Assembly (NCBI GenBank): GCA_947425245.1 | Contig: CANDYU010000005.1 | Span: 1 to 64,000, forward strand | Direction of reading: 5' to 3' | DNA from: an uncultured Candidatus Saccharibacteria bacterium | GTDB lineage: Bacteria > Patescibacteriota > Saccharimonadia > Saccharimonadales > Saccharimonadaceae | DNA length: 64,000 nucleotides | Notes under the pieces: model-generated | The model's database searches: none | Told to the model about the DNA's origin: nothing | Seen by the model: the letters and a program-made list of their open reading frames with translations, nothing else | Program-made: the position numbers and the translations under genes | Shown here: one piece after another, positions 1-64,000 of the stretch | Numbering within the stretch: position 1 is the stretch's first letter | How the letters are laid out: each line of letters starts with the position of its first letter

Positions 1-314
1 ATAATCAAGACTAGAAAACCCAACCACACCTTCGACGCGGTGAAATGATAATATCCATGATAATATCCAATACATTGTAAGAGATTATTGATTAGAGTTT
101 AGTTTTAAGTAACTAGTTTCCTATGCTTTGGTAGTGGCTTTTATGGAAAAGTACTTTTGGCATGATGGGAAGGATAGTAGCCTAACTAGTTTTGATTGGT
201 ATTAATATATAATCATATGCTACATGAATATGACATTTGAGCTTTATGATAGTCGCCAAAGGATTATATAGTAGGAATATTTTGTTCTACAGAGAGTCAC
301 TTTTCTTATCTAAC
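1..314. other. AT-rich stretch without a recognisable gene
   Basis: No convincing reading frame, RNA gene or strong promoter is visible here. A 12-bp direct repeat (TGATAATATCCA) occurs twice in tandem around 46-69. The stretch lies downstream of the silent surface-protein fragment that follows it and may hold the remains of an eroded locus or the edge of a gene outside the window. Confidence 0.5.
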
Positions 315-536
315 CTAGTACGCCAGACAACGAATGGGGAAAGCGAGCCAGCGGTGGATTGGGCCGTTTGATGACAGGGGGTCATTAATATTAAAGGAGA
401 TGTAGTAACCCGATAAACCAGTTGATCCAGAGTGATAAACGGGAGAAGCACTAGAGGACCAGCCGCAACCGTTAACTCCAAGAAATCGACTGGAACTGTG
501 GTCGAGATTGACGAGCCCGCTACGGACGAGAGTACT
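315..536 (-). pseudogene. Silent 3' fragment of a FISUMP-like surface protein gene
   Basis: Read on the minus strand, a frame without any start codon runs from a TAA stop at 537-539 to a TAG stop at 315-317 and encodes about 73 residues. It contains GWSSSASPVYHSG, then LSGYYISFN, then HRWLAFPIRCLAY at the end. That ending pattern (N/H-RW-x-x-FPIRCLA) is what I expect at the C-terminus of Fibrobacter-succinogenes-major-paralogous-like (FISUMP, TIGR02145-like) surface proteins of Saccharibacteria. A related fragment lies at 40757-40990 and shares the last codons nearly base for base. There is no promoter, RBS or N-terminal part, so this is a gene remnant or a donor cassette rather than an expressed gene. 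Confidence 0.7.
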
Positions 537-564
537 TTAAACTGTATGTTATTTTGTGAAGCTC

Positions 565-601
565 AGAAAAATAGCTACCATTTACATAATGATAGCTATT
601 T
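565..601 (-). terminator. Rho-independent terminator after khpA
   Basis: An inverted repeat with AAATAGCTA at 569-577 and TAGCTATTT at 593-601 is followed on the minus strand by a run of T. It lies just downstream of the khpA stop codon. Confidence 0.6.
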
Positions 602-627
602 GATATTATGCCATACCGTAGCAAGAT

Positions 628-1053
628 TTAAATCTCGAGATCGTCAAGGTCAGCTAACTCAGCACGAGTTTTCTCAGCGAGTTCATTTTCGGATTCACCA
701 CCGTCGAGAGGAGCTTTATCTTCCATTTCGTCGGCGTTTAGATCTTCGACCGCCTCGGCGTCTTCACGGCTTTCATAGCTACGATGGCCACGACCGCCGT
801 CAATGTCATCGGTGTTAACTACTTTAAGATTGTAGCGGGCACCGTTCTTGGTTCCCAAAACACGCAACAGAGTACGGATGCTCTGAGCAGTAGCACCACG
901 TTTACCAATGACCCGGCCGACATCTTCAGGGTCGACGCTGAGTGACAAAAGTACTCCGCGCTCGTCAATTTCGCGATCGACAATAACTTTATCTGGATTA
1001 TTGACGAGAGTTTTTACGATATATTCTACAAATTGTTGGTCAATGGTTGCCAT
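628..1053 (-). CDS. khpA: KH-domain RNA-binding protein KhpA
   Basis: The 141-residue protein begins with a single KH domain (about residues 1-80) of the KhpA/YlqC family. The RNA-binding loop motif GKRG is visible in VGRVIGKRGATAQSIR. KhpA acts in the cytosol as a small-RNA/mRNA-binding partner of KhpB in Gram-positive bacteria. The C-terminal 60 residues are an acidic low-complexity tail rich in E and D, longer than in typical KhpA proteins of 75-80 residues. In Firmicutes and relatives khpA directly follows rpsP; here the pair is kept on the same strand but is split by a plus-strand gene at 1288-1902. The ATG is preceded by a weak purine-rich RBS (GGAGACC). The family call is confident; the role of the tail is unknown. 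Confidence 0.88.
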   Translation of the reverse strand: MATIDQQFVEYIVKTLVNNPDKVIVDREIDERGVLLSLSVDPEDVGRVIGKRGATAQSIRTLLRVLGTKNGARYNLKVVNTDDIDGGRGHRSYESREDAEAVEDLNADEMEDKAPLDGGESENELAEKTRAELADLDDLEI

Positions 1054-1164
1054 AAGGTCTCCAGTTTATTATGTACTATGTGTTTATTATATCACAAGCA
1101 CTTCAAAAACAACAAGTTTTGCTATAAAATCTTACCCGGAAGTTAAAAATGGAGGAAGTAAGCA

Positions 1165-1193
1165 TTGACTTTTTGGAGAACCTGTGCTATACT
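1165..1193 (+). promoter_or_regulatory. Family promoter copy 1 (TTGACT-17-TATACT)
   Basis: TTGACT at 1165-1170 is followed by TTTT, a 17-bp spacer ending in GTGC, and TATACT at 1188-1193. It is one of eight matching promoters on the plus strand and drives the secreted-protein gene at 1288. Confidence 0.75.
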
Positions 1194-1287
1194 GAAAAGG
1201 TAAGGCGTAAAACAGCTTATATTAATTTTTTGATGGGCTAAAACACCTTAGGTATCTATAAAATCGGTCTCATAATAGGAGGGAATT

Positions 1288-1902
1288 ATGATAAGAAGAA
1301 CTTTGAAGATGGTCGTGATGACTTCTGCGGTAGTTATTTTAAGCCTGCGAACTGCACCGGTCATGGCTGGGGATTCCTTTTGGGACGATCTCAAGGCGAC
1401 CGGCAAGGAGCTCTATCAGGACGCCAAGGAAAAGGCTCCCGAAGTCTATGATTCGGCAAGGGAGAAGATAGGCAATGCTTACGGTTATGCCGCCGATAAG
1501 GCCCCTGAGGTTTATGAAGGAGTTAAAGAAAAGGCGTGTGAGGCAGCAGAGACAGTTAAAGCCTTTCGACAGGATTCCGAAGATGAATTCAGAGAGTGGC
1601 TCGATGAGCAGATTGGCGTCAGTAATAGTGTTGAGCTGACTGACGGGCTTGAGGCTTCCTGTACAGAGACATCGAGCGAACATGAAGAGAGTCGAGCTTC
1701 TACTGTCGTTGTAGTTGAAATAACCACGGAAACTACATTAGGAGAGACGCCGGCGAAATCTACGGAAAAGACCATAGAGGAGCCAACTAGTGCAACACAA
1801 GGCAGGCACTCCGAAAGGGCATTACTAACGATGTTGACCTGCATGTTGGCTATCATGGTAGTCGTAGGTTGGGCATTAGTGGATAGACACAGACGTCCAT
1901 AA
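1288..1902 (+). CDS. Secreted or surface-anchored helical protein of unknown function
   Basis: I do not recognise a named family. The 204-residue protein starts with a signal peptide (about 1-27, ending PVMA), followed by an amphipathic helical region with repeated units such as YQDAKEKAPEVYDSAREK and YEGVKEKACEA (about 35-95). A Thr/Ser/Glu-rich stretch follows, then a C-terminal membrane helix (about 175-197, LLTMLTCMLAIMVVVGWAL) and a basic tail DRHRRP. This is the topology of a surface protein anchored at its C-terminus. A good RBS (AGGAGGG) precedes the ATG. The gene has its own family promoter and terminator and sits between rpsP and khpA on the opposite strand, so it looks like an inserted single-gene unit. 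Confidence 0.8.
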   Translation: MIRRTLKMVVMTSAVVILSLRTAPVMAGDSFWDDLKATGKELYQDAKEKAPEVYDSAREKIGNAYGYAADKAPEVYEGVKEKACEAAETVKAFRQDSEDEFREWLDEQIGVSNSVELTDGLEASCTETSSEHEESRASTVVVVEITTETTLGETPAKSTEKTIEEPTSATQGRHSERALLTMLTCMLAIMVVVGWALVDRHRRP

Positions 1903-1909
1903 GTATATA

Positions 1910-1940
1910 AACCCTTGGTGAAGGCCAAGGGTTGTTTTAT
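1910..1940 (+). terminator. Terminator of the secreted-protein gene
   Basis: AACCCTTGG at 1910-1918 pairs with CCAAGGGTT at 1925-1933 across a six-base loop and is followed by GTTTTATT. It lies 7 bp after the stop codon of the gene at 1288. Confidence 0.85.
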
Positions 1941-1953
1941 TGTCCAACATAAT

Positions 1954-1981
1954 CCTCCCCCCTCTTTTCAGAGGGGGGAGG
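1954..1981 (-). terminator. Strong GC-rich hairpin at the rpsP end
   Basis: CCTCCCCCCTC at 1954-1964 pairs perfectly with GAGGGGGGAGG at 1971-1981 across a six-base loop, 5 bp beyond the rpsP stop. No T-run follows on the minus strand, so it may be a pause site, RNA-stability element or partial terminator working with the next hairpin at 1910-1933. Confidence 0.5.
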
Positions 1982-1986
1982 AAGGT

Positions 1987-2352
1987 TTACGCTGTTGTGG
2001 TTTCTGCTGCATCACCAGCATCGCTTGCCGGTTCTTCTTTTGGCTGATTTTTACGCAACTTATCGGCGTGTTTAGCTTTGGCGTGCTTAGCTGGGGCTTC
2101 CTTGTACCATTTTGGCAAGGTAATTCCCTCTTTTTTCAAGACGAAGGCAACACGGCTGGAGGGCTGAGAACCATTCTTAAGGTAGAACTCAACCTTTTCA
2201 CGGTCGAGAACCACCTTCTTGGTTTCTGGGTTGTAATTGCCGACCTCGGCTACAACACTACCCGACAGAGGGTGGCGCTGTGATTCTTGGACGACTATCC
2301 GGTACACGGGGGCGTGTACGTGGCCATTACGCTGCATACGAATCGCAAGCAT
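1987..2352 (-). CDS. rpsP: 30S ribosomal protein S16
   Basis: The 121-residue protein starts MLAIRMQRNGH and carries the S16 core: YRIVVQES, then VGNYNPETKK, then the stretch from residue 50 with VEFYLKNGSQPS. S16 helps assemble the 5' domain of the 30S subunit. The normal core of about 80 residues is extended by a basic and then acidic tail (KHAKAKHADKLRK, then PASDAGDAAETTTA). The ATG has a good RBS (AAAGGAG). The gene has its own promoter, so it can be transcribed separately from rnc upstream. Confidence 0.96.
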   Translation of the reverse strand: MLAIRMQRNGHVHAPVYRIVVQESQRHPLSGSVVAEVGNYNPETKKVVLDREKVEFYLKNGSQPSSRVAFVLKKEGITLPKWYKEAPAKHAKAKHADKLRKNQPKEEPASDAGDAAETTTA

Positions 2353-2377
2353 ATTTTCTCCTTTAAGTTATTTTTTG

Positions 2378-2406
2378 ATTATAACAAAGATTGAACAGAT
2401 TGTAAA
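2378..2406 (-). promoter_or_regulatory. rpsP promoter
   Basis: On the minus strand TTTACA (2401-2406) and TATAAT (2378-2383) are separated by exactly 17 bp, upstream of rpsP. Confidence 0.7.
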
Positions 2407-2413
2407 GGATGAC

Positions 2414-3136
2414 TTATGACTCCTTCTTTTGTGCTTTAAGATATACTTTTACTCCTTCAGCAGCAGCATTTCCTTCGGCTTCCTGTTTAGAGTGTCCAGT
2501 ACCGGTACCCTTAAGCTGTTTACCTACATAGACGCCAACCGTAAAAATCTTGTCATGATCAGGGCCCTCCTCGCCTATAACGCGATAGCTAGGAGTGCAA
2601 CTATCGCTGTGCTGAGCCAATTCTTGGAGATAAGATTTCGGGTCGCGCCAACTACCATCCTCAAGAATCTTGTCAATTTTCACCAGAATCCATTTAGTAA
2701 TAAACTCGCGAGCAGTCTCGTACCCTTGATCAAGGTAAATTGCACCGATGACTGCCTCAAAGCAGTCGGCAAGAATTACGGCATGAGCACGATCAGAGCC
2801 ATGTTTTTCACCTTTAGAAAGCCGGACGAGCGGGCCATAGCCTAGTTCTTCGCCGGAAGCACCGATGCTCTCGGTCCGAACTAACGCAGATCGCCAGGCC
2901 GTCATGATCCCCTCTGGTTCGTCGTAAGTACGATACAAAAAGTCAGAAGTGACCAGCTCGAGTACAGCGTCGCCCAGAAATTCAAGACGCTCGTTATGCT
3001 CCTTGACGCTGGTCTTATGTTCGTTAACATAACTGCGATGAGTAAGAGCGGTAATTAAAAGATTAATATCATGAAATTCAAAACCAAGCTTTTCACGAGC
3101 AAAACTTTGATATTCATCGATTTGGCTGGGATTCAC
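2414..3136 (-). CDS. rnc: Ribonuclease III
   Basis: The 240-residue protein has the RNase III signature ERLEFLGDAVLEL near residue 47, with the conserved catalytic acidic residues (E and D of the signature, and the later DCFEAVIGAIY). A C-terminal double-stranded RNA-binding domain starts near residue 163 (DPKSYLQELAQ, later GTGHSKQEAEGNAA). It processes rRNA precursors and other double-stranded RNA. The start is GTG (NPSQIDEY follows), chosen because AAGGAGG lies 5 bp before it. It is downstream of the NUDIX gene with a 9-bp gap and is probably co-transcribed with it. Confidence 0.96.
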   Translation of the reverse strand: MNPSQIDEYQSFAREKLGFEFHDINLLITALTHRSYVNEHKTSVKEHNERLEFLGDAVLELVTSDFLYRTYDEPEGIMTAWRSALVRTESIGASGEELGYGPLVRLSKGEKHGSDRAHAVILADCFEAVIGAIYLDQGYETAREFITKWILVKIDKILEDGSWRDPKSYLQELAQHSDSCTPSYRVIGEEGPDHDKIFTVGVYVGKQLKGTGTGHSKQEAEGNAAAEGVKVYLKAQKKES

Positions 3137-3145
3137 TTAACCTCC

Positions 3146-4331
<1,186 letters not shown>

Positions 4332-4343
4332 ATACCTTCCCTT

Positions 4344-4604
4344 TTATTTAGATTTTTTAGCGTTAGTGACTTTAGTGGTGGTTGTTTTCTTCGCGGTGCG
4401 TGATTTTGCAGCCTGCTTTTTTGCTTTGACCGTCTCGGTCGAAGCTGGCTTAGTGGTTTTAACTTTAAGATTTGGGGTTTGTTTAGCAGTTTCAAAAGCC
4501 TTGACTGGAGAAGTACGGTTTACCGCACGGGCCAATTTCAAACGTAGATGGCTACGGCGAAGTCCAGTCTTACGAGGGCTACTCTGTTTTTTAGGTTCAG
4601 GCAT
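4344..4604 (-). CDS. rpmF: 50S ribosomal protein L32 with a Lys/Ala-rich tail
   Basis: The start MPEPKKQSSPRKTGLRRSH matches the L32 pattern found in Saccharibacteria (PEPKK, SPRKTGLRRSH, LKLARAVN). The ATG at 4604 is chosen over the upstream in-frame ATG because AAGGAGC lies 6 bp before it. The L32 core is about 45 residues; the remaining 40 are a histone-H1-like tail of Lys, Ala and Thr. It is the first gene of rpmF-nusB-nudix-rnc. The typical zinc-binding cysteines of L32 are absent, so it would be a C-minus form. Confidence 0.8.
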   Translation of the reverse strand: MPEPKKQSSPRKTGLRRSHLRLKLARAVNRTSPVKAFETAKQTPNLKVKTTKPASTETVKAKKQAAKSRTAKKTTTTKVTNAKKSK

Positions 4605-4636
4605 AATGCTCCTTGTTAATATAAGATTCTCAGTTG

Positions 4637-4665
4637 ATTTTATCACATTTTATTCTCTATCGCAA
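4637..4665 (-). promoter_or_regulatory. rpmF operon promoter
   Basis: On the minus strand TTGCGA (4660-4665), a 17-bp spacer ending TGTGA, and TAAAAT (4637-4642) precede rpmF. Confidence 0.65.
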
Positions 4666-4678
4666 GAGTATTTTACAA

Positions 4679-4706
4679 AGAAAGAGCTCCTCGTTACCGG
4701 GGAGCT
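4679..4706 (-). terminator. Terminator after the JAMM-like gene
   Basis: AGCTCCTCG (4685-4693) pairs with CGGGGAGCT (4698-4706) with a four-base loop and one G-T pair; a T-rich stretch follows on the minus strand. It lies 5 bp after the stop codon of the gene ending at 4712. Confidence 0.75.
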
Positions 4707-4711
4707 AATAT

Positions 4712-5497
4712 CTAATCTAGCGGCTGCTTGCTGTAGACTAGATGGAATTTGTCGGCGAGATGAAAAAGCAGGGCGTCAGTCGTATAACGAACCTCCTTGC
4801 CATCTGGGCCCGTTTCGACGCGAGCATAGGCCGGGCCTAGATAGCCCGCGTTTGTGCTATAATTATACATCGCATCCGGATCACTCCACTCATATCTATC
4901 TTTCACCTCAATCGAGTATATGTGATCTCTACTAACCACGATACCCTGGCCAACTTCAAGCTGACTGCAAAGCCACAGATCAGTGCTTGAGAACGGCACA
5001 TCAGCATTGGGATGATTGTGGATAAGAATCTCCCCTTCTACCTGTTTTAGCTGCTGGAATTGCTCATCCTCCAGCAATGCATAATCCTTCTGCTGGCTCG
5101 TTTGTTCGAAGAGCTTTTGGCCATCAGCCGTAAACACTACGATGATCTCGTAGGGCTCGTAGCGGAGGTTTTCGATCACCTCTGCGATAGTTTCGCCGTG
5201 ATTACCAGACGAGCTTGGAGTCTGACACGAAGCAACAGCAGGAATCGTCGCTTGCGGGTCGCCGTCCAGCGAGTCTTCAGTTTCCAGAGTAATTGCGGGC
5301 CTTGAGTTGCTACCTTGACCAACGTCTTCGGTAGAGTTCTCAGCCATCCCAAGAGCCGGAACCTCGACCTCCGTCGATATTTCTGACGTACTAGGCGTGT
5401 CCGGTAAAAACAATGCTATCCCAACAAGCATTCCAGAAACAATAATCAATGCAGCAATCCAACACCGGATTGCTATCTTCTCTATTTTGCTGCCCAT
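4712..5497 (-). CDS. Membrane-anchored protein with a JAMM/MPN-like motif
   Basis: The 261-residue protein has an N-terminal membrane anchor (about residues 9-31, IAALIIVSGMLVGIALFL) and a polar linker. Its C-terminal domain contains EILIHNHPNADVPFSSTD. The spacing H-x-H-x10-D, with an upstream Glu in VEGE, fits the JAMM zinc-metalloprotease motif seen in RadC and JAB proteins. The anchor suggests that the domain faces outside, which is unusual for this fold. The start ATG at 5497 is chosen because GAGGAAGGTG precedes it; an earlier in-frame ATG at 5608 has no RBS and would place the promoter inside the gene. Peptidase activity is inferred from the motif only. Confidence 0.65.
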   Translation of the reverse strand: MGSKIEKIAIRCWIAALIIVSGMLVGIALFLPDTPSTSEISTEVEVPALGMAENSTEDVGQGSNSRPAITLETEDSLDGDPQATIPAVASCQTPSSSGNHGETIAEVIENLRYEPYEIIVVFTADGQKLFEQTSQQKDYALLEDEQFQQLKQVEGEILIHNHPNADVPFSSTDLWLCSQLEVGQGIVVSRDHIYSIEVKDRYEWSDPDAMYNYSTNAGYLGPAYARVETGPDGKEVRYTTDALLFHLADKFHLVYSKQPLD

Positions 5498-5558
5498 CTT
5501 TTTCACCTTCCTCTCTTTTTTCTTAAACTGCAACGCCACAGGGGCAGTATCTGTTTCT

Positions 5559-5587
5559 ATATTACCATTATTTTTAATATTGGTCAA
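5559..5587 (-). promoter_or_regulatory. Promoter of the JAMM-like gene
   Basis: On the minus strand TTGACC (5582-5587), a 17-bp spacer and TAATAT (5559-5564) precede the gene starting at 5497. Confidence 0.7.
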
Positions 5588-5686
5588 GTAGAAAAATACT
5601 AAAAACATGGCAACATATAATGATGCCAGTTAAAAGGGTGCAGCATATAGCTACACCCAAATCTTAAGCTTTCCGTTGTTGATGCA

Positions 5687-8677
5687 CTAAACGACGATAT
5701 TGATCAGTTTGGCATTCTTAGGGATGATGACCTTACGAATCTCATGATCCTGGATAAATCTTTGGACATTGGGGTCGGACAGAGCCAATTCCTGAAGCTT
5801 TGATTCGTCGGTTAAGTCTTCAGTGCTAACCATGAGGCGACCACGGAGCTTGCCGTTAACCTGAACGACAACCTCAACCTGATCCGATATGAGATATGCC
5901 TCGTTCCAAACTGGCCACACATCACCAGAAGCCATCTTTTCGAGCATTTCAGAAGCTAGGTGAGGAGCAAATGGCTTGAGAAGTTTAGCCAAAACAATGA
6001 CATCTTCATGACTTACGCCAACCTTATAAAGCTCATTGACATACTCCATAAGTGCGGCGACGGCGGTGTTGAAACTGCAGCGATGAATATCTTCGGTAAC
6101 TTTCTTAATCGTGGCATGACGCAAGGTGATGGTCGTATCGGCAGAAGCAGACGAGACATCTTGGCCAAAACAGAGATTCCAACAACGATTCAGGAAGCGA
6201 TATACGCCGCCAATCGCTTTAGTATCCCAGGCTGCATCTTGATCGTACGGACCAATAAACATCTCGTAAGTACGGAGAGTGTCAGCTCCATAGCCGCTTT
6301 CGATAACTTCGAGCGGATCGATAACATTGCCCTTGGATTTCGACATTTTCTTGCCGTCCGGGGCGTTAATATAGCCATTATAGAGCAGCTTTTTAATCGG
6401 CTCTCGGAAAGGTAAATAGCCCTGGTCGGCGAAGAACTTACACCAAAAGCGGATATAGAGTAGGTGAGCAACAGCATGGTCGCCGCCAACATAAACATCG
6501 GTAGGTGCCCAGTATTTAATGGCTTCGGGATCCCAAGCCGCCTTTTCGTCGTGCGGGCTAGTATATCGCCAGAGATACCAGCTCGAACAAGCATAACCGT
6601 CAAGCGTGTCAGTCTCGCGAGTCATTTCTTCGCCATCGATTGTCACCTTGAGCCAGTCTTCGGCCTTGGCAAGTGGTGAACGCCCAGAATCGTCAGGCTG
6701 ATAATCGACCACTTCTGGATGCATGACCGGAAGCTGATCCTCGGGAATTGGGTGTACATTACCAGCTTTATCGTAGGCGACTGGAATTGGACAGCCCCAA
6801 TAGCGTTGACGAGAGATCAGCCAGTCACGCATCTTATAGGTAACTTTAGGCTGGCCAACGCCGATTTGTTCGAGCCAAGCAACAACCTGTTCGCGAGCAT
6901 CTTCGGTACGGATACCATTGAATTGTTCCGAATTGATTAACTCGCCCTCGCCATGATAACAACGCGAGTCATCGTTGCTATTTTCAGGCTTTTCAACCAC
7001 TGCAACGACCGGTAAATCAAACTTCTCAGCAAAGGCAAAATCACGCTCGTCATGAGCCGGAACCGCCATAATAGCACCGGTGCCATAGCCCATCAAGACA
7101 TAGTCGGAAACCCAAATCGGAATCTTCTTCCCGGTGGCCGGATTGATTGCGTAGCTACCGGTAAAGACACCGGTCTTTTCCTTGTTTTCTTGGCGTTCGA
7201 TTTCGGATTTCTTGAGAGCATCAACACAGTATTGAGAGACCTGCTCGCGAGTATCGTCGTTGACAAGATATTTAGTCATTGGATGTTCGGGGGCGAGCAC
7301 AAGGAAGGTGGCACCAAAAATCGTATCAGGACGAGTAGTAAAGACGGTAATATTACTCATGTTGAAGCTACCACCATCTTGTTCGAGAGAACCACTCGCA
7401 CGCCCGTCTTTACGGGGTGCCCATTCTGCTCGCTCGGCTTTCGCTCGCTTTATTCTCTCTCTCAAGACGCTGTCAACTTCAATATCGGGTTTGTTGCTGT
7501 ATAATTGCTGAATACGGCTAAATCCGAGCTGAATCTCATTCCGCATTCGTTCATCCCCCATCAATAGCTCATCATGCGTCAACCATAAGGTATCTTGCGT
7601 AGCTTTCTCTTCTTCAGATACTTCGTCGCGTTCAGTGTTTTTTAGTGTGCAATAAACTTGGGTTGCCTCAACCTCGCGATTGACATCCTTATGCTCAGCA
7701 TAGAAACTTGCCCGATATTGACCCAACATAGCCTCAAAATTGAGATTCTTGTAGCCAGTTTCTTCTAAGACCTCGCGGCGAGCGGCAGACTCTGGGTTTT
7801 CGTCAGCCTCAATGCCACCAATAACCGGCGAGACGCAAGCCATCTTTTTATAGCTGATAACTAAATACTTGTCGGTTTTCGGATCGTAAACAAAGGCCTG
7901 AACCGTACGACGCCTGGTATCCTTCTTCCCCTCGCGAGGCGGTTCGCCTACAAACCTCGGACCACCATCAATCTCAAACCTGATCTCAGCACCAACCGAG
8001 CGACCGATCCAGTTCTTTTGCATGGTCTTAATTTTCTCGGGCCATTCGACTTCGTCCAGGGTATCTAGCAACTCATCAGCATACTCGGTAATTTTGAAGA
8101 ACCATTGTTTCATCTTCTTCTTTTCGACCTCATGACCACAACGCCAGCAATGGCCATTCTCAACTTGTTCGTTAGCAAGAACAGTCTTATCAACTGGACA
8201 CCACCACTGGTAGGACTCTTTTTGATAGGCTAAGCCAGCCTTGTAGAGTTGCAAGAAGCACCACTGCGTCCACTTATAATATTCTGGGTCGGAGGTGTTA
8301 ATCTCGCGACTCCAATCTATGGCATAGCCGAGTTTTTTGGCTTGGTTGCGGAAGTTTTGGATATTAGTGGCAGTAGCTACCTGAGGCGAAATGCCAGTCT
8401 TGATAGCGTAGTTCTCGGCCGGCAAACCGAAAGTATCATAGCCAAAAGGACGCAAGACATTAAGCTCTTGTTGCGTATAGAAACGAGTGAGAACATCGAC
8501 AATGGTGAAGTTACGGACATGCCCAACATGCAAGCCAGCTCCGGAGGGATAAGGAAACATTTCGGCAAGGTACTTCTTCGGCTGCTGGGCGTTAATAGGA
8601 CCAGTTTTAAACGCTGCGGTTTCATCCCAGATTTTTTGCCATTTTTGTTCGATTTTCAGTGGGTCGTATCTATCCAT
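5687..8677 (-). CDS. leuS: Leucyl-tRNA synthetase with an inserted NUDIX domain
   Basis: The 996-residue protein charges tRNA-Leu. The class I HIGH motif appears as HVGH (about residue 50) and the KMSKS loop as KKMSKSKGN. A zinc-knuckle-like CWRCG is near residue 177. The CP1 editing domain opens at NWIGRSVGAE (about 222) but is interrupted after FEIDGG by roughly 200 extra residues (about 240-440, DNA about 7358-7960). It resumes at TVFTTRPDTIFGATF. The insert holds a complete NUDIX domain with a perfect box (G-GIEAD-E-NPESAAR-RE-VL-EE-TG, about 287-309) and a charged linker. LeuRS is normally 800-880 residues long. The gene is single, open and apparently leaderless. The LeuRS assignment is certain; what the NUDIX domain does is unknown. 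Confidence 0.97.
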   Translation of the reverse strand: MDRYDPLKIEQKWQKIWDETAAFKTGPINAQQPKKYLAEMFPYPSGAGLHVGHVRNFTIVDVLTRFYTQQELNVLRPFGYDTFGLPAENYAIKTGISPQVATATNIQNFRNQAKKLGYAIDWSREINTSDPEYYKWTQWCFLQLYKAGLAYQKESYQWWCPVDKTVLANEQVENGHCWRCGHEVEKKKMKQWFFKITEYADELLDTLDEVEWPEKIKTMQKNWIGRSVGAEIRFEIDGGPRFVGEPPREGKKDTRRRTVQAFVYDPKTDKYLVISYKKMACVSPVIGGIEADENPESAARREVLEETGYKNLNFEAMLGQYRASFYAEHKDVNREVEATQVYCTLKNTERDEVSEEEKATQDTLWLTHDELLMGDERMRNEIQLGFSRIQQLYSNKPDIEVDSVLRERIKRAKAERAEWAPRKDGRASGSLEQDGGSFNMSNITVFTTRPDTIFGATFLVLAPEHPMTKYLVNDDTREQVSQYCVDALKKSEIERQENKEKTGVFTGSYAINPATGKKIPIWVSDYVLMGYGTGAIMAVPAHDERDFAFAEKFDLPVVAVVEKPENSNDDSRCYHGEGELINSEQFNGIRTEDAREQVVAWLEQIGVGQPKVTYKMRDWLISRQRYWGCPIPVAYDKAGNVHPIPEDQLPVMHPEVVDYQPDDSGRSPLAKAEDWLKVTIDGEEMTRETDTLDGYACSSWYLWRYTSPHDEKAAWDPEAIKYWAPTDVYVGGDHAVAHLLYIRFWCKFFADQGYLPFREPIKKLLYNGYINAPDGKKMSKSKGNVIDPLEVIESGYGADTLRTYEMFIGPYDQDAAWDTKAIGGVYRFLNRCWNLCFGQDVSSASADTTITLRHATIKKVTEDIHRCSFNTAVAALMEYVNELYKVGVSHEDVIVLAKLLKPFAPHLASEMLEKMASGDVWPVWNEAYLISDQVEVVVQVNGKLRGRLMVSTEDLTDESKLQELALSDPNVQRFIQDHEIRKVIIPKNAKLINIVV

Positions 8678-8684
8678 AGGTAAA

Positions 8685-8692
8685 ATTATAGC
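8685..8692 (-). promoter_or_regulatory. Extended -10 of leuS, implying a leaderless mRNA
   Basis: TGCTATAAT on the minus strand ends 7 bp before the leuS ATG (8677), which would put the transcription start at or beside the start codon. No RBS or strong -35 is seen. Confidence 0.65.
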
Positions 8693-8739
8693 ACTAAAGG
8701 CCCGAAAATACTATCTTGAGAGAATGTATTTTATAATGC

Positions 8740-8768
8740 TTGACTTTTTTGCTAATGTGTGCTACAAT
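8740..8768 (+). promoter_or_regulatory. Family promoter copy 2 (TTGACT-17-TACAAT)
   Basis: TTGACT at 8740-8745, then TTTT, a 17-bp spacer ending GTGC, and TACAAT at 8763-8768. The 19 bases from TGTGC onward are the same as in copy 7 inside nifU. Confidence 0.8.
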
Positions 8769-8830
8769 GAAATTATAGGCCTGGGAATATGGGCCTTAGG
8801 TTTGGCTTGCCACGGAAAGGGGTGATAGAT

Positions 8831-9130
8831 GTGGAAGGCTATAATAACGGAATTGTAAGAGTAGATCAGTGTGGTTCGACATTTTATACGGTCTGCTTTT
8901 CACCGGCAATCTGTAATGTTTCGCAAGCGTCGGAACATTACGCAGAAGTAATGGATGTCTGCTCGCAGGAAGTACAGGCATCACACGGTGCTGTAATCTT
9001 TGATTTCAAGCATCTTGATTATGGCGTTTTGCCCGTACTTTATAATCCGCAGATTCAGACTGCGGACTACCAGATCGAAGATTCCTTAAAGTCCATTGCG
9101 GATGTCATTGCGAAAAGCAGGATGTATTGA
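8831..9130 (+). CDS. Small hypothetical protein
   Basis: I do not recognise this protein of 99 residues (start EGYNNGIVRVDQCG after the initiator). It is soluble, with mixed helix and strand character and three Cys in the first half. The GTG at 8831 is chosen because GGAAAGGGG ends 8 bp before it; an in-frame ATG at 8789 lies only about 14 bases after the expected transcription start and has no RBS. The gene is driven by family promoter copy 2 and ends in a terminator, so it forms a self-contained transcription unit on the strand opposite to leuS. Confidence 0.65.
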   Translation: MEGYNNGIVRVDQCGSTFYTVCFSPAICNVSQASEHYAEVMDVCSQEVQASHGAVIFDFKHLDYGVLPVLYNPQIQTADYQIEDSLKSIADVIAKSRMY

Positions 9131-9159
9131 TATGCTGATGGACAGGAACGCTTGAGCCG

Positions 9160-9184
9160 TGCCGATGAATGGTGCGGCATTTTT
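9160..9184 (+). terminator. Short terminator after the small hypothetical gene
   Basis: TGCCG (9160-9164) pairs with CGGCA (9175-9179) and is followed by TTTTT. The T-run abuts the extended -10 of the next gene. Confidence 0.55.
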
Positions 9185-9185
9185 A

Positions 9186-9194
9186 TGCTATAAT
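9186..9194 (+). promoter_or_regulatory. Extended -10 for the 400-residue hypothetical gene
   Basis: TGCTATAAT at 9186-9194 follows the preceding terminator directly and lies 22 bp before the ATG at 9217. No convincing -35 is present. Confidence 0.55.
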
Positions 9195-9216
9195 GCTAGT
9201 CAGAAAGTGAGGTGAA

Positions 9217-10419
9217 ATGAGAGGTGAACGATTAGACAACCAGCAGTATGTAGAGACGACGAGACAACAACGCGAGACGATGCGTGAGGTGGGGAGAAAG
9301 GCACTTTTGTCAAAGGGGATGGAGCGGATGACGCAGTCGAGAGAGGTGCGGATGGAGGATTTTCAGGATGTGTACCCACCGGAAAAGCTAGCGTCCGACT
9401 ATCACTATCTCGATACGGCGAAGCAGCACATGGAGACGCGGAATGAACAGGGGCTGGCGATGCTGTTTGAGCAGATGTTCATTGATGGTATCACGGCTGG
9501 AGCGTGGTTGGGAAATGTTGAGGTGACGAAGGCAGGGATACAGACCAACTTCACGGTTGATGCTCGCGGTGCGGCAGCTTATGATGATATACGACATAAG
9601 GTTGATGCGTTTGCCACTTTGGATTTTAAAGAGCCGATTGTCGATGAGGACTACGATACAGAAACCAGCCGGGTGGTTTTGGGTTTTGATGTGACACTGA
9701 ATGCGGACCGGGAGAAGGTTCTCGAAAAGCTGACTAAGGCATATAACGACAAGGCTGAGCTGCCGTTTGGGTTTACGCACCTTGATTATTATGAGAATCG
9801 GCACGAGCGTAAAGGGGTGGTAATGCTGCCGCGTTATGTGATTGGCATTAGCGGATATGATGTGCGGGCAATTAAGGAGTCGACGCAAGTAAAACCGGGA
9901 ACGGAGATGTTGAACTTTAACCTGAACTCTGGCCAAAATCTAATCAACCGGTTTAAGGTCTTGTCGGAGATACGGGCGGAAAATGAGTTGTATCAGGCGA
10001 TGCTGCCGGATGATTTGGATTCGGAGAGCTCGCAAGAGGCAAATGCGAGCCTTTTTGCAGTTGATCAGTGTCTGCACGGGGCATTGTTGAAATGTACGAA
10101 GGCGATAATGACATCAAAGTGTTTGCCACGGGCGATTCTGGAACAAGTAGAGGCGGCGACTCAATCGGGATACGAAGGAAAAGCTCGAGGGACGATTGAG
10201 GATTATCTCTTGGGACGGAGCAGGCGAGCATTTCTTGAGGAGGCAGCTCAGGCAAAGCGAAATAGCAAATCTGTGCCGGGCGGCGAAGATACATTCGTGC
10301 GGATTATGGAGTGTTGCCGGAGCCTAACTGAGGCGGCGTATGCGGGTGAGTTGGAGGAGTATCGCGGGGTCGGACAGCATAACCGGGGCATTGTTTTAAG
10401 AAATGAGGCTGGAGCTTAG
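9217..10419 (+). CDS. Hypothetical cytosolic protein, 400 residues
   Basis: I do not recognise a family. The N-terminal 90 residues are charged and helical (RGERLDNQQYVETTRQQRE and following). The middle (about 100-220) looks alpha/beta, and the rest is helical, with CRSLTEAAYAGELEEYRG near the end. There is no signal peptide or membrane segment. The start is supported by GTGAGGTGA immediately upstream. It precedes the TrmH gene by 3 bp, so the two are probably co-transcribed, but no functional link is apparent. Confidence 0.75.
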   Translation: MRGERLDNQQYVETTRQQRETMREVGRKALLSKGMERMTQSREVRMEDFQDVYPPEKLASDYHYLDTAKQHMETRNEQGLAMLFEQMFIDGITAGAWLGNVEVTKAGIQTNFTVDARGAAAYDDIRHKVDAFATLDFKEPIVDEDYDTETSRVVLGFDVTLNADREKVLEKLTKAYNDKAELPFGFTHLDYYENRHERKGVVMLPRYVIGISGYDVRAIKESTQVKPGTEMLNFNLNSGQNLINRFKVLSEIRAENELYQAMLPDDLDSESSQEANASLFAVDQCLHGALLKCTKAIMTSKCLPRAILEQVEAATQSGYEGKARGTIEDYLLGRSRRAFLEEAAQAKRNSKSVPGGEDTFVRIMECCRSLTEAAYAGELEEYRGVGQHNRGIVLRNEAGA

Positions 10420-10422
10420 AAA

Positions 10423-10965
10423 ATGAAGCTCTGTTTAGTACTTCACAATATTCGGTCGACATACAATGTGGGGGCGATTTTGCGGACAGCGGAGGGGCTG
10501 GGGGTTCGGGAGGTAGTCTATTCGGGATATACGCCAAGATATGCCGATGCAAGACTGTTGCCACATCTTCGAGAGAAGTTGAATCGACAAATTGCGAAGG
10601 CGGCCCTGGGGGCGGAAGAAATCTTGGCTCAACAATCGGTCGGAGAAATTACTGGCTGGCTGGAGGAAAAAAGGCGGGAGGGCTGGACGGTGGTTGGTCT
10701 GGAGAATAATCTATCGGGCGAAGAGCTAGGGAGACGAGTGACCATGAGCGGGACGCGTGCCAAAACGAGGTTGGGCGACCGGTCGAAACTGGTTTTAGTG
10801 CTAGGCGAAGAGGTGGGTGGTATTCCGCTGGAAATACGCGAGTGGATGGATTATTTTTTAGAGATCACGATGCGAGGCCAGAAGGAATCGTTTAATGTGT
10901 CGGTGGCAGCCGGGATGGCGATGTGGTGGCTGATGGATGAAAGCCATGAAAAAGACCCGGAATGA
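10423..10965 (+). CDS. TrmH (SpoU) family RNA 2'-O-methyltransferase
   Basis: The 180-residue protein has the SPOUT knot motifs: HNIRSTYNVGAILRTAEGLG at the N-terminus (motif 1 with N and R), LVLGEEVGGIP (motif 2, about 126-136) and MRGQKESFNVSVAAGMAMW (motif 3, about 148-166). It would transfer a methyl group from S-adenosylmethionine to a ribose 2'-OH in tRNA or rRNA; the exact target (TrmL-, RlmB- or TrmH-like) is not clear. It is shorter than RlmB because it lacks an N-terminal RNA-binding domain. Its last codons contain the terminator hairpin of the convergent gene. Confidence 0.9.
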   Translation: MKLCLVLHNIRSTYNVGAILRTAEGLGVREVVYSGYTPRYADARLLPHLREKLNRQIAKAALGAEEILAQQSVGEITGWLEEKRREGWTVVGLENNLSGEELGRRVTMSGTRAKTRLGDRSKLVLVLGEEVGGIPLEIREWMDYFLEITMRGQKESFNVSVAAGMAMWWLMDESHEKDPE

Positions 10966-10974
10966 ACCGGGTCT
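10949..10974 (-). terminator. Terminator of the convergent gene, inside the trmH-like 3' end
   Basis: AGACCCGG (10953-10960) and CCGGGTCT (10967-10974) form a perfect 8-bp stem followed on the minus strand by a run of T. Its left arm lies inside the last codons of the methyltransferase gene. Confidence 0.75.
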
Positions 10975-10993
10975 AGGAAGGAGGCGTCAGGAA

Positions 10994-11962
10994 TTACCTG
11001 GGCTGGTCGCAAGGAACGAGATAATCAATCCTCGGCCGGCGAACTCGCCGAGCTTTTACTGGATTCGTGTTATTGTCGCGGCGAAGATGCATAAGATTTT
11101 CTATCAGGTCACTAAGCTCACTCTCCGCACAGTGCCGCAAGATATTCCGACAAAGCTCCAGATCCTCTTGTGTGTAGTTGAAGCTAATAACATACACAAA
11201 CGGCTGATTGGTCGAGCCATCGGCCGGATCAGAATGCTCTATGTCGACCGAGTTTAGATTTGGCCGCATAGCCCAGCCTGCGTCGCTGAACGCCTGGGCT
11301 AGCTGCTCAAACTGAGCTTTGACCTCCTCGCGATGAGCGATAATCTCCCGTACTGCCGGCTCAGCCTGTTTGATTCCCTGGTCGAGCTCCTTGCCGAGTC
11401 GCCAGCGTAATGCCCAGAAATCGGGATAGCGAGACGACTGAAGCGGAAAAATCCAGGTGTCCAAAGTCATGCAACTTGGATCCTCACCCCAAGAGGTATG
11501 GAGTCGCTCAGCCCCGAGCTCCGCTGCTTCTGCCGCAGTGTAGGGAGAGTGTTCCGCGTCATACCAAATGGTGACCACGACATGAGACGCCTGCTTTGGG
11601 TTTGTGGAAATCCAGTCTGCCTCACCTGCCGGTCCAGACTCCCGATCTGGGTCGTCAACATAGATCCCAAAGTTAAAGTCCAGGCTCGAAGTCGATGGAT
11701 AACGGCCTAAATCAAGACCGATTATCTTAACCATCTCTTGTAGCTCTGGCAGCCAATAGTTCTCCATCGACTCCAAATCCGAGAGATATGTCAGGAGGGG
11801 GTCTCCATACTGATTCATGGAGAGTTCCATGGGGACAACCGTGGTCAGGAAATGTAGACCTCGCCCATCAACGACCGGGAAACGCAGAGTTTCGCCGCGT
11901 ACTATGGCGTAATTCTCTCCCACCTCTCGCATTACTTCTGTTACCGAAAAATTCGCTCTCAT
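10994..11962 (-). CDS. Hypothetical protein, 322 residues
   Basis: I do not recognise this protein. It looks soluble, with an acidic N-terminal half, several Trp residues (ENYWLPELQ, DTWIFPLQ, FWALRWRLGKE) and a basic C-terminus (KARRVRRPRIDY). The ATG at 11962 is chosen over the in-frame ATG at 12028 because AAAGGAGG lies 7 bp before it and the promoter at 12035-12063 fits. The gene is monocistronic, with its own promoter and terminator. Confidence 0.7.
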   Translation of the reverse strand: MRANFSVTEVMREVGENYAIVRGETLRFPVVDGRGLHFLTTVVPMELSMNQYGDPLLTYLSDLESMENYWLPELQEMVKIIGLDLGRYPSTSSLDFNFGIYVDDPDRESGPAGEADWISTNPKQASHVVVTIWYDAEHSPYTAAEAAELGAERLHTSWGEDPSCMTLDTWIFPLQSSRYPDFWALRWRLGKELDQGIKQAEPAVREIIAHREEVKAQFEQLAQAFSDAGWAMRPNLNSVDIEHSDPADGSTNQPFVYVISFNYTQEDLELCRNILRHCAESELSDLIENLMHLRRDNNTNPVKARRVRRPRIDYLVPCDQPR

Positions 11963-12034
11963 TTCTATTCCTCCTTTAAGGTAGTAGGCTTGTTCTAGGT
12001 GTTTTTTGCATCCAAAACAAACCCCCATAATTCT

Positions 12035-12063
12035 ATCTTATCACACTTCCTTAAAAAAATCAA
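12035..12063 (-). promoter_or_regulatory. Diverged minus-strand relative of the family promoter
   Basis: On the minus strand TTGATT (12058-12063) is followed by TTTTT, a 17-bp spacer ending GTGTGA, and TAAGAT (12035-12040). It resembles copy 5, which has TTTT, then AAAGAAA, then GTGTGG in the same places. It drives another lineage-specific gene. Confidence 0.55.
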
Positions 12064-12082
12064 TAGTTAGAGAGCTTTTGGC

Positions 12083-12817
12083 CTAGCTAATCAACTGGTC
12101 CTCAGGCTTGAGCGGCTCGATACCGGACTCAGCACTAGAGAAACCATCGTAATAATTGGTTTTGATAGGCGGATGGCCGATTTTGTTGGCGGCTTTCACG
12201 ATTTCGTCAAGATCATCGGTGAGCTTATAGATTTTAAGGTCACTCTTAGAGACAAGGCCGAGCGGAAGCATTTTTGATTGATAGAACTTGTCAAGCGGCT
12301 TCCAGAAACTCTTGCCATAGAAGAAAACTGGCATTTTTGGCATCTTCCCCTCTTGCATGAGGATAGTAATCTCTGAGAGCTCATCCATAGTACCGAGACC
12401 GCCCGGGAAAAAGACGTAGACCTTAGCTGACATAGCAAGCATAACCTTGCGAGCAAAGAAGTATTGAAATTGCAAAGTATCGGTGAGGTAAGGGTTAGGA
12501 AATTGCTCGTGTCGCAAGGTAATGTTGAGACCAATACTGCGACCGCCGTACTCAAAAGCCCCTTGGTTGGCAGCCTCCATAATTCCAGGTCCACCACCAG
12601 TAATGACAGCATGGCCGTTTTGGGCGAGGAGTTGACCGAGTTCGCGAGCTTTTTTGCAATATTTGTTGTCCTGAGGCAAGCGAGCTGAGCCAAAAATCGT
12701 CACACCTTGGGGGTAGGTGCGGACGATTTTGAGGCCACGAACGAGGTCGTTGGCATAAGCCTTAGCACGGTGGACATCAGCGGCTTCGAGTTGTTGTAAA
12801 ATATTATCGTCTAGCAT
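12083..12817 (-). CDS. LOG family nucleotide phosphoribohydrolase
   Basis: The 244-residue protein has the LOG (Lonely guy, TIGR00730-like) signatures VTIFGSARLP (about residue 40), GGGPGIMEAANQGA (about 73-86) and PGGLGTMDEL (about 138-147). Characterised relatives remove the base from nucleoside 5'-monophosphates and release ribose 5-phosphate. It is the last gene of the GAPDH-rpiB-rpe-pfkB-LOG operon, 10 bp after the kinase, and would feed ribose 5-phosphate to RpiB. The start has RBS AAAGGA. Cytokinin activation is the plant role of this family and is not implied here. Confidence 0.85.
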   Translation of the reverse strand: MLDDNILQQLEAADVHRAKAYANDLVRGLKIVRTYPQGVTIFGSARLPQDNKYCKKARELGQLLAQNGHAVITGGGPGIMEAANQGAFEYGGRSIGLNITLRHEQFPNPYLTDTLQFQYFFARKVMLAMSAKVYVFFPGGLGTMDELSEITILMQEGKMPKMPVFFYGKSFWKPLDKFYQSKMLPLGLVSKSDLKIYKLTDDLDEIVKAANKIGHPPIKTNYYDGFSSAESGIEPLKPEDQLIS

Positions 12818-12827
12818 AAGTTCCTTT

Positions 12828-13805
12828 CTAGTCTAGTTTGATATCGGTAACGGTTTGGATAGGCATGGGGTGGAGTGGTTCGGTGCCGTTTAGGATGCCG
12901 GCCTTGGGGCCGTAACTACGAATCACGCTGGCGGCATTTGCAGAGGCGAACTGTAAGGCTTCCTCAAAACTGTCACCGCTAGCTAGGCTGGCCAGAAAAC
13001 CCGAACCAAAAGCATCACCAACACCAGTACCATCACGAGCCTTGACCTGTTCGTAAACGCTCAGGCGATAAATCGCAGAATGGTCAGTGGCGATTGCCCC
13101 CATCTCGCCGTCGGTGATAATGACGGTAGGACAGTAGCGAGCAAGCCGCACTAGTAGCTCGGTCAACAGAACACCAGGGACAATTTTCGCGGCTTCTTGT
13201 TTATTGACGAGTAACACATCGACATCATCCAACAATCCAATGAGCTTAGGAATCTCGGCCATTTCGTCGAGCCCAGGATTAAACATGACTTTTGCACCGA
13301 CAAGATGAGCCTGTTCGAAGAAGCGAAGAAGGGTACGCATGTCGCCGCCCAGGCTGCTAGCGTAAAGCCAATCGGGCGAAATTGCCAAAAGCGAATCAGG
13401 AGAAAGCTGACTAAACCGTCGCTTAGTTCCCCGGAAAGATAGTGTAGTATGTTGAGTAGTTTTAGCGTCGAGAAGAATAACTGAGCAGGCAGTGCCGCTG
13501 CGGTCAAATTCAAGATAGCTGCTAGCAATGTTCTCGCGGTCAAGGCAGGAGGTTACCGCCTCACCAGAAATATCGCGAGAGATAGAACTAATAAGGATCG
13601 ATTCGTGCCCATAGCGAGCGAAGGTGGTAGCGGAGTTGGTGCCACCGCCGCCGACAGCGAAGTGAACGCGATCAATATCGACCTGGGAGCCGATGACGAG
13701 ATGGCTAAAAATAGAGCTGCCAGCGATATCAGCTCCAACAAAATCGTCGCGGTCGATAAGGTAGATATCTTGGGTCGCAAGACCGAGCGAAGCAATCCGA
13801 GCCAT
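12828..13805 (-). CDS. PfkB family sugar or nucleoside kinase
   Basis: The 325-residue protein shows the ribokinase fold: an N-terminal GGGGTNSATTFARYG (about 52-66) and the C-terminal PfkB signature RDGTGVGDAFGSGFLA (about 250-265), whose Asp is the catalytic base. PfkB kinases phosphorylate ribose, adenosine, fructose 6-phosphate or similar substrates; the substrate cannot be fixed here. The neighbours RpiB, Rpe and LOG favour ribose or a nucleoside. It follows the epimerase gene directly. Confidence 0.88.
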   Translation of the reverse strand: MARIASLGLATQDIYLIDRDDFVGADIAGSSIFSHLVIGSQVDIDRVHFAVGGGGTNSATTFARYGHESILISSISRDISGEAVTSCLDRENIASSYLEFDRSGTACSVILLDAKTTQHTTLSFRGTKRRFSQLSPDSLLAISPDWLYASSLGGDMRTLLRFFEQAHLVGAKVMFNPGLDEMAEIPKLIGLLDDVDVLLVNKQEAAKIVPGVLLTELLVRLARYCPTVIITDGEMGAIATDHSAIYRLSVYEQVKARDGTGVGDAFGSGFLASLASGDSFEEALQFASANAASVIRSYGPKAGILNGTEPLHPMPIQTVTDIKLD

Positions 13806-14462
13806 CTAGACCAAAACGCCCTTTTTCTCAGATTCAACGATGAGGGATTGGTACATAGCACTGGGGTCGCCGGCACTAGTAATCGCACTGCCGACATTAA
13901 TAACGTTGATACCGGCGTGAGCAAGGGCTCGGACATTGCTGAGATTGGCTCCGCCGTCCCAACCAAGTTCAATACCGGGTTTAATCGCCTGGAGTAGGGG
14001 GATTTTTTCGGTTTGCATCATGTCGATGGTGCCGCCCTGGCTGCCGAGAGTGCCAGCAAAAATCATGGCGTGTTCGCACAGCTCGATGAGAGACTTCACA
14101 CGACCGGGGAAAGTAGTTTTAATCAAGGCGATTCCTGGCTTAATGCCGGCCTCCACAAGCTGAGAAAAGATAGCAGCAAGATCGTCATCCACCTCGGCAT
14201 GTAAGATACAGAGGCGAGGCTTCAGCTCGAGAATTTCTGCTAGGTGTTCACTGGGCCGAGCACTCATAAGATGGAGGTCAAGAGCAACCCCTTCCGGCTT
14301 CTCCATACTAGCAATAGTCGGGATTGGAACGGTGACGCTAGGAGCGAAGCTGCCGTCGGAAACATCGAGCTGGATGCGTTTGGTAAAGCTGCCAAATTTC
14401 GTAAGGTTGGCCTGAAAAACTTCGGAACTATCAGTAGTAATCGTAGGAACGATGATGGCCAT
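13806..14462 (-). CDS. Ribulose-phosphate 3-epimerase family protein
   Basis: The 218-residue TIM barrel opens with IVPTITT, then has RIQLDVSDGSFAPS (canonical DVMDGxFVPN), DLHLMSARP, ILHAE, and ELGWDGGANLSNV (canonical EVDGG). These keep the catalytic Asp and His positions of Rpe, which converts ribulose 5-phosphate to xylulose 5-phosphate. The loop that normally reads MSVNPGFGGQ is here FAGTLGSQGG, so it is a divergent member and its substrate may differ. Its start overlaps the rpiB stop by one base. Confidence 0.75.
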   Translation of the reverse strand: MAIIVPTITTDSSEVFQANLTKFGSFTKRIQLDVSDGSFAPSVTVPIPTIASMEKPEGVALDLHLMSARPSEHLAEILELKPRLCILHAEVDDDLAAIFSQLVEAGIKPGIALIKTTFPGRVKSLIELCEHAMIFAGTLGSQGGTIDMMQTEKIPLLQAIKPGIELGWDGGANLSNVRALAHAGINVINVGSAITSAGDPSAMYQSLIVESEKKGVLV

Positions 14463-14914
14463 TATTCCTCCTCGAGTTTACGCATGCGACGCTGATGACG
14501 CTCGTCATCCAAAATCTTGGCATGACAAAAGGCTTTGACGATTTTCTCCATTTCTTCGACACTGAGCTCATCGGCCGGCATGCAGACGATATTGGCCCAA
14601 TCATGTTCGCGCCCAGAGACAGCATCTTCGGGAGTCTTCACGCGGACGGCACGAGCACCCTTAATACGGTTCGCCTGGATACAGACGCCTTGGCCAGAAC
14701 CGCACATTAAGACACCGAAGCTATGTTCGTCACCGCTCACGGCTTTTGCCACAGCTTTTGCGGGGTCATTAAAATCGTCTCCTTCGTTATATTCCTCGTA
14801 CCCTAGGTCCTCGACGATGACATTTTCGTGGCAATCTTTAATCAGCTCAAACAGGGCTTCTTTCTTCTCAAAGCCACGGTGGTCAGCCCCCATGTAAATA
14901 TGATATTCGTGCAT
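14462..14914 (-). CDS. rpiB: Ribose 5-phosphate isomerase B (RpiB/LacAB family)
   Basis: The 150-residue protein begins HEYHIYMGADHRGFEKKE after the initiator; GADHRG is the family signature. It also has VLMCGSGQGVCIQANR with the catalytic Cys, and RAVRVKTPEDA. It interconverts ribose 5-phosphate and ribulose 5-phosphate. The ATG at 14914 is chosen over an upstream in-frame ATG because GGAAGGG lies just before it and it sits one base after the GAPDH stop, which fits translational coupling. Confidence 0.9.
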   Translation of the reverse strand: MHEYHIYMGADHRGFEKKEALFELIKDCHENVIVEDLGYEEYNEGDDFNDPAKAVAKAVSGDEHSFGVLMCGSGQGVCIQANRIKGARAVRVKTPEDAVSGREHDWANIVCMPADELSVEEMEKIVKAFCHAKILDDERHQRRMRKLEEE

Positions 14915-14915
14915 T

Positions 14916-15920
14916 TTATAGTTCCCTTCCGAAGTCAACTGATAATTCAACGAGGCGGTTAGAGTATCCCCATTCGTTGTCATACCAGACGATCACTTTA
15001 ATGAGATTTCCACCCACGACATCCGTCAGAGGCAGGTCGACAATCGAAGAATGGGAATTGCCGCGGAAGTCAGAGCTGACGAGCTGATCGTGGGTAACGT
15101 CGAGAATCCCCTCGTAATACGGCTCGCGAGAAGCCTTTTCAAGCACCTCGTTGATCTCTTCCTTCGTCACTTCGCGTTTCACGACGGCGGTAATATCAGC
15201 TAGAGAAACCACAAGGCTCGGAACTCGCACACTGAGGCCATTGAAACGATCTTCCAGGCTAGGAATAGTCAAGGCAGCAGCTTTTGAAGCCCCGGTGGTA
15301 GTCGGGACGATATTAACCGCAGCTGCACGAGCTTCGCGAACGTCCTTCGCGACATCATCGACTAACTTCTGGGAAGCGGTATAGGAATGAACGGTAGTCA
15401 TCATAGCTTTTTCGATACCAAAGTTATCTTCCAAGACCTTCATGACAGGAGCGATACAGTTCGTCGTGCAGCTAGCACAGGAGAGGATCTCGTCATCCGC
15501 CGTCACTACTTCTTCGTTAACACCAAGGACAACGGTTTTCGCTCCAGGGCCCTTCGCGGGGGCGGAGATAATAACCTTGCGGGCACCAGCTTTAATATGA
15601 GCACGGGCGTCGGCGGGATTGGTGAAGCGACCCGTACACTCCATCACGGCATCAATCTTAAGCTTATCCCAAGGGAGACGCATCGGTTCCGGCTCGTTAA
15701 GGAAGAGTATTTTCACACCATCGACGATAATATGACGATCGTCATAACTAACTTCGTGATCATAAACGCCATAGGCTGAGTCGTATTTAAGAAGATGTGC
15801 GAAGGTACTAGGCTCGCCTAGACTATTAATCGCAACAATTTCGGCATCGCGGCGTTCAAAAGCGATCTTGAAAGCACAACGCCCAATCCTGCCGAAGCCG
15901 TTGATTGCTAATCTTACCAT
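14916..15920 (-). CDS. gap: Glyceraldehyde-3-phosphate dehydrogenase, possibly NADP-preferring
   Basis: The 334-residue protein has the Rossmann start INGFGRIGR, the catalytic SCASCTTNC (Cys about 152), and the C-terminal WYDNEWGYSNR. It oxidises glyceraldehyde 3-phosphate to 1,3-bisphosphoglycerate. After the second beta strand the sequence reads AINSLGE; NAD-specific enzymes have Asp where this protein has Ser, and loss of that Asp is typical of enzymes that accept NADP. It is the first gene of a five-gene operon with rpiB, rpe, pfkB and LOG. RBS AGGAGG precedes the ATG. Confidence 0.95.
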   Translation of the reverse strand: MVRLAINGFGRIGRCAFKIAFERRDAEIVAINSLGEPSTFAHLLKYDSAYGVYDHEVSYDDRHIIVDGVKILFLNEPEPMRLPWDKLKIDAVMECTGRFTNPADARAHIKAGARKVIISAPAKGPGAKTVVLGVNEEVVTADDEILSCASCTTNCIAPVMKVLEDNFGIEKAMMTTVHSYTASQKLVDDVAKDVREARAAAVNIVPTTTGASKAAALTIPSLEDRFNGLSVRVPSLVVSLADITAVVKREVTKEEINEVLEKASREPYYEGILDVTHDQLVSSDFRGNSHSSIVDLPLTDVVGGNLIKVIVWYDNEWGYSNRLVELSVDFGREL

Positions 15921-15950
15921 GTTTTTGCCTCCTGAAATCTACTTTGTTTC

Positions 15951-15959
15951 ATTATAACA
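15951..15959 (-). promoter_or_regulatory. Extended -10 promoter of the gap operon
   Basis: TGTTATAAT on the minus strand lies about 30 bp upstream of the GAPDH start; no good -35 is seen. Confidence 0.55.
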
Positions 15960-16033
15960 TAAGATTTATAAAATATGAGAAGATTCTGAATATTTGAGGC
16001 GGTGCAATGCGTGGAGAATTATGGTTACGGCTA

Positions 16034-16062
16034 TTGACTTTTTCAAGAATGTGTGCTATAAT
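16034..16062 (+). promoter_or_regulatory. Family promoter copy 3 (TTGACT-17-TATAAT)
   Basis: TTGACT at 16034-16039, TTTT, a 17-bp spacer ending GTGC, and TATAAT at 16057-16062. The only thing downstream is a short structured stretch with a tiny ORF and a terminator. Confidence 0.8.
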
Positions 16063-16068
16063 TAAGAT

Positions 16069-16245
16069 AAGCATAATAGTGTGCTAGTATTTTAGTGAAG
16101 AGATGATGTTTCACATCAGAAGAAGGGTTTTGATGAAAGGAGTATGTAAGGAAGTGCTACCGACAGTGGGAGCCGCCGCTGAAGCGGAAGAGACGAGTCA
16201 CTGGCATTAGCAACTCGCCCTAGCTTTTAGGCCGGGGCTTTTTCT
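16069..16245 (+). ncRNA. Candidate small RNA or micro-ORF transcript of about 175 nt
   Basis: Family promoter copy 3 and a terminator delimit this unit. It contains a small hairpin (TGATG, loop TTTCA, CATCA at about 16105-16119), a CCGC-TGAA-GCGG hairpin near 16175-16186, and CAGTG/CACTG arms that could enclose it. A 25-residue ORF (ATG 16133 to TAG 16210, reading KGVCKEVLPTVG and ending EETSHWH) has AGAAGGG 5 bp upstream. Either a small RNA or a micro-protein is possible. I see no match to SRP, 6S, tmRNA or RNase P RNA motifs. Confidence 0.4.
16217..16243 (+). terminator. Terminator of the copy 3 transcript
   Basis: GCCCTAGC (16217-16224) pairs imperfectly with GCCGGGGC (16231-16238) and is followed by TTTTTCTT. 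Confidence 0.65.
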
Positions 16246-16253
16246 TGTGAAGA

Positions 16254-16277
16254 TAAAAAGAGCCCCCGAAGGAGCTC
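16254..16277 (-). terminator. Terminator with UUCG loop after the membrane protein gene
   Basis: On the minus strand GAGCTCC, a TTCG tetraloop and GGGGCTC form a stem (16260-16277 with one wobble pair) followed by TTTTT. Confidence 0.75.
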
Positions 16278-16331
16278 AGTAGTACTCAACACGCAGGTAT
16301 TTTCAGGCAATTTCAAGTATTTATAGCCTAG

Positions 16332-17072
16332 CTAATCGCTAGCGGGGTGGCTGGCGGGATAAACTATGAGGGCCGTAGTCTCGGTATCGTCAGGATTTTG
16401 AGATTTGGCGGCTTTCTTGACCTTACTACTAGCGAAGCGGCTCTTGATGTATTCCTGAGCCTTTGGAAGTAGCGAGAACTCGCCAGCGATGTAGGCCAAG
16501 ATAACCGAGCCAAGCCATAAGGCACCAAGCAGGAAGCCAAAGCACGAGTGGGGTTCTGAGCTGGCCGAAGTGGCTGCATTAGGTTTTTCACTAGATTCCC
16601 TAGATCGTGTGGCCTGCTCGGCCCGTATAACCTGATTAGACTGAACGAGATGGCATGCAAAGACCATAAAGGCTAGAGCCACTGCCCCGATAAATATCAA
16701 CGTATGGAACCCGTCGTCATAGTGGGCTTCACTGATCTTTAGGTTATAACCAATTTTATGCATGGCACATAAAAAGGCCAGGCTGATAGTGCTGGACGCA
16801 GCCACATATTTAGTTTCTATCACAAATGATAGAAGTATTATATAGACTAGTAGCAGTATTAAATAGCTGACGCGGCCTTCTGGCTGGGTAATGAACTTTG
16901 TCAGGTTGCCGACCAAATAGTGACGCCAGATGACGGCTACGGCATTGATGGTTACTATGAGGTAAAAGGCACCCGTGATGAGCTTTACTCTAAGATAGCG
17001 ATGGCTCTCTTTACCATAAGACTCTCGGCATTTCGAGAGTCCGAGACGACCGACTAAAAAAAGAAGTACCAC
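16332..17072 (-). CDS. Hypothetical multi-pass membrane protein
   Basis: I do not recognise a family. The 246 residues include about five membrane segments (near 1-9 and upstream, 28-47, 67-85, 88-105, 125-145, 180-200) and a basic cytosolic tail (SRFASSKVKKAAKSQ). The GTG at 17072 is the first usable start, but the open frame continues upstream through KASELKTLNSQIVLTVV without an ATG and with no clear RBS, and the first membrane helix would be cut by the GTG start. The gene may therefore begin with an unusual codon or be truncated at its 5' end. It lies between the gap operon and rpsG. Confidence 0.6.
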   Translation of the reverse strand: MVLLFLVGRLGLSKCRESYGKESHRYLRVKLITGAFYLIVTINAVAVIWRHYLVGNLTKFITQPEGRVSYLILLLVYIILLSFVIETKYVAASSTISLAFLCAMHKIGYNLKISEAHYDDGFHTLIFIGAVALAFMVFACHLVQSNQVIRAEQATRSRESSEKPNAATSASSEPHSCFGFLLGALWLGSVILAYIAGEFSLLPKAQEYIKSRFASSKVKKAAKSQNPDDTETTALIVYPASHPASD

Positions 17073-17216
17073 GACGGTCAGTACAATCTGTGAATTAAGG
17101 GTTTTAAGCTCGGAGGCTTTTCTGGATATTAGGGCTTAGAGTTTTAGTTTTGAGGCTTGGGTTAATTTGAGATCTGGGTCGTTTTGATTTTGGGTTGATT
17201 TAGACCTCAGCAACAC
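17073..17216. other. Intergenic stretch with repeated TTTGG/GTTTT character
   Basis: No gene is seen between the membrane protein and the rpsG terminator. The sequence is a loose run of GTTTTAG, GTTTTGAGG and TTTTGATTTTGGG blocks, low in complexity. Confidence 0.4.
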
Positions 17217-17240
17217 AAAACCTCCCATGCGGGAGGTTTG
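17212..17240 (-). terminator. Terminator after rpsG
   Basis: AACCTCCC (17219-17226) and GGGAGGTT (17231-17238) pair perfectly with an ATGC loop; TTTTGTG follows on the minus strand. Confidence 0.8.
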
Positions 17241-17263
17241 CACTGACATGAGTCTTCAACTCT

Positions 17264-17743
17264 CTAGGCACGAGCGAAGTGAGCAAAGGCACGGTTAGCC
17301 TCAGCCATACGGTGACAATCTTCCTTCTTCTTAAAGGCGGCACCAGTTTCGTTATATGCATCAACAATCTCGAGCTCGAGGCGTTTAGCATAAGGCATGC
17401 CCTGACGAGCACGAGCGGCTTGTACGAGCCAAGAGAAAGCGAAATGTTGTTGGCGATGGCCGGAAATCGGGAATGGAATCTGGTAGTTCGCACCACCGAC
17501 ACGGCGAGATTTCACCTCGAAATCTGGACTAACATTAGCTAAAGCCTTCTCAAACACAGCAACGGGATCTTCGGAGCCGAGTTTTTTAGCGGCACCTTCG
17601 AGAGCAGCGTAAACTGCACGCTCGGCAGCTTGCTTCTTGCCATCAAGCATAGACTTATTAATCAGACGCTGAACCAACATGGACTGATACTTACGGTCTG
17701 GATTGGTCTTGCGTTGGAGAGATTTAGTAACTTTGCGTGGCAT
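17264..17743 (-). CDS. rpsG: 30S ribosomal protein S7
   Basis: The 159-residue protein has the S7 features MPRKVTKSLQRK at the N-terminus, VQRLINKSMLDGKKQAAERAVYAA (quoted in parts: LINKSMLDGKK, AERAVYAA), then VGGANYQIP and the conserved C-terminal HRMAEANRAFAHFA. S7 is the primary binder of the 16S rRNA 3' domain. It follows rpsL with a 3-bp gap, the standard str-operon order. fusA and tuf do not follow; the gene is closed by a terminator. Confidence 0.97.
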   Translation of the reverse strand: MPRKVTKSLQRKTNPDRKYQSMLVQRLINKSMLDGKKQAAERAVYAALEGAAKKLGSEDPVAVFEKALANVSPDFEVKSRRVGGANYQIPFPISGHRQQHFAFSWLVQAARARQGMPYAKRLELEIVDAYNETGAAFKKKEDCHRMAEANRAFAHFARA

Positions 17744-17746
17744 AGA

Positions 17747-18157
17747 TTATTCTCCCTTCTTTGCACCGTATTTAGAACGGCCCTGTTTACGACCCTGGAC
17801 ACCTTGGAGATCAAGGGTGCCACGGACGATGTGATAACGAACACCCGGAAGATCAGGCACACGACCACCACGGACAAGCACAACAGCGTGTTCCTGGAGA
17901 TTATGACCTTCCCCGCCGATGTAGGCCCAAACTTCTTGACCATTAGTCAAGCGAACACGAGCTACCTTGCGGAGAGCGGAGTTCGGTTTCTTTGGGGTCT
18001 TTGTGGTAACCTTTAGACAGACGCCGCGCTTCAACGGGGCGGCCTGGTCATAACGCTTGGTTTTTAGCGTGTTAACGATAGAGCCAAGTGCAGGAGCCTT
18101 CGATTTCTTGGCGGCTTTCTGGCGTGGCTTACGAATCAACTGATTGATAGTTGGCAC
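17747..18157 (-). CDS. rpsL: 30S ribosomal protein S12
   Basis: The 136-residue protein starts [12 protein letters not shown] after a GTG initiator, with AGGAAG upstream. It contains the decoding-site loop [19 protein letters not shown] and [21 protein letters not shown] in the usual order (quoted in shorter parts: [25 protein letters not shown]). The decoding-site Lys residues (TPKKPNS and the later [12 protein letters not shown]) are intact, so no streptomycin-resistance change is visible. It heads the rpsL-rpsG operon. Confidence 0.97.
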
Positions 18158-18237
18158 AATAAACTTCCTATTAACTTAATTTGATAATTGGTTTTTAATC
18201 TACAGCAATTGATCAAAAACCTGAAACTCTTGGGTTT

Positions 18238-18265
18238 ATTATACTCCGATGAGCGAAAAAAGCAA
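18238..18265 (-). promoter_or_regulatory. rpsL-rpsG promoter
   Basis: TTGCTT (18260-18265), a 16-bp spacer and TATAAT (18238-18243) on the minus strand. The leader to rpsL is about 75 nt long. Confidence 0.6.
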
Positions 18266-18314
18266 GAGGTTGAGAGTAAAATTGACAAAGAACGGCAATT
18301 CTGTGATTTTGCTA

Positions 18315-18343
18315 TTGACTTTTTTGATGAACCGTGGTATAAT
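18315..18343 (+). promoter_or_regulatory. Family promoter copy 4, facing a terminator
   Basis: TTGACT at 18315-18320, TTTT, a 17-bp spacer ending GTGG, and TATAAT at 18338-18343. The expected transcript starts near 18350 and meets a terminator hairpin at 18359, so it would be under 40 nt long. Confidence 0.75.
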
Positions 18344-18358
18344 TGTATATAGACTGCC

Positions 18359-18386
18359 AAAAGACCCGACATATGCCGGGTCTTTT
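18359..18386. terminator. Bidirectional terminator between tig and family promoter 4
   Basis: AAAAGACCCG (18359-18368) and CGGGTCTTTT (18377-18386) form a perfect 10-bp stem with A- and T-runs on both sides. It ends tig transcription on the minus strand and also faces the promoter at 18315 on the plus strand. Confidence 0.85.
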
Positions 18387-18402
18387 CACGAAAATACTGC
18401 TG

Positions 18403-19839
18403 TTATTCCTCAGCCTTGGCGGATTTCTTCGTGGTTTTGGAGGCTTTCACAGTCTTCGCGGCCTTTTTCTCCGCGGCCGGTTTTGAACTTTTAGTGGTTT
18501 TAGCGGGTTTCTTAGCCGTAGTCTTCGGTTCTTTCTTGGCTGGTTGGTTCATGATAGCATCACCACCGTTAGCAGCGACCAAGAAATCCATCGTTTTGTC
18601 AATAATCATGCGATTTTTAATATCTTGGCGAACTTCAGGCTTCTTAAGATTAGCCATGGCTTCTTTAGATTTCTTATAGACATCTTTTAGCTCGGCAATC
18701 TTCGCCTCGACCTCTTCGTCGGTGGCGGAGATTTTTTGGTCACGGGCCAGGATTTGCAGGGCTAGCGAAGCTTTAACTCGAGCTTCAGCAAGTTCAGAAG
18801 CGGCTTTCTCCCACTCTTCGAAGTTTTGGCCGGCATGCTCGAGATACTGCTCGAGGCTCATATTATAGGCAGCGGCATTGCGTACGACATCATCACGAAT
18901 GAAGCGAAGCTGATCCTGGATCAGGATTTCCGGGGCGGAGATCTTGGACTTCTCGACTAACTCCTTAACGAGATCATCGCGGTATTTCTCGGTCAGACGA
19001 TGACGATTTTGGGTCTCGAGATTTTTCTTAATGTCGGCACGGAGATCATCCATAGTTTGGAAATCGCCACACTTTTTCGCCAATTCATCGTTCTCTTCTG
19101 GTTTAACGACCTCGTTGACCTGCTTAAGAAGAACTTCGAAGACGGTTTTCTCGCCAGCGAGAGATTTTTCCGGATAGTTTTTCGGGAAAGTGAGCTCAAG
19201 CTCAAACTTGTCACCAGACGAATGGCCAACAATCCCCTCTTCAAAGCCAGGAATAAACTGGCCAGAGCCGAGAAGGAGATGATGATCTTTAGCACTGCCA
19301 CCAGGAAATTCGACACCATCTTTTTTGCCAACGAAGTCAATGATTACTTCGTCGCCATCCTTAGCGGCACGCTGAACCACTTTTTTCTCCGCATAGGCAT
19401 TCAAGATATTGTCAATAATGTCTTGAATATCCTGTTTAGAAGCCTCGGGGCTTTCCATCTTGGTTTTTAGATTTTTAAAATCACCGAGCTTCACTTCGGG
19501 GAGGATTTCGGCGGTGACAGTGTATTCAGCGGTGTCGTCAGGGACGTACTTCGTAACATTGGCACCGGTAATAGCAAGAGGTGTAATTTTTACGGCGTTA
19601 AAAACATCTTGCATATTAGTACGAATAGCTAAATCAATAGTCTCGCTGGCGATATCATTAGGATTAAGATTCTTTTCAACGAGGGAGAGAGGAGCTTTGC
19701 CCTTGCGAAAACCTTGAACCTTGAGATGTTTTGATAAGTTCTCAATTGCACCAGATCGGGCTTTCTTAAGGTCAGCAGCGTCAAGAGTTACCTTGATTTC
19801 CACCTTTGTATCAGATATTTTCTTCGTTGTAGTCTTCAT
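18403..19839 (-). CDS. tig: Trigger factor with a histone-like tail
   Basis: The 478-residue protein has the ribosome-binding N-terminal domain with the signature GFRKGKAPLSLVEK (about residues 43-56), a central FKBP-type PPIase domain (VIIDFVGKKDGVEFPGG, then FIPGFEEGIVGHSSGD, about 165-215) and the helical C-terminal chaperone domain. It is the ribosome-bound folding chaperone. The last 50 residues are a Lys/Ala/Thr-rich tail (TTAKKPAKTTKSSKP and following) similar in composition to the L32 tail. A -10 element (TACAAT) ends 7 bp before the ATG and no RBS is visible, so the mRNA may be leaderless. Confidence 0.96.
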   Translation of the reverse strand: MKTTTKKISDTKVEIKVTLDAADLKKARSGAIENLSKHLKVQGFRKGKAPLSLVEKNLNPNDIASETIDLAIRTNMQDVFNAVKITPLAITGANVTKYVPDDTAEYTVTAEILPEVKLGDFKNLKTKMESPEASKQDIQDIIDNILNAYAEKKVVQRAAKDGDEVIIDFVGKKDGVEFPGGSAKDHHLLLGSGQFIPGFEEGIVGHSSGDKFELELTFPKNYPEKSLAGEKTVFEVLLKQVNEVVKPEENDELAKKCGDFQTMDDLRADIKKNLETQNRHRLTEKYRDDLVKELVEKSKISAPEILIQDQLRFIRDDVVRNAAAYNMSLEQYLEHAGQNFEEWEKAASELAEARVKASLALQILARDQKISATDEEVEAKIAELKDVYKKSKEAMANLKKPEVRQDIKNRMIIDKTMDFLVAANGGDAIMNQPAKKEPKTTAKKPAKTTKSSKPAAEKKAAKTVKASKTTKKSAKAEE

Positions 19840-19846
19840 GCAGTCA

Positions 19847-19855
19847 ATTGTATCA
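19847..19855 (-). promoter_or_regulatory. Extended -10 of tig, implying a leaderless mRNA
   Basis: TGATACAAT on the minus strand ends 7 bp before the tig start codon. Confidence 0.55.
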
Positions 19856-19871
19856 TAGAACTGAGGAAAAA

Positions 19872-21464
19872 TTAAGGTGTAATAATTCCCTTCTTCTCTT
19901 CGGTGCGAAGGTGACGAATAGTATCACGTAGCTCGGTGCCCATCTTGACACCGGGATTAAGAATGTTGTTAGGATCGAAGGCGGTCTTAATGTCAAGATA
20001 GAGTTCACGCTCGGCAGGAGTGAGGGATTGGGAAGTGGGGAGGGCTTTAATGCGACCCTCGGGGCTGCCACCAGTGAGCGACCCTTCACATTCTGTGACT
20101 AGCTGACTATATTGCCTGAGGAAGTTTACGACTTTGCGACGCCCTTCAAAATTCGCATAGTCAATCTCTGGGCGAACATTATAATTCGAGGTTGAATAGG
20201 AGCCAAAAATCGACAGATCGAGACTAAGGATCTCCTCAATCTGTTTTAATCCGGCAATAAAATCGGCAAGCCGATATCGTGGGATATAGACATCGTCGGC
20301 CACGGCTAGGCGTTCACCTCCTCCGCAATCGTTAAGGAAGCTAAGCATGGCCGAATCAAACTCTTGGAAGTGGCTTGCGTTATTCGTGGTTTCTTCTATT
20401 GAAAAAATGCCGGGTGGTAAGACGTTTTTACAATGCTGGATTTTTCGAGCAGCACGAAAACGACGATCGTCGAAGCCAGCCATGGCAATCCAGCCTTCGG
20501 TGAGGCGATGGTGGCGGAAGGCTTGTGGGAGGTTACCAAACTCTGCGGCCTGCTGAATAATGCGGGCATCATAGATTTTCAGGAAACGAGGTTCAAGCTC
20601 ACAGGCAAAGTTTAAAAAACGAAGAAAACCCTTGAAGTCAGGTATAGCAACCATAAAACGCCGAGTAGGCGGAGGCAACAAGTCAATTCGCAGGATAATA
20701 TCCGTAATAAACCCGAGTGTGCCCTGAGACGCAAACATGAGTGGCAAGAGGTTTACGGTATGGGACTCACGCACCTTGGTGATGTTGGCGTATCCGGCTA
20801 AATCAAATGGGCGGGTGCTACGATCCAGAACCGTATCGGCGTGCTGATCAAGGATTTGTTCAATTTTGCGGTAAATTGCACATTCGAAGGAGCCCGCATC
20901 GAGTTTATTGTCCAACGTGCGAAGATTGTACGGTGCAAGTTGCACGATGTCGCCACTAGAAAGAACAACCTCGGCTCGCTCAACATAATGGAAAATGCCA
21001 CCATGCTTCCCGGAAGCATCATCATTGGGACAATTCGCGATGAGGCTGCCCATTGTAATATGCGGGTCGTAGTCAATGGGCAGACAGAGACCTTGCAGAC
21101 CGAGTGCGGCATTTAGGGTGCCGAGCGTAACACCTGGCTGGACTCGAACCAACCGACCACGAACATCAATTTCTTCGATATGATTCATACGTTCGGTAGA
21201 GATGACTAAGCCATCACCAATTGATGCACCGGTTTTACCGGTGCCGGTGCCACGGATGGTAAGCGGCAGGCGAAGATCACGGATGGCGAGTTGATTGGCG
21301 AAACGAACTAATTTACAGACATCCTCGGCGGTTTCCGGAAGAGCAACCATCTTAGGAACCGCCCGTAAGACTGAGCGATCCGTGGCATATGTTTCACAAA
21401 TCGATGGACGATCAAAAACGTTGCCAACGATGTGCTGATTCAGATAATTAGCAAGTTTACTCAC
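19872..21464 (-). CDS. FAD-linked oxidase (GlcD/DLD-like)
   Basis: The 530-residue protein has a PCMH-type FAD-binding domain: a VALPETAEDVCKLVRFAN strand-helix near residue 40, IRGTGTGKTGASIGDGLVIS near 70, VQPGVTLGTLNAAL near 110, and GSLIANCPNDDASGKHG near 140. A C-terminal FAD-oxidase domain follows, ending FDPNNILNPGVKMG. The family oxidises 2-hydroxy acids such as lactate or glycolate. The electron acceptor and substrate cannot be seen. The start is GTG with GGGAAGG very close. The gene is alone between tig and the cutinase locus and diverges from family promoter 5. Confidence 0.88.
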   Translation of the reverse strand: MSKLANYLNQHIVGNVFDRPSICETYATDRSVLRAVPKMVALPETAEDVCKLVRFANQLAIRDLRLPLTIRGTGTGKTGASIGDGLVISTERMNHIEEIDVRGRLVRVQPGVTLGTLNAALGLQGLCLPIDYDPHITMGSLIANCPNDDASGKHGGIFHYVERAEVVLSSGDIVQLAPYNLRTLDNKLDAGSFECAIYRKIEQILDQHADTVLDRSTRPFDLAGYANITKVRESHTVNLLPLMFASQGTLGFITDIILRIDLLPPPTRRFMVAIPDFKGFLRFLNFACELEPRFLKIYDARIIQQAAEFGNLPQAFRHHRLTEGWIAMAGFDDRRFRAARKIQHCKNVLPPGIFSIEETTNNASHFQEFDSAMLSFLNDCGGGERLAVADDVYIPRYRLADFIAGLKQIEEILSLDLSIFGSYSTSNYNVRPEIDYANFEGRRKVVNFLRQYSQLVTECEGSLTGGSPEGRIKALPTSQSLTPAERELYLDIKTAFDPNNILNPGVKMGTELRDTIRHLRTEEKKGIITP

Positions 21465-21521
21465 CTTCCCACCATATTTAACTTAGTTAATTATAGCATA
21501 AGCTAAAATTGCTTGATAGTC

Positions 21522-21550
21522 TTGACTTTTTAAAGAAAGTGTGGTACAAT
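21522..21550 (+). promoter_or_regulatory. Family promoter copy 5 (TTGACT-17-TACAAT)
   Basis: TTGACT at 21522-21527, TTTT, a 17-bp spacer ending GTGG, and TACAAT at 21545-21550. The ATG of the small gene lies 6 bp after the -10, so its message would be leaderless. Confidence 0.8.
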
Positions 21551-21556
21551 GAGAGG

Positions 21557-21748
21557 ATGAGGTCTTTTTCTTTTCATGAACGAGTTCCTAAGAAATGTTG
21601 GGTAGGGGACCAGCAGAAAGTTTGTTATGCTTCGCGTGAGGAGGCGGAGGCGGCAGCACTGGTTGCACAACATGACTATGGGGCACCAGAGTTGACAGTA
21701 TATCATTGTGAATACGGCGATCATTGGCATCTAAGCTCTCATCGTTAG
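21557..21748 (+). CDS. Small Cys/His protein, leaderless, overlapping the cutinase gene
   Basis: The 63-residue protein RSFSFHERVPKKCW (after Met) contains KVCYASREEAEAAA and ends VYHCEYGDHWHLSSHR. The layout (basic start, CYASREEAE, then HCEYGDHWHL) resembles small putative zinc-binding proteins of actinobacteria and phages that end in C-x-x-C-x-x-WHL, but here only one Cys remains in the last motif. The strong promoter exactly 6 bp before the ATG supports expression. It overlaps the 3' end of the cutinase-VWA reading frame on the other strand by 161 bp. The function is unknown. Confidence 0.65.
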   Translation: MRSFSFHERVPKKCWVGDQQKVCYASREEAEAAALVAQHDYGAPELTVYHCEYGDHWHLSSHR

Positions 21749-24149
21749 GGTGTTTAAAGAACTGTTGAATCTTGCTAAGCATATGTTCGTAAGGCCAGTA
21801 GCCAGTGTTAGGTGCTTTTGGAATGTAGCCTAGATTAGAGCTGGAGGACTGAATATTATCAGTTGTCACTTGGTTGGGAAGGCTAGTAGAGGGATTGGGA
21901 TATTCAGTGTCAGATCCTTGAGATGGTTCAGTTGGCTGGGGCCCTTGATTATTTCCTGAATTATCAGGGTTTGAACCGGGATGATTTTCATTGTCTGGGT
22001 CGGTTTTATCGGGCTTGTCCGAATTATTGGGATTATTGTCGTCAGGATTATTACCGGGGGTTTCACTGGAGTTGTCATCAGGAGACTCTGGCAGTGTCGG
22101 TGGAGTTCCTTGAGTGTCATTATCCTCCTTGTTATCGCCATCATTGTCTTGGTCGTACCAGTTGTCGGTATTGAGGTCCTGACTGGGCTGGCCAATTTCA
22201 AATTCTCCATTAGGTTTTAGGGTGACACTGGCGGAAAGGCCGCGTTCGCTACCTTCCGATGTACCAGTTTTTGAATAAGCAGTAAGCGTTAGGTTACTAT
22301 TTGCAGTGATGTCTTTAACTCTAATATACGGACGGCTACTCGGTTCTTCAAAGCCCATAATTGTACCGTTTAACGACACGAGCACGCCCAAACCGTCCGT
22401 TTCATAGTCAACGCGATAATATTCCCCCTTACTGACGAATTCGACATTGGTAATTTTAACCTGAGCTAGTTCGAGGAGATTCTCCATCACGTCAATCTTA
22501 GCGGACATAGTACTAAATCGGCCCTCCTCATCAGTTACTTTAACCTGGATATAGCCACTGAGAGGATTAGTATAACCATGCGAGATAATCGGTCCAGCGT
22601 CCTGCGTTTCAAAGATTCCATCGCAGTCTAAATCCCAGTCGTAGCGGACAATCTTAGAGAGGCCAATGGTTGTTGAATCTGAGGCGTCAAAGTAAAAGTC
22701 TTGATTGATGAAGCCGCTATAATTCTCTAAGGCCAGCTTCGCGATTGGTCGGCCGGCAATCTCCGAAAGATATAAATCAGGTTCGTCGATAAGGTAATAT
22801 ACTTTACCATTGGTCCTGTCACTAAGTTCTTGATATTCAGCTATATATTGAGGATGCATGACCAAAGTATATACATTCACTGGGTCGATAGATAAACTGA
22901 GTTTAACGATATCCTCCAATTGAGCTTTATTACCATCGAGATTTTCTAGATTGGGACTAGCAGTAATAACTGCAACTGATTTTGTGGCACCAATTTGCCA
23001 GTCGACAGAACGCATAGCAAAGTCTAATGCCGAGAAAACCGGTTCCCCAAAGACATGGTGACCGCCATCTAGTACTTGGGTAGCCTTTGTTAGGCTTTCC
23101 GCAAACTCTCTAGCATCACAGCTGAAGTCACAGATCATTTTGATATTGTCTTCCTTGGGATACTTATAGGTGAAAAGGGCTACCCTTCCGCCCAGACTAC
23201 GGATTCTGTAAGCAAGCTGCTGAGCTTGATCGCGATAGAGCGAAGCGTACTTTAGCATACTTCCGCTGACGTCAAAGAGAATGATTAAGTCGTGGGTTGA
23301 GGCGACGGTAGATGGGTCGGAAGTTGGCAATTTAGGAAAAGTAGCTCGAATCTTATTAGAAATTACTTCGGCCGCGTTTTTATATAGGCCATTTCTGACA
23401 TATGAGGTATGGTCATCGACACTGACGCCAGAACTACACATTATGTCACGATCATTACACCAAACTCCAAGCTTACCAGTATAACCAGTAGGTTGATAGG
23501 GATTTCTGCCACCCAAAATACCTTTGTAGGCATGACAGTCGGATACATAAGCACGGTAATCTGACAAGTTTTTACCAGAGCAAGCATCTGGCATGCGACC
23601 TTGTCCTTCCGGAAAGTAAGCCTTCGGGTCGCCGAAGTTGGCAACATAAATGATTTTCTTGGGGTCGATTTTAGATAGCGACATCGTGTTCACCATAGCC
23701 CCCTGAGAGTAGCCGCCTAGGACATACTTGGTTTGAGGACAAAGGCTAGAGTAATGATTAATATAAGCTATCAACTCATTAGAACCTTCGACAACGCTAG
23801 CACCAAACTGAAAGGCTGATCCTGCACTGACATATGCTCCGATTAAGTTACCTATGCCTGCCCATGACCCGGCCACAGCTACGGCGGGATACTGGTATTC
23901 AGAATTAGAGTCACTGCCAAGCTCAAAGTAGCTATACCGCAAGTCTAAACCATAGAGCATGTAGTCTAAACTGTATTGCCAGGCTTCATAGCTAGAATCG
24001 TTAAGGCTTTCACCCGACCCACGGGCAAAAATAATTTTTACTTCATCACATTTTTGATCGTTTTGGTCGGCATATGCGGCAATACCGGGGCACAGACTCG
24101 TACTAATAATTAGGCAGGTAGCAAAAAGTATGCGGGACAACTTTATCAT
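21588..24149 (-). CDS. Secreted cutinase-like hydrolase fused to a VWA domain
   Basis: The 853-residue protein has a signal peptide (1-27). A cutinase/serine-esterase domain (about 30-270) follows, with KIIFARGSGES, the lipase box GGYSQGA and a later D/H region (CNDRDIMC, DDHTSYVRNG). A von Willebrand A domain comes next, with the MIDAS motif FDVSGSM near 295. PKD-like beta domains (YDWDLDCDGIF) and a long Asn/Asp/Pro/Ser-rich stretch (about 660-780) follow. Near the end APNTG resembles a sorting-type motif but no terminal membrane helix follows it. The frame continues 50 residues opposite the small gene at 21557, so the true C-terminus may have been replaced. RBS AGGAGA precedes the ATG. A role in degrading host surface esters or in adhesion is inferred. 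Confidence 0.85.
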   Translation of the reverse strand: MIKLSRILFATCLIISTSLCPGIAAYADQNDQKCDEVKIIFARGSGESLNDSSYEAWQYSLDYMLYGLDLRYSYFELGSDSNSEYQYPAVAVAGSWAGIGNLIGAYVSAGSAFQFGASVVEGSNELIAYINHYSSLCPQTKYVLGGYSQGAMVNTMSLSKIDPKKIIYVANFGDPKAYFPEGQGRMPDACSGKNLSDYRAYVSDCHAYKGILGGRNPYQPTGYTGKLGVWCNDRDIMCSSGVSVDDHTSYVRNGLYKNAAEVISNKIRATFPKLPTSDPSTVASTHDLIILFDVSGSMLKYASLYRDQAQQLAYRIRSLGGRVALFTYKYPKEDNIKMICDFSCDAREFAESLTKATQVLDGGHHVFGEPVFSALDFAMRSVDWQIGATKSVAVITASPNLENLDGNKAQLEDIVKLSLSIDPVNVYTLVMHPQYIAEYQELSDRTNGKVYYLIDEPDLYLSEIAGRPIAKLALENYSGFINQDFYFDASDSTTIGLSKIVRYDWDLDCDGIFETQDAGPIISHGYTNPLSGYIQVKVTDEEGRFSTMSAKIDVMENLLELAQVKITNVEFVSKGEYYRVDYETDGLGVLVSLNGTIMGFEEPSSRPYIRVKDITANSNLTLTAYSKTGTSEGSERGLSASVTLKPNGEFEIGQPSQDLNTDNWYDQDNDGDNKEDNDTQGTPPTLPESPDDNSSETPGNNPDDNNPNNSDKPDKTDPDNENHPGSNPDNSGNNQGPQPTEPSQGSDTEYPNPSTSLPNQVTTDNIQSSSSNLGYIPKAPNTGYWPYEHMLSKIQQFFKHPNDESLDANDRRIHNDILSTLVPHSHVVQPVLPPPPPHAKHNKLSAGPLPNIS

Positions 24150-24245
24150 ATTTCTCCTAGATTTACGCTTTATTTAATTATGCTCAGAGTATAACAAAAT
24201 TATTTTTAAAATTACAACCATAAGCATGATTAAAAAGCCTAAATG

Positions 24246-24271
24246 GCAAAAACTCGCCAGAACGGCGAGTT
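24246..24271 (-). terminator. Terminator after ung
   Basis: AACTCGCC (24251-24258) pairs with GGCGAGTT (24264-24271); TTTTTG follows on the minus strand. Confidence 0.8.
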
Positions 24272-24296
24272 AACTTTGTTATGTTTAAACGATTGA

Positions 24297-24944
24297 CTAC
24301 CAGACAATTTCAGCTAAGCCATGTTCGGCAAGAAACTCGTTGGCTCGACGAAAGTGACCATTGCCGAAAAATCCGCTGCTAGCAGATAGGGGCGAAGGGT
24401 GAGGAGATTCGAGAACTAGATGTTTATCCTGACTAATAAGCGATTTCTTACTACGAGCATCGCGGCCCCATAGCAGGAAGACAAGATGATCACATCGATC
24501 ATTTAGGTACTTAACAGTTGCTTCGGTAAAGATTTCCCAGCCTTTGCCTCGATGCGATCCGGCCTTGTGTGCCTCGACGGTCAACACATTATTCAGGAGA
24601 AGCACCCCCTGCTTCTGCCAGCAAGCTAGATCCCCTCCTTGGTTTTTGTGACTACCATACTCGCTGTCAATTTCTTTATATATGTTTACCAGGGACGGCG
24701 GAATAGGTTGCGAGTTTGGCACGGAAAAGGCAAGCCCATGGGCAGCACCGGGAGTATGATAAGGATCTTGACCAAGAATGACAACTTTGACGGCACCTAG
24801 GTCGGCCGTAAAAGCACGGAAGACCTGTCCTTTAGCTGGAAAGACCGTTTTGGTAGCATAAGCTTCATGCAAAAACTCACTTAACGTCTTAAAGTAGGGT
24901 TGCTGAAACTCAGACTCCAAAAACGGTTTCCAGCTTTCGTGCAT
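24297..24944 (-). CDS. ung: Uracil-DNA glycosylase (family 1)
   Basis: The 215-residue protein has the Ung motifs VVILGQDPYHTPGAAHGLAF (water-activating Asp in GQDPYH, about 59-64), LLLNNVLTVEAHKAGSH, and ESPHPSPLSA (minor-groove loop, about 180-189). It removes uracil from DNA and starts base-excision repair. It follows the membrane protein gene by 1 bp and is closed by a terminator. Together with the dUTPase and thyA in this window it belongs to uracil exclusion from DNA. Confidence 0.96.
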   Translation of the reverse strand: MHESWKPFLESEFQQPYFKTLSEFLHEAYATKTVFPAKGQVFRAFTADLGAVKVVILGQDPYHTPGAAHGLAFSVPNSQPIPPSLVNIYKEIDSEYGSHKNQGGDLACWQKQGVLLLNNVLTVEAHKAGSHRGKGWEIFTEATVKYLNDRCDHLVFLLWGRDARSKKSLISQDKHLVLESPHPSPLSASSGFFGNGHFRRANEFLAEHGLAEIVW

Positions 24945-24945
24945 A

Positions 24946-26169
24946 CTACTCCTTTGCGTCTACCCGGTCAGCTTTATGAGGTTTTAACTTCACAAATAGA
25001 CAACTAATCATTAATCCTAGACCAAGAAGTAGACCTAAGAACCCAGTCGCAATATTAAGGTATGGCACCAGTGATAAGGCAGCCAGAATTAGTATACCGA
25101 CAATAGCCTCAACAAAAATGTTACCTTTTGCCTTGCAAAGTTTTTCAATTAGAAGATGGCCTAGCCAAAGACCTGCAAAACCTTGCGATAAGTAGATTAT
25201 AATACCATAAATTAATAGAGCAATAATGCCGAGAGGTGCAGCTACGAAGGTTAAGAAGGCAAAAAGTGCAATAAATGGCACAGCAATTAAAACACCCAAA
25301 CCAATCGCAAGATTCATCCCGAACCGATCAATGGCAACTTCGCGATCAATCTTACTATGCAAACGCGGGGATAATACACAAATTATAGCTATCGCCAAGA
25401 ACAAGCTAGCTGATCCGATAATTTTGGCGTACGTAGCGGCAACAAACAGAGCCATGTCATCTGCTTCAGCAACATGGAAGACGTCAATTTTGCCATATTT
25501 TACTTCATCAAGACCGCTGACAGCCGCGTCGTCATTATAAGTTAAGGTGCCAACAATCTCAACCTGACCAATAAACTTGATCACACTAGCGTCCAGATTG
25601 GTATTTCCGTAGATTTTAGCGTCTTTGAAAATCACTGTATCAGCGGTTGCGGAGAAGTCGCCAGCAACATCGGTCTCAAGTTTAACTTCGTTACCCATGG
25701 CATAGACGTCACGACCGAGCTTAGCGTCACTAGTCAAAGTAATCATATTGCCCGCCAGGAAAGCGTCACGACTAGTTTCGGCGGAATAATCAATAACGTT
25801 ACCGAAAACAAAACTATACTCGGATTCTGACCGGAGATTTAGCATGTTTCCAGCAACAAGCATGAGACCAGACACGGCCTCATCCTTGGTAGAAATGTTA
25901 TTACCAGCAATAAGTATGTTCTGGCCAGCTTTTAGAGAAAGGCCTTGATTATTATCGTCGACCTCCATGGTAAAAGTTGGCGGGATATCTCGCACGGGCT
26001 CTGTGCTATTTTCGTTTTCGTTAATCGGCATTATACCAGTATCGCCCGTTGTAGTACTACGAGGTTCAATACTTGTTGCTAATACTGGTACTACTAGGGT
26101 GCTCGCAATTCCCAATACAAGTAAGAAGCTTGCAACGCTAATTCCAAGCCATCTAACTATTTTTTCCAT
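24946..26169 (-). CDS. Membrane protein with bactofilin-like beta repeats
   Basis: The 407-residue protein has an N-terminal membrane or signal segment (about 9-31). A region of short repeating strands (about 75-235) reads ILIAGNNIS, LMLVAGNML, AFLAGNMITL, DVYAMGNEVKL and SVIKFIGQVEI, a pattern of polymer-forming (bactofilin, DUF583) beta helices. Four membrane helices follow (about 250-385), and the tail is KLKPHKADRVDAKE. Such proteins may build an envelope-associated scaffold. The domain call is by pattern only. RBS GGAGG precedes the ATG; ung is co-transcribed downstream. Confidence 0.65.
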   Translation of the reverse strand: MEKIVRWLGISVASFLLVLGIASTLVVPVLATSIEPRSTTTGDTGIMPINENENSTEPVRDIPPTFTMEVDDNNQGLSLKAGQNILIAGNNISTKDEAVSGLMLVAGNMLNLRSESEYSFVFGNVIDYSAETSRDAFLAGNMITLTSDAKLGRDVYAMGNEVKLETDVAGDFSATADTVIFKDAKIYGNTNLDASVIKFIGQVEIVGTLTYNDDAAVSGLDEVKYGKIDVFHVAEADDMALFVAATYAKIIGSASLFLAIAIICVLSPRLHSKIDREVAIDRFGMNLAIGLGVLIAVPFIALFAFLTFVAAPLGIIALLIYGIIIYLSQGFAGLWLGHLLIEKLCKAKGNIFVEAIVGILILAALSLVPYLNIATGFLGLLLGLGLMISCLFVKLKPHKADRVDAKE

Positions 26170-26205
26170 TTTTCCTCCACTTATTTCTTGTGTACAAGTA
26201 TAGTG

Positions 26206-27387
26206 CTATTTAATCTTCGTATCAATATCTATGTCGGATATTTCATATTTTCGATGTTCAGCAAGATAACGTAGTAGCCTTGTCGCTATCCATCCAACCA
26301 GAGCCAAGATAAAGAAGTAGGCTACGCCAAAGGTCGAGAAGCTAGGTTCTGATTCCGTAAAAAGATCGAGAATAGCAGCACCGGCACTCATGGATGTAAC
26401 AATGGTTAGACTGTTGATGCTGCTAGAAGTGACATCTTCCTTAATACCATTAAAGAGCTTTTGGGCTGACGTAACATAGGATCTTGTCATATCCCAAAGG
26501 TCTTTAATGTATTCGAGCGTGTCTCGTAAAGTCTCGTAGCGGAAACCAGAAATCGCTAGAAACTCTTCTAGATCCTTGTCTTGTCGGGCAATCCGTTCGC
26601 GAGTTGAGATGTAGGTCGACATCTGGCGGATACGGCCATCAATTAGCGTAACAGTCTTAGCATAGGATTCGAGCTTCGTAGAAAACTTTACAACATCGCG
26701 ACCACGAACCTTTGAGCGATCTTTAACATAGTCAATTTTCTCCCAAATAATACGATGGAGATTCAAGTAACGATGGAGCTGACCTTTAAACTCTCGGATA
26801 AATACTTGCTCTTCGATATAACGCTCAATGTTTACCTTATTGGTCTTTTTGTTATTAATGAAATAATATTTATCGCCACGGATTACACTATAGTTTTTAT
26901 TATCAAACTCAAAGTACTTTTGACGTTCAGTGCGAGAGAGAAGCTCAGCAATATCCTCCCTAGTTGCATTATTACAGACGACGAAGTACGGGAAAATATT
27001 TTCGATATTAGCAAGCTCCTTAGGCACTGGGGCCCCAAGACTAAAGAGATAGTTGATAGCCGGAGAGAGTTTCTTTTCGTAATAATCCTTCAGGCGATCA
27101 ATGTCAGTAAACAAGGTTTCCTCACTAACAGCTTCGCTGCTAACCGTAATGAGACCATCTTCAAATATTTTAATTTTTAAATGCTCACTAGTGATGAAAG
27201 AAATAAACTCTTCGCCGGATACGCCGTATTCGATACTGCCGATTGATAAATCTTTACGGAGCTCGGCGAGTTTTTTCTTATTAAGCTTGAGCTGTGACTC
27301 GCCATTTCGTAAGAAGTCGTACATCTCAGAGAGCTGGAGCATGGTTCGCTGGAACCACCCACCGATGTAAATACTATTAATCTTCAT
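26206..27387 (-). CDS. Hypothetical protein with CorA-like architecture
   Basis: The 393-residue protein has a soluble N-terminal alpha/beta part, a long charged helical region (about 200-320, with KFSTKLESYAKTVTLIDGR) and two closely spaced C-terminal membrane helices (SLTIVTSMSAGAAILDLF and VAYFFILALVGWIATRLL). This layout recalls CorA-type transporters. The GMN motif that defines CorA after the first helix is absent, so ion transport is only a suggestion. I do not recognise a named family. Confidence 0.6.
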   Translation of the reverse strand: MKINSIYIGGWFQRTMLQLSEMYDFLRNGESQLKLNKKKLAELRKDLSIGSIEYGVSGEEFISFITSEHLKIKIFEDGLITVSSEAVSEETLFTDIDRLKDYYEKKLSPAINYLFSLGAPVPKELANIENIFPYFVVCNNATREDIAELLSRTERQKYFEFDNKNYSVIRGDKYYFINNKKTNKVNIERYIEEQVFIREFKGQLHRYLNLHRIIWEKIDYVKDRSKVRGRDVVKFSTKLESYAKTVTLIDGRIRQMSTYISTRERIARQDKDLEEFLAISGFRYETLRDTLEYIKDLWDMTRSYVTSAQKLFNGIKEDVTSSSINSLTIVTSMSAGAAILDLFTESEPSFSTFGVAYFFILALVGWIATRLLRYLAEHRKYEISDIDIDTKIK

Positions 27388-27407
27388 GCCTTCCCTTTTC
27401 TTTTTAG

Positions 27408-27854
27408 TTAAATATCCTTAGCGAAGAACTTGGCGTCAACCACCTCAAAGCCATACTTCTTATATAGAGCATGGGCAGCGGTGCGGAAGTTTTTCGACCA
27501 AAGTTCAACCGTATTAACCCCGCGATCTTGGCAAATTCGAAAAATCTCGTCAAGTAACTTCGTGCCGAGGTGATGGCGACGCATAATAGGCTTAACGCAG
27601 ACATGATTAAGAATCGCAAACTTGCCCAGTTTCTTGTAGATTGTTGGGACAATCGTAATTTTAGCATGAGCCACAAGTTCATCACCGATGTAGCCATTTA
27701 GATAAATCTGGTTGTTGTCAGATTTACATTCATCCCAAACTACTTGTGCATATTCTAGGGGAGTATCTTCCTCAAAGCAAAGGTTGGTAAGCTTAATAAT
27801 ATCTTCTAAATCTACATCAGTGGCAGGACGAAAATCTACTTTTGTTACCTCCAT
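27408..27854 (-). CDS. GNAT family N-acetyltransferase
   Basis: The 148-residue protein has the GNAT core: the start VDFRPATDVDLEDIIKL, the central strand AILNHVCVKPIMRRHHLGTKLLDEI containing the acetyl-CoA loop R-R-H-H-L-G-T, and the late FRTAAHALYKKYGFEVVDA. It transfers an acetyl group from acetyl-CoA to an unknown amine. It is the last gene before a possible break with the CorA-like gene and follows the TM2 gene by 11 bp. Confidence 0.88.
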   Translation of the reverse strand: MEVTKVDFRPATDVDLEDIIKLTNLCFEEDTPLEYAQVVWDECKSDNNQIYLNGYIGDELVAHAKITIVPTIYKKLGKFAILNHVCVKPIMRRHHLGTKLLDEIFRICQDRGVNTVELWSKNFRTAAHALYKKYGFEVVDAKFFAKDI

Positions 27855-27865
27855 AATCTCCCTAT

Positions 27866-28321
27866 CTACTTAATATAATTACCATCTTCATCGAAAGTCA
27901 AGTTCTCATCTTGACCGTATGCACTACCATAGGCTTTTATCATGGCGATAATCCAGTCAACTATAACCCAAACCCAAACTGCAAAGGTTCCGATTCCGAG
28001 AGGAATCCATCCCAACAAACTCAGTAATAGCTTAAAAATACCGAGGCCGGTTTGACCACGCATGAAGCGATCTACTCCTAAGCCTCCTACCAAAAAACAA
28101 GCGACCCAAACAAAAAGGTGCTTATTGATTGATTTCTCTCCCTCGGCTGCTTCGTCATAGCTCTTCTTAATAATAAAGTCATCACCATCACGAAAGACCT
28201 CAACCTTGTCGCCGACTTTCGGGTTAGCAAACTGTAAGGTAGCGATTGGTGCGGTAATTACCTTGCCGTCGTCTTCGCCGATTTTAACCTCAGCACCATT
28301 AATGCTTAAAATTTCTGCCAT
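27866..28321 (-). CDS. TM2 domain membrane protein
   Basis: The 151-residue protein has a soluble N-terminal half (about 1-65, with GAEVKIGEDDGKV and KVGDKVEVFRDGDDFIIKK), which looks like a small beta barrel. A TM2 domain follows: NKHLFVWVACFLVGGLGVDRF, then a GQTGLGIFKLLLSLLG turn and a second helix pair (shorter parts: FLVGGLGVDRF, GLGIFKLLLS). Its function is unknown. The RBS GAGGTGA precedes the ATG. Confidence 0.8.
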   Translation of the reverse strand: MAEILSINGAEVKIGEDDGKVITAPIATLQFANPKVGDKVEVFRDGDDFIIKKSYDEAAEGEKSINKHLFVWVACFLVGGLGVDRFMRGQTGLGIFKLLLSLLGWIPLGIGTFAVWVWVIVDWIIAMIKAYGSAYGQDENLTFDEDGNYIK

Positions 28322-28358
28322 TGATTCACCTCGTTATACTTGATTTATCATTAGTATA

Positions 28359-28631
28359 CTAAAGTTTCTCAACTTTGCCAATAATCTCAACTATTTTCTT
28401 ACGGCTATGATTACCAGTTTTAATATTAATGCAAATTTTTGGCACACGAAAGAACTCAGATAAGGTTTTAATTAGAGCGTCATTGGCAGCCCCGTCGACT
28501 GGCCTCTCCCTGAGGAAGACCGTAGCCTCTAGGAATCGGTGGCGATCGGTAGTCTGCCGCGAATCGCTTGATCCCAAAACAACCAGTGGACCTTTTTTCG
28601 AGTTAGGTTTAACTGTTACTGTCAGTAGCAT
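28359..28631 (-). CDS. DUF167 (YggU-like) protein
   Basis: The 90-residue protein has the family pattern: VTVKPNSKKG near the N-terminus, then RERPVDGAANDALIKTLSEFF and INIKTGNHSRKKIVEI. DUF167 proteins are small conserved proteins of unknown function, structurally described but not assigned a role. It is 4 bp downstream of the His-rich membrane protein gene. Confidence 0.85.
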   Translation of the reverse strand: MLLTVTVKPNSKKGPLVVLGSSDSRQTTDRHRFLEATVFLRERPVDGAANDALIKTLSEFFRVPKICINIKTGNHSRKKIVEIIGKVEKL

Positions 28632-28635
28632 GGTA

Positions 28636-28932
28636 TTAAGTCGAGGATGAGTGACGCAGACTAGCTAATAGCTGTTGGTATAACTGATGTGCGGTTGTCA
28701 CCATAAGCTCATCCTCGCTAATAATCTCCGCCTTAACCTGGTCTGCCGTCTCTTCAATATTTTCCTCTATAGCATAGCCGCTCCAAGCAACCAACAGGGC
28801 GGGCAAAACAAGACACTCAACGACATGAAAGAGTACATGGCCAATCATCAAAACAGCCCCAAGAACCCCGAGACGCTTAAATCTAAACTTATCGAAGTGC
28901 CCTTTAATCCCGCAATGACAATGGTGTTTCAT
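28636..28932 (-). CDS. Small His-rich membrane protein
   Basis: I do not recognise this 98-residue protein. It starts with a His/Cys cluster (KHHCHCGIKGHFDKF), has one or two membrane segments (LGVLGAVLMIGHVLFHVV, then LVLPALLVAWSGYA) and ends in an acidic helical tail. The N-terminal cluster could bind a metal ion, which is inference. It follows thyA by 8 bp and is likely co-transcribed. Confidence 0.6.
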   Translation of the reverse strand: MKHHCHCGIKGHFDKFRFKRLGVLGAVLMIGHVLFHVVECLVLPALLVAWSGYAIEENIEETADQVKAEIISEDELMVTTAHQLYQQLLASLRHSSST

Positions 28933-28940
28933 AACAGGTA

Positions 28941-30011
28941 TTATATCATAGTTTTTAGATTATCGAGGTTAAAGCCTTGAGTATCAATGTTTTGGTGGCC
29001 AAGATCAAAACGCATCTGGGGATTTTGAGTAGCTATCTCCTTGCGTGGATAGTTTTCAATCCTAATGTCATCAACCGTAAAATCAAAGAAGTCTTTTTTG
29101 TCAGGATTGAGATAGACACTTGGCTGGCAGTCGAATGGTTGACGAGCAATCAATTCTTTAGCGAGATTAACATGACGATCATAGATTTGAATGTTCTGGA
29201 CAAACCAAGAAAAACGGCCTGGGGTATAGCCACAATGGCGAGCAATGAGATGCAGAAAAACAAGATACTGAACTTGATTAATGCAACCGGCCGCCATAAA
29301 GTCACTGGAGCGTTGATAGAGGCACATGTCTAGGTAGTCAACACCATCATTGCCGTGTCGAACATTCCAGGCAGTCTGATAAGCACAGGGCTTGAGTCCA
29401 TGTTTATCTTCAAAATCATCATATTGCCACATATTAATAATATGACGACGACCATCCGGGTTGTTTTCAATATCATTAATCAGCTTACGAACCAAGTCGT
29501 GTCGACGGATAGTTTCGCCGTAAGCGGCACCAATCGTACGATCTCCGATGTCCCACTCATCCCACCAAGTGACGCCATATTTATCTTTAAGAATGTTTAA
29601 GTCGTTTGACATGTCTTGGTAAATCCAGAGTAGTTCACCGATGGCAGACTTAACGGCGATCGGCCGCAAGGTAATTAACGGACTTTCACCTTTAGTTAGA
29701 TCGTAAGTCGTCATGACATGATTAATGCTAAGAGTATGGGCCGGCTCGCCGTCAGCGTAAGTTGAGCTAGGATAACGATCGAGACAGCCTTCTTCTAAAA
29801 TACGACCTATCAGTTCTTTAGTATATGCGTCGCCTTTAGTGCCACAGGGTAACTTTAGGCTAGACCGAGCTTCCGCAGGGCCCGCTTTTTGCGACGTCCA
29901 TTCCATTACGCCTACTGCATTCTCGGTATCTTCTCGCTGTGTTTTCTGGATAGTTTTCCAGACCGGTATGCAACCCAGGAGATACTGCGTTTTGGTTCTA
30001 GTTCTATTCAT
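28941..30011 (-). CDS. thyA: Thymidylate synthase (ThyA) with N-terminal extension
   Basis: The body matches the Bacillus-type ThyA: DGEPAHTLSINHVM, AIGELLWIYQDMSNDLN, WDEWDIGDRTIGAAYG, RRHIINMW, the catalytic LKPCAYQTAWNV (Cys near residue 220), QRSSDFMAAG, and DFFDFTVDDIRIENY. It methylates dUMP to dTMP with methylene-tetrahydrofolate; folA in this window regenerates the folate. The ATG at 30011 has AGGAGG upstream, yet it leaves about 65 residues before the usual start of the fold (GDAYTKELIGRIL), with no known domain. The extension could be lineage-specific. Confidence 0.93.
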   Translation of the reverse strand: MNRTRTKTQYLLGCIPVWKTIQKTQREDTENAVGVMEWTSQKAGPAEARSSLKLPCGTKGDAYTKELIGRILEEGCLDRYPSSTYADGEPAHTLSINHVMTTYDLTKGESPLITLRPIAVKSAIGELLWIYQDMSNDLNILKDKYGVTWWDEWDIGDRTIGAAYGETIRRHDLVRKLINDIENNPDGRRHIINMWQYDDFEDKHGLKPCAYQTAWNVRHGNDGVDYLDMCLYQRSSDFMAAGCINQVQYLVFLHLIARHCGYTPGRFSWFVQNIQIYDRHVNLAKELIARQPFDCQPSVYLNPDKKDFFDFTVDDIRIENYPRKEIATQNPQMRFDLGHQNIDTQGFNLDNLKTMI

Positions 30012-30037
30012 CAAGATATTACCTCCTCTTAGATATC

Positions 30038-30451
30038 TTATTGGCCTGAAAATACCCAATAAATGAATGCTCCAACCGTGGCCGCTAACATGACCGAAAT
30101 TATCCAAAGGAGCACATTGCAAAAGCCGGAGAACCAGCGACGAAACTTATGCTTATCATAATCCTTAATTGCTACTCTAAGCTCTTCAGCAACAACGGCA
30201 TCCTCACGCAATCCTCGACGAAGAACCTCGGTGACGGCGTCAATCGCTAGAACCTGCGTCGACATACATCCGGCGAAAGTGCGAGCAAACCGTTCATTGC
30301 TTTTAGTACGTTTTTCAATGCGGGTTAGTCGTTGTTCTAGTTCGGCTAGACGATTTTCTTTTTTGACAAGAGCCTTGTTCAGCTCGGCAATTTCGCGATT
30401 AGTGTCTGTTTCTGTTGTACTATTGGGCGAATTAGGATCGCTTTTACTCAT
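30038..30451 (-). CDS. Small coiled-coil protein with C-terminal membrane anchor
   Basis: The protein has a polar Ser/Asn/Thr start, a heptad-rich coiled coil (EIAELNKALVKKENRLAEL, then EQRLTRIEKRTKS), a middle helical part (AIDAVTEVLRRGLRED) and one C-terminal membrane helix (LLWIISVMLAATVGAFIYWV). The ATG at 30451 is chosen over a GTG four codons earlier because GGAGG lies 5 bp before it. It is tail-anchored with the coiled coil in the cytosol. No family is recognised. It precedes thyA by 26 bp. Confidence 0.65.
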   Translation of the reverse strand: MSKSDPNSPNSTTETDTNREIAELNKALVKKENRLAELEQRLTRIEKRTKSNERFARTFAGCMSTQVLAIDAVTEVLRRGLREDAVVAEELRVAIKDYDKHKFRRWFSGFCNVLLWIISVMLAATVGAFIYWVFSGQ

Positions 30452-30664
30452 CGGGGCCTCCACTCTCCGTTAATATTGTGCCTTGCCCAAGGACTCTTTC
30501 CCTTTTTGTTTCCCACTCGTGCTTTACGTTAAGTATAGCATAAATAGTTACGCAATCACATAATAATCATTGTATTTTTTACAACATCTTGGCAAACAGG
30601 TCTTTAATGCGAATTAGTTTTGTTTCAGTTGATAATACTACTGATTATGCCATGTTCGAATTCG
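30452..30664. other. Intergenic region with a divergent-looking promoter area
   Basis: The region is AT-rich. TGCTATAC on the minus strand near 30530-30540 is a likely -10 for the coiled-coil gene. No other gene or clear terminator is seen. Confidence 0.35.
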
Positions 30665-31603
30665 TTAAGCATCCAGGTTCACCAACTCGTAATCTCGTGA
30701 GCCAAGGCCAATTTTTGCGGCGTGTTCGAGAATATGGAGGCCGCGTTGCTGATTAACTCGTTCCATAAAACGTTCGTGGCCAGAGTCATCAGAATAGTTA
30801 ATTTGATCGATACAAGCCTGGTCTACTGCGACCGGATCAAGAGAGGCAAGGATGCCAATGTCTGGCATACAAGGTGTTTCTGGGTGGCTCGAACAATCAC
30901 AATCACGTGAAAGATTATTCATAACATCGATATAGACTATACGCGGATTTCCGCCTTCAAGTTTAGTGTTCATATAGTCCGAAACTGCCTTGGCTGCCTC
31001 AGCCATTGCTTCAAGAAAGTCATCCTGGATGGCGGCTAAATCAAGATCGGCGGGCGGATTTGGACTCCAGCAAGCCATGAGCTTTTCAGGCTGACGAGTA
31101 CGACCGACAGTATGGATGTAAGCCTTACCTTCCGACGAAGCAAAACCAATCGATTGGTTCTTTAGAACGCCGCCAAAGCCACCCATTTGATGACCTTTGA
31201 AATGAGATAAGTTAATTATAGTATCGTACTTCTCAATTCCCTTACCAACTGGGTCGACGTCGAGTTTTTCGCCGCCATGGACTGGAAGGTCAATATCACC
31301 ATCAGCATCTAGAATCTCAACTTCAGCAATATCAGTAAATCCGTGTGCCTGAGCAGTTTCAAGGCTGTCTGCCGTCCGGCCGCGTTTGCCGCCATAGGCC
31401 GTGTTGCATTCCACAATAGTGCCATCAACCAAATGGACGAGATCTTTAATGAGTTCTGGCTTGAGGTAGTTATGACCACCGGGCTCACCAGTAGAAATTT
31501 TTACTGCGACCCTACCATGGGGCCTGCTACCAAGGGCTTGATAAATCTTAACTAGTGATTCTGGTGTGATTTGTTTGGTGAAATAGACTTTTGGTTTAGT
31601 CAT
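30665..31603 (-). CDS. DUF362 domain protein
   Basis: The 312-residue protein has the DUF362 core: VAVKISTGEPGGHNYLKPEL, then GTIVECNTAYGGKR, YDTIINLSHFKGH, GFGGVLKNQSIG and the Cys-containing DCDCSSHPETPC, ending LASLDPVAVDQACID. The family is widespread next to Fe-S proteins, and its activity is not established. The four Cys in a short span could hold a metal or cluster, but there is no classical ferredoxin motif. It overlaps the stop of the dUTPase fusion gene by 8 bp. Confidence 0.85.
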   Translation of the reverse strand: MTKPKVYFTKQITPESLVKIYQALGSRPHGRVAVKISTGEPGGHNYLKPELIKDLVHLVDGTIVECNTAYGGKRGRTADSLETAQAHGFTDIAEVEILDADGDIDLPVHGGEKLDVDPVGKGIEKYDTIINLSHFKGHQMGGFGGVLKNQSIGFASSEGKAYIHTVGRTRQPEKLMACWSPNPPADLDLAAIQDDFLEAMAEAAKAVSDYMNTKLEGGNPRIVYIDVMNNLSRDCDCSSHPETPCMPDIGILASLDPVAVDQACIDQINYSDDSGHERFMERVNQQRGLHILEHAAKIGLGSRDYELVNLDA

Positions 31604-32720
31604 ATCGCTCCTTATTTAGTTTTACAGCTTGATAGATGATTTGATTAATTTCGTTGAGGTCTTTGCCATATATTATATATTTCTGGTTTGGCTTCTGGAT
31701 GATCTCTCGTAGGTTATACTCCGTAGGCTCGATGATAATGCCGCCGCTATCAAGGAGCATTTGGCGAGCGTTTGTGGTGTTGTTCCAATTTTTAATCGGC
31801 AAAATATTCATTAGTGCATCAGACAGAATGATATTGTAAGGGCTGTCATCTACAAAAGCGAAGGCGTGCTGGCGAATATGCTTTTTATTAGCACTGCCAG
31901 TAATTACATTGAGCGTCAAACGATCTTCTGACAAATTTGGTAGGATTTTACGCAGCTGCTGCCGTTTCTGCTGAGCAATAGCTTCAGAGTATGAATTTGA
32001 ATTAACAAAAACCCGAGCTCCCAGCTCTTCTGGCTTTAAGAGATCTTGGATTCCATAATAAAAGTTCATGTCGTGAAAAGTTTGCGGGTCGCGGAAGCCG
32101 GCCAGGATGTCTCTTTTTTCTTGTTTACTAAGTAACGGATTAGTATTAAAGTTAAAGTCAGTCTCTTTTTCAATGGGGATTTTCAGCTTAGCAAAAACAC
32201 GGTCAACCAGCGGCCAAAGAACATCATCGACATCATAGATTATCTCAGGAGATGCGAATGAAGGTCGATCGGTGGAACCGATACCTCCTTGTCGAATGCC
32301 AGTTGCAGAGTCGTAATCGGCAATCAGAAACTTCTGAAAGACCAACTGGGCGATGCGATCACCTTTTTTAATGTGGATTTCGTGGTCCGTAATATTGAGA
32401 AGTAGCACATGAAGGTGTCCGTCGTTGTCGGGGTTATTATAGTAATCAGAATCAATAACACCAACACCGTTTGCTAAGATAAAGCCCTTGCCAGGGTTTG
32501 AGCTACGGTTAAAAAGCAGGTAACATTCGTCCGGTTGACAGTAAGCCTTTAGCCCGGTAGGCACAATAACGGGAGATTTGCCTTTTGAGCCAGGTAGCAA
32601 GGTGACATCCTCAGCAGCAGCTATGTCGTAACCAGCCGCATGTAAGGTTTGTCTTTGGGGCAAAACAATGTCGCAATCTTCCCAACCCTTCGCAACTTTA
32701 AAACCACGCAAGCGAAACAT
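31596..32720 (-). CDS. dUTPase fused to a HAD-type nucleotidase-like domain
   Basis: Residues 1-152 are a trimeric-type dUTPase with all five motifs: AGYDIAAAED (motif 1, about 29), NRSSN (motif 2), GVIDSDYYNNP (motif 3, about 87), KGDRIAQLVFQKF (motif 4), and RQGGIGSTD (motif 5, about 143). Residues 158-374 begin IIYDVDDVLWPL, the DxDxV nucleophile motif of HAD phosphatases. The domain continues with FVNSNSYSEA and FAFVDDSPYNI (motif IV acidic pair). The best analogy is the 5'(3')-deoxyribonucleotidase/uncharacterised HAD family. The dUTPase makes dUMP for ThyA. The HAD domain could dephosphorylate a nucleotide or serve a regulatory role. A -10 (TGTGCTACAAT) precedes it in the gap after the ABC gene. 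Confidence 0.85.
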   Translation of the reverse strand: MFRLRGFKVAKGWEDCDIVLPQRQTLHAAGYDIAAAEDVTLLPGSKGKSPVIVPTGLKAYCQPDECYLLFNRSSNPGKGFILANGVGVIDSDYYNNPDNDGHLHVLLLNITDHEIHIKKGDRIAQLVFQKFLIADYDSATGIRQGGIGSTDRPSFASPEIIYDVDDVLWPLVDRVFAKLKIPIEKETDFNFNTNPLLSKQEKRDILAGFRDPQTFHDMNFYYGIQDLLKPEELGARVFVNSNSYSEAIAQQKRQQLRKILPNLSEDRLTLNVITGSANKKHIRQHAFAFVDDSPYNIILSDALMNILPIKNWNNTTNARQMLLDSGGIIIEPTEYNLREIIQKPNQKYIIYGKDLNEINQIIYQAVKLNKERYD

Positions 32721-32765
32721 GCCTAATCTTGAACCTCCAATTATTTGTTCCTATTGTAGCACATT

Positions 32766-34604
32766 CTAAGCATCTTCGTCATCGGCGAATTGCGAATTGT
32801 AGAGCTCGGAATAGAAACCGTTGGCGGCTAGGAGCGTATCATGGGTACCATGTTCAACGATATTCCCTTCCTTCATAACCAAAATAAGATCAGAGTTACG
32901 AATAGTAGAGAGGCGGTGAGCAATAACGAAGGCGGTACGTCCGTGCGTCAATTTATTAAAGGCATCTTGGATGATCTGCTCAGTCCTAGTGTCAACATTG
33001 GAAGTCGCCTCGTCAAGAATCATCATTGGCGGGTTGGCGACCATCGCCCGTGCAATCGTTAGAAGCTGCTTTTCACCGGCGGAAATATTGTCGGAGTCTT
33101 CCGAGATAACTGTGTTGTAGCCCTGTGGCAATGACTCGATGAAATGATGGATACTGCTAGCATCAGTGGCACGAACAATATCCTCGTGAGTGGCATGATG
33201 GTTACCGTATTTGAGATTTTCTTCGATAGTGCCAGAGAACAGCCAAGTATCTTGCAGAACCATACCGAAGAGTTTACGAACGTCAGAACGTTTCATTTCG
33301 CGGGTTGGAATATTATCGATTGAAATATAGCCAGTATCAGGATCATAAAAACGCATGAGGAGGTTAATAATGGTGGTCTTGCCAGCACCGGTCGGACCGA
33401 CAATAGCCACTTGCATGCCTGGCTTGATTTTGACAGAGAAGTCTCGAATAATTGGTCGCACCTTGTCATACGAGAAGTTCACTTCGTGAAATTCGACTGC
33501 CCCGCTAATATTAGCGATAGTTTGGGATGGCTCTGGGTCAGCTGATTCTTCAGTTTCATCAAGGAACTCATAGATACGCTCGGCAGCAGCAAGAGTTTGC
33601 TGGATATTGGAGGCAATTTGAGAGACCTCGGTAACTGGGCGGTTGAATTGGCTAACATACTGCAAGAATGCCTGAACGCTACCAATCAATAATTTTCCAT
33701 CTATCGCCATACGGCCACCGACTATACAAATTGCTACATAACTCAAGTTGGTACAGATATTAGTAATTGGAAAAGCAAGAGATGAATAGAATTGTGCCCG
33801 CCAAGATGCATCGTAGAGGTGCCGGTTTGTACGGCTGAACTTTTCGACGGCAGTGGGTTCATAGGAGTTGGCCTTGATGATAGCTTGCCCAGAATAATCT
33901 TCTTCAATAGTACTATTAAGATTACCCAAAGTTGCCTGTTGACTACGGAAGAAGTTTTGGGCTTTTTTAGCAACGAGAGAGACGAATAGAAGTGAGAATG
34001 GTACGGCAATTAGAGCAATCAATGAAAGGTTGAAGGAAATCGTCATCATCATAATAAGAATGCCGATAATTGTTGCAATGCTTGTCATCACGCGAGATAA
34101 CACATCGGCTAGAGTATTTGAGACCATACTAACGTCATTTGACATACGAGACAGAGTGTCACCAAATTGGTGCTTATCGAAATAAGAAATTGGTAGTCGA
34201 GAGATTTTATCGAGAATTTCAGAACGCATTTTCCTCGCATAGTGAGCCGAGACAATTGAGAGGATGACACCTTCGAGATAATTAAGAATAGCCGAAAGAA
34301 TAAATAGACCGATAAGTATGAGGGCGAGTTCTCCAAGCTTCCCCCAACTAAGGGCGGCACTGAGTGCTTCTGGCTCAGGGAGCTGACCGCCGGCCTGCGT
34401 TATGGCAGCACCATAATCTGCCACAGCGGTATCGGTCATCTCACCAAGGATTTTAGGTCCAAAAATCGAGCAGACAGTTGAGCCGATAGCCAGAATAATG
34501 GCAAAGATAATTGGCACCATCCAGGGTTTCAAGGAGCCAAGAAAACGCTTTAGTGCAAGACTAAACTTTTTTGGCTTATTGCCACCAGTCATCATTCTAG
34601 GCAT
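32766..34604 (-). CDS. ABC exporter half-transporter, canonical ATP site subunit
   Basis: The 612-residue protein has six membrane helices (about 35-335) followed by an ATPase domain: Walker A GPTGAGKT (about 405), the signature ISAGEKQLLTIARAM and Walker B MMILDEATSNVD with a normal catalytic Glu, then the switch HRL. It overlaps the end of the partner gene by 8 bp. With the partner it forms a heterodimeric exporter of the LmrCD/BmrCD/TM287-288 type. The substrate is unknown (lipid, peptide or drug). Confidence 0.92.
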   Translation of the reverse strand: MPRMMTGGNKPKKFSLALKRFLGSLKPWMVPIIFAIILAIGSTVCSIFGPKILGEMTDTAVADYGAAITQAGGQLPEPEALSAALSWGKLGELALILIGLFILSAILNYLEGVILSIVSAHYARKMRSEILDKISRLPISYFDKHQFGDTLSRMSNDVSMVSNTLADVLSRVMTSIATIIGILIMMMTISFNLSLIALIAVPFSLLFVSLVAKKAQNFFRSQQATLGNLNSTIEEDYSGQAIIKANSYEPTAVEKFSRTNRHLYDASWRAQFYSSLAFPITNICTNLSYVAICIVGGRMAIDGKLLIGSVQAFLQYVSQFNRPVTEVSQIASNIQQTLAAAERIYEFLDETEESADPEPSQTIANISGAVEFHEVNFSYDKVRPIIRDFSVKIKPGMQVAIVGPTGAGKTTIINLLMRFYDPDTGYISIDNIPTREMKRSDVRKLFGMVLQDTWLFSGTIEENLKYGNHHATHEDIVRATDASSIHHFIESLPQGYNTVISEDSDNISAGEKQLLTIARAMVANPPMMILDEATSNVDTRTEQIIQDAFNKLTHGRTAFVIAHRLSTIRNSDLILVMKEGNIVEHGTHDTLLAANGFYSELYNSQFADDEDA

Positions 34605-36375
34605 GCTTCACCTCCTTCTTAGATTGTTTTTTACTTTGAGCCAATTCGGACTGGAACTCCGCATCAGAGAGTTGCGACTTGGCAATTTCGCGATACACCT
34701 CACAGCCTCGCAACAACTCATAGTGATTACCTTTACCCACCACTTCGCCCTCGCTCAGGACTACAATTTGTTCGGCGTCCTTAATGGTGCTAATACGTTG
34801 AGCAACAATAAGTGTAACGGCATTTTTAGTAATTGGCTTGAGTGCTTCTCGCAGTTTAGCATCAGTCTTCATGTCGAGTGCCGAGAATGAATCGTCAAAG
34901 ATATAAATATCAGGGTCCTTAGCGATTGCACGAGCAATTGAGAGGCGTTGGCGTTGACCACCGGACACATTGGTGCCACCTTGTGAAATATGTGATTCAT
35001 ATTTTTTGTCGAGTTTTTCAATAAACTCTTCTGACTGGGAAACACGGGCCGCTAGCTTCATTTGCTCTTCACTCGCTTCGGGAGCACCAAACAGGATATT
35101 ACTCTTAATCGTGCCGGAGAATAGGACGCCACGCTGTGGGACATAACCAATCCGTCGCATGAGGTCGTTTTTAGCATAGTCTTGAATCTTAATATTATTA
35201 ATTTTAATTTCGCCGCTAGTTGCCTCATAGAAACGTGGTACAAGATTGATGAGGGTCGATTTGCCAGACCCAGTGGAACCGATAAAGGCCGTAGTTTTGC
35301 CCGCTTCGGCCACGAACGAGACATCGTGTAGGACTTTTTCCTCGGCACCACGATAGCCAAAATCAACATGAGAGAATTCGACGGATGGCTCTAGGTTTGG
35401 CTTACCGATAGTTTCGTTACGCCAGATAATCTTTGACTTTGTATTGAAAACTTCGTTAATACGCTTGGCGGAGACATTGGCTCGGGGCAGAATAACGAAG
35501 AGCATCGTCAAGAAGAGGAAGGACATGACAACCTGAATAGCATATTGCATGAATGCCATCATATTTCCCAGGTAGGTAATATCTTTGCTAATTAAGCTAA
35601 TGCCGATCCAGGTACAAAGTAGGGTCGTGCCATTAAACACTAAGCTGATGAGTGGACTTTGAAGGGATAATATAACATCCACCCAGACGTTTAGTTTAGT
35701 ATTCTCATTATTGGTTTTCTCAAACTTGCGTTTCTCTAAAGACTCATTATTGAAGGCACGAATCACCCTGAGGCCAGTAAGGCTCTCACGGGTAAGAAGG
35801 GTAATACGGTCAGCGAGCTTCTGGATAATCGTGAACTTTGGCATCACAATTGCCATGATTAATATCGTCAGAAAAAGAATAACACCAACAGCAAGAGCAA
35901 TAATCCAGGTCATGTCCGGAGCAGTAGCGATAGCTTGACCGACAGCAAGAACACAAGTGAGTGGAGCACGCAGGGCCATAGTGAGACACATGACAACAGC
36001 AGATTGCACCTGGTTGATATCGTTCGTAGTGCGAGTGATGAGGGAGGCGGTTGAAAACTGATCGATATCAGCTGTGCTAAGATTAAGAGCGTGTGCAAAT
36101 AGATCTTTTCTCACATCTCGTGCAAAAGCTGTACCAATGCGAGCAGAGAGGAAGTTTGCAGTAAAAGCACAGATTGAAGAAAAGACCGCAAGCCCAATCA
36201 TCCAAGAGCCAGTTCGCCAGATATAATCGAGGTCCGATTTCATGATACCATTATTGATAATGTCGGCCATGAGAGATGGTAGTTGGAGCGAGGTCCAAAC
36301 TTGCAGACCGATTAAAACAAGCAGGAGAACGACTTGCCAAAGGTATGACTTGAGATATTTGAAGAGTTTAAACAT
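34597..36375 (-). CDS. ABC exporter half-transporter, degenerate ATP site subunit
   Basis: The 592-residue protein FKLFKYLKSYLWQVV (after Met) has six membrane helices, then Walker A GSTGSGKST, the signature VSGGQRQRLSIARAIA and Walker B DIYIFDDSFSALD. The catalytic Glu after Walker B is Asp (FDDS), and the switch region reads AQRIST where His is usual. These changes define the degenerate nucleotide site of heterodimeric exporters; the partner has the normal Glu. The ATG at 36375 lies 6 bp after a -10 element and has no RBS, so the mRNA is probably leaderless. An upstream GTG at 36414 would lie inside the promoter. Confidence 0.92.
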   Translation of the reverse strand: MFKLFKYLKSYLWQVVLLLVLIGLQVWTSLQLPSLMADIINNGIMKSDLDYIWRTGSWMIGLAVFSSICAFTANFLSARIGTAFARDVRKDLFAHALNLSTADIDQFSTASLITRTTNDINQVQSAVVMCLTMALRAPLTCVLAVGQAIATAPDMTWIIALAVGVILFLTILIMAIVMPKFTIIQKLADRITLLTRESLTGLRVIRAFNNESLEKRKFEKTNNENTKLNVWVDVILSLQSPLISLVFNGTTLLCTWIGISLISKDITYLGNMMAFMQYAIQVVMSFLFLTMLFVILPRANVSAKRINEVFNTKSKIIWRNETIGKPNLEPSVEFSHVDFGYRGAEEKVLHDVSFVAEAGKTTAFIGSTGSGKSTLINLVPRFYEATSGEIKINNIKIQDYAKNDLMRRIGYVPQRGVLFSGTIKSNILFGAPEASEEQMKLAARVSQSEEFIEKLDKKYESHISQGGTNVSGGQRQRLSIARAIAKDPDIYIFDDSFSALDMKTDAKLREALKPITKNAVTLIVAQRISTIKDAEQIVVLSEGEVVGKGNHYELLRGCEVYREIAKSQLSDAEFQSELAQSKKQSKKEVKHA

Positions 36376-36381
36376 TGTACT

Positions 36382-36410
36382 AATGTACCGCGATTTTTTA
36401 GCAATGTCAA
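36382..36410 (-). promoter_or_regulatory. Promoter of the ABC exporter operon, leaderless
   Basis: TTGACA (36405-36410), a 17-bp spacer and TACATT (36382-36387) on the minus strand; the -10 ends 6 bp before the start codon at 36375. Confidence 0.8.
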
Positions 36411-36496
36411 GCACTGACTGCCAACTACAAGCTTCTTTACGGAAAAATTAAGGTTTTAGGGCTGGCTTCCGTCGGTAGAATACAGTTAATGCGTTG

Positions 36497-36525
36497 TTGA
36501 CTTTTTGAAAAATCTGTGCTATAAT
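36497..36525 (+). promoter_or_regulatory. Family promoter copy 6 (TTGACT-17-TATAAT)
   Basis: TTGACT at 36497-36502, TTTT, a spacer ending GTGC, and TATAAT at 36520-36525. It drives the VUT-family transporter gene. Confidence 0.85.
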
Positions 36526-36560
36526 GTAATAATAAGGGGGATTTTTGTACCTTAAATATT
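36497..36560 (+). repeat. Duplicated promoter-leader, copy A
   Basis: This 64-bp stretch from TTGACT to AAATATT matches 59297-59360 with a single difference (G or A near the GGGG run). The match resumes at TTTGGAGGTGGCG and at the codons for MTQ-x-x-EKR, although the two downstream proteins are otherwise unrelated. Confidence 0.9.
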
Positions 36561-36575
36561 CTTTGGAGGTGGCGT

Positions 36576-37334
36576 ATGATGACGCAAAGGACAGAAAAGA
36601 GGACGGGATTTTTGAATGCTATTTTGAATTGTCTCGGCATTGGAGACAGGCTGCGAGATCCTGATCCGATGAACTCGAGGGTGACAGGTGTACTGATAGC
36701 CATGACGGCTACCCTTAGCGTGGTACTGATCGTGAGTAACTTGGCAGCACTAAAGATTTGGACGTTAGCCTCGATACCTGTAGACGCGGGGATTTTATTG
36801 TTCCCTATTTCCTATATTGTGGGTGACCTGCTCGTCAATATCTATGGCCTAAAAGTCGCGAATCTGGTGGCGGCATGGTCTGCTTTACTGGCGGTGATGT
36901 CGACCGGGGTCCTATGGGTTGCGAAGACGATTTTACCAGGTTATCCTGGTGCGGACAACATGGCATTCATGGTCGTACAGGCTACACTAGGAAGGATTTT
37001 CTTAGCCAGCGTGGCGGGCTTTCTGCTTAGCCAGATTTTGAACAATCGTGTTTTTGTGTTGATGCGTTTGCGTTCTGAGCAAGTGGATAACTTTAGACGC
37101 CGGGCCATTATTTCCTCAGCCGTAGCAAGAATTGCAGATGTGGCGGTATTTGAGATCTTGGCATTTTTAGGCAAGCTCTCGCTGGGCGAATTCTTAACAC
37201 AAGCCTTGTTCGCATATTTTGCCGGTGTCGTAATTGAGCTTGCTGTGAGCGGGCTGACTACGCGGCTCGCAGAGAAGCTGGACCGAGCGTTAAACTATAG
37301 TGACGGCCATGATTTGAGCCACCAACCACATTAA
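36576..37334 (+). CDS. VUT family queuosine-precursor transporter (YhhQ-like)
   Basis: The 252-residue protein has about six membrane helices and the family pattern VLIVSNLAALKIW, PVDAGILLFPISYIVGDLLVN and IYGLKVAN (about residues 48-105), with the conserved acidic residues in the GD of VGDLLVNIYG. YhhQ/QueT-like carriers import queuosine precursors. tgt lies 0.8 kb downstream on the same strand, which fits salvage of queuine-type bases. The start follows GGAGGTGGCG. The first ten codons are shared with the unrelated gene at 59383. A strong terminator follows. Confidence 0.85.
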   Translation: MMTQRTEKRTGFLNAILNCLGIGDRLRDPDPMNSRVTGVLIAMTATLSVVLIVSNLAALKIWTLASIPVDAGILLFPISYIVGDLLVNIYGLKVANLVAAWSALLAVMSTGVLWVAKTILPGYPGADNMAFMVVQATLGRIFLASVAGFLLSQILNNRVFVLMRLRSEQVDNFRRRAIISSAVARIADVAVFEILAFLGKLSLGEFLTQALFAYFAGVVIELAVSGLTTRLAEKLDRALNYSDGHDLSHQPH

Positions 37335-37338
37335 TTTC

Positions 37339-37364
37339 ACTCCCCTGTCGGGGAGTTTTGTTTT
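37339..37364. terminator. Terminator between the transporter and the nuclease-like gene
   Basis: ACTCCCC (37339-37345) and GGGGAGT (37350-37356) pair perfectly across TGTC, with TTTTGTTTT on the plus strand and A-rich flank for the convergent gene. Confidence 0.85.
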
Positions 37365-38103
37365 ATTGCTCGATTTCAAAATCAGCCGAAAGAGCAAGAT
37401 GGTCAGATACTAGATCAGGGTGAACTATAAAATGGTCAACTTTGATGGCCGAATTCGTCAGGATGTGATCGCAGGGGACCACGCCGTCATATTTGAGACC
37501 AGAGAGCGTAGTTTTAACCCGATGCTCGTCGGTTAAGTCGTGCAAGAAGTCAAGCGGACGCATGGCAGGCGATTCATGGATAATATTAAGGTCTCCGCAC
37601 ATGATGAGCGGGGCATGTTCGGAGAGGGGGCGGACGATTTTGGCAACTTTTTCAAAGGCTCGAACCGTATCATCGTCGCCAATTGGATCAGGACGCCAGA
37701 AACCGTGATGATTAACTATAGTGAGGCCATTTTCGAGTGTAGCGATTTGGATATTGAGATTGTTGCGTATGGTTTGCCCCAGAATAATGTGGTCGCGATA
37801 TTGGTCATTGATAAACTCGCTACTAGTAGAAGCAAAAGGATATCGGCTAAGGATGAGATTCCCTTCCTCAAAAGTGCCAGTCGCGATATCGCTGCTCCAG
37901 TTCGGCGAGAAGAAGATATGTTCAAGGCGGGAGGCTTTAATGATTTGTGAGAGATCGAAGCAGAGTCGCGAGAGGTGAGTTTCTTGATTCTCTGAGGCAA
38001 AAACCTCTTGCATGCAAATGATATCGAAATTATTCTCTATAAGAAAACGACGTAGGTTACCCTCAATTTTTCCCATCCAAACGTTAAGCTGTAGAATCTT
38101 CAT
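37363..38103 (-). CDS. Endonuclease/exonuclease/phosphatase family protein
   Basis: The 246-residue protein has the EEP (DNase I-like) motifs: KILQLNVWMGK at the start, IICMQEVFAS (catalytic Glu, about 33), TIVNHHGFWR, MCGDLNI (about 172) and the C-terminal SDHLAL (catalytic Asp-His). It would cleave phosphodiester or phosphomonoester bonds in nucleic acids, lipids or inositol phosphates; the target cannot be told. There is no signal peptide. It is convergent with the transporter gene and divergent from tgt. Confidence 0.85.
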   Translation of the reverse strand: MKILQLNVWMGKIEGNLRRFLIENNFDIICMQEVFASENQETHLSRLCFDLSQIIKASRLEHIFFSPNWSSDIATGTFEEGNLILSRYPFASTSSEFINDQYRDHIILGQTIRNNLNIQIATLENGLTIVNHHGFWRPDPIGDDDTVRAFEKVAKIVRPLSEHAPLIMCGDLNIIHESPAMRPLDFLHDLTDEHRVKTTLSGLKYDGVVPCDHILTNSAIKVDHFIVHPDLVSDHLALSADFEIEQ

Positions 38104-38132
38104 ACCTTATGAGTATAACATAGATATGATAT

Positions 38133-38140
38133 AATATAAT
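38133..38140 (+). promoter_or_regulatory. -10 element of tgt, implying a leaderless mRNA
   Basis: TATAAT at 38135-38140 ends 6 bp before the tgt ATG (38147). A second overlapping TATAAT lies 5 bp earlier. No -35 or RBS is convincing. Confidence 0.6.
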
Positions 38141-38146
38141 GTAAGT

Positions 38147-39406
38147 ATGAAGTTTCGGGTTGAAAAGAGGTTAGAGAATGGCTTGGGGCGTGCTGGGGTG
38201 ATTGAGACAGCACACGGTGAGATTAAGACGCCGGCTTTCATGGCGGTCGGGACAAATGGTTATGTGCGTTTTTTGTCGGCACAGGACTTGGAAGACTGTG
38301 GGGTGCAGGCGATGCTATCTAATGGATATCACTTGCGTCGTCGGTCGGGCCAAATTGCAGCAGCGGGAGGACTAGCTGAATGGCAGCCACGAGATCAGGA
38401 GGTTGCTGGCTCGATAAGGATAGATGGGCTTTCGGCTGAGGCATGGCAGGGTCCAACTTTGACTGATTCGGGCGGGTTTCAGGTGATGTCTCTGGGGTCT
38501 GGGCTCGGCAAAGTAGTCGCCATGGATAGAGTGGATGAAGTTAAAAACACGGCACACAAAGAGCGGCTAGCACGGGTTAGTGAGAAGGGTGTGGATTTTA
38601 TCGATCCGTTTGATGGTCAGCCAGATTTTGTTGGCCCAGAAGAGTCGATGCAAATCCAATGTCGAATTGGGGCAGATATTCATATGGCTTTCGATGAGTT
38701 GACCTCGCTAGCGGATACGTACGAATATAATATTGAGGCGATGGAGCGGACGGAGAGGTGGGCAAGAAGAAGTTTGGCCGAACATATCAAACACCGTGAT
38801 GATTTGGGTTACCGACAAAACCTCTACGGAGTTTTACAAGGTGGAAGATGGGAAGACTTACGAAGGAAAACTGCCCAAAACTTAGCAAAGATGCAAATCG
38901 ACGGTATTGGCTTTGATGGTTTCGGGCTGGGAGGAGCGTTTTTGAAGGAAGATTTAGGGGAGATTTTACGCTGGTGTAACGAAGAGTTGCCACTTAAGAA
39001 GCCGAGGCATCTTTTAGGACTGTCGCATCCGGACGATGTTTTAATTGGGGCTGAGATGGGAGCGGACACTTTTGATTGCGTTGCTCCGACTCGAGAAGCA
39101 CGACACGGAAAAATCTATACGCGTGACGGAGACATTAACTTACGAAAGTTTACAGGAGCGGGAGAGTTTCTTGATCGAGATTGCGACTGTCCAACCTGTC
39201 GAGCGGGATGGACCAGGGGCAGCCTGCGTGCTTTGTGGCGGTCGGGCGAGATTGAGAAGAAACAGAAATATTACCGCTTAGCTTCGGCTCATAATTTGAG
39301 GTTTATTGTAAGATTGACGGAAGAGATTCGAAAAGCAATGCTGCAAGATGATTTTAAACGATATAAGGAGAACTTTTTAGCTAGGTATTATGGGGGTTGT
39401 GAGTAG
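38147..39406 (+). CDS. tgt: Queuine/preQ1 tRNA-ribosyltransferase
   Basis: The 419-residue protein has the Tgt motifs: TPAFMAVGTNG, LSNGYHL, LTDSGGFQVMSL (catalytic Asp of DSGGFQ, about 105), LYGVLQGG, FDCVAPTREARHG (nucleophile Asp), and a zinc site CDCPTC followed by AHNLRF. It exchanges guanine 34 of GUN-anticodon tRNAs for a 7-deazaguanine. The segment after the GG of FGLGG reads AFLKED instead of the LAVGE that contacts preQ1 in well-known bacterial enzymes. There is also an insertion of about 15 residues before DSGGFQ. It sits on the same strand as the VUT transporter, which fits base salvage. The start is probably leaderless. Confidence 0.94.
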   Translation: MKFRVEKRLENGLGRAGVIETAHGEIKTPAFMAVGTNGYVRFLSAQDLEDCGVQAMLSNGYHLRRRSGQIAAAGGLAEWQPRDQEVAGSIRIDGLSAEAWQGPTLTDSGGFQVMSLGSGLGKVVAMDRVDEVKNTAHKERLARVSEKGVDFIDPFDGQPDFVGPEESMQIQCRIGADIHMAFDELTSLADTYEYNIEAMERTERWARRSLAEHIKHRDDLGYRQNLYGVLQGGRWEDLRRKTAQNLAKMQIDGIGFDGFGLGGAFLKEDLGEILRWCNEELPLKKPRHLLGLSHPDDVLIGAEMGADTFDCVAPTREARHGKIYTRDGDINLRKFTGAGEFLDRDCDCPTCRAGWTRGSLRALWRSGEIEKKQKYYRLASAHNLRFIVRLTEEIRKAMLQDDFKRYKENFLARYYGGCE

Positions 39407-39445
39407 GATAGTAGCATGCTAGAATGGAATTATTGAAGGAGGCCA

Positions 39446-40549
39446 ATGAGCAAGACGATTGAAGTAGATACTAAAACTTTCGTACGTTTCTGGTTGGTGA
39501 TTTTAGGGTTTGGTGCCGCCGGGTTATTGGTTTGGAAAGCTTGGGCTTCGTTGGTAATTATTGGTATTGCCCTGTTCCTAACAATTGCGATTCGCCCACT
39601 AGCACAAAGAATTAATCGTTTGACAAAAAATGACCACTCGGCGTCCTCTTCGATTATTGCTTACATCCTGGTGATTGGGGCGCTAGGGGTGATTTTCGCA
39701 GTAGTCGGTCCAGTCGTAATTGACCAAACAACACAGTTCGTACAACAGCTACCTTCGACTTTTGAACACACTCTAGGAGGATGGGACGGCATTAATGACT
39801 TTGGGCATGCTTTAGGCATAGATAATTTACAGGATGAGATTGTAAAGTCAATTCAAGAGTTTTCGAGTGGTTTCGTAAAAAACTTTGGTAATACTTTAGT
39901 AGTGAGTGTAAGTACGATTGCTCAAATAATTACAAATGTAATATTAACGATAGTCTTGACCCTATTTTTCTCTCTTGAAGGGCCGAGTATTGTCGAGGCG
40001 TGCTGGAATATCTTGGAAGATAAAGGTAAGAGCCACGACAAGACAGTGCAGGCAGTTAAGCATCTAATGCAGAGAATGGTAGATGTTGTTTCGACCTATG
40101 TTTCGCACCAAGTTATGATAGCTTTTTTGGATGGCCTAGTAGTGACCATTATGGTTCTATTGTTAGCTTTTATGTTTGGATTCTCGGGAGGATTGGCCTT
40201 ACCGATGGGGCTAGTGGCGATGGTTTTCTACTTAATACCAATGTTCGGCCCAATTATTAGTTGTGGGTTGATTACATTAATACTGCTGTTTAGCTCACCA
40301 GTGGCGGCTATCGTGTTCTTGGTACTATATATAATATATGCACAGATTGAGAATAATGTGATTGCACCAAAAGTACAAGGCAATGCATTAAATTTGCCGG
40401 CAACTATGGTGCTGGTGGCAATTATTATCGGGATGAATGTGTTTGGGTTGATTGGAGCGATTATCGCTATCCCAATCGCTGGTTGCATCAAGGTGATTTT
40501 CGAGGAACTGCCTACACTTCGCGAGGCAAGCCGTTGCACCGAGTCTTAA
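39446..40549 (+). CDS. AI-2E family (UPF0118) transporter
   Basis: The 367-residue membrane protein has about seven or eight helices with the family features: two helices near 13-45, a long polar segment with VVIDQTTQFVQQLPS, and the C-terminal signature AMVFYLIPMFGPIIS followed by IYAQIENNVIAPKVQG and ALNLPATMVLVAIII. Members export autoinducer-2, ions or other small solutes, so the substrate is open. RBS GGAGG precedes the ATG. It follows tgt by 39 bp; its 3' end contains the -35 of the tRNA-Gln promoter. Confidence 0.88.
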   Translation: MSKTIEVDTKTFVRFWLVILGFGAAGLLVWKAWASLVIIGIALFLTIAIRPLAQRINRLTKNDHSASSSIIAYILVIGALGVIFAVVGPVVIDQTTQFVQQLPSTFEHTLGGWDGINDFGHALGIDNLQDEIVKSIQEFSSGFVKNFGNTLVVSVSTIAQIITNVILTIVLTLFFSLEGPSIVEACWNILEDKGKSHDKTVQAVKHLMQRMVDVVSTYVSHQVMIAFLDGLVVTIMVLLLAFMFGFSGGLALPMGLVAMVFYLIPMFGPIISCGLITLILLFSSPVAAIVFLVLYIIYAQIENNVIAPKVQGNALNLPATMVLVAIIIGMNVFGLIGAIIAIPIAGCIKVIFEELPTLREASRCTES

Positions 40550-40562
40550 AGTGTGATAGAAT
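40534..40562 (+). promoter_or_regulatory. tRNA-Gln promoter
   Basis: TTGCAC (40534-40539), a 17-bp spacer ending TGTGA, and TAGAAT (40557-40562). The -35 lies in the last codons of the AI-2E gene. Confidence 0.7.
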
Positions 40563-40572
40563 AGTGGAGTAT

Positions 40573-40647
40573 TGAGCCGTCGCCAAGTGGTAAGGCACTG
40601 GGTTTTGGTCCCAGCATTCGCAGGTTCGAATCCTGCCGGCTCAGCCA
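40573..40647 (+). tRNA. tRNA-Gln (anticodon TTG)
   Basis: The acceptor TGAGCCG (40573-40579) pairs with CGGCTCA (40637-40643), followed by G and an encoded CCA. The anticodon stem CTGGG/CCCAG encloses TTTTGGT, giving anticodon TTG. The T arm GCAGG-TTCGAAT-CCTGC is complete. Confidence 0.96.
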
Positions 40648-40681
40648 AGTTTGAATTGCATTTCTAAAAGAAATTTTGCAT

Positions 40682-40706
40682 TATAAAAGCCCTTTTAGGG
40701 CTTTTA
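40682..40706. terminator. Terminator after tRNA-Gln
   Basis: ATAAAAGCCC and GGGCTTTTAT form a perfect 10-bp stem with a five-base loop and flanking A/T runs, usable from both directions. Confidence 0.8.
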
Positions 40707-40756
40707 TATTTATTGGTACCGAGAATAGGAAGCTAGTTTCCTATTCTTACTCTAAC

Positions 40757-40990
40757 CTAGTACGCCAGACAACGGATGGGGAAACCGAGCCAACGATTGA
40801 GCGGGCCGTCCGACGGGTTGACGCCACTAGCATTGAAATTGAGGTTGTAACCTGTCAAACCAGCAGACCCATTGTTGTAAACGGGCGAAGCCGTAGTAGG
40901 CCAATTGAAGCCACCGATACCAAGATCCCGGGCAGAGCCGTAGCCTAGATAGACGTACCCGCTACGGACGAAGTGAAGAAGGTAAATCGA
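40757..40990 (-). pseudogene. Second silent 3' fragment of a FISUMP-like surface protein gene
   Basis: On the minus strand a frame without a start codon encodes FVRSGYVYLGYGSARDLG, then IGGFNWPTTASPVYNNG, then LTGYNLNFNASGVNPSDG, and ends LNRWLGFPIRCLAY with a TAG at 40757-40759. It matches the fragment at 315-536 in order and ending, and the last 30 bp are nearly identical. There is no promoter, RBS or N-terminal region; the frame runs back into the AT-rich tandem repeats. It is a remnant or a recombination donor. Confidence 0.7.
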
Positions 40991-41003
40991 TAAGATAACA
41001 AAA

Positions 41004-41064
41004 TTAATGATATAATAAAGTTAATGATATAATAAAGTTAATGATATAATAAAGTTAATGATAT
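41004..41064 (+). repeat. Tandem 17-bp repeats carrying -10 elements
   Basis: The unit TTAATGATATAATAAAG occurs three times in a row (41004-41020, 41021-41037, 41038-41054), followed by a partial fourth copy. Each complete unit contains TGATATAAT, an extended -10 sequence. The array ends 30 bp before the start of the ABC operon at 41094. Confidence 0.92.
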
Positions 41065-41093
41065 GGAAAAGCTAGCGAGGGAGGTAGAGAGAA

Positions 41094-41816
41094 GTGGATA
41101 TCATAGAGCTTCATGACATAAGAAAGCAGTATGGTGATAGGATAGTTTTTCAGGATGTCAACTTAACAATTCCGGTCGGGTCATTCGTAGTAGTACGCGG
41201 CGAGAGTGGTGCCGGTAAGTCTACGCTACTTAATTTGATTAGTGGACTGGAGATACCTAATAGTGGGAAGATTGTAGTTGATGGTAAGGATATTAGCGAG
41301 CTAGCCAAAATAGAACGTACCGACTTTTATCGACATGAGGTCGGTATTATTTTTCAGGGCTCATACCTTCAACCACAGTTTACGCTTATGGAGAATATTA
41401 CTTTACCAGGAGTGTTTGCGGGTATGCCCGAAGCCGAACGAAACGCAAAAGCTCAGCAGCTAGCACAGATGCTAGGAATCACCGAGAGTTTGAGTCATTT
41501 GCCTAGTGAGGTTTCAGGGGGACAGGCTGAGCGAGCCTGCATTGCTAGAGCTTTACTAATGGATCCAAAAATAATCTTAGCTGACGAACCGACTAGTAAT
41601 CTTGATGAAGAAAATGCAATTATAGTGTTAAAAATCCTTAATGCGATTCGTCAGCAAATGGGCATTACGATTATTGTCGCGAGTCACAGTCGAGATGTAT
41701 CAAGGTTTGCGACACAAATTCTATTCGTTAAGAATAAGTTAGTAAATAGTGAAGTGGTTGAGCTGGCATTGGCGGCGTCAGAAGGAGAAGTTAATGACAA
41801 TCAAGGAGCTATTTAA
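41094..41816 (+). CDS. ABC transporter ATPase (LolD/MacB-type)
   Basis: The 240-residue protein has Walker A GESGAGKST (about 36), the signature VSGGQAERACIARAL, Walker B ILADEPTSNLDEEN and the His switch in VASHSR. This is the pattern of ATPases that work with FtsX-type permeases in lipoprotein release or peptide efflux. The start is GTG with GGGAGG upstream. The gene overlaps the first permease gene by 23 bp. Tandem -10 repeats lie just upstream. Confidence 0.93.
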   Translation: MDIIELHDIRKQYGDRIVFQDVNLTIPVGSFVVVRGESGAGKSTLLNLISGLEIPNSGKIVVDGKDISELAKIERTDFYRHEVGIIFQGSYLQPQFTLMENITLPGVFAGMPEAERNAKAQQLAQMLGITESLSHLPSEVSGGQAERACIARALLMDPKIILADEPTSNLDEENAIIVLKILNAIRQQMGITIIVASHSRDVSRFATQILFVKNKLVNSEVVELALAASEGEVNDNQGAI

Positions 41817-42687
41817 ACTATCACATCGCGAGCTAATAGCTTATCGCACCCGGAGTTGGGCGACGGTAATTACGATAGGAGTGTTATTTGGGCTACTGCT
41901 TGCTGTAATAGTGATTGTGCAAGGACTAGAGAATGCCGCTCTTCGATACGCAGGAAATGCAACCAATGGCGTGATTTATTTAGTTAGTAGTTATAAGAAT
42001 AACTCTGTAGTTCTTGAGCGTATTGGGGAGTTTGGTGGAGAAATCATTACTCTAGCAGATGATCAGAAAGCAGGGCTTAACGAAGAAATACTGAGTGTGG
42101 CTATTGTTGCTAGGTTTTCAAGTCTAAGTAGGGCTTATGAGTATTACAGTAAATCAGACGCAAAACAACTTCATTATAGTTCTGAGAATTATCAAATAGT
42201 TGAGCTTTTTGGTAATCAAATTAGCGTATATAGATATTTTTGCGAAAAAAATAAGGATTTTATACGACCAATTACTGTTGCACTAATGATAGTATCGGTT
42301 TTTATTTTAGCCTTTACTATGGCACACCTGATTACTAGTAGTACTAAAACTTTTGTGCTTTATCGTTCAATTGGAGCGTCAAAGAGTCAATTGTTGCTGA
42401 TTTATTTTGGGTATTTATTGGAGCTGTGCATAAGAGCGGCAGGTTTTGCAATATTGTTGGCTTTAATTCTAGCTGGAGTCGCTACAACGGTGGGATGGAA
42501 CTATCTGTCGGATCAATTTACCACAACTTTTCCAGATTCACCCGCATATTGGCCAGTATTGATTGGTGCGAATTGGCGATGCGTATGGGTGATTATTGGC
42601 ATGTTTAGCGTCACTCCAATATCCTTTTTACTTTGTTTAGATCAATTCTCAAATCGCAAACTGGCTCAAAAACTAAAAGGAGATTAG
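41794..42687 (+). CDS. FtsX-type ABC permease, short
   Basis: The 297-residue protein TIKELFKLSHRELIAYRTRSW (shorter: MTIKELFKLSHRE) has one N-terminal membrane helix (about 22-42), an extracellular domain and three C-terminal helices. The FtsX hallmark VLYRSIGASKSQLLLIYFGY is present (LYRSIGASKSQ). The ATG at 41794 is chosen because AGGAGAAG precedes it. Its extracellular domain is about 100 residues, much shorter than in the next permease, so the two subunits form an asymmetric pair or one is shortened. Confidence 0.85.
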   Translation: MTIKELFKLSHRELIAYRTRSWATVITIGVLFGLLLAVIVIVQGLENAALRYAGNATNGVIYLVSSYKNNSVVLERIGEFGGEIITLADDQKAGLNEEILSVAIVARFSSLSRAYEYYSKSDAKQLHYSSENYQIVELFGNQISVYRYFCEKNKDFIRPITVALMIVSVFILAFTMAHLITSSTKTFVLYRSIGASKSQLLLIYFGYLLELCIRAAGFAILLALILAGVATTVGWNYLSDQFTTTFPDSPAYWPVLIGANWRCVWVIIGMFSVTPISFLLCLDQFSNRKLAQKLKGD

Positions 42688-42688
42688 C

Positions 42689-44029
42689 ATGAAGATAAGA
42701 GATGCTTTACGAATTAGTCTAAAGAATATCCGTGTACATAGAAAACGGAACTTGCTAGTTGCGGTTGTAATGGGAGTGATTTTTGGACTAATTTTTGCGA
42801 TTCATTTATGGTTCCAGGGGCTTGAGAATACCTATGTCGACTTTGCGGGTCGAGCAACGGATGGTAAAGTAATTGTCAGGGCAACCAATGATCAGAACGA
42901 GGTGGCAGTAGAACAGGAAGCGATTCTGGCAACACGGCAAGAAATAATAGAAGACATTGAGACATATGGCGGCGAGGTAATGAGCGGGGCGGAGGAACTT
43001 GGAATGTTTGGAAGTGTTGTTTTATCGGAAGAGATAATGGCGGGAGCAATTGAAGTTGATCCGGCGAAGGTGCCAGAGGGCTACATGCCAATCTTAGCGT
43101 CGCAGCTACTAGGTGAGCAGTTACTTGAAAGGAATTTTTCGACAGACGGCAGGAAGCTGACTCAAAAGCAGAGTGACTATAGCCAATATCGCGATGAACT
43201 AATTGGTAAAGCATTTACCGATAAGACAGGTGCGAAATATTTTGTGGTGGGGCTTACGTCAGGAAACTTTGGCGTTCGAAACTTATCATTTAAGCTATTA
43301 GAGAAGGATAACGATAATTTACTAAATCCAGTGCTGGAGTTAGTTGCGACTCCGAATGGTATGCCGGTTATTATAGATAACGGAAAAAGAGAGAGCTGGA
43401 TGGTGGGCAAACAACAGAATGATTCACTCATCGATAGACTTGATGATTTACAGCAAAATACTGAGGTAGTGTTCGCGGCATTTCCAGACGACAAAAGTGT
43501 CTATGAATACTTCAGGAACGGCAAGGGTAGCTTCATAAATGTTGATTTTTCAGGAAGAACTTACGCAGTAAGTATCGTTGCAGGAATGTCCCCAGAAGTA
43601 CAGTATCTTATGCGAGGCATCAAGATAGTCATTTGGGGTATTACAATAGCCTTGGGGTTAGTGGCGGCAGTGGTGGTAATTTTTACAAGTATTCGGCTAA
43701 TCGATCAAGACAGGAAAAATATTGCTTTATATTATAGTTTAGGTTCAACAACTGGGCAGATACGAGCAATTTATCTGTGTTACTTCTTAGAACTGATGAT
43801 TGGGGCGGCGGTACTGGCATTTGGTTTAGCAAGCCTGTTAGTGTTGATTTTTAGTTTTGCAAATCAGGAGCTATTGACTATCCAAGCTGAACTAGGATTT
43901 AATCTGGTAGATATCATAGGAGTAGTTTGGTACGGAATTAATGTTGATATATTTATGGTTATGATGTTTATGCTACTGATGGCACCGGTATGCATTATAG
44001 TTAATGAAGCACGTTTACGAAGGGAATGA
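42689..44029 (+). CDS. FtsX-type ABC permease, long
   Basis: The 446-residue protein starts KIRDALRISLKNIRVHRKRN after Met and has an N-terminal helix, a large extracellular domain (about 45-300), and three C-terminal helices with the hallmark ALYYSLGSTTGQIRAIY. It shares the opening pattern VIFGLIFAIHLWFQGLENTY with the short permease (LLLAVIVIVQGLENA), so the two are paralogues. RBS AAGGAG precedes the ATG. With the ATPase it forms a complete transporter of the Vex/MacB type. It is convergent with the histidine kinase gene. Confidence 0.88.
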   Translation: MKIRDALRISLKNIRVHRKRNLLVAVVMGVIFGLIFAIHLWFQGLENTYVDFAGRATDGKVIVRATNDQNEVAVEQEAILATRQEIIEDIETYGGEVMSGAEELGMFGSVVLSEEIMAGAIEVDPAKVPEGYMPILASQLLGEQLLERNFSTDGRKLTQKQSDYSQYRDELIGKAFTDKTGAKYFVVGLTSGNFGVRNLSFKLLEKDNDNLLNPVLELVATPNGMPVIIDNGKRESWMVGKQQNDSLIDRLDDLQQNTEVVFAAFPDDKSVYEYFRNGKGSFINVDFSGRTYAVSIVAGMSPEVQYLMRGIKIVIWGITIALGLVAAVVVIFTSIRLIDQDRKNIALYYSLGSTTGQIRAIYLCYFLELMIGAAVLAFGLASLLVLIFSFANQELLTIQAELGFNLVDIIGVVWYGINVDIFMVMMFMLLMAPVCIIVNEARLRRE

Positions 44030-44040
44030 GAGGTATAGAA

Positions 44041-45270
44041 CTACTTAAAATAGACGACGAAGAACTTCGTTCCCTCTCCAACCTGAGAGCTGACTGACAC
44101 TTGACCATTTCCGGCTTCGATAACTGTTTTAGCGAATGCGAGTCCAATACCAACACCGGACGAGCTGGAGTTTTGGGCTTTATAGAACCGTTCGAAGATA
44201 TGTTTTAAATCGGTTGGAGTAATACCTTCTCCATGGTCCGAGATGATAATTTTGAGAAAGAGCGGACAATCTTCGACGAAAATATTAACAGTGCCCCCAC
44301 TAGGGCTATGCTCAATGCAATTTTTCACAATATTAGTAAGTGCTTCAGTCTGCCAACGAATATCAAGATTAATTTCAGAAGTTAGATTACCCGCTACTTG
44401 AAGAACAATATCATGAACGTCAGCTAGAACTGCTATATTTTGCTGAATGTTATACAGAAGCTGTTCAACTTTGATGGTTTGATTATTTAGTTGGATTGAG
44501 CCATTGTCAAACTTAGCTAAGTTAAGTAGGGTAGTAACTAAAGTCGACATGATTTCGATTTGGTGGCTAATGGAACGTAAAAAATCTTGGCGGATTTCAG
44601 GCGGCATATCAGGGTCGTCATAGATATTATCGATCATAATTCTGGAAGAAGTAAGCGGAGTACGAAGCTGATGAGATATATCAGCTAGAGCATCCTCGAG
44701 ACCTTGTTTCTTGGCATGATTCTGCTCGGCAGCCTCCTTAAGAGTGACTGTAATTTTATACAATTCATTAGTTAATAATGAAAGCTCATCCTCCCTATTT
44801 TCATCAAGTCGTAAATTGTAAATATGGTTATTGAGATCCTGAAGATAGTTTACTAGACGTTTAACATGCCTTTGCCGAAGCCAGTCAACAAGCCAAAAAT
44901 ATGCAGCCACTACGATTGCAAAGCCAACTACGGTAACCAGAGAAATAAGGAACATTCCTCGCCAAAAGTATAGTGTACTAGAGAGAACAAGCTCATTAGG
45001 CAGATATCCATAGCGACGCAGGAAGTCTTCACCGGCTTCGATCCTGTCACTGTTCGCTTGTTGCTGATTATTTTGAAGTGTACGCAACAAATCCTGACGA
45101 TTGATTTCAGGATCAGACTCAAGAAGAAGACCAATTAGGCCGGAAATCTCCTGTCGAGACATTCTTTCGTAGTGTGATCCGACAAGCATAGTGGCACTAT
45201 ATGCTATTGCACCAACAACTAGCAAACCTATCACGAGAGGTAAAACAATTCGTAGGAGACGTCGTTTCAT
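44041..45270 (-). CDS. Sensor histidine kinase
   Basis: The 409-residue protein has two membrane helices (about 9-27 and 107-127) flanking a sensor domain of about 75 residues, then a HAMP-like linker. The H box is DISHQLRTPLTSSR (about 196-209), the N box NIVKNCIEHSPSGG, and the G boxes ISDHGEGITP and GVGIGLAFAKTVI. It phosphorylates the response regulator encoded directly upstream; the two genes overlap by 4 bp. The location beside two FtsX-type ABC systems suggests sensing of envelope stress or a peptide. Confidence 0.94.
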   Translation of the reverse strand: MKRRLLRIVLPLVIGLLVVGAIAYSATMLVGSHYERMSRQEISGLIGLLLESDPEINRQDLLRTLQNNQQQANSDRIEAGEDFLRRYGYLPNELVLSSTLYFWRGMFLISLVTVVGFAIVVAAYFWLVDWLRQRHVKRLVNYLQDLNNHIYNLRLDENREDELSLLTNELYKITVTLKEAAEQNHAKKQGLEDALADISHQLRTPLTSSRIMIDNIYDDPDMPPEIRQDFLRSISHQIEIMSTLVTTLLNLAKFDNGSIQLNNQTIKVEQLLYNIQQNIAVLADVHDIVLQVAGNLTSEINLDIRWQTEALTNIVKNCIEHSPSGGTVNIFVEDCPLFLKIIISDHGEGITPTDLKHIFERFYKAQNSSSSGVGIGLAFAKTVIEAGNGQVSVSSQVGEGTKFFVVYFK

Positions 45271-45962
45271 GCCGTTCCCGCCGAAGATGAAGGCCGATTA
45301 TCACGAATGCGATAGCCGAGATTTTTAACTGTTTCAATCAAGTCAGGATCGCCCAACTTTTCACGAAGACGCTTGAGGTAAACCGAAACGGTATTATTAT
45401 TAACGACGCTACCAGAAGCATCCCATATTTCGTCAATAAACTGTTCGCGAGTAATAACTTGTCCTGGATTACGAAGAAGTCGGACCAATAACTTGTACTC
45501 TAAGGCCGTAAGACTGATAATGCGTCCATCAACCGTCACGGTATTTGTATCAAGATCTACTGTAATATGCTCAGTTTTCAGCTCGGTTGAGACTTTGTGG
45601 TGGCGTTTGAGAATATTGTTAATGCGAAGAAGCAGCTCACGATTCCGAAACGGTTTCACTATGTAATCATCAGCTCCCAGTTCGAGGCCGCGTATGACAT
45701 TGTTTTCGTCATCGAGAGCTGTAAGGAAGATGATGGGAAGTTCTGGATAGCAAGACTTAATGTGACTAGCTACGGTATAGCCATCGCGGTCGGGCAACGA
45801 GATATCGAGAAGAACTAAATCATAATGCCGCTCGTTTAGTTTTTCTTCTGCCTCGGTTGCTCGACCGGCGAGAAAAGCCTGGTAATTCTCCCGCTCAAGC
45901 AAATACTGGAGGCCTTTGGCGGTCAAGGGATTATCTTCGACAAGGAGAATACGTAGTTTCAT
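45267..45962 (-). CDS. OmpR-family response regulator
   Basis: The 231-residue protein has a receiver domain with the acidic pair LLVEDNPL, the phospho-acceptor Asp in LVLLDISLPDRDGY (about residue 53), the Thr switch FLTALD and the Lys in YIVKPFRNRELL. A winged-helix DNA-binding domain follows (about 130-225), with ITALEYKLLVRLL-like TALEYKLL and YLKRLREKLGDP. It probably regulates one or both neighbouring ABC operons. It lies 14 bp after the large permease gene in one four-gene operon. Confidence 0.95.
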   Translation of the reverse strand: MKLRILLVEDNPLTAKGLQYLLERENYQAFLAGRATEAEEKLNERHYDLVLLDISLPDRDGYTVASHIKSCYPELPIIFLTALDDENNVIRGLELGADDYIVKPFRNRELLLRINNILKRHHKVSTELKTEHITVDLDTNTVTVDGRIISLTALEYKLLVRLLRNPGQVITREQFIDEIWDASGSVVNNNTVSVYLKRLREKLGDPDLIETVKNLGYRIRDNRPSSSAGTA

Positions 45963-45976
45963 GACTAATATTATAG

Positions 45977-48211
45977 CTAAATATTGTCAGATCGGATAGT
46001 TTCGATGATATTTTGTTTTTCAGTCTGTTTTACAGAGTAACGCATGATGACGCCGATCAGTAGTCCAACTGCTACAATAGAGATTACCAAAGCTGGCCAC
46101 GGGATGCGATAGCCAAAGTCAATTGCTTCGGCAAAGCTGTTATAGATACCATATGATAGGAGTAAGCCTAGTGGTAAACCGATGAGGAGTGCTTTACCAA
46201 CATACATTAAGCTCTCTAGACGTACCATGCGATTAAACTCTTGGCTGGTCATACCTACCGACTTAAGCATAGCGAATTCTTTGGACCTTAGGGCAATATT
46301 GGTAGTAATGGTATTGAAGATATTTGTTACACCAATTAAAGTAACAACGATAATGAATCCGTAGAGGAAGATCGACATTAAGAGAATAAGGCGTCGCGAT
46401 TGAGCCATAGCCTCTTTCACGTCTTGGTAATACATCTTATCGTAGGTACCACTCGCATCTAAATCGTCAAGATATTCCATAATAGGGGCCATATTATCGA
46501 TATTATTAGCAAAGAACTCAGTGATATTGTCGGGGTCCTTGGTGAGTTCTGACAGATAGTAGTTTTCCGAGACAAAGATGTATGTCGAAAACTGTCGCTC
46601 GAAGCCTATTGGGGCCTGATCAGTAATCTTGGTGATATTAACCTTAACTTTAGTAATGTCATCTTCATCGTAGCCTTGTGAGACAATAACACTACCGTCA
46701 TCCAGGGTGATATCCTTATAGTGCCACTCGATGACCTCTACCTCAAGATCATCGCCGTCTTTAAGATCGGGATACATGGGTTTAATTTCGTAGGATCCTT
46801 TTTCAGTCTGGGACATGCTACGATCGATCAAGACGGCAACTTTATTATAATCGGCATTATGGATACCGAGCGACTCGGCGTAAGTTTTAAAATACTCTTC
46901 CTCCACAAAGGCAACATTGATAATACGCGTGGAACCCTGGATATAATAAGCAGAATCTTTGAGATTAAACTTTTTAGTTAAATCTCGATAAAGATCAACT
47001 GTACCTCGTGAAACAATTAAATCGAAACTGCCTTGCTCATACTGTAGATCAATTGTATGTTGACCATAATCCAGGAAAGTATAGAGACCGATGAAAGTGG
47101 CGACCGAAATTACGATTGAGATAACTGTGGTTCGGTACTTTTTACGGCTACGTTTGAGATTTTTATAGGCAATGACACCACCAATCCCGAAGGCGCCATT
47201 AATGTAGCGTGGGGTGTGAAGTTTTTTAGATTTGATTTTAATATCTTGGTTGCCACGAATAGCAACGATAGGCGAGAGGCGTGAAGCACGAATGGCGGGA
47301 AAAAGACTGGAGAAGAAAGTTGTAATAAGACTGAGGCCGATTGCGAAAGCAAAGATCCACCATGGCATTGCAACAGGTACGCTTGCTGCCATCATGTCGC
47401 CCATTAAGAGATTCATGATGCCGACTAGAACAATGACTGCCAAGGCTCCAATTAACAGACCGAACGGGATACCGATCAGGGCGATTACCAGGCCTTCGAA
47501 GACCACACTTTGGCGGATCTGGCGAGGAGTAGCTCCGATGCTGCTCAACATACCAAATTGGCGAGATCGTTCTGTAGCGGAAATACTAAAGCTATTGCGA
47601 ATAGCAAAGACGCTGGTGACAATAATGATAATAATTACAATAACTGCAAGGCTGATAATAGCAGCAAGGGCCGCATCTCCCATTACTCCGGCTTCGTAGC
47701 GAAGAAGACCAGAGTTCGTACGATAATTAACATGTTGATCACCAGACAAGGCATCGAGAATTTGCTCGCGATAAACTTCATACTGGCTCGGTTTATCATA
47801 ACGAACATAAACATTATACGCTTCAGTATTGCCGGCGGGAAGTTCGTCAATCTTCTCGTAAAAACTCGCTGGGTATGGCATATGTTGATAGAGTTTGTAA
47901 GTCTCCAAAGCCTCCTCACCAATATTGTCGGGCAGATTTTTCGCCGTTATAGGCTTGGAATAGAATAAACTATCGATATGAACATTTTCTTCAAGATATT
48001 GTAGACGATCGGCTGGAACATTCTCGTACATTTCATGATAATCGCCGGTTTGAGCCTTCTCGAAATCAATCATCATCTGGCGGAAGCTAGTCACAATACC
48101 GATCACGGCGAGGATCAGGGCTGATGACAAAATCACTCCAACAATCGTGACGATAGTGCGACGTTTATTCTGACGCAAGTTTTCGAGAGTAAGTTTTTTA
48201 AGAACTTGCAT
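45977..48211 (-). CDS. Large FtsX-type ABC permease
   Basis: The 744-residue protein carries two FtsX domains. The N-terminal helix (about 18-38) is followed by an extracellular part, three helices with FGMLSSIGATPRQIRQSVVFE (about 220-240), a cytosolic linker, and a second unit with a large extracellular domain and the hallmark EFAMLKSVGMTSQEFNRMV (about 640). This ten-helix arrangement is typical of BceB/SalY-like permeases in peptide-antibiotic detoxification or export. It is 3 bp from its ATPase gene and is followed by the two-component genes. Confidence 0.9.
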   Translation of the reverse strand: MQVLKKLTLENLRQNKRRTIVTIVGVILSSALILAVIGIVTSFRQMMIDFEKAQTGDYHEMYENVPADRLQYLEENVHIDSLFYSKPITAKNLPDNIGEEALETYKLYQHMPYPASFYEKIDELPAGNTEAYNVYVRYDKPSQYEVYREQILDALSGDQHVNYRTNSGLLRYEAGVMGDAALAAIISLAVIVIIIIIVTSVFAIRNSFSISATERSRQFGMLSSIGATPRQIRQSVVFEGLVIALIGIPFGLLIGALAVIVLVGIMNLLMGDMMAASVPVAMPWWIFAFAIGLSLITTFFSSLFPAIRASRLSPIVAIRGNQDIKIKSKKLHTPRYINGAFGIGGVIAYKNLKRSRKKYRTTVISIVISVATFIGLYTFLDYGQHTIDLQYEQGSFDLIVSRGTVDLYRDLTKKFNLKDSAYYIQGSTRIINVAFVEEEYFKTYAESLGIHNADYNKVAVLIDRSMSQTEKGSYEIKPMYPDLKDGDDLEVEVIEWHYKDITLDDGSVIVSQGYDEDDITKVKVNITKITDQAPIGFERQFSTYIFVSENYYLSELTKDPDNITEFFANNIDNMAPIMEYLDDLDASGTYDKMYYQDVKEAMAQSRRLILLMSIFLYGFIIVVTLIGVTNIFNTITTNIALRSKEFAMLKSVGMTSQEFNRMVRLESLMYVGKALLIGLPLGLLLSYGIYNSFAEAIDFGYRIPWPALVISIVAVGLLIGVIMRYSVKQTEKQNIIETIRSDNI

Positions 48212-48214
48212 AGA

Positions 48215-48892
48215 TTAGATCCTCTCGTCTTTAATGATTTTACCATCTTCAAAAGTAATAACCCGATCGGCCTGACGGGCAATCTCGAGATCATGGGTAA
48301 TAATGATAATGGTTTGGTGATATTTTTTGTTAGAGAGTTTCAGTAAGGATACGATTTCGTCGCCAGCTTTAGAATCAAGATTTCCAGTCGGCTCGTCAGC
48401 CAGAATGAGAGCCGGATCATTAATCAAAGCACGACCAATAGAAACTCGTTGTTGCTGACCACCGGATAGCTCGTTGGGCAGGTGAGTAACACGATCTTCC
48501 AAACCGAGAGTCTTGATTAGCTCGTTAAGACGGCTTTTGCTGACGGTTTTACCATCCAAGTCGCAAGGCAATGTAATATTTTCCTTAACATTAAGGATCG
48601 GAATCAGGTTATAGAATTGATAAATAATGCCGATTTGACGGCGGCGAAAAATCGCTAAGGCATCATTCGATAGGCTATAAATGTCCTTCTCATCAATCCG
48701 TACGGTACCCGAAGTCGGACGATCTACGCCACCTAAAAGATGAAGCAGGGTTGATTTGCCTGATCCACTAGCACCGACGATAGCAACAAACTCGCCTTCA
48801 TCAACCGAAAAGCTGATATCGTCCACTGCTCGAACCTCATTTTCGCCCTTACCATATATTTTAGTTAAATGGTCAACTTCTAGAATCTTCAT
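48215..48892 (-). CDS. ABC transporter ATPase of the large permease
   Basis: The 225-residue protein has Walker A GASGSGKST (about 38), the signature LSGGQQQRVSIGRAL, Walker B LILADEPTGNLD and the switch THD. It belongs to the LolD/BceA/MacB class and works with the permease immediately downstream. It is the first gene of ATPase-permease-regulator-kinase. An inverted repeat, AAAATTAGT at 48903-48911 and ACTAATTTT at 48937-48945, flanks its upstream region and could be an operator. Confidence 0.93.
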   Translation of the reverse strand: MKILEVDHLTKIYGKGENEVRAVDDISFSVDEGEFVAIVGASGSGKSTLLHLLGGVDRPTSGTVRIDEKDIYSLSNDALAIFRRRQIGIIYQFYNLIPILNVKENITLPCDLDGKTVSKSRLNELIKTLGLEDRVTHLPNELSGGQQQRVSIGRALINDPALILADEPTGNLDSKAGDEIVSLLKLSNKKYHQTIIIITHDLEIARQADRVITFEDGKIIKDERI

Positions 48893-48902
48893 ATTAACCT
48901 CT

Positions 48903-48945
48903 AAAATTAGTTTAGTAGTTCTGGTTTCCCAGTTATACTAATTTT
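48903..48945 (-). promoter_or_regulatory. Inverted repeat upstream of the ABC/two-component operon
   Basis: AAAATTAGT (48903-48911) and ACTAATTTT (48937-48945) are perfect inverted copies separated by 25 bp. They frame a TATAAC-like -10 on the minus strand. An operator for the encoded response regulator is possible but unproven. Confidence 0.35.
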
Positions 48946-48974
48946 AATGGAATAAAGTGACAGGTGTGTGACAA

Positions 48975-49976
48975 CTATGACTTTGTGTCGTGGAGGCGTT
49001 TGGCAGATTTATTATCTTTCAGGTCACCAATTTTAACTTCCGTAGAAGTTGTTTTCTGGGGAGCAGGAGAAGCCTTAGACGGAGTCTTGGGTGATTTTTT
49101 GGAAGCAGATGGAGACTTTTGACCAGACCTCTTAGATGAAGTTTTCGGGCGAGACGAAGGCTGAGCTTTATTTTTAGACTTCGGCTTAGCAGCTGTAGAG
49201 GACTGCACGCTTGGCTTCGAAGCTGGCTCTGGGGTTGGCTCTTCAGTAACAGCATCTTCAACGCTAATAGTCTTTTCATCTAGCGGTTGCTCATCAACAG
49301 CCTCTTCGATGACGATGGTCTTAATTTTAGGCAAGACGATGTGTTCTCCAAGTCGACCGCTGATTGTAAAATCCAGGACTAGGCAAAGATAGCCAAAAAT
49401 AAGAATAAGGACAGCTGCGATTCCAAAATACCAAAGCATAGTATCAAGACCAATGGTTTGGTAGTCTAAGAAGGGATAGACGAAACGACCGGCGTTAGTG
49501 GCGGAAGATAATTGGATACCCACTAAACTAGCGGCGACCAACGCGACGGGCAGGGCTAACCAATACCATGGATCAATCGAACGCCAGAATCCTTTCTCGG
49601 AGAAGAGGAGCCAATCGAAAAGAAAGAGGAGCGGCAAGATAAAGTCAACGAGAGTTCCAATCAAACCGCCGGAACCCGGCAGGTCAACATCATGCGACAG
49701 GCAGACAAAATATAGAGTCAAAAGCGAAAACCCAACAACAATCAAGGCCCCCTGCAAAGTCGGACTGATTGCTCGGGAGAACTGGCGTTGGACCGAGAAA
49801 TAAGTCGCTACGCCGCTACAAAAGAAATAAATAGCCGCAATTAGGGCAACCCAAGTTGGAAAAAGCCGATAGGCTGTGTTGCCATAGTCATGAAAAATGA
49901 AGAAGACGGCTAGTCCGGAAATTGCCGCTATAATTAAGCGGTAGCAAGTGGCGAAAATCCGGTTGGGGATATACAT
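48975..49976 (-). CDS. Pr6Pr-like membrane protein with a charged tail
   Basis: The 333-residue protein has six membrane helices (about 10-215) with the pattern of Pr6Pr (FAR-17a/AIG1-like) proteins: RLIIAAISGLAVFFI, a central DFILPLLFLFDWLLF, and FVYPFLDY near the fifth helix. The last 110 residues are a cytosolic Ser/Lys/Pro-rich tail (KPKSKNKAQPSSRPK, then KSPSASKKSPKTPSK). Its function is unknown. It follows nifU by 9 bp, so it may be the last gene of the nrd-nif operon. Confidence 0.75.
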   Translation of the reverse strand: MYIPNRIFATCYRLIIAAISGLAVFFIFHDYGNTAYRLFPTWVALIAAIYFFCSGVATYFSVQRQFSRAISPTLQGALIVVGFSLLTLYFVCLSHDVDLPGSGGLIGTLVDFILPLLFLFDWLLFSEKGFWRSIDPWYWLALPVALVAASLVGIQLSSATNAGRFVYPFLDYQTIGLDTMLWYFGIAAVLILIFGYLCLVLDFTISGRLGEHIVLPKIKTIVIEEAVDEQPLDEKTISVEDAVTEEPTPEPASKPSVQSSTAAKPKSKNKAQPSSRPKTSSKRSGQKSPSASKKSPKTPSKASPAPQKTTSTEVKIGDLKDNKSAKRLHDTKS

Positions 49977-49985
49977 GAGTTTATT

Positions 49986-50504
49986 TTAACGCTGATTGCG
50001 AAAATTGGCAATTGCCGCGGCGAGTGCTTCGTGACCTAAGACTGAACAGTGAAACTTATGCTGGGGAAGGCCACCAAGGAACTTGGTAATCTCGACGGGG
50101 CCGACTTGGAGTGCTTCATCCAGGGTTTTACCTTTGACAAGCTCGGAAAGTGCTGAGGTGGAAGCGATAGCGCTAGCACAGCCATAGGTCTTCCATTTAA
50201 CATCCGCAATACGGCCATCCGCAATCTGTAAGAACATTCTCATTTGGTCGCCGCAAACCGGATTACCAACCGTCCCCTCGGCGTCATAAGGATATTTAGA
50301 CTCATCCCCCATAAGGAAATTGCGGGGAGATAAAAAATGCTCTTTGACGATTTCTGAGTATACCCAACTAGGGCCAGAATAGGTGCTAGGTGATGAGTTG
50401 GACGGGGTAGACTGGTTTGAAGCACAACTACTATTGACTTTTTGTGTATTCTGTGCTACAATGAAATTATGGGGTTCATTTGAACGCTTACCTTGGTTTT
50501 TCAT
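49986..50504 (-). CDS. Fe-S cluster scaffold protein (IscU/SUF-U/NifU N-type)
   Basis: Residues 48-172 are an IscU-type scaffold: YSEIVKEHFLSPRN, then NPVCGDQMRM (first Cys with the following Asp), YGCASAIASTSALS (second Cys) and HKFHCSVLGHEAL (third Cys). It assembles iron-sulfur clusters with the NifS-like desulfurase encoded upstream. The first 45 residues (KNQGKRSNEPHNFIVAQ and a Ser/Asn/Thr-rich linker) are extra and are encoded by the complement of a complete family promoter (copy 7). The ATG has AGGAGA upstream and overlaps the end of the desulfurase gene by 17 bp. Confidence 0.92.
   Translation of the reverse strand: MKNQGKRSNEPHNFIVAQNTQKVNSSCASNQSTPSNSSPSTYSGPSWVYSEIVKEHFLSPRNFLMGDESKYPYDAEGTVGNPVCGDQMRMFLQIADGRIADVKWKTYGCASAIASTSALSELVKGKTLDEALQVGPVEITKFLGGLPQHKFHCSVLGHEALAAAIANFRNQR
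50434..50462 (+). promoter_or_regulatory. Family promoter copy 7, antisense inside the scaffold gene
   Basis: TTGACT at 50434-50439, TTTT, a 17-bp spacer ending GTGC, and TACAAT at 50457-50462, on the plus strand. Its transcript would run antisense across the start of the scaffold gene and into the desulfurase gene. Confidence 0.7.
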
Positions 50505-51657
50505 GGGATTCTCCTAATTTTATGGTACTCATACCTTGCAGTCTGGCAATGATTTTTGGTAAAACCGACATAACTCGGTCTATATCAGCAGGGGTAGTTT
50601 CTAGTCCGAACGAGAAGCGAATACTGCTATGGGCGATTTCGGCGTCGTGATGAAGGGCCATGAGGACATGGCTCGGTTCAAGGTCGCCCGAAGCACAGGC
50701 TGAGCCGGTCGAAACGATAACATCGTCAGCATCTAGATAAAGCTGGATTGATTCCCCTTCGGCAGCCCGAAAACTCATGTTTAGGATATTGGGCAAGCAG
50801 CCATGATCAGGACTATTGCAACTGCTGTACGGGATGGTTTGGAGGATGCGGGACTTGAGCTGATCGCGTAGGGTGGCAACTTCGACCCATTTTTTACAGC
50901 TCCAGTTGTCCCAGCACCATTGTGCTGCAGCACCAAAACCAGCAATGGCAGCAGTATTGGTCGTGCCGGCACGGCGAAGATGTTCTTGATGTCCGCCGAT
51001 AATCAATGGCTTGAATGGGACGCCCTGACGGACATAGAGTGCACCGATACCGATTGGTCCACCAATCTTATGGGCAGAAATAGTCAGATAGTCAACACCG
51101 AGAGCCTGAACATCAATCTTAATTTTCCCAAGAGCCTGGGTCGCATCACTATGTAAGTAAACTGGTTTATCGCTAGCTTGAAGAGCACGGGAGAACTCAG
51201 AGACCGGCTGGATAGTGCCGATTTCATTGTTAGCCAGCATAATTGAAAAAAGGTTTACTCCAAGCTGGGAGGCGTGGCTAATCTCGCCCATATCGACTCT
51301 ACCAAATTGATCAACTGGTAGCTCGATAACTTCACTGGCCCTAGCCCTGGACGACTCTAGGACTGACGGGTGTTCGATGCTCGAGACGGCGATTTTTTGG
51401 CCACGGAAAGTTTCAGTGACGGTATTGTTGGATTCGCTGCCACCGGAGGTAAAAATAATTTCCTCCGGGCTGGCATTGATGAGTTTCGCTACGGCAGACC
51501 TAGCGTCTTCGACGATATTTTGAGCGGCGTGGCCGGGCGAGTGAAGCGAGGAGGCGTTGCCAAAGGTACCATCTAATACTTCGAGCATGGCAGTGCGAGC
51601 CACGGGCAATAAGGGCGAGGTGGCGGCATGGTCAAGATAGGTAACTGAAGGTTTCAT
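50488..51657 (-). CDS. Cysteine desulfurase (NifS/IscS family)
   Basis: The 389-residue PLP enzyme starts YLDHAATSPL and has FTSGGSESNN, SSIEHPSVLES, LHSDATQALG, the PLP lysine in SAHKIGGPIGIGAL (about 207), and the catalytic Cys in STGSACASGDLEPSHV (about 325-335). It takes sulfur from cysteine for Fe-S clusters and probably tRNA thiolation. It is in the same operon as the radical-SAM activase NrdG, which needs a 4Fe-4S cluster. Its ATG overlaps the stop of the small ORF upstream (ATGA). Confidence 0.94.
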   Translation of the reverse strand: MKPSVTYLDHAATSPLLPVARTAMLEVLDGTFGNASSLHSPGHAAQNIVEDARSAVAKLINASPEEIIFTSGGSESNNTVTETFRGQKIAVSSIEHPSVLESSRARASEVIELPVDQFGRVDMGEISHASQLGVNLFSIMLANNEIGTIQPVSEFSRALQASDKPVYLHSDATQALGKIKIDVQALGVDYLTISAHKIGGPIGIGALYVRQGVPFKPLIIGGHQEHLRRAGTTNTAAIAGFGAAAQWCWDNWSCKKWVEVATLRDQLKSRILQTIPYSSCNSPDHGCLPNILNMSFRAAEGESIQLYLDADDVIVSTGSACASGDLEPSHVLMALHHDAEIAHSSIRFSFGLETTPADIDRVMSVLPKIIARLQGMSTIKLGESHEKPR

Positions 51658-51764
51658 TGAGCCTCAATCCATTGTTCGAGGCGACTAATCATGGCGGACT
51701 CTGAAAGCTCGGTAACTTGTTTAGGTGCTTTTACGGGATGTGATTTGCATGTCTTAGTATTCAT
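51654..51764 (-). CDS. 36-residue small ORF between folA and nifS
   Basis: The ORF reads MNTKTCKSHPVKAPK, then QVTELSESAMISRLE, then QWIEAQ. Its ATG overlaps the folA stop and its TGA overlaps the nifS ATG, both as ATGA, and AAGGAAG lies before the start. Coupling on both sides strongly suggests that it is translated. The C-terminal half would form one amphipathic helix. No family is recognised. Confidence 0.6.
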   Translation of the reverse strand: MNTKTCKSHPVKAPKQVTELSESAMISRLEQWIEAQ

Positions 51765-52246
51765 GGCTTCCTTTTGGTATATTCTACAATTTGGTATTTA
51801 GTACCGTCCGATTCGCCGGTTCGCAGGACGGTTTTTTGATATTTACTATGATCAAACGAGGGGAAAAAGGTGTCGGCTGGTTTTTTGCCGTCAACCTCGG
51901 TGAGGTAGAGGCGGTCGGCTTGACTCATGAACATCTGATAGAGTGAGGCTCCGCCGATGATGAAGACTTCCGTATCTTGTTGCGAAAGGTAGTTTTCGAG
52001 ATCTGTTTGATTAGTAAAACTGAGGATGTTCTGATCAGTAATAGGCAGACGCGACAGGACAATATTTTGACGCTTGGGAAGCGGCCGGCCAATGCTGCGG
52101 TAAGTGGCTCCTCCCATGACGACTGGGTGTCCCATAGTGGTCTTCCGGAAAAACTGCATGTCTTCGGGAATGTGCCAGAGAAGCTGTCCGGATTTTCCTA
52201 GGCCACCGTCTTTGCTGATACAGGCAATTAGCGTTAGGACTCTCAT
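51761..52246 (-). CDS. folA: Dihydrofolate reductase
   Basis: The 161-residue protein starts RVLTLIACISKDGGLGKSG after Met and has LLWHIPEDMQFFRKTTMGHPVVMGGATYRSIGRPLP in the usual order (shorter parts: WHIPEDMQFF, VVMGGATYRSIGRPLP) and VFIIGGASLYQMFM. The active-site acidic residue is the Glu-Asp pair in WHIPED. It regenerates tetrahydrofolate, which thyA in this window consumes. It is in the nrdDG-nifSU operon and overlaps both neighbours by 4 bp. Confidence 0.95.
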   Translation of the reverse strand: MRVLTLIACISKDGGLGKSGQLLWHIPEDMQFFRKTTMGHPVVMGGATYRSIGRPLPKRQNIVLSRLPITDQNILSFTNQTDLENYLSQQDTEVFIIGGASLYQMFMSQADRLYLTEVDGKKPADTFFPSFDHSKYQKTVLRTGESDGTKYQIVEYTKRKP

Positions 52247-52662
52247 GATTTTTCTCCTTTGATTGAATGTTGCTGTTTATCAAGATGTGCGATCGTCTTC
52301 AGATTAGCACGCAAGAAGTTCGTGAGATCCTCGGGATTATTAGCTTCGGGATGACGCAAGACATGACCAAGCATTTTTTGTAGGGCTAGATCTATTGCAC
52401 TACCTTCGAGTTGCACAACATCACCACGCCTGGTCGTGTTAACTTTACGTACGTCATCACTACTAAGGGCTAGGTCAGACAGTCGGTATGGTCGAGTGGT
52501 AGTAATGTCTTGATAAATTACTTGGCATTGACGGATTTTTGCCGCGGCCGGCGTAGCTAATTCTGGGTTCTGGGCGGCCTTATCGGCAAGTTTTAAAGCA
52601 ATCAACTCTTCAAACAAGCTAGCGTCGATATCCGGATTCTTCTCGATAACTTCGCCTGCCAT
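52243..52662 (-). CDS. Hypothetical protein between nrdG and folA
   Basis: I do not recognise this soluble, mostly helical 139-residue protein. Landmarks are ASLFEELIALKLADKAAQN, a central PYRLSDLALSSDDVRKVN and the C-terminal FLRANLKTIAHLDKQQ. It overlaps nrdG by one base and folA by four, so it is translationally coupled within the deoxynucleotide operon. A role near nucleotide or folate metabolism is inferred from position only. Confidence 0.7.
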   Translation of the reverse strand: MAGEVIEKNPDIDASLFEELIALKLADKAAQNPELATPAAAKIRQCQVIYQDITTTRPYRLSDLALSSDDVRKVNTTRRGDVVQLEGSAIDLALQKMLGHVLRHPEANNPEDLTNFLRANLKTIAHLDKQQHSIKGEKS

Positions 52663-53156
52663 TATTCTTGCCTCAGGATTTTTCCGGTACCTTTTTCAAG
52701 ATACAGGAGTCTTTGATTACGGGAGCCGCGGAATTTCATCGTTAAATCGCGTTCAGCGAGGATAAATGGCCCATCAATTAGAGCGTCGAGACATTTAACA
52801 AATTCCCACTTCGCTCCGCCGATCTCCTTAAGCTGCTCATATGTATAGCCGCTGAAACTCCAGACATTCCAGCCAAGTTTCTGACGGCACCAATCGGCTA
52901 TTTCTTTACAGGCTTCGGGCTGTTCAAAGGGTTCGCCGCCACAAAAGGTGATGCCGGTTTGACCTCTAAACTCTCTGAGCTTCTTTTTAATGTCTTCGAG
53001 ATCAACGAGGAAGCCGCCATCAAAGCTCCAGGTTTCAGGATTTTGGCAACCCGGGCAGTGCCGGGCACACCCTTGCGTCCAGAGGACAGCACGCAGACCA
53101 TCACCATTTACAATGCTGTCGCGTTCGAGTGGCCCGGAGAGTCTAATTTCTGCCAC
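52662..53156 (-). CDS. nrdG: Anaerobic ribonucleotide reductase activating protein
   Basis: The 164-residue radical-SAM protein has the cluster motif C-ARH-C-PG-C in QGCARHCPGCQNPETW (about residues 29-44), FDGG, and TGITFCGGEPFEQPEA. It uses a 4Fe-4S cluster and S-adenosylmethionine to create the glycyl radical on NrdD. It follows nrdD by 3 bp. Confidence 0.95.
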   Translation of the reverse strand: MAEIRLSGPLERDSIVNGDGLRAVLWTQGCARHCPGCQNPETWSFDGGFLVDLEDIKKKLREFRGQTGITFCGGEPFEQPEACKEIADWCRQKLGWNVWSFSGYTYEQLKEIGGAKWEFVKCLDALIDGPFILAERDLTMKFRGSRNQRLLYLEKGTGKILRQE

Positions 53157-53159
53157 GTA

Positions 53160-55514
53160 CTACTTCTTTCCGGTCATGTTTTTAGCTTTTTTCTTAGCGG
53201 TTTCACGCTCTGCTTTTTCTTCCACGCTATAGACGCCAGACTTGTTACAAGCTACACCATGCTTAACACGATCATGCTCCTCGGCTTTCTTGCCATCATT
53301 CCAACGGTCAAGTGTACCAACAAGATAGCCAGTAATACGGCGTAATCGCTCGAACGGAACGTCATCTTCTTCACGACCACAGGCTGGGCAGCGATGTCCG
53401 GAGATAATACCAGAATAGCCACAGACTGGATCACGATCAACAGGATGATTGACGGAGCCATAGCCAATGCCACATTCTTTCATCTTACGGATAACTGCTT
53501 CAAAGGCCTCGATGTTCTGAGTTGGGTCGCCATCAAGCTCGATATAAGTGATGTGACCAGCGTTACAAAGTGCGTGATATGGGGCTTCGATTTCAATCTT
53601 TTCGAAGGCACCGATAGGATAATAAACTGGAACATGAAAACTATTAGTATAGTAGTCGCGGTCGTTAATGTTTTTAATTTCGCCGTATTCTTTACGGTCG
53701 ATTTTAGTGAAGCGACCAGCAAGACCTTCAGCAGGAGTTGCAAGAAGGGTAAAGTTGAGCTTATATTTCTTGCTATATTCATCGCAGCGTTCACGCATAT
53801 GGCTGATAATGTCAAGTCCGAGCTCACGAGAAGTTTCGTCTTCACCATGGTGTTTGCCAGTCATGGCTACGAGACACTCAGCCAAGCCGATAAAACCGAT
53901 GCTGAGAGTACCATGTTTAATAACGTCACGCAAGGTGTCGCTCATTTTTAGCTTTTCACTACCAAACCAGTTCCCTTCGCCCATGAGGAATGGGAAGTTG
54001 CGAACATGTTGATTGGCTTGGAACTCATAACGTTCTAATAGCTCACCAGCAACAAGATCCATTTTTTCGTCTAGGTCTTTGTAAAAGCCAGACCAGTCAG
54101 CCTCTTTACGCTCACCGAGAGCTATGCCGTGTTTAATGCCAAGACGGACTAGATTAATCGTAGTAAAGCTGAGGTTGCCACGACCAGTCGAGATGCCGTC
54201 ACTTTCCGGGAAGATACTACCGAAAACGCGAGTGCGGCAGCCCATGGTGGCAATTTCAGTGCGATAATCGCCTGGCTTGTAGCTCTTGAGGTTAAATGGA
54301 GCATCAATAAAGACGAAATTTGGGAAGAGGCGTTTGGCGGAAACTTCCATGCTGCGTTTAAAGAGGTCATAGTTAGGATCTTCAGGATTGTAGTTAATAC
54401 CCTCTTTTACTTTAAAGATGGAGATTGGGAAGATAGGAGTTTCGCCATGACCAAGTCCGGCATCAGTAGCGTCTAACAAAGCACGAATCACAAGGCGGCC
54501 AGCTGAAGTAGTGTCAGTACCAAAGTTAATACTAGTGAATGGGACCTGTGCACCAGCCCGACTATGCATCGTGTTAAGATTATGGATGAAGCCTTCCATA
54601 GCTTGGTAAGTCTGGCGTTCGGTTTCCTCGTTGGCACTCTCAATGACTTCGGCAGGGATTTTTAATTTCTTGAGTCCGGCTTCGTCGCCGTAAGCTAAAT
54701 CCTCAGGAATCGTCACTTTGAGATTCTTACCCACAAACTTCTCATATTCTTTAATGCTGCGTTTTAAAGCCTTGTGGAAAGTTTTATTAACACCGGGAGC
54801 CATGGCGTAGTCAAAGTTTGGGATACTCTGACCACCATGCTGTTCGTTTTGGTTGGCTTGTAAAATGATCGCTGCGAGCGCACCGTAACTGCCGATACTA
54901 TTCGGCGTACGGAGATGCCCATGTCCAGTATTAAATCCACCATCAGCGAAGAGCCGCAGCGGGTCGGTTTGACAGCAAGTCAGCGTTCCGGTCGCATAGA
55001 AATCAAGGTCGTGGATGTGAATGTCACCGCTATCATGAGCTTTGGCATATTCAGGACGCATAAGAATAGTTTTCGCAAAAATCTTAGCACCTTCAGCACC
55101 GAACTGGAGCATTTTTCCCATTGCGGAGTTACCATCGACATTGGCGTTGCTACGCTTAACATCAGAGTCGTCGGCAGCATCAGCAATCGCGATGGTTTTA
55201 TAAATGCTCATGAGGTTGCTTTTAGCTTCGCGGATGCGATTGCGTTCTTGGCGATAAGTAATGTACTCCTTAGCGGTCTTTTTAAAAGCAGACTCCATCA
55301 GAACTCGCTCGGCAATATCTTGAATCTGCTCCACATTAGGAGTGCGTTGGGTAATTTCTTCTTCAGCACGCTTGAGGACCTTTTCAGAAATTTGTTTCGC
55401 ACGATCGCGTTTAAACTCTTCAGTTACTAGACCGGCCTTGGCGATAGCCTCAGTGATTTTTTCGGGATCAAAATCGACAATTTTGCCGTCTCGTTTAACA
55501 ATTTTTTTGAACAT
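53160..55514 (-). CDS. nrdD: Class III anaerobic ribonucleoside-triphosphate reductase
   Basis: The 784-residue protein begins with an ATP-cone (KKIVKRDGKIVDFDPEKIT, about 1-90). The catalytic barrel follows, with TCCQTDPLRLFADGGFNTG in parts (CCQTDPLRL, FNTGHGHLRTP). A zinc region PVCGYSG and CPACGREED and the glycyl-radical loop RRITGYLVGTLDRWNDGK (Gly of ITGY, near 745) complete it. It reduces ribonucleotides without oxygen. RBS GAGGAGG precedes the ATG. Two NrdR boxes overlap the promoter. The presence of only the oxygen-sensitive class in this window fits an anaerobic life. Confidence 0.96.
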   Translation of the reverse strand: MFKKIVKRDGKIVDFDPEKITEAIAKAGLVTEEFKRDRAKQISEKVLKRAEEEITQRTPNVEQIQDIAERVLMESAFKKTAKEYITYRQERNRIREAKSNLMSIYKTIAIADAADDSDVKRSNANVDGNSAMGKMLQFGAEGAKIFAKTILMRPEYAKAHDSGDIHIHDLDFYATGTLTCCQTDPLRLFADGGFNTGHGHLRTPNSIGSYGALAAIILQANQNEQHGGQSIPNFDYAMAPGVNKTFHKALKRSIKEYEKFVGKNLKVTIPEDLAYGDEAGLKKLKIPAEVIESANEETERQTYQAMEGFIHNLNTMHSRAGAQVPFTSINFGTDTTSAGRLVIRALLDATDAGLGHGETPIFPISIFKVKEGINYNPEDPNYDLFKRSMEVSAKRLFPNFVFIDAPFNLKSYKPGDYRTEIATMGCRTRVFGSIFPESDGISTGRGNLSFTTINLVRLGIKHGIALGERKEADWSGFYKDLDEKMDLVAGELLERYEFQANQHVRNFPFLMGEGNWFGSEKLKMSDTLRDVIKHGTLSIGFIGLAECLVAMTGKHHGEDETSRELGLDIISHMRERCDEYSKKYKLNFTLLATPAEGLAGRFTKIDRKEYGEIKNINDRDYYTNSFHVPVYYPIGAFEKIEIEAPYHALCNAGHITYIELDGDPTQNIEAFEAVIRKMKECGIGYGSVNHPVDRDPVCGYSGIISGHRCPACGREEDDVPFERLRRITGYLVGTLDRWNDGKKAEEHDRVKHGVACNKSGVYSVEEKAERETAKKKAKNMTGKK

Positions 55515-55561
55515 AAAAAATATACCTCCTCTTTGTACCTTTTTGGCATTTTTGTTTTATG

Positions 55562-55577
55562 ACGCTACATATAGTGT
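55562..55577. promoter_or_regulatory. NrdR box 1
   Basis: ACGCTACATATAGTGT resembles the NrdR consensus ACACWATATATWGTGT. It lies just downstream of the expected transcription start of nrdD. Confidence 0.8.
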
Positions 55578-55585
55578 CTAAACTT

Positions 55586-55614
55586 ATTTTAAGACACTAG
55601 ATATAGCGTGTCAA
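55586..55614 (-). promoter_or_regulatory. nrdD operon promoter
   Basis: TTGACA (55609-55614), a 17-bp spacer and TAAAAT (55586-55591) on the minus strand. NrdR box 2 covers the spacer and box 1 the start site, a typical repression layout. Confidence 0.8.
55594..55609. promoter_or_regulatory. NrdR box 2
   Basis: ACACTAGATATAGCGT resembles the NrdR consensus. The two boxes are separated by 16 bp (centres 32 bp apart, three helical turns), the usual tandem arrangement. nrdR itself is not in this window. Confidence 0.8.
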
Positions 55615-55660
55615 TATAAATAGTGTTGTAAAAATCACAACATAAACATAAGAATAATTA

Positions 55661-58195
55661 CTACTTGGAAAGCTTCTTGTAAGTCTCGATAATGGTCAAT
55701 GGTAACACGAAAGCAACCAAAGAAACGATCAATAAAGCAGGGAGCGGGACTGACACGGTATCAACTAGCGGCATAAGCGGCCCGAATAGTGCAGAAACCT
55801 GCAATAAAATCGCTACGATCATAGCATAGTGGAAAATATGGTGGCGAACCTTGAGACGACTAAAGGCAGATTCATAGACGCCACGAGCCGAAAAAGCACC
55901 GCTCCACTGCATCACGACTAAGGCTGTAAAGGCCAGCGTATTGGCTTCGGCGGCAGAATCTAGGACTAGGCGAGCAATGAAATAAGTACCTAAGGTAATC
56001 GTAGTCATAGTGATTGCAATAATAATCATGCGGACTATGAGGCGAGTCGGAAGAATAGCGGCGTCTTTGTGCTCGGGTTTCTCGCGAAGAATCCGCTGTT
56101 CGGCCGGTTCAAGTCCAAGCGGAATGACAAGGAGTGAGTCGGTGACGAGATTTACCCAAAGAATCTGGATTGGAGTAAGCATCTGGTCACCAAGCAACAG
56201 AAGAGCACCAATCATAGTAAGAGCCTCACCGGCATTGGTGGCTAACAGATAACTTAACATCCGGCGAATATTGGCTAAGACGGTGCGACTTTCGTGAATA
56301 GCCTCGGTAATATTCTTAAAATTATTATCAAGCAAGACAATATCGCCAGCATCCTGCACAATACTAGGGCTGTCGCCCATGGCAATACCAACATGAGCAC
56401 CAACCAAAGCTGGCACATCGTTGACGCCGTCGCCAGTCATGGCACAGATTTCACTTTCCTTAATAGCAGCAAGAATGCGAAACTTGTCTTCTGGTGTTAC
56501 CCTAGCAAAGACGGTGGTAGTTTTAACCAGCTCAGAAAGATCCTCATCATTAATATTACCGAGCTTGGAACAATCTAGAACTTCGGAGACGTCTTTAGCT
56601 AGACCAAGCTCGCGTCCGATAGCATAGGCTGTGCCGGCATGGTCACCAGTGACCATTTTGGTTTTAACGCCCATGCGACTATTTTGTTTGATCGCCCGGG
56701 CTGCTTCAGGTCGCAGAGCATCAGCAATCGCGATAAAGCCTTCAAAGCTGAAAGCATCATCTTTAGTAAGACGATAGAGTTCGTTAATTTCGTGATTCAG
56801 CTTACCGCTAGCGATGGCGACGACTTTATAGCCCTTTCCGGCCAATTCGTTCAGCCGACATTCGGCCTCTTCACGAGCCGCTTTCGATAGACGCGAACGA
56901 TTAAGCACGGTTTCTGGTGCACCCTTGATGCTAAGCAATAGTTCATTTTTAGATCCACGATAGAGGTTGCCGGAGAGTTTGAGGCTTTGATCGAAGGCAT
57001 AGGATTTGATTGGTTCAAGGCGAGAAGTGGAGATTTGTTGAGACTGAAGATAGTTCAAGATACAGATATCGAGCGGATCGACCGATGAAGCGTCAGCACT
57101 AGCACTAACCAGGCTGGATTCGGAGAGTGCAGCCTCGGCAAGGTGCTTCATGAAGGTTCTATGAGTTCCGGGAGTCCAAATCTCGCGGAGCTCTAAACGA
57201 TTTTCAGTAAGAGTGCCAGTTTTATCGCTAGCTATTGTGGTGACGATACCAATCGACTCAATCGCCTTAAGCTCTTTAATGAGGGCCTGCTTGCGAGCCA
57301 TGCGTTTAGCACAGAGTGCAAGAATAATCGAAATAGCAATTGGCAGACCTTCTGGCACAGCGGAGACAATCATGGCAAGCGTAAACTTCAAGGCATCGAG
57401 CAAGTTAATTCCGTCAATCAGTTGGACAATGAGGACGAGAGCAGCAAAAATAACAACGACGACAGCGATTTTAATCACAAGGCGATTAATCTTCTCGGCA
57501 ATAGGACTTGATTCTTCGACGGAGGAGGCGAGCGAGGCGATGCGACCATACTCGGTATCATTGCCAGTTTCGGTAACCACAAACTTACCGGTACCAGTTA
57601 AAACAAAAGCCCCAGAGAATACCATGTTACGCTGTTCGTAGACTTTGCGGGGACCGGAAATCGCCCGGGCATCTTTCGCAATGGCGTCAGATTCGCCAGT
57701 CAGCATAGCCTCATCGGAAAGTAGGCCAGATTCATTCACGATGCGACCATCGGCAGGGATACGATCTCCTTCACGCAGAATTACAATATCGCCAGGCACT
57801 AGGTCGGTAGCTTCGATAGATTGCTCATCACCATCGCGGATGACCACTACGGCATGCTCGGTACTACTACTGAGAGCTCGCAAGATGCGATCAGTAGAAA
57901 AACGCTGTACATAATATACAATGGCATCAGCGAGAATAATTACAGCAATTGCAACCGCTTCAATCCAGTCTTGCTGGATAAGCGAGAGAATCAAGGCGAC
58001 CACTAGGATAACCATAAAAACATCGATGAATGGCTCGAGGAGCTTACGCCAGAGCGGGGTTTCTTTTACCTTGAGCTGATTTTTACCATAAATGGCTTGG
58101 CGTTTTATCACTTCTTTGTTACTTAGACCACGGTCGGCCGTAACGGCAAAATGAGATAGAACATCTTTAACTGTCTGATTATAAAAATTAGCCAT
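55661..58195 (-). CDS. Ca2+-transporting P-type ATPase
   Basis: The 844-residue P2-type ATPase has the actuator TGES (about 167), the phosphorylation motif DKTGTLT (about 324), a hinge MTGDGVNDVPALVGA, and about ten membrane helices. Ca2+-site residues of the SERCA class are present: PEGLP in helix 4 (about 281), NAGE in helix 5, and WVNLVTDSLL in helix 6 with Asn and Asp. It probably exports Ca2+ (Mn2+ is possible). A TATACT -10 ends 6 bp before the ATG, so the mRNA is probably leaderless. Confidence 0.93.
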   Translation of the reverse strand: MANFYNQTVKDVLSHFAVTADRGLSNKEVIKRQAIYGKNQLKVKETPLWRKLLEPFIDVFMVILVVALILSLIQQDWIEAVAIAVIILADAIVYYVQRFSTDRILRALSSSTEHAVVVIRDGDEQSIEATDLVPGDIVILREGDRIPADGRIVNESGLLSDEAMLTGESDAIAKDARAISGPRKVYEQRNMVFSGAFVLTGTGKFVVTETGNDTEYGRIASLASSVEESSPIAEKINRLVIKIAVVVVIFAALVLIVQLIDGINLLDALKFTLAMIVSAVPEGLPIAISIILALCAKRMARKQALIKELKAIESIGIVTTIASDKTGTLTENRLELREIWTPGTHRTFMKHLAEAALSESSLVSASADASSVDPLDICILNYLQSQQISTSRLEPIKSYAFDQSLKLSGNLYRGSKNELLLSIKGAPETVLNRSRLSKAAREEAECRLNELAGKGYKVVAIASGKLNHEINELYRLTKDDAFSFEGFIAIADALRPEAARAIKQNSRMGVKTKMVTGDHAGTAYAIGRELGLAKDVSEVLDCSKLGNINDEDLSELVKTTTVFARVTPEDKFRILAAIKESEICAMTGDGVNDVPALVGAHVGIAMGDSPSIVQDAGDIVLLDNNFKNITEAIHESRTVLANIRRMLSYLLATNAGEALTMIGALLLLGDQMLTPIQILWVNLVTDSLLVIPLGLEPAEQRILREKPEHKDAAILPTRLIVRMIIIAITMTTITLGTYFIARLVLDSAAEANTLAFTALVVMQWSGAFSARGVYESAFSRLKVRHHIFHYAMIVAILLQVSALFGPLMPLVDTVSVPLPALLIVSLVAFVLPLTIIETYKKLSK

Positions 58196-58201
58196 GAGGT
58201 T

Positions 58202-58230
58202 AGTATAAAGGTATTGCTAGTTTTTGTCTA
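58202..58230 (-). promoter_or_regulatory. P-type ATPase promoter, leaderless
   Basis: TAGACA (58225-58230), a 17-bp spacer and TATACT (58202-58207) on the minus strand, with 6 bp from the -10 to the ATG at 58195. Confidence 0.75.
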
Positions 58231-58241
58231 CCGACCGTACG

Positions 58242-59222
58242 CTAAGCCGGGGAGTTCTTTGACGTCATTTGTACGACGAAATTAAGAACATCCTGCCAGA
58301 CTTCCTGCTTCCCGGTTTCGTTGAGGATTTCGTGACGCATGCCAGGGTAGAGTTTGCTCTTGACGTCATGATAGCCACGCTCACGCATAAAATTGACCGC
58401 TTGAGCAAAATCGTGATGACTGATAATACAGGGGTCGTTAGCTCCGGCAATGAAGAAAATTGGGGCGTCTGGATTATGCATTTGCCAGCCTGACTTGCGG
58501 TAGGCTTGCTGAGCTAAACCAAAGAGCACGACGAAGCCATTCAATGTAAAAATAAAACCGTCTCGAGAGTCAGCATCATAGGCTTCAACAACGGCAGGAT
58601 CGCTGACAACCCAAGAATTAAGGGTTGGGTAGTGTTTAGTGAAGTCGACTTGGTCGCCGTTTTGGCGGGCTAAAGCGGCAGATCGCTTGTTGTAACCGGA
58701 AAAAGCTAGGTGATTGACGAGTTGACTACGATGGTGACCGCCACGGAAGATCTGTAAAAAGCGGGCGAGATTCTTACCAAGACCCGCCCCAAAGCGTTTA
58801 CTGGGCGAGCCACAAACTACCAACTGATCAACATCGGAATCGTATTTTTGCATATAGCATCGTACGACGAGCGAACCCATACTATGACCAAATAAAGTGA
58901 GCGGTAGCTGAGGGAACTCGGCCTTGAGGTATTCTGTTACTTGATGAACATCGTCGATAATTCCCTGGATGCCGTTTTGATAGAAATATCCTAGGTCATT
59001 AGGGTCTTTCACGCTGGCACCATGACCGCGATGGTCATGAATCGCCACGATGTAGCCGTGCTCAGCACAATAATCCATAAACTCATGGTAACGCTCTTTG
59101 TGTTCCGCCATGCCGTGTACCAGCTGGAGAATGCCTTTGGGGTGCTCGGGGACGCGGAGACTAAGGCTCAGATTAAGACCATCATGTTGGCTTTCTAGCG
59201 TGGTTTCAAGCTTTTTTATCAT
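58242..59222 (-). CDS. Alpha/beta hydrolase, monoacylglycerol lipase-like
   Basis: The 326-residue protein has the oxyanion region LVHGMAEHKERY, DHRGHGAS, the nucleophile elbow FGHSMGSL (about 112-119), and a late PGMRHEIL with the catalytic His. The HGMAEH and GHSMGS pattern is typical of serine aminopeptidase S33/monoacylglycerol lipases. It probably cleaves lipid esters scavenged from the host. There is no signal peptide, so it acts in the cytosol. The gene stands alone between the ATPase promoter and the plus-strand cassette. Confidence 0.88.
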   Translation of the reverse strand: MIKKLETTLESQHDGLNLSLSLRVPEHPKGILQLVHGMAEHKERYHEFMDYCAEHGYIVAIHDHRGHGASVKDPNDLGYFYQNGIQGIIDDVHQVTEYLKAEFPQLPLTLFGHSMGSLVVRCYMQKYDSDVDQLVVCGSPSKRFGAGLGKNLARFLQIFRGGHHRSQLVNHLAFSGYNKRSAALARQNGDQVDFTKHYPTLNSWVVSDPAVVEAYDADSRDGFIFTLNGFVVLFGLAQQAYRKSGWQMHNPDAPIFFIAGANDPCIISHHDFAQAVNFMRERGYHDVKSKLYPGMRHEILNETGKQEVWQDVLNFVVQMTSKNSPA

Positions 59223-59296
59223 AGTTTCCTTTCTGCGAAGTATTATCTTTTATTATAGCTATAAGTAGCAAAATAGCATAGATTCAATTCTTATCA

Positions 59297-59325
59297 TTGA
59301 CTTTTTGAAAAATCTGTGCTATAAT
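59297..59325 (+). promoter_or_regulatory. Family promoter copy 8 (TTGACT-17-TATAAT)
   Basis: TTGACT at 59297-59302, TTTT, a spacer ending GTGC, and TATAAT at 59320-59325, identical to copy 6. Confidence 0.85.
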
Positions 59326-59360
59326 GTAATAATAAGGGAGATTTTTGTACCTTAAATATT
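59297..59360 (+). repeat. Duplicated promoter-leader, copy B
   Basis: This 64-bp stretch matches 36497-36560 with one difference. It is followed by a shared TTTGGAGGTGGCG RBS region and shared first codons. Confidence 0.9.
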
Positions 59361-59382
59361 TATATTTGGAGGTGGCGTATTA

Positions 59383-60372
59383 ATGATAATGACGCAAAAG
59401 GCAGAAAAACGAATGAAGCAGGGCTATGCCATAACAAGATTTTGGCCTATGACAAGCCCAATGAAGGCTGAGAGCGAGCTGCTAGCTATAGCGACTGGTT
59501 GGGCGGGATATGAGATTCCTGACATAAAAGAATTGGTCTTCCTGGGGAAGGCGAATCTAGCAGTGATTTATCAAAACCACATGACGACTTCTCGCGAACT
59601 AAGGAAGCATCGCAGGAAGCTGAAAGAAACCGTAGAACGACTAAAGGACACTTCGGCGTTACGCTTGAAGGCTCGAATGAAGTCATATACTATGTGCGAC
59701 TTCGTAGGCGAAGACTACGGTAAGTTAGCTCCGGGGGAAATCGAAGACCTAAGTCTTAAGCAGATTCAAGAACGGCAAAGTCGCAATGCTCGGAAGATAA
59801 GGCGGGGATGTCGGTTTGGGCCATTTGTGTCAAAATGGTGTGTTCGGTCACCGCATTGCCGAACGCTGAAAAGTAACGGCGGCAAGGGCTGCGAGATGTG
59901 TGGCTACTGCAAGGAAGGCTCAGAACGACCGATATGCATCTTTGCAACCATACAGGGCGGAGAGATGCTGAGGAACTGTATCGCCCGATTGGATACCGAC
60001 CTGAGTTATCTCGACGTCGCAATCCAGAAGATTGACGAGTTTTTGAAACGCCTCAGGATAGCACGAAAGAAAGCCGAGGCAAAACGGTCGGTATTTGCGA
60101 TTTGGCGACAATGCAACCATTTTAGAGTGGGCGATCGAGTAGTAGTGGCAGAGACGAGTCAACCAAGATCGTCGGCACAGCTGGCAACTGTGAAGGCTTT
60201 CCAACAGCTCGTGTCGACTGCTCAGGATGGGTTGCGGATTGCTGTGATAGTGCAGACGGATGACGGGGAGAAATTGACAATTCCAAGTCGTAGTCCAGAA
60301 ATAATGCTCGAGGAGGAGTATTACTACTTCTTGAAGCACCGAAATTATGCGAAGCTATGGGCACTCGCATAG
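59383..60372 (+). CDS. Hypothetical Cys-rich protein under a duplicated leader
   Basis: I do not recognise this 329-residue soluble protein. After MTQKAEKR, which it shares with the VUT transporter gene, it has a helical charged region (SRELRKHRRKLKETVERLK). A Cys-rich part follows (about 145-190: CRFGPFVSKWCVRSPHC, then CEMCGYCKEGSERPIC) that could bind zinc. The last third is SH3-like (FRVGDRVVVAE, then VIVQTDDGEKLTIPS). The start follows GGAGGTGGCG; an ATG two codons later is equally good. A terminator closes the unit. Confidence 0.7.
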   Translation: MIMTQKAEKRMKQGYAITRFWPMTSPMKAESELLAIATGWAGYEIPDIKELVFLGKANLAVIYQNHMTTSRELRKHRRKLKETVERLKDTSALRLKARMKSYTMCDFVGEDYGKLAPGEIEDLSLKQIQERQSRNARKIRRGCRFGPFVSKWCVRSPHCRTLKSNGGKGCEMCGYCKEGSERPICIFATIQGGEMLRNCIARLDTDLSYLDVAIQKIDEFLKRLRIARKKAEAKRSVFAIWRQCNHFRVGDRVVVAETSQPRSSAQLATVKAFQQLVSTAQDGLRIAVIVQTDDGEKLTIPSRSPEIMLEEEYYYFLKHRNYAKLWALA

Positions 60373-60383
60373 TAGATCTCCTA

Positions 60384-60408
60384 ATCCCTCGCTTGGCGGG
60401 GGATTTTT
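60384..60408 (+). terminator. Terminator of the Cys-rich protein gene
   Basis: ATCCCTCGC and GCGGGGGAT form a 9-bp stem (60384-60402) around TTG and are followed by TTTTT. Confidence 0.8.
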
Positions 60409-60525
60409 AAATGTCTGACGCTAACTCTAGCCTAGTGCACCCAAGTATTAATTATTAATGCTAACAAACACTAAATTAGCCCTGCTAACAGGGGCTAGTT
60501 TTGTATCAAATATAGTATTCGACGT

Positions 60526-60610
60526 TGGTGCCCGAGACTGGACTTGAACCAGCACACCTTGCGGTATATGCTCCTAAGGCATACGTGTATACCAATTTCA
60601 CCACTCGGGC
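60526..60610 (-). tRNA. tRNA-Leu (anticodon TAG)
   Basis: On the minus strand the acceptor GCCCGAG (60604-60610) pairs with CTCGGGC, followed by A and an encoded CCA ending at 60526. The anticodon stem TATGC/GCATA encloses CTTAGGA, giving TAG. A long variable arm is present, as in class II tRNAs. Confidence 0.96.
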
Positions 60611-60622
60611 GGATTATTTTTG

Positions 60623-60651
60623 ATTATAGCACAGAAAAAAAGCACCGACAA
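60623..60651 (-). promoter_or_regulatory. tRNA-Leu promoter
   Basis: TTGTCG (60646-60651), a 17-bp spacer with TTTTTTT and ending TGTGC, and TATAAT (60623-60628) on the minus strand. The spacer end matches the family promoters but the -35 does not. Confidence 0.7.
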
Positions 60652-60670
60652 GATGTCGATGCTAGAAGGG

Positions 60671-61474
60671 CTAAGGACGATAGTACGTATTGTAGATTTC
60701 ATCTAGGACGCTCCAGTTAGCCGGCGACGTGCAAAACCGGAAGGTGACGATACAGGCATATTCTCGTCCGCCTGGCAATTGCCCGTCTAGGGCGTCGTAG
60801 CCTATAGGTATGCCTTGCGGACGAAATAGATGGTCGCTGAGTTTGCTCTCATTAACCTTACCAGCACTAAGAATCTTAGCACTACCTGGTACGTATTTTA
60901 TCTTGAGAGTCTTGTCAGAAAAGACCTCTGAATAGGCACTGACCACCTGAGGAGCATCATTGACGCCATCATTATAAGCAATGGTGGCACCAATATAGTC
61001 GTAGAGAAGAAAATAGCCGCCGACTGAACGACTGGGGGTCTGCGACGTATATTTTTTAGGTAAATCTACGGCGATCCGAACATTAGTAGCAATTCCCTGG
61101 TCTTCACCGATATCGTCGACTACCATATCGTTACAACAATAGATAGTCACTTCATACTCATGGCCTGGCTCTAGGCTGACACCAAGATAATCGGACTCTT
61201 TAGAGTTGATGTCCTTAACTTCTATGAATGTAATCTCATTAAAGTCAGGATTGTCAGTGATAGAGTTCAGTACAGGGAGCTTTGGCGGGGTAGACAATGT
61301 ATAGGTTTCATGCCGAGTCGACATATGATACGGAATTGCATTCCTCCACCAGCACCAATAGTGGGCAAAACAACACGCAAAAGTAGTGAGGAATACTATT
61401 ATTGACGCATCGAAGCATCTCCTAAAGTATGATTTTTTCTCGGGGTTGGCAGACGACAATAAACTTTTCTTCAT
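60671..61474 (-). CDS. Membrane-anchored extracellular protein
   Basis: The 267-residue protein has one N-terminal membrane segment (about 20-37, ASIIVFLTTFACCFAHY) and an extracellular beta-rich part. It contains GHEYEVTIYCCND, ATNVRIAVDLPK, LKIKYVPGSAKIL and IGYDALDGQLPGGREYA near the end. This ordered set of phrases resembles, from memory, an extracellular domain common in actinobacterial surface proteins (IGYDALDGRxPG, then YxxYVTIRV). I cannot name it. The ATG at 61474 is chosen because AAGGAGGG precedes it. Confidence 0.65.
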   Translation of the reverse strand: MKKSLLSSANPEKKSYFRRCFDASIIVFLTTFACCFAHYWCWWRNAIPYHMSTRHETYTLSTPPKLPVLNSITDNPDFNEITFIEVKDINSKESDYLGVSLEPGHEYEVTIYCCNDMVVDDIGEDQGIATNVRIAVDLPKKYTSQTPSRSVGGYFLLYDYIGATIAYNDGVNDAPQVVSAYSEVFSDKTLKIKYVPGSAKILSAGKVNESKLSDHLFRPQGIPIGYDALDGQLPGGREYACIVTFRFCTSPANWSVLDEIYNTYYRP

Positions 61475-61512
61475 GGTAATACCCTCCTTATAATGTGCAA
61501 TAACTGTTCTAT

Positions 61513-61541
61513 ATAGTATCATGCCTTCCCGGATACGTCAA
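61513..61541 (-). promoter_or_regulatory. Promoter of the extracellular protein gene
   Basis: TTGACG (61536-61541), a 17-bp spacer ending ATGA and TACTAT (61513-61518) on the minus strand. It touches the end of rsmD. Confidence 0.65.
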
Positions 61542-61542
61542 T

Positions 61543-62115
61543 CTATGCGTAAACAGCAATGCCAGCAGCAGCATAATGTCGTACTGACACCAAGGTGAGG
61601 CTAGGCAGCTCGGGAGGATTCAGATAACTCGGAAAGGATAAGACGATTCGACCGCCCCGATATAAAAGCTGAGGCAAGACTGTTAGCTTTTCGGGTTGAA
61701 AGTGATCGTAAGGAGGATCGGCTAAAATTAGGTCAAAATATGATTGAAACTCGGGGCGGATACTAAACTTTTGGAGAGGTTCGGAAAAGATTTGTGCCTC
61801 AGAAAGAAGTTGTGGTCGGAACCGAGATAGCTTAACGAGATTATCTTGGATAACGCGAGCTACCTTTAGTTGACACTCGACAAAAAACACTTCTTTAGCT
61901 CCACGGCTCAGGGCTTCAAGACCTAAGGCTCCTGAACCAGCAAAAACATCCAACACCGTAGCACCATGCAATAAATCACCAATCATATTAAACATGGCAA
62001 GTTTTTCTCGTGAACCCATGGGGTGAGTATGAGGAGAGTTGGGGGAAGCGATAGTTTGACCCTTAAGACTACCAGAGATAATTCTGAGTGAAGATTTGGA
62101 AGAAGTTTTAGGCAT
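61543..62115 (-). CDS. rsmD: 16S rRNA (guanine966-N2)-methyltransferase
   Basis: The 190-residue protein has LRIISGSLKGQTIASP, RPTGSRE-like HPMGSREKLAMFNM, the SAM-binding VLDVFAGSGALGLEALSRGA (shorter: DVFAGSGALGLEAL), VECQ and the catalytic motif LADPPYDHF (about 130). It methylates N2 of G966 in 16S rRNA. Its start overlaps the stop of the next upstream gene by 8 bp. Confidence 0.93.
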   Translation of the reverse strand: MPKTSSKSSLRIISGSLKGQTIASPNSPHTHPMGSREKLAMFNMIGDLLHGATVLDVFAGSGALGLEALSRGAKEVFFVECQLKVARVIQDNLVKLSRFRPQLLSEAQIFSEPLQKFSIRPEFQSYFDLILADPPYDHFQPEKLTVLPQLLYRGGRIVLSFPSYLNPPELPSLTLVSVRHYAAAGIAVYA

Positions 62116-62920
62116 GGCCTGCCTCGCTAATCGCGGAGTGCCAAGCTCGCGTTATGGTGCGAATGATTTCCGGTAGTAAGACATTCTTAGTGAAGAGAGC
62201 TTGTTCCGTAGTCCAGCCCTGGCGGCGGAATCGCTGATAGACCCCCGCGAGTTGCAACTTATCGACGGCATGATAGAAGATCGAATCAAGATTATGTTCA
62301 CGAAAATCACCAGCATTCATCCGAGGGACAAAAGAGCTAGGTGGAAGTAAGGCAACAATAACGGCAACACCATATTCGTAGGCAACATGCTTCGACATAT
62401 GGCCGCCCGCTCCCCAGTAAAGCCAGTTATTTCGCATTGTTTCCGGCAAGCTACGTCCATGCATAATACCTTTGATTGGTTCGCCAAAAATCTTGACGAA
62501 CTCTTTATTCGGCATAAGTTCATCTTTAGCTTCGGATAGCGGGAAGTGATGAGCTGGAGTTAGACCATCGGTAATCATGTGAGCCAACCAAGCCGCCTCA
62601 AAGGCGGCCCTAATGTCGTTATGTGTTTTTAGAGCTCGGACTAGGTTAACATAGTGATTCGTGATTTGTTTGAAAAGTTTTTCGCCATAATCGCCATCAA
62701 ACATGTGTGATGGATCATCATTATCAGGGCTCTTACGTTTTAGGCCATCAGGACCACGCATGCCTTCAAAATAAATAATATCTCGACCGGAAGGAAAGAA
62801 TTGACCATTCGGAATAAAAGGAGACAGGAGACGACGAGCGGCACAGTCCAGCTGTTGATGGGTGCCAGCGAGGCGGCCGTCAAACCGAGAGTTCTTAACT
62901 AAAGCAGTGGTAGAATACAT
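62108..62920 (-). CDS. Zinc-dependent phospholipase C-like protein
   Basis: The 270-residue protein has His/Asp-rich motifs in the order found in the zinc-dependent PLC/S1-P1 fold: THQQLDCAA, DDPSHMFDGDYG, HYVNLVRAL, and AAWLAHMITDGLTPAHHFP (about 108-126). No signal peptide is seen, so it may be cytosolic and act on an unknown substrate. The fold assignment is by pattern only. A TATAAT element lies 10 bp before the ATG. It shares the operon with rsmD. Confidence 0.65.
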   Translation of the reverse strand: MYSTTALVKNSRFDGRLAGTHQQLDCAARRLLSPFIPNGQFFPSGRDIIYFEGMRGPDGLKRKSPDNDDPSHMFDGDYGEKLFKQITNHYVNLVRALKTHNDIRAAFEAAWLAHMITDGLTPAHHFPLSEAKDELMPNKEFVKIFGEPIKGIMHGRSLPETMRNNWLYWGAGGHMSKHVAYEYGVAVIVALLPPSSFVPRMNAGDFREHNLDSIFYHAVDKLQLAGVYQRFRRQGWTTEQALFTKNVLLPEIIRTITRAWHSAISEAGHA

Positions 62921-62963
62921 ATGTCTTAATATTATAACACATTAAGCCACAATACGCTGCGAG

Positions 62964-64000
62964 CTAATTTAGGGTGGTGAGTTGCTGATATTTGCGGATA
63001 CGCTGAGCGAGCTCAGGATAGTTTTGCAGTTCCTCGGGGTGAGTGGCAAACTCTCCGGCGTGGTTACTGGCTTGAGAAATTAGTTCAGTATCGGTCAAAT
63101 TAGCGACCTGGAGGTTCAACTCACCATGCTGCTGGGAGCCATAGATTTCGCCTGGACCACGGATTTTTAAGTCAACTTCAGCAAGATGAAAACCATCAGT
63201 AGATTTTTCCATTTCACGCAAACGACGCGACGGTTTCCCTTCGCCAGTAGTAAGCAAAAAACAGCTGGCTGGCTGATCACCGCGGCCAACGCGACCACGC
63301 AGTTGATGGAGCTGAGCGAGACCATAGTTTTCGGCATCTTGAATGACAATCATATTAGCATTCGGGACATTAACGCCAACTTCAACAACTGTGGTGGAAA
63401 CTAAAATCTGGATTTTATTATTGGCGAAATCAGCCATAATAGCATCTTTTTCATCAGGTTTCATCTTACCATGCAACAACCCAACTTGATAATTCGGGAA
63501 GAGCTCAGTGAGCTTTTTGGCTTGCTTTTTAACTGGCGTGGCAGTATTGGAGTTCTTCTCTTCGATAACTTGACAAATCCAATAAATTTGTTGCCCCTTA
63601 GCAAGTAACTCTCGCATCTTCGGATAGAGGTCGTCATGTTGATTCGTTTCGGAGAGAATTTTAGTTTCAATAGGCTGACGACCAGGAGGCAGCTCGTTTA
63701 GGAGTGAGACATCAAGATCGCCGAAGAGGGTGAGTTGAAGAGAACGCGGGATCGGCGTAGCAGTCATGGATAGCAGGTGTGGAGCAGTATTGTCGGGCGA
63801 TTTAAGAAGAAGCTTGTGGCGTTGACCAACACCAAAGCGATGTTGTTCGTCGATGATACAAAAGGCTAAAGAATGAAAGTTTGTATCGTCAGTAAGAAGA
63901 GCGTGTGTACCAACTACGAAGTCAATCTCGCCAGACTGGATAGCTTTTTTTAGCTGCCACTTACCCCGGGTCGCTCCAGTCAGAAGTGCAATGCGAGGGA
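62964..64000 (-). CDS. recG: ATP-dependent DNA helicase RecG (5' end outside the window)
   Basis: The visible 345 residues are the C-terminal part of RecG. From the window edge they read RIALLTGATRGKWQL, the DFVVGTHALL strand, FCIIDEQHRFGVGQRHKLL (DEQH box), LSMTATPIPRSLQLTLFGDLD, then LLHGKMKPDEKDAIM, ILVSTTVVEVGVNVPNAN, QLHQLRGRVGRGDQPASCFL and FHLAEVDLKIRGPGE (each in parts). RecG remodels stalled forks and branched DNA. The upstream wedge domain and Walker A lie beyond 64000. It is likely in one operon with the gene at 62108. Confidence 0.96.
   Translation of the reverse strand, partial: PRIALLTGATRGKWQLKKAIQSGEIDFVVGTHALLTDDTNFHSLAFCIIDEQHRFGVGQRHKLLLKSPDNTAPHLLSMTATPIPRSLQLTLFGDLDVSLLNELPPGRQPIETKILSETNQHDDLYPKMRELLAKGQQIYWICQVIEEKNSNTATPVKKQAKKLTELFPNYQVGLLHGKMKPDEKDAIMADFANNKIQILVSTTVVEVGVNVPNANMIVIQDAENYGLAQLHQLRGRVGRGDQPASCFLLTTGEGKPSRRLREMEKSTDGFHLAEVDLKIRGPGEIYGSQQHGELNLQVANLTDTELISQASNHAGEFATHPEELQNYPELAQRIRKYQQLTTLN

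Follow-up and report, generated by a model that had tools for sequence, protein, structure and literature searches.

A candidate antisense promoter that doubles as coding sequence in the iscU gene of a Saccharibacteria genome

The DNA analysed here, referred to as the window, is a 64,000-nucleotide stretch of an 882-kb Saccharibacteria genome (G000) from a genus with 174 species. Within it, a nifS-type cysteine desulfurase gene and iscU lie on the minus strand with overlapping ends, and a sigma70-type promoter sequence lies antisense inside iscU (Table 1). The promoter falls in an N-terminal extension of the scaffold protein, whose residues 11–24 (PHNFIVAQNTQKVN) are its complement. A sequence-only reading of this locus had described a 45-residue extension partly encoded by the promoter; the promoter-encoded residues are indeed there, and the length should be 46 residues before Trp47. 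Since no other in-frame ATG, GTG or TTG precedes the domain and AGGAG stands 6 nt before the ATG at 50504, a start past the promoter can be set aside and the extension is very probably translated. Its composition suggests that it may be disordered.

Table 1. Coordinates of the predicted features at the nifS-iscU junction
Feature	Position	Strand	Remarks
iscU (NifU_N scaffold protein)	49986..50504	-	172 aa; NifU_N domain from residue 49
N-terminal extension, residues 1-46	50367..50504	-	Ser/Asn-rich
Core promoter	50434..50462	+	TTGACTTTTTGTGTATTCTGTGCTACAAT; relaxed family pattern matched exactly
-35 TTGACT	50434-50439	+	followed by T-tract
Extended -10 TGTGC	50452-50456	+	within 17-bp spacer
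-10 TACAAT	50457-50462	+	
Discriminator GAAATT and initial transcribed region ATGGGG	50463..50474	+	predicted +1 = A at 50469
Antisense RNA 5' end, predicted (first 40 nt)	50469..50508	+	weak hairpin, MFE -8.8 kcal/mol, z -1.5
iscU ribosome-binding site AGGAG	50511..50515	-	6 nt before ATG 50504
nifS-type cysteine desulfurase	50488..51657	-	overlaps iscU start by 17 nt

The main strong sigma70-type promoter family of this genome has the consensus TTGACTTTTT-N8-TGTGNTAYAAT, then GGAAGT/ATAGGG, the latter part being an extension drawn from ~150 copies, with A at +1 (the first base after the slash) in 91% of them. Allowing at most three mismatches, the family pattern finds 9 sites in the window as compared to 0.01 expected from window shuffles. 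Exact sites number 16 in the genome as a whole, and a looser pattern finds 4 to 60 sites per genome in 21 genomes of the genus, where the reversed pattern has zero matches. Scored with a weight matrix of 41 positions trained on 139 non-antisense copies, the site at 50434 reaches 50.2 of 63.9 and ranks fourth in the window, against a best score of 10.3 in the reversed-sequence control. The full family member spans 50434-50474, and its bases from -6 to +6, GAAATT/ATGGGG, score 11.6 bits, above the intergenic mean of 9.0, even though these 12 flanking positions lie outside every search pattern. The 19 bases that it had been said to share with copy 2 at 8740 (TGTGCTACAATGAAATTAT) were reconfirmed. 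The iscU copy passes every sequence test as a true promoter of the sigma70-type family that is strongest in this genome, which bears out the earlier claim that a full family promoter lies antisense in the Fe-S scaffold gene. Our literature search turned up no description of Saccharibacteria promoters or antisense RNA.

Most family copies are intergenic, usually ahead of a gene. The iscU copy is not intergenic and has no same-direction gene: the next plus-strand gene starts 8914 nt away. Every intragenic copy counted was antisense; candidates for sense-oriented intragenic copies proved to be either spurious reading frames or frames that stay open ahead of the true start, none of them convincing. 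A hairpin at the RNA 5' end is weak on average across the family (z -0.7, n 153). The strict copies in the window (1165 to 59297) are all on the plus strand (8/8), though most genes are on the minus strand. At 16034-16250, a family promoter with no listed gene is followed by a possible ORF of 25 codons and a hairpin resembling a terminator, and its product is possibly a small RNA or a leader peptide. At 18315-18385, a strong terminator-like hairpin (AAAGACCCGACATATGCCGGGTCTTTT) lies within ~15 nt of a family-like promoter, and its transcript would be very short. At 21522-21748, a promoter precedes a leaderless 63-aa ORF at 21557 (MRSFSFHERVPKKCW...YHCEYGDHWHLSSHR) that reads in antisense into the 3' end of a cutinase-domain gene (21588-24149); this promoter and its upstream region are found again in G210 (L265).

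The predicted RNA from the iscU copy has a 5' end complementary to iscU codons 1–12 and to the bases just ahead of the start codon. An antisense RNA over the nifS/nifU junction had been proposed, and a transcript from 50469 would indeed pass over both the start codon and the ribosome-binding site of iscU as well as the 3' end of nifS. No intrinsic terminator is predicted in the plus direction from 50469 to 52700, and no conserved structure was found for the antisense RNA.

Comparison of ~107 iscU loci in the genus revealed that most of these genes start 3–15 residues ahead of the domain, in agreement with the earlier statement that ordinary IscU has no such extension. An antisense promoter in the extension was found at three of these loci: G000 and two deeply diverged species, G210 and G211, in which an exact family promoter lies antisense and in the same frame (extensions MSQSENTPHTSIIAQNCEKVNTK... 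and ...PDPHGFIVAHIGKKVNRK..., respectively). The predicted antisense start falls 36 nt inside iscU in G000, ~25 nt in G210 and ~80 nt in G211. The most similar iscU relatives, G041 and G014, have Ser/Asn/Ala-rich extensions of 28 and 40 residues without a promoter, and the interval between the nifS stop codon and Trp47 is of comparable length in all three (88 nt in G041, 128 nt in G014, 121 nt in G000). The comparison of orthologous N termini called for by the sequence-only reading gave a mixed answer, with the promoter present in G210 and G211 and an extension without it in the nearest relatives; the orthologues do not all share an extension free of promoter DNA. G000, G210 and G211 are not grouped together by the nifS+iscU tree (AU p 0.03, a weak test), and on a four-gene tree the copy requires three changes; the iscU copy may therefore reflect repeated gain, or else retention with frequent loss. 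Two neighbouring arrangements were also seen at iscU: in G019 (L045) an exact family promoter just downstream of the gene is directed into its 3' end, and in the early-branching G212 (L053) nifS and iscU are separated by a small membrane-protein ORF that has their orientation.

Antisense copies occur in other genes as well, in a survey of parts of five genomes and of fixed gene sets from fifteen. G211 has five exact copies antisense within genes: iscU, a FemAB-type gene, a GT4 glycosyltransferase gene, the NAD-ligase gene ligA and a UPF0020-type methyltransferase gene; its locus L259, where the site lies ahead of the signal peptide of a secreted protein, was excluded as ambiguous. The ligA copy is present in three species (G211, G212, G013) and the GT4 copy in four (G211, G212, G024, G057). 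G212 and G013 each carry a copy in a second cysteine desulfurase gene, distinct from the iscU-adjacent nifS, and a copy in this gene was found in 10/15 species, always between LRQ and FLGNPKHQL. Seven of the ten are exact (G013, G024, G210, G041, G209, G014, G212) and three are degenerate: TTGACA replaces TTGACT in G040 and G213, and only the extended -10 is intact in G057. In G213 the T-tract is lost while the -35 reads TTGACA, so that the functional hexamers survive. The second desulfurase of G000 has no copy. In these sequences, the antisense promoter is conserved in position, in three species for iscU and most strongly in the second desulfurase.

The desulfurase segment is longer with the promoter than without it (p 0.006), and in other host genes the promoter segment falls on extra loop residues that promoter-free orthologues do not have; promoter-free orthologous sites exist for iscU, ligA/GT4 and the second desulfurase. 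Thirteen sites from the five-genome screen fall in six genes, giving 10 between-species coincidences as compared to ~0.1 expected for random genes, a figure that is our own estimate and assumes ~700 genes and independent insertion. A second pass without greedy ORF choice added no clear case beyond the desulfurase copy of G210, and 83 copies in further genomes of the genus, inside and outside the sub-clade, included one convincing antisense case, in prmC of G009 (L448). The residues encoded there look native (ITLIISHLLEKVKDG), and the promoter possibly arose in coding DNA without an insert. The upstream neighbours of the host genes examined are on the same strand, which removes an ordinary divergent gene as the promoter's target; no gene runs in the same direction at these sites, and the host genes have no conserved antisense ORF, the lengths and sequences differing between species.

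The flanking bases of 14 antisense copies average 10.7 bits, as compared to 9.0 for intergenic copies and -13.0 for the coding background (p ~5e-11); the weakest, in GT4 of G024, scores 3.6 bits. In the second desulfurase, the codons ATT, ATA or GTA, GCA, AAA and GTC appear in nearly every species, and those fixed by the promoter are uncommon within their own families (ATA 15%, GCA 13%, GTA 14%; p ~2e-3 to 6e-3 per species, in a test that is conditional on prior detection of the sites and uses species that are not independent). Moreover, the GT4 copy of G057 lies in another frame and encodes LYHTSGKKSI as against HYSTHxxKSQ in the other GT4 copies. Because the flanks match, synonymous codons follow the promoter and one copy is frame-shifted, DNA rather than peptide is maintained, a conservation that the protein does not explain. 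On the same three grounds, the recurring peptide PHTSIIAQNxEKVN is most readily understood as a by-product of the promoter encoded on the opposite strand. One might instead suppose that this peptide is selected as a short linear motif and its promoter likeness incidental, given that it appears in IscU, the second desulfurase, the FemAB-type protein and the methyltransferase, but inserts of the same type yield HYSTHxxKSQ in ligA and GT4, or LYHTSGKKSI in G057, and the same DNA fronts dozens of genes as ordinary promoters; with codon choice also tracking the promoter, we regard selection for the peptide as highly improbable. Nor is it likely that promoter-like DNA simply drifted up as noise within a low-constraint linker. 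Bacterial species often do not share their antisense promoters (PMC3847290), the complement is open in 2/3 frames, and prmC of G009 is a natural-looking case; however, close to zero random matches are expected, the -6 to +6 bases fit too, and position is kept across species in several genes, so drift is given a very small chance.

How the segments came to lie in these genes bears on a further alternative. The sequence-only reading took the iscU extension to be consistent with in-frame insertion of a promoter cassette, an idea that is only partly supported. Against it, G041 and G014 have the extension without the promoter, and when a 101-bp iscU stretch was compared with the whole genome, the other copies matched the core, at most query positions 10–56 in the better matches, with no similarity of the iscU copy to the others beyond that core; in favour of insertion are the recurrence in G210 and G211 and the extra loops elsewhere. 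Because G210 and G211 share the iscU copy and promoter segments in other genes coincide with extra loop residues, some link between residue gain and promoter gain is real. Rickettsia palindromic elements, 100–150-bp repeats of non-coding type, likewise sit in frame at tolerant places within conserved protein genes; the segments described here differ in being non-palindromic, with a 41-bp promoter consensus in one orientation whose promoter bases are kept. Recombination or duplication might spread promoter segments into loops that tolerate in-frame residues, with firing a tolerated by-product of no regulatory role. The family does duplicate with its surroundings: the copies at 36497-36597 and 59297-59407 agree almost completely in promoter, leader, ribosome-binding site and first codons (64 nt at 98%, then small gaps) ahead of unrelated genes, one for a Vut_1 vitamin-uptake transporter and one for a protein without a Pfam match, and by sequence this pair is a recent duplication of an expression cassette. 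Some G211 copies share 110–160 bp at ~73–86% identity, the ligA and GT4 inserts of that genome are alike beyond the core (42% over 43 residues), and the inserts sit in variable segments. Yet the same few genes are hit in different species far beyond expectation, no target duplications or terminal repeats were noticed, and old copies retain exactly the promoter bases; spread with mere tolerance is a reading that we hold to be rather unlikely. The promoter might also serve a small antisense gene or a defined small RNA, as window copies drive short products such as the leaderless ORF at 21557 and several antisense copies have ATG at +1. In iscU, however, the frames that begin at that ATG run for just 4, 14 and 26 codons in the three species and do not resemble one another, longer antisense ORFs are unlike between species and no terminator is predicted downstream, which leaves such a product a slim prospect.

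The explanation that we favour, and consider probable from the sequence comparisons, is that the iscU copy is a dual-use promoter that fires against nifS-iscU and lowers iscU, as one of a small class in a Saccharibacteria sub-clade. The class would occupy dispensable linkers or loops in iscU, the second cysteine desulfurase, ligA, GT4, the FemAB-type gene and the UPF0020-type methyltransferase gene, where the coding strand need only stay open and the opposite strand would hold the promoter bases. In iscU, the promoter would send RNA polymerase and an antisense RNA against the operon; the RNA would pass over the iscU start and ribosome-binding site, and polymerase collision together with RNA pairing would lower or delay iscU relative to nifS. 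We infer that the antisense copies are transcribed and that their effect is repression.

Known systems offer partial parallels. In E. coli, repression by an antisense promoter scales with how strong the promoter is (PMC4731013), and strength-proportional repression by collision and RNA pairing, as in cis-antisense RNA and transcriptional interference, would be expected here; unlike the quantified E. coli interference, the present case is read from sequence, and its sites lie inside coding sequence, near the 5' end in iscU. Between Campylobacter and Helicobacter, the position of an antisense promoter is kept in 2/46 shared genes (PMC3847290). The clpB antisense promoter of Epsilonproteobacteria resembles the class described here in being sigma70-type, antisense and in the same place in orthologues of several species, with peptide and promoter sharing DNA. 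It is conserved where the protein itself is conserved (PMC3847290), so its DNA conservation may be a by-product, whereas here the segments are extra and variable and the surrounding peptide is not conserved. Also unlike clpB, one promoter family here has copies in several unrelated genes.

It has long been asked whether bacterial antisense transcription is chiefly noise or frequently under selection. Reports of antisense promoters with conserved positions are few, and such promoters are rare in the best comparison that we found. Here deeply diverged species carry a sharply defined 41-bp signature antisense in the same extra loops of shared genes, with one change of frame, and the antisense copies provide a clean, testable set of dual-use sequences. 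They also urge caution, as an opposite-strand promoter can show up as a protein insert such as PHTSIIAQNxEKVN. A broader and doubtful extension, which we put forward as a long way from likely, is a two-sided regulon in which intergenic copies activate some 20–50 genes while antisense copies in loops damp iscU, the second desulfurase, ligA and the glycosyltransferase. If true, one sigma70-type signal would produce opposite responses, with no transcription factor, in the reduced genome of an epibiont.
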